Shown in pieces: positions 1 through 5,176 of a stretch of DNA of 5,176 nt. Numbering within the stretch: position 1 is the stretch's first letter; each line of letters opens with the position of its first letter. The translations under genes and the position numbers were made by a program. This DNA comes from Actinomycetota bacterium. Its GTDB lineage: Bacteria; Actinomycetota; Acidimicrobiia; Spongiisociales; ZC4RG35. The notes beneath the pieces are model-generated. The model did no database searches. It was not told the origin of the DNA and worked only from the letters and a program-made list of their open reading frames with translations. The stretch is from the NCBI GenBank assembly GCA_019347585.1, contig JAHWLC010000094.1, positions 1 to 5,176 on the forward strand. Reading direction: 5' to 3'.

Positions 1-1350
1 GGCGCGCCCGACTGCGACCACCGCGTCTTCCGCCTCGGCGTCCCTGTGCTCGGCATCTGCTACGGACACCAGATCATGGCCAAGGTCCTCGGAGGCGACG
101 TCGGCCACACGGAGGTGGCCGAGTACGGGAAGGCGACGGCGCGCATCCTCGAGCGCGACTCGACCTTGTTCGAAGGGATCCCCGAGAGCGGGACGGTGTG
201 GATGTCCCATCGGGACGCGGTTGTGAAGCCGCCGCCGGGGTTCCGCGTGACGGCGGCCACCGATACGAGCCCGGTCGCGGCCATGGAGGATCCTGACGAC
301 GGGTTCTACGGGGTCCAGTTCCATCCCGAGGTGATCCACACCGACCGCGGCGCCGAGATGATGCGGAACTTCCTTCACCGCGCGTGCGAGATCCTGCCCA
401 CCTGGACGCCCCACTCGATCATCGAGGAGGCCATTGGGGCGGTGCGTGCTCAGGTCGGCGACTCGAAGGTCGTCTGCGCCCTGTCTGGAGGTGTCGATTC
501 GTCGGTGGCGGCGCTCCTGGTCCACCAGGCCGTCGGCGACCAGCTCACCTGCATCTTCGTCGACCACGGGCTGCTCAGGGAGGGGGAGGCGGAGCAGGTC
601 GAGGAGACCTTCCGCTCCCATTTCGAGGTCGACCTGGTCCATGTCAAGGCGGCGGACCGCTTCCTCGAGCAGCTCGAGGGAGTGACCGACCCCGAGGAGA
701 AGCGAAAGATGATCGGGGAGACCTTCATCCGCGTCTTCGAGGAGGCGGCCTCCTCCGTCGGCGATGCCGCCTTCTTGGTGCAGGGGACTCTCTATCCCGA
801 CGTCATCGAGTCGGGCTCGGGGACCGCAGCCATCATCAAGACCCATCACAACGTGGGCGGGCTGCCCGCAGACATGAGACTCGAGCTGATCGAGCCGCTC
901 CGCGACCTGTTCAAGGACGAGGTGCGCTCAGTCGGCGAGGAGCTGGGCCTTCCGGAGGAGATCGTTTGGCGTCAGCCCTTCCCCGGCCCTGGGCTGGCGG
1001 TCCGCATCATCGGCGAGGTCAACAGGGAGAGGCTGGAGATCCTCAAAGCGGCGGACCAGATCATCGACGAGGAGATCAGGCGAGCCGGTCTCTACCGGCA
1101 GGTGTGGCAGGCCTTCGGGGTCCTCCCCGCGGTGAGAACAGTCGGCGTGCAGGGCGACGGGCGCACCTACGCCTACCCACTGGTGGTGAGGGCGGTCACC
1201 TCGGAGGACGCCATGACCGCCGATTGGGCGAGATTGCCCTACGAGGTCCTGGAGCGAATCTCATCCCGGGTGATCAACCAGGTGCCGGGGATCAACCGGG
1301 TGGCCTACGACATATCGTCGAAGCCACCGGCCACGATCGAGTGGGAGTGA
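1..1350 (+). CDS. guaA: GMP synthase (glutamine-hydrolysing), 5'-truncated by the window edge
   Basis: This cytosolic enzyme makes GMP from XMP, ATP and glutamine, the last step of de novo guanine nucleotide synthesis. The frame is open from base 1, so the ATG at 46 is internal. The visible part is 449 residues against about 510-525 for the family, so roughly 60-70 N-terminal residues lie outside. The class I amidotransferase domain shows the nucleophile motif GICYGHQ (Cys at 58-60) and the His/Glu pair in FHPEV (His 322-324, Glu 328-330). The ATP pyrophosphatase P-loop is SGGVDSS (484-504). The C-terminal GMP synthase dimerisation domain contains [11 protein letters not shown] (from 973), and the protein ends in the family's usual IEWE. 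No motif is broken and the frame is intact. The stop is TGA, and no clear terminator hairpin follows in the 76-bp gap. Function is assigned with high certainty from these motifs. Confidence 0.98.
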
Positions 1351-1371
1351 TCTCGCAGGCCTCTGGTCCCA

Positions 1372-1399
1372 TTCAGACACTCCCCCGTGGTGCCGATAA
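1372..1399 (+). promoter_or_regulatory. Candidate sigma28 (FliA/WhiG)-type promoter of the CheA-like gene
   Basis: TTCAG at 1372-1376 is followed after 16 bp by CCGATAA at 1393-1399. The full octamer GCCGATAA (1392-1399) is identical to the sigma28-class -10 consensus. The TCAG half sits 15 bp before the octamer, where the consensus -35 core TAAA is expected, but matches it only partly. Transcription would begin near 1405-1407, giving a leader of about 20 nt that still includes the Shine-Dalgarno. The same arrangement recurs before the next kinase gene. Promoter identity is inferred from motif match and recurrence. Confidence 0.6.
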
Positions 1400-1411
1400 G
1401 ACGGCTACCCC

Positions 1412-1417
1412 AGGGGA
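1412..1417 (+). promoter_or_regulatory. Ribosome binding site that fixes a TTG start
   Basis: AGGGGA lies 9 nt before the TTG at 1427, a normal spacing. An in-frame TAA at 1397-1399 excludes any earlier start, and no ATG or GTG occurs in frame between that stop and 1427. The TTG also places the first Hpt helix (SPELTEIFRQELEE) at the very N-terminus, as expected for this family. Confidence 0.7.
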
Positions 1418-1426
1418 AATCCCAAA

Positions 1427-3427
1427 TTGGACCCACACAGCCCTGAGCTGACCGAAATCTTCAGACAGGAGCTCGAGGAGCGTTCGCGCCGCCTCGTGGA
1501 GGGCGCACGCGCCCTTTCCGAGGGTGCGATCGATCCGGCATCGGTGGGAGATCTGGTTCGCGATGCCCACACCATCAAGGGCTCGGCCGGGATGCTCGAG
1601 TACCCGGCGATCGCCGCCGCCGCGGCCCGTCTGGAGAAGCTTTGGAGACGGGTGTCGGAGGGGGAGATGCCCGAGCCCGAGGTGGTGGTGGCGATGGAGG
1701 CCACCGCGGGGCGGCTCCTCTCCAGCATGGAGCGGGAGGATCCCGAGCTGGCCGACCTCGTGGAGCGCCTCGACAACGGTCTCGCCGCCGAGGTCGGAAG
1801 CGAGGTCGTGCCGCTGAAAGAGCCCGAGAGCGGGAGCCTCGGCGGTCTGCTCACCTCGGTCTCCGAGACCCTCCTCGGCGGGGCGACCCGCGTCGACACC
1901 TGCGACCTCTACCGCCTCATCAACCGCATCGTGGAGGTCGCACTCGATGCCGAGGCCCTGGCCGACCTCTCCCTGGTCTCGGTGGAGGGCCTCGATCCCG
2001 AGCTGTTCCGCAGGTCGTGGCGGGCGCAACTCGAGCGGCTCAGCGAGTCGATCAACGACATCCAGGCCCAGGCGGTGTCCCTGGCCAACGTCTCCTTCTT
2101 CGACGCGATGGCCACCCTGCCCCAGTTCGTGCGGTACCTGGGACGCCGGCTGGGCAAGGATGTCCGCCTCGAGCTGGAGGGAGAGGACGTCCAGCTCGAC
2201 CGTCAGATCATCGACCTCATCCGCGACCCGCTGCGCCATCTCCTGGTCAATGCGGTCGACCATGGGATCGAGACCTCCGAGGAGCGGGTGAGGGCGGGGA
2301 AGCCGGGGACGGGCCGGATCACCGTCCGGGCGAACCAGGTCGCCGACCGGGTCGAGATCGGCGTCGTCGACGACGGGCGGGGGATCGACTGGGACCAGGT
2401 GGCCCGGGTGGCAGGGGAGCGGGGATTCGACCCGGTGCCCCGGGACCTGGTCCCTCTCCTTCTCCATCCCGGCTTCACCACGGTCGACTCGGCCAACGAC
2501 TTCTCGGGGAGCGGCGAGGGGCTGTCCATGGCGGCGGAGGCGGTGAACCGGGTCAACGGGACGGTTCGCATCGAGTCTGAGCCGGGGTCGGGCACCAGGA
2601 TCACCCTCACCCTGCCGCTGTCGATGGTCCTGCAGAACGTGGTGGTGGTCGCGGTGGGGGACCGCTTCTTCGGCCTCCCCGAGGCCGCGGTCGAGGCGGC
2701 GATGCCGCTGTCCAAGGCCGAGCTGGCGAGCACCGAGCAGGGGAGCGAGCTCCGGTTCAGGAGTCACGCCATGCCCTGCGTCTCCCTGTCCCTCGCCGTC
2801 GGTGTCTCTCCCCCACCCGACGAGTCGGAGCTGCTGGTGGTGAGCACCCGCTCCGGCATGGTCGCGGTGACGGTGAGCGAGCTGGTCGACCGGCGCCGGG
2901 TGGCGGTGAAGAACCTGGGGCCGATCCTGGAGGGCTCGGGTCATATCACCGGCGCCGCCCTGCTCGGGGGGAGCCAGGTGCTGGTGGTCCTCGACCCCGA
3001 CTTCCTGGGTGTGGTCGCCCATCAGCGGCCCCGGCTCCTCGAGGACCGTCCCCGAGTGCTGGTGGTCGACGACTCGGCCGGGGTGCGCCAGCTCCTCTCC
3101 GCCACTCTCAACGGGGCCGGGTTCGACGTCGAGGTGGCCAGCGGGGCGCGGGACGCCATCCTCGCCATAGCCGCCGACGACTTCGACGTGCTCGTCGTCG
3201 ACTACTCCATGCCCCGCTCGAACGGGGTCGAGCTGGTGCGGGCCATGCGAGCCGCAGACGTCACCGTCCCCATCGTGATGGTCTCCGGTGTGGCCACACC
3301 CGAGGAGAAGGCGGCGGCGTGGGAGGCCGGGGTCGACGCCTATCTCGACAAGTACGACCTCCGCCACGGCGTTCTCACCAAGACCCTGAGACAGCTCATG
3401 GGCACGGAGAACGCCGACAGCGCCTGA
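1427..3427 (+). CDS. CheA-type hybrid histidine kinase with C-terminal receiver domain (Hpt-dimer-HATPase-CheW-REC)
   Basis: This 666-residue cytoplasmic protein has no membrane segment or signal peptide. An Hpt (P1) domain occupies about residues 1-115, with phospho-acceptor His48 in AHTIKGSAG. A linker of about 40 residues follows, with no recognisable P2 (CheY-binding) domain. The dimerisation and HATPase regions (about 152-400) show the CheA N box HLLVNAVDHGIE (Asn275), G1 box DDGRGI (315-320), LLLHPGFTT (345-352) and G2 box GSGEG (361-365). A CheW-like P5 domain spans about 400-530. A receiver domain (about 541-660) has Asp548/Asp549, phospho-acceptor Asp592, Ser620 and Lys642, so all key residues are present. 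The architecture matches hybrid CheA proteins such as FrzE or ChpA/PixL kinases rather than plain chemotaxis CheA. No CheW, CheR, CheB, CheY or receptor gene is visible nearby. It starts at TTG, and a candidate sigma28-type promoter lies upstream. The target is unknown; control of motility, pili or development is inference. Confidence 0.93.
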   Translation: MDPHSPELTEIFRQELEERSRRLVEGARALSEGAIDPASVGDLVRDAHTIKGSAGMLEYPAIAAAAARLEKLWRRVSEGEMPEPEVVVAMEATAGRLLSSMEREDPELADLVERLDNGLAAEVGSEVVPLKEPESGSLGGLLTSVSETLLGGATRVDTCDLYRLINRIVEVALDAEALADLSLVSVEGLDPELFRRSWRAQLERLSESINDIQAQAVSLANVSFFDAMATLPQFVRYLGRRLGKDVRLELEGEDVQLDRQIIDLIRDPLRHLLVNAVDHGIETSEERVRAGKPGTGRITVRANQVADRVEIGVVDDGRGIDWDQVARVAGERGFDPVPRDLVPLLLHPGFTTVDSANDFSGSGEGLSMAAEAVNRVNGTVRIESEPGSGTRITLTLPLSMVLQNVVVVAVGDRFFGLPEAAVEAAMPLSKAELASTEQGSELRFRSHAMPCVSLSLAVGVSPPPDESELLVVSTRSGMVAVTVSELVDRRRVAVKNLGPILEGSGHITGAALLGGSQVLVVLDPDFLGVVAHQRPRLLEDRPRVLVVDDSAGVRQLLSATLNGAGFDVEVASGARDAILAIAADDFDVLVVDYSMPRSNGVELVRAMRAADVTVPIVMVSGVATPEEKAAAWEAGVDAYLDKYDLRHGVLTKTLRQLMGTENADSA

Positions 3428-3437
3428 TCGGTCCCGG

Positions 3438-3465
3438 TTCAGTGCGGATAGCGGCGCACCGATAA
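3438..3465 (+). promoter_or_regulatory. Candidate sigma28 (FliA/WhiG)-type promoter of the second kinase gene
   Basis: TTCAG at 3438-3442 and CCGATAA at 3459-3465 are separated by 16 bp, the same as at 1372-1399. The octamer here is ACCGATAA, one base from the sigma28 -10 consensus. The spacer is otherwise unlike the first copy, so this is not a simple duplication. Only 10 bp separate the motif from the ATG, so transcription should start at or within a few bases of the start codon. An alternative reading is a housekeeping -10, GATAAT (3461-3466), which matches TATAAT at five of six bases but has only a weak -35. Confidence 0.55.
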
Positions 3466-3475
3466 TCGAGGGGAG

Positions 3476-4375
3476 ATGGCGGATCTGAGCATCCCCGAGG
3501 TCCTGCTCTATCTCTCGCCGGCCGTTGGCGTCATCGGGCTCATCTGGGCATGGCGCATCACAGCTCACGGCCGGGAGAGGGAGCGTGAGGTGCTGCGCCT
3601 CTCCGAGGAGGCCCACACCATCAAGAACGACTTCGTCACGCTGGTCAGCCATGAGCTGAGGACCCCACTCACCTCGATCGCCGGCTTCGCCGACACCCTG
3701 GAGCAGTCCTGGGAGGACCTCCCGCCCGAGGAGGTGTCGGAGTTCCTCTCCATCATCAACCGCCAGGCCATGTACCTCGGAGACCTGGTCGAGGATGTCC
3801 TCGTCATCCCCCGTCTCGAGGCAAACCGTCTCCGTCTCGACCCCGAGCTCTTCGACTTCGGGGGCCTATTCGAGGACGTCGCCCAGATGGTGTTTCCCAC
3901 CGGGGGCCGCAAGTCGTCCCTGGTGTCCCTGCCCGACGGGGTGAGGGTGTTCGCCGACCGGCGGCGGGTCCAGCAGATCGTGCGCAACCTCATGGAGAAC
4001 GCCCGCAAGTACGGGGGCGACCAGATCCTGGTCGAAGGTCAGGTCCTCGGGGACCAGTACCTCGTGATCATCTCCGACAACGGCCCCGGGGTGCCCGACG
4101 AGGAGACGCAGCGGGTCTTCCAGAACTTCGAGCAGGTCTCCAAGGGAGATGCCAGGGAGTCGAGCGGGATCGGGCTCGGGCTGCCCATCGCCCGCCGGCT
4201 CGCCAGGCTGATGGGCGGGGACGTCTGGTACGAGAGGCGCTTCCCCACCGGGGCCCGATTCTGCTACTCGCTGCCGCTGCGGCGCCGTGACGCGGCCGAG
4301 AGGGATGTGCCTGCGACGCTCGGGCCGGGCGAGACTGCCGTGGTCGAGGTGCCCGACACCGTCGAAGTCGGTTGA
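3476..4375 (+). CDS. Membrane-anchored sensor histidine kinase (HisKA-HATPase), no visible sensor domain
   Basis: This is a 299-residue kinase. One hydrophobic helix (about residues 8-28) should anchor it in the membrane, and it is followed at once by a charged, coiled-coil-like stretch (31-48). The HisKA domain contains SHELRTPLTSI with phospho-acceptor His59. The HATPase domain has N box NLMEN (171-175, in NLMENARKYG), G1 box DNGPG (201-205), F box VFQNFEQ (214-220) and G2 box GIGLGL (231-236), so the catalytic core looks complete. A tail of about 30 residues after the core is rich in Pro, Glu and Val and has no recognised motif. There is no PAS, HAMP or extracellular loop, so any input must come through the helix, a partner protein or the cytoplasmic side. 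No response regulator gene is adjacent. The start is the only possible ATG, because an in-frame TAG lies at 3449. AGGGG ends 2 nt before the ATG, too close for a good ribosome site and compatible with a leaderless or near-leaderless message. Confidence 0.93.
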   Translation: MADLSIPEVLLYLSPAVGVIGLIWAWRITAHGREREREVLRLSEEAHTIKNDFVTLVSHELRTPLTSIAGFADTLEQSWEDLPPEEVSEFLSIINRQAMYLGDLVEDVLVIPRLEANRLRLDPELFDFGGLFEDVAQMVFPTGGRKSSLVSLPDGVRVFADRRRVQQIVRNLMENARKYGGDQILVEGQVLGDQYLVIISDNGPGVPDEETQRVFQNFEQVSKGDARESSGIGLGLPIARRLARLMGGDVWYERRFPTGARFCYSLPLRRRDAAERDVPATLGPGETAVVEVPDTVEVG

Positions 4376-4381
4376 ACACGG

Positions 4382-4434
4382 CCTTTCTGTGTCGATTTCC
4401 CGGGGCTATAGCCCGGTAAATCGACACAGAACGG
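4382..4434 (+). repeat. Long imperfect palindrome (stem-loop); possible terminator or dispersed palindromic repeat
   Basis: Arms TTCTGTGTCGATTT (4385-4398) and AAATCGACACAGAA (4418-4431) are perfect 14-bp reverse complements. The core GGGCTATAGCCC (4403-4414) is a perfect palindrome. Between them CC (4400-4401) pairs with GG (4415-4416), leaving a bulged G4402 and a C4399/T4417 mismatch. Outside the arms two more C-G pairs form beyond one mismatch. The element begins 7 bp after the stop of the upstream kinase gene. No T-run follows on either strand, so it is not a classical intrinsic terminator. The structure is directly visible; its function is not. Confidence 0.85.
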
Positions 4435-4463
4435 ATCAAAACCGGTTCGTCGGTGCCCCCCGG

Positions 4464-4469
4464 TACCAT
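4464..4469 (+). promoter_or_regulatory. Candidate -10 element for a leaderless helicase transcript
   Basis: TACCAT fits the TANNNT -10 pattern and ends 8 bp before the helicase ATG, so transcription would begin at or next to the start codon. The bases before the ATG (CGACTCCA) contain no purine-rich ribosome site, which agrees with a leaderless message as is common in actinobacteria. No convincing -35 is seen. This is inference from spacing. Confidence 0.45.
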
Positions 4470-4477
4470 CGACTCCA

Positions 4478-5176
4478 ATGCAGGCCGACTGGTTGTTCGA
4501 CGATGTCCCGGCCGAGTCGCCCCTCTTCGCCGATCTCAATCCCACTCAGAGGGAGGCGGTAGCGGCCACCGAGGGGCCGGTCCTGGTGGTGGCGGGAGCC
4601 GGCTCCGGCAAGACCCGCGTCCTCACCTATCGCATCGCCCATCTCATCCGCGACCTGGGCGTCTCGCCAGAGGCGATCCTCGCCATCACCTTCACCAACA
4701 AGGCCGCCGACGAGATGAGGGGCCGGGTGGGCGCCCTGGTCGGGGGGATGGTCCGCTCCATGTGGGTGAGCACTTTCCACTCCGCATGTGTGCGCATGCT
4801 GCGCCGGGAGGCGCCCCGCCTCGGGTACCGGTCCGGTTTCTCGATATATGACGACGCCGACTCGATGCGTCTCATCAAGATGGTGACCAAGGACCTCGAC
4901 CTCGATCCCAAGCGGTTCCCGGAGCGGGCGATGAAGGCGGTCATCTCCAAGGCCAAGAACGAGCTGGTCGACTACGAGTCGTTCGCCGAACAGGGTGAGG
5001 GGTTCTTCCACGAGCAGGTGGCCGACATCTACCGGCTCTACCAGCAGAGACTGGTGGAAGCCTCGGCGATGGACTTCGACGATCTGCTGATGGTCACCGT
5101 CGAGCTGTTCGCCGCTTTCCCCACCGTCCTCGGCGAGTACCAGGATCGGTTCCGCTATGTCCTCGTCGACGAGTAC
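4478..5176 (+). CDS. pcrA: UvrD/PcrA-family superfamily 1 DNA helicase, 3'-truncated by the window edge
   Basis: This is the N-terminal 233 residues of an ATP-dependent 3'-to-5' DNA helicase family acting in nucleotide excision repair, mismatch repair and removal of proteins from DNA. Full-length members are usually about 700-800 residues, so roughly two thirds is missing. Visible motifs, in order, are the Q motif LNPTQREAV (Gln24), Walker A GAGSGKT (40-46), motif Ia AITFTNKAADEM (69-80), motif Ib STFHS (98-102), MDFDDLL (198-204) and the start of motif II, VLVDEY (228-233), where the window ends. The ATG at 4478 sits about 20 residues before the Q motif, a normal N-terminal length. It has its own gap after the palindrome and a candidate leaderless promoter, so it is probably transcribed apart from the kinase genes. 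PcrA is preferred over UvrD by analogy with Gram-positive naming; RecB- or Rep-like relatives are less likely. Confidence 0.95.
   Translation, partial: MQADWLFDDVPAESPLFADLNPTQREAVAATEGPVLVVAGAGSGKTRVLTYRIAHLIRDLGVSPEAILAITFTNKAADEMRGRVGALVGGMVRSMWVSTFHSACVRMLRREAPRLGYRSGFSIYDDADSMRLIKMVTKDLDLDPKRFPERAMKAVISKAKNELVDYESFAEQGEGFFHEQVADIYRLYQQRLVEASAMDFDDLLMVTVELFAAFPTVLGEYQDRFRYVLVDEY

Follow-up and report, generated by a model that had tools for sequence, protein, structure and literature searches.

Two neighbouring kinase genes, each preceded by the same promoter-like element, raise the question of whether they belong to one regulon and, if so, which sigma factor would read it and what the regulon would serve. 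The genes lie in the stretch of 5,176 nucleotides analysed here (hereafter the window), which is contig C259 of a MAG (G000) of 1.40 Mb in 265 contigs that is 75.6% complete. The closest relative with a name that was found is the Acidimicrobiia MAG IP29b_bin.142, with 71% identity in the first kinase. All features of the window are on the forward strand. It opens with guaA (1..1350; GMP synthase, Pfam GMP_synt_C and GATase), which is cut at its 5' end and is an upstream neighbour outside the proposed regulon. Then come promoter-like site 1 (1372..1399), TTCAG-N15-GCCGATAA, and the gene of a CheA-like hybrid kinase of 666 amino acids with a TTG start (1427..3427), assigned by Pfam domains, residues and matches to CheA in the PDB. 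Promoter-like site 2 (3438..3465), TTCAG-N15-ACCGATAA, precedes the gene of a histidine kinase of 299 amino acids (3476..4375; HisKA-HATPase_c by Pfam) with a hydrophobic stretch at its N-terminus, as read by eye. Both sites are defined by exact match and by conservation. The downstream neighbour, likewise outside the proposed regulon, is a UvrD/PcrA-type helicase gene cut at its 3' end (4478..5176; Pfam UvrD-helicase). The interval between the second kinase gene and the helicase gene holds a long near-perfect inverted repeat at 4385-4431 (TTCTGTGTCGATTT...AAATCGACACAGAA); it is not conserved in genome G112, since the called frames there are only ~25 nt apart.

Two sites with the layout of a sigma28-class promoter

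A sequence-only reading of the window had proposed that TTCAG-N16-CCGATAA occurs in front of both kinase genes, and its observation as a whole is confirmed. The motif is present exactly at 1372-1399 and 3438-3465, with position and strand as claimed, an identical spacing of 16 bases and different spacer sequences. When the window was shuffled 200 times with dinucleotides preserved, no shuffle contained two copies, and the only exact matches to TCAG-N16-CCGATAA in the 1.40 Mb MAG are the two described here. With one mismatch allowed, the MAG contains 18 matches against 8 for a reversed control pattern, and such loose matches are therefore largely background. Site 1 starts 21 nt past the guaA stop codon and ends 27 nt short of the TTG at 1427, and site 2 starts 10 nt past the stop codon of the CheA-like gene and ends 10 nt short of the ATG at 3476. 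Because this ATG follows the -10 element by 10 nt, a near-leaderless transcript is predicted for the second kinase.

Sigma28/WhiG-class promoters have a spacing of about 15 bases between the -35 core and GCCGATAA, and the corresponding gap is 15 bases in both copies of the window. The assignment of the 3' half to the -10 consensus of this class also held: GCCGATAA, the consensus used for Rubrobacter WhiG in the available text of PMC8325347, is exact in the first copy and appears with one change, as ACCGATAA, in the second. The further claim that TCAG takes the position of TAAA stood with respect to spacing, and in sequence the -35 departs from TAAA. Among relatives the -35 reads TTCAG, CTCAA, TACAG or, rarely, TAAA, with GCCGATA as the -10 in most of their sites, and we regard the -35 as a lineage variant (TTCAG, CTCAA). 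Under the search rule given in the same available text (PMC8325347), at most two mismatches in TAAA and GCCGATAA together, site 1 with two mismatches falls within the limit and site 2 with three is one over.

Conservation ahead of the two kinase genes

The CheA-like kinase is present in 25 of the 34 genomes of the family (E <= 1e-60). In order to avoid circularity, the kinase loci were scored with a matrix derived from promoters found elsewhere, those of the gene for the small Cys-rich protein described below (29 of 30 loci, L218 being left out by the text pattern and L230 entering in the wrong register). Six of the 25 cheA loci had too little upstream DNA and were dropped. All 19 readable loci, the window being counted among them, scored at least 8 (11 of 380 shuffles), and 13 of them scored at least 14 (0 of 380 shuffles). 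The strong sites read TTCAG-N15-GCCGATA or nearly so. The six weaker ones (8.3-11.8) are mostly CTCAA(G)-N16-CCCGATA; one has a spacing of 17 and L071 offers a loose match only. At the second kinase, three of 25 loci were dropped and 22 were readable. A score of at least 14 was reached at 10 of these 22, the window included (3 of 440 shuffles), and the sites that were read lie 9-11 nt ahead of the start codon. No strong site was found at the other 12 readable loci. At several of them the second kinase gene lies directly behind the first, and kinase genes that adjoin in this way probably share one transcript. Given 19 of 19 loci for the first gene and 10 of 22 for the second, site 1 looks ancient and site 2 confined to a subset of genera.

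The earlier preference for shared selection over duplication is borne out, insofar as the spacers are unrelated and conservation in relatives lifts the motif well above chance. As an origin of the sites, chance and duplication were rejected on the basis of the shuffles and the conservation. The 12 second-kinase loci that have no strong site could nevertheless be taken to mean that site 1 alone works and that the second copy is accidental or a local duplicate. Against this stand the unrelated spacers and the strong sites at the remaining loci, the window among them, all of those read lying just before the start codon, and we consider this reading hardly credible. A different objection is that function does not follow from conservation alone and that TTCAG is more conserved than a typical -35, so that the sites might bind a repressor or an activator, or act in RNA, instead of being promoter core elements. 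The layout of two blocks separated by a gap of mostly 15-16 bases, with a free spacer and a sigma28 -10, and the location on the coding strand, with a start codon usually 9-50 nt downstream, make this very unlikely in our judgement.

A candidate sigma factor and its co-occurrence with the putative target genes

A sigma factor of the FliA/WhiG class, sought as the reader of the sites, was found over the TIGR02479 cut-off in 24 of the 34 family genomes and in 107 of the 138 genomes of the order. The copy in G112 reaches 268 bits with this model (cut-off 189.6). Among 78 NCBIfam models, its best match is the WhiG equivalog NF004935 at 330.1 bits, under the cut-off of 343 for this one copy, and for that reason we name the factor WhiG-type. 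In the PDB its closest match is 6pfj (E 7e-82), an entry named 'RNA polymerase sigma factor', which we take to be the Streptomyces WhiG-RsiG complex. In G121, as read by eye, whiG adjoins a xer gene and rpsB/tsf. The same search with TIGR02479 did not find such a factor in the MAG that holds the window, which is 76% complete. The proposal that the two kinases belong to one alternative-sigma regulon has its core supported by comparison with relatives; the WhiG of this genome would be encoded in the missing quarter. A text search of 206 loci for a frame with the twin-motif RsiG gave none, a result of little weight, and a twin-motif RsiG is reported in three of four Acidimicrobiales in the available text of PMC8325347.

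The presence of the sigma factor tracks that of the genes behind the element. Within the family, cheA and whiG are both present in 23 genomes and both absent from 8, with 3 mismatches among 34 (Fisher 2e-5), namely G000 and G127, which are incomplete, and G132. For cheA and pilT the corresponding figures are 25, 8 and 1 of 34 (Fisher 5e-7), the pilT count being made up of 23 matches that exceed the curated cut-off and 3 fragments that fall short of it. Across the order, the small Cys-rich protein and whiG occur together in 92 genomes and are jointly absent from 24, with 22 mismatches among 138 (Fisher 6e-11). None of the seven genomes that have the small protein but no sigma is more than 82% complete, and 15 of the 107 WhiG genomes have the sigma and no small protein. 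In one genus, six genomes that are nearly complete (G106-G111) are without WhiG over the cut-off, cheA orthologue, pilT and small protein alike. These p values are nominal, since the genomes are related. For the order UBA5794, the available text of PMC12008989 describes free-living members with type IVa and Tad pili, and sponge members with type IVa genes absent and fewer sigma factors; that UBA5794 is the order studied here is our guess.

The sites could also be promoters of one regulon that depends on a different alternative sigma, such as some other group-3 factor, instead of WhiG. The -35 is unlike TAAA, and the genomes of the family are rich in further genes of the sigma-70 family. However, the -10 with its fixed spacing is the WhiG/FliA consensus, and the presence of WhiG follows that of the target genes, and we therefore regard another sigma as unlikely. 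In our preferred reading WhiG would be the sigma that recognizes the sites.

Counts of the motif across whole genomes should be interpreted with caution. The exact motif gave 118 hits in 289 Mb of WhiG-positive genomes (35 for the reversed control) and 13 hits in 59 Mb of 19 WhiG-lacking genomes, a set made up of genus g3 and family f5 in which 18 genomes are at least 93% complete and one is 84% complete. Among the 34 family genomes, TCAR-N15-GCCGATA had 101 hits against 40 for its reversed control; in six WhiG-lacking g3 genomes there were 5 against 6, that is, background. As matches in the WhiG-lacking genomes reach about half the density, many of the genome-wide matches are background. We rejected such counting as proof, the density of the exact motif differing only 1.8-fold between the two sets (p 0.017) and the reversed pattern being a control unmatched in composition.

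A probable link to pili rather than flagella

Since a -10 of this type is the flagellar consensus and FlhA was found in 25 of the 138 genomes of the order, the element could mark a flagellar regulon in which the kinases take part in flagellar chemotaxis. Several observations oppose this. WhiG occurs in the absence of FlhA in 83 of the 107 sigma-bearing genomes. In three flagellate members of the family a second, divergent FliA-like sigma is encoded near flhA on the same contig (G117:C90, G125:C127 and G126:C200; L323-L325), with 35-37% identity to the G112 sigma in the two copies compared. A flagellar excess of the motif was looked for and rejected: ten flhA/second-sigma regions, 147 kb in all, gave 12 matches, and control regions of 330 kb gave 25. 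Finally, the MCP signalling domain (PF00015) was found in 0 of 34 family genomes in a search that matched 7 of 14 control genomes. We accordingly give the flagellar reading practically no credence.

The absence of MCPs from all 34 genomes also makes it unlikely that the CheA-like kinase is a standard chemoreceptor kinase in this family. Its Hpt, HATPase_c, CheW and receiver domains all exceed the Pfam cut-offs, and the expected residues are in place (AHTIKGS at 47-53 in Hpt; VVDDS and VVDY in the receiver). Its input is probably unusual.

What the element does precede is a gene for a predicted pilus-retraction ATPase, PilT. Of 26 pilT loci, three had short upstream DNA and were dropped; the element, at a score of at least 8, precedes 20 of the remaining 23. 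Other genes reached this score in 21 of 327 cases, among which are the second kinase itself and a coding-looking repeated stretch before whiG. The spacing in the cheA and pilT sites is mostly 15-16, and 14 or 17 in a few of them. In 11 regions read by eye, pilT stands alone amid housekeeping genes. The matches to TIGR01420 showed no conspicuous PilB-like ATPase, the others examined looking TadA-like by eye, and the Tad-pilus regions and clusters scanned had no consistent site. Since the same element precedes pilT and the first kinase gene, the kinases would be tied to pilus-based surface life, not to flagella. Of the suggested connection with motility, type IV pili or differentiation, the pilus part has stood, by way of pilT, and the flagellar part has not.

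Other genes behind the element

The gene most widely conserved behind the element encodes a small Cys-rich protein of ~98 amino acids with two CxxC pairs and the start MTTIKTTC..CGD, for which neither Pfam nor NCBIfam returned a match. It is found in 99 of the 138 genomes of the order. In the best-scoring 30 of these 99 genomes the element is present at 30 of 30 loci, 28-38 nt upstream of the start, its spacing being 15-16 in 29 and 14 in L230, and it extends across families f1, f2, f3, f7 and f8, with f6 in addition. The window's own genome carries the gene with its element on contig C22 (L281:4797-5084, minus strand).

A lipoprotein-like surface protein of ~440 amino acids follows the element on contig C102 of the own genome and in G112, G119, G133 and probably G136; two copies tested matched the NCBIfam Hvo_1808 family below its cut-off. 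Single or few cases concern DUF4388, Flp pilin, TadE, HEAT-repeat and SLH proteins and two further kinases, any of which may be due to chance. HEAT-repeat proteins with a hydrophobic start were seen behind TCAA-N15-GCCGATA in L185, L186 and L163 (by Pfam for L185 and L163, and for L186 by its likeness to L185). In other families of the order, the element precedes a GGDEF-EAL gene in G002, with a like-starting gene, its site unscanned, in G004, and GAF-GGDEF genes in G074 and G075, genes of a kind that also figures among the WhiG targets of Rubrobacter. Elsewhere in the order it precedes M23 peptidase genes (G084, G098) and an alpha/beta hydrolase gene (G003), genes with a similar start being present in G005 and G006. 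These order-wide additions come from 40 chosen hits, 18 of which lie outside a called reading frame, the gene calling being crude. Several hits, among them those in G016, G019 and G020 and a repeated stretch upstream of whiG, were rejected as promoters and left uncounted, as they lie in coding-looking frames. No gene for a c-di-GMP enzyme was among the four sites seen in the own genome. The sequence-only reading had suggested flagellar, pilus, PilZ or GGDEF genes as targets; Flp pilin, TadE, DUF4388 and GGDEF/EAL genes did turn up, in single or few genomes, but the flagellar regions had no excess.

A proposed regulon and how it might work

Taken together, we consider it probable that the two sites are promoters of one WhiG-type regulon, comprising both kinases, PilT and, elsewhere in the genomes, surface and signalling proteins. 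A single WhiG-type sigma is the likely common switch for the kinases, pilT and the small protein. Release of WhiG, probably brought about by a fall in c-di-GMP via a putative RsiG-like anti-sigma, would lead to the simultaneous production of both kinases and PilT, the second kinase from its near-leaderless transcript. The CheA-like kinase could receive its input through the CheW domain or another adaptor, with no MCP as partner, and phosphate would pass through its Hpt and receiver domains to pilus control. By this route the kinases would act on pili.

A wider hypothesis extends this to a branch of the Acidimicrobiia, in which a WhiG-type sigma whose -35 preference has shifted (TTCAG) would direct a scattered, non-flagellar regulon of surface life. 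Its core would consist of the MCP-less CheA-like kinase, PilT and the small Cys-rich protein, flagellate members would have kept a separate FliA-like sigma, and control of pili and c-di-GMP, not of flagella or sporulation, would be the original role of WhiG among actinobacteria. We see this as finely balanced, and it could fall either way.

Comparison with known systems

CheA hybrid kinases of the Pil-Chp and Frz type unite Hpt, ATPase, CheW and receiver domains in a single polypeptide and are linked to type IV pili. The CheA-like kinase described here has the same four domains in one chain. It differs in the lack of an MCP in 34 of 34 family genomes, and its link to pili consists of a shared promoter and co-occurrence, with no operon. 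The FliA (sigma28) flagellar regulon has the -10 and the spacing in common with our sites, whereas the targets seen here are non-flagellar and FlhA is missing from most sigma-bearing genomes of the order (83 of 107). With the WhiG-RsiG sporulation switch of Streptomyces the sigma family is shared, but no sporulation regulators were among the targets seen here.

The closest likeness is to the WhiG regulon of Rubrobacter radiotolerans, a non-spore-forming actinobacterium in which, according to the available text of PMC8325347, a WhiG-type sigma with a GCCGATAA -10 acts at dispersed promoters before genes for type IV pili and c-di-GMP enzymes. The -35 is TTCAG or CTCAA here and TAAA there (PMC8325347, available text). 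The conserved targets here are an orphan pilT, the CheA-like kinase, whether or not accompanied by the second kinase, and the small Cys-rich protein; in a term search, CheA, histidine kinase and TCAG were absent from the main text of PMC8325347. We found no report of the present regulon in the open-licence literature, and the Rubrobacter study was the only later mapping of WhiG that we found there, so that the window would represent a second, distant lineage. It brings a concrete gene list, a variant promoter and a small protein as the target with the widest conservation seen, and proposes an MCP-less CheA as an output of the regulon. Our best reading is that of a WhiG-type, non-flagellar regulon that links two kinases to pilus behaviour, as a variant of the WhiG-pilus regulon of Rubrobacter.
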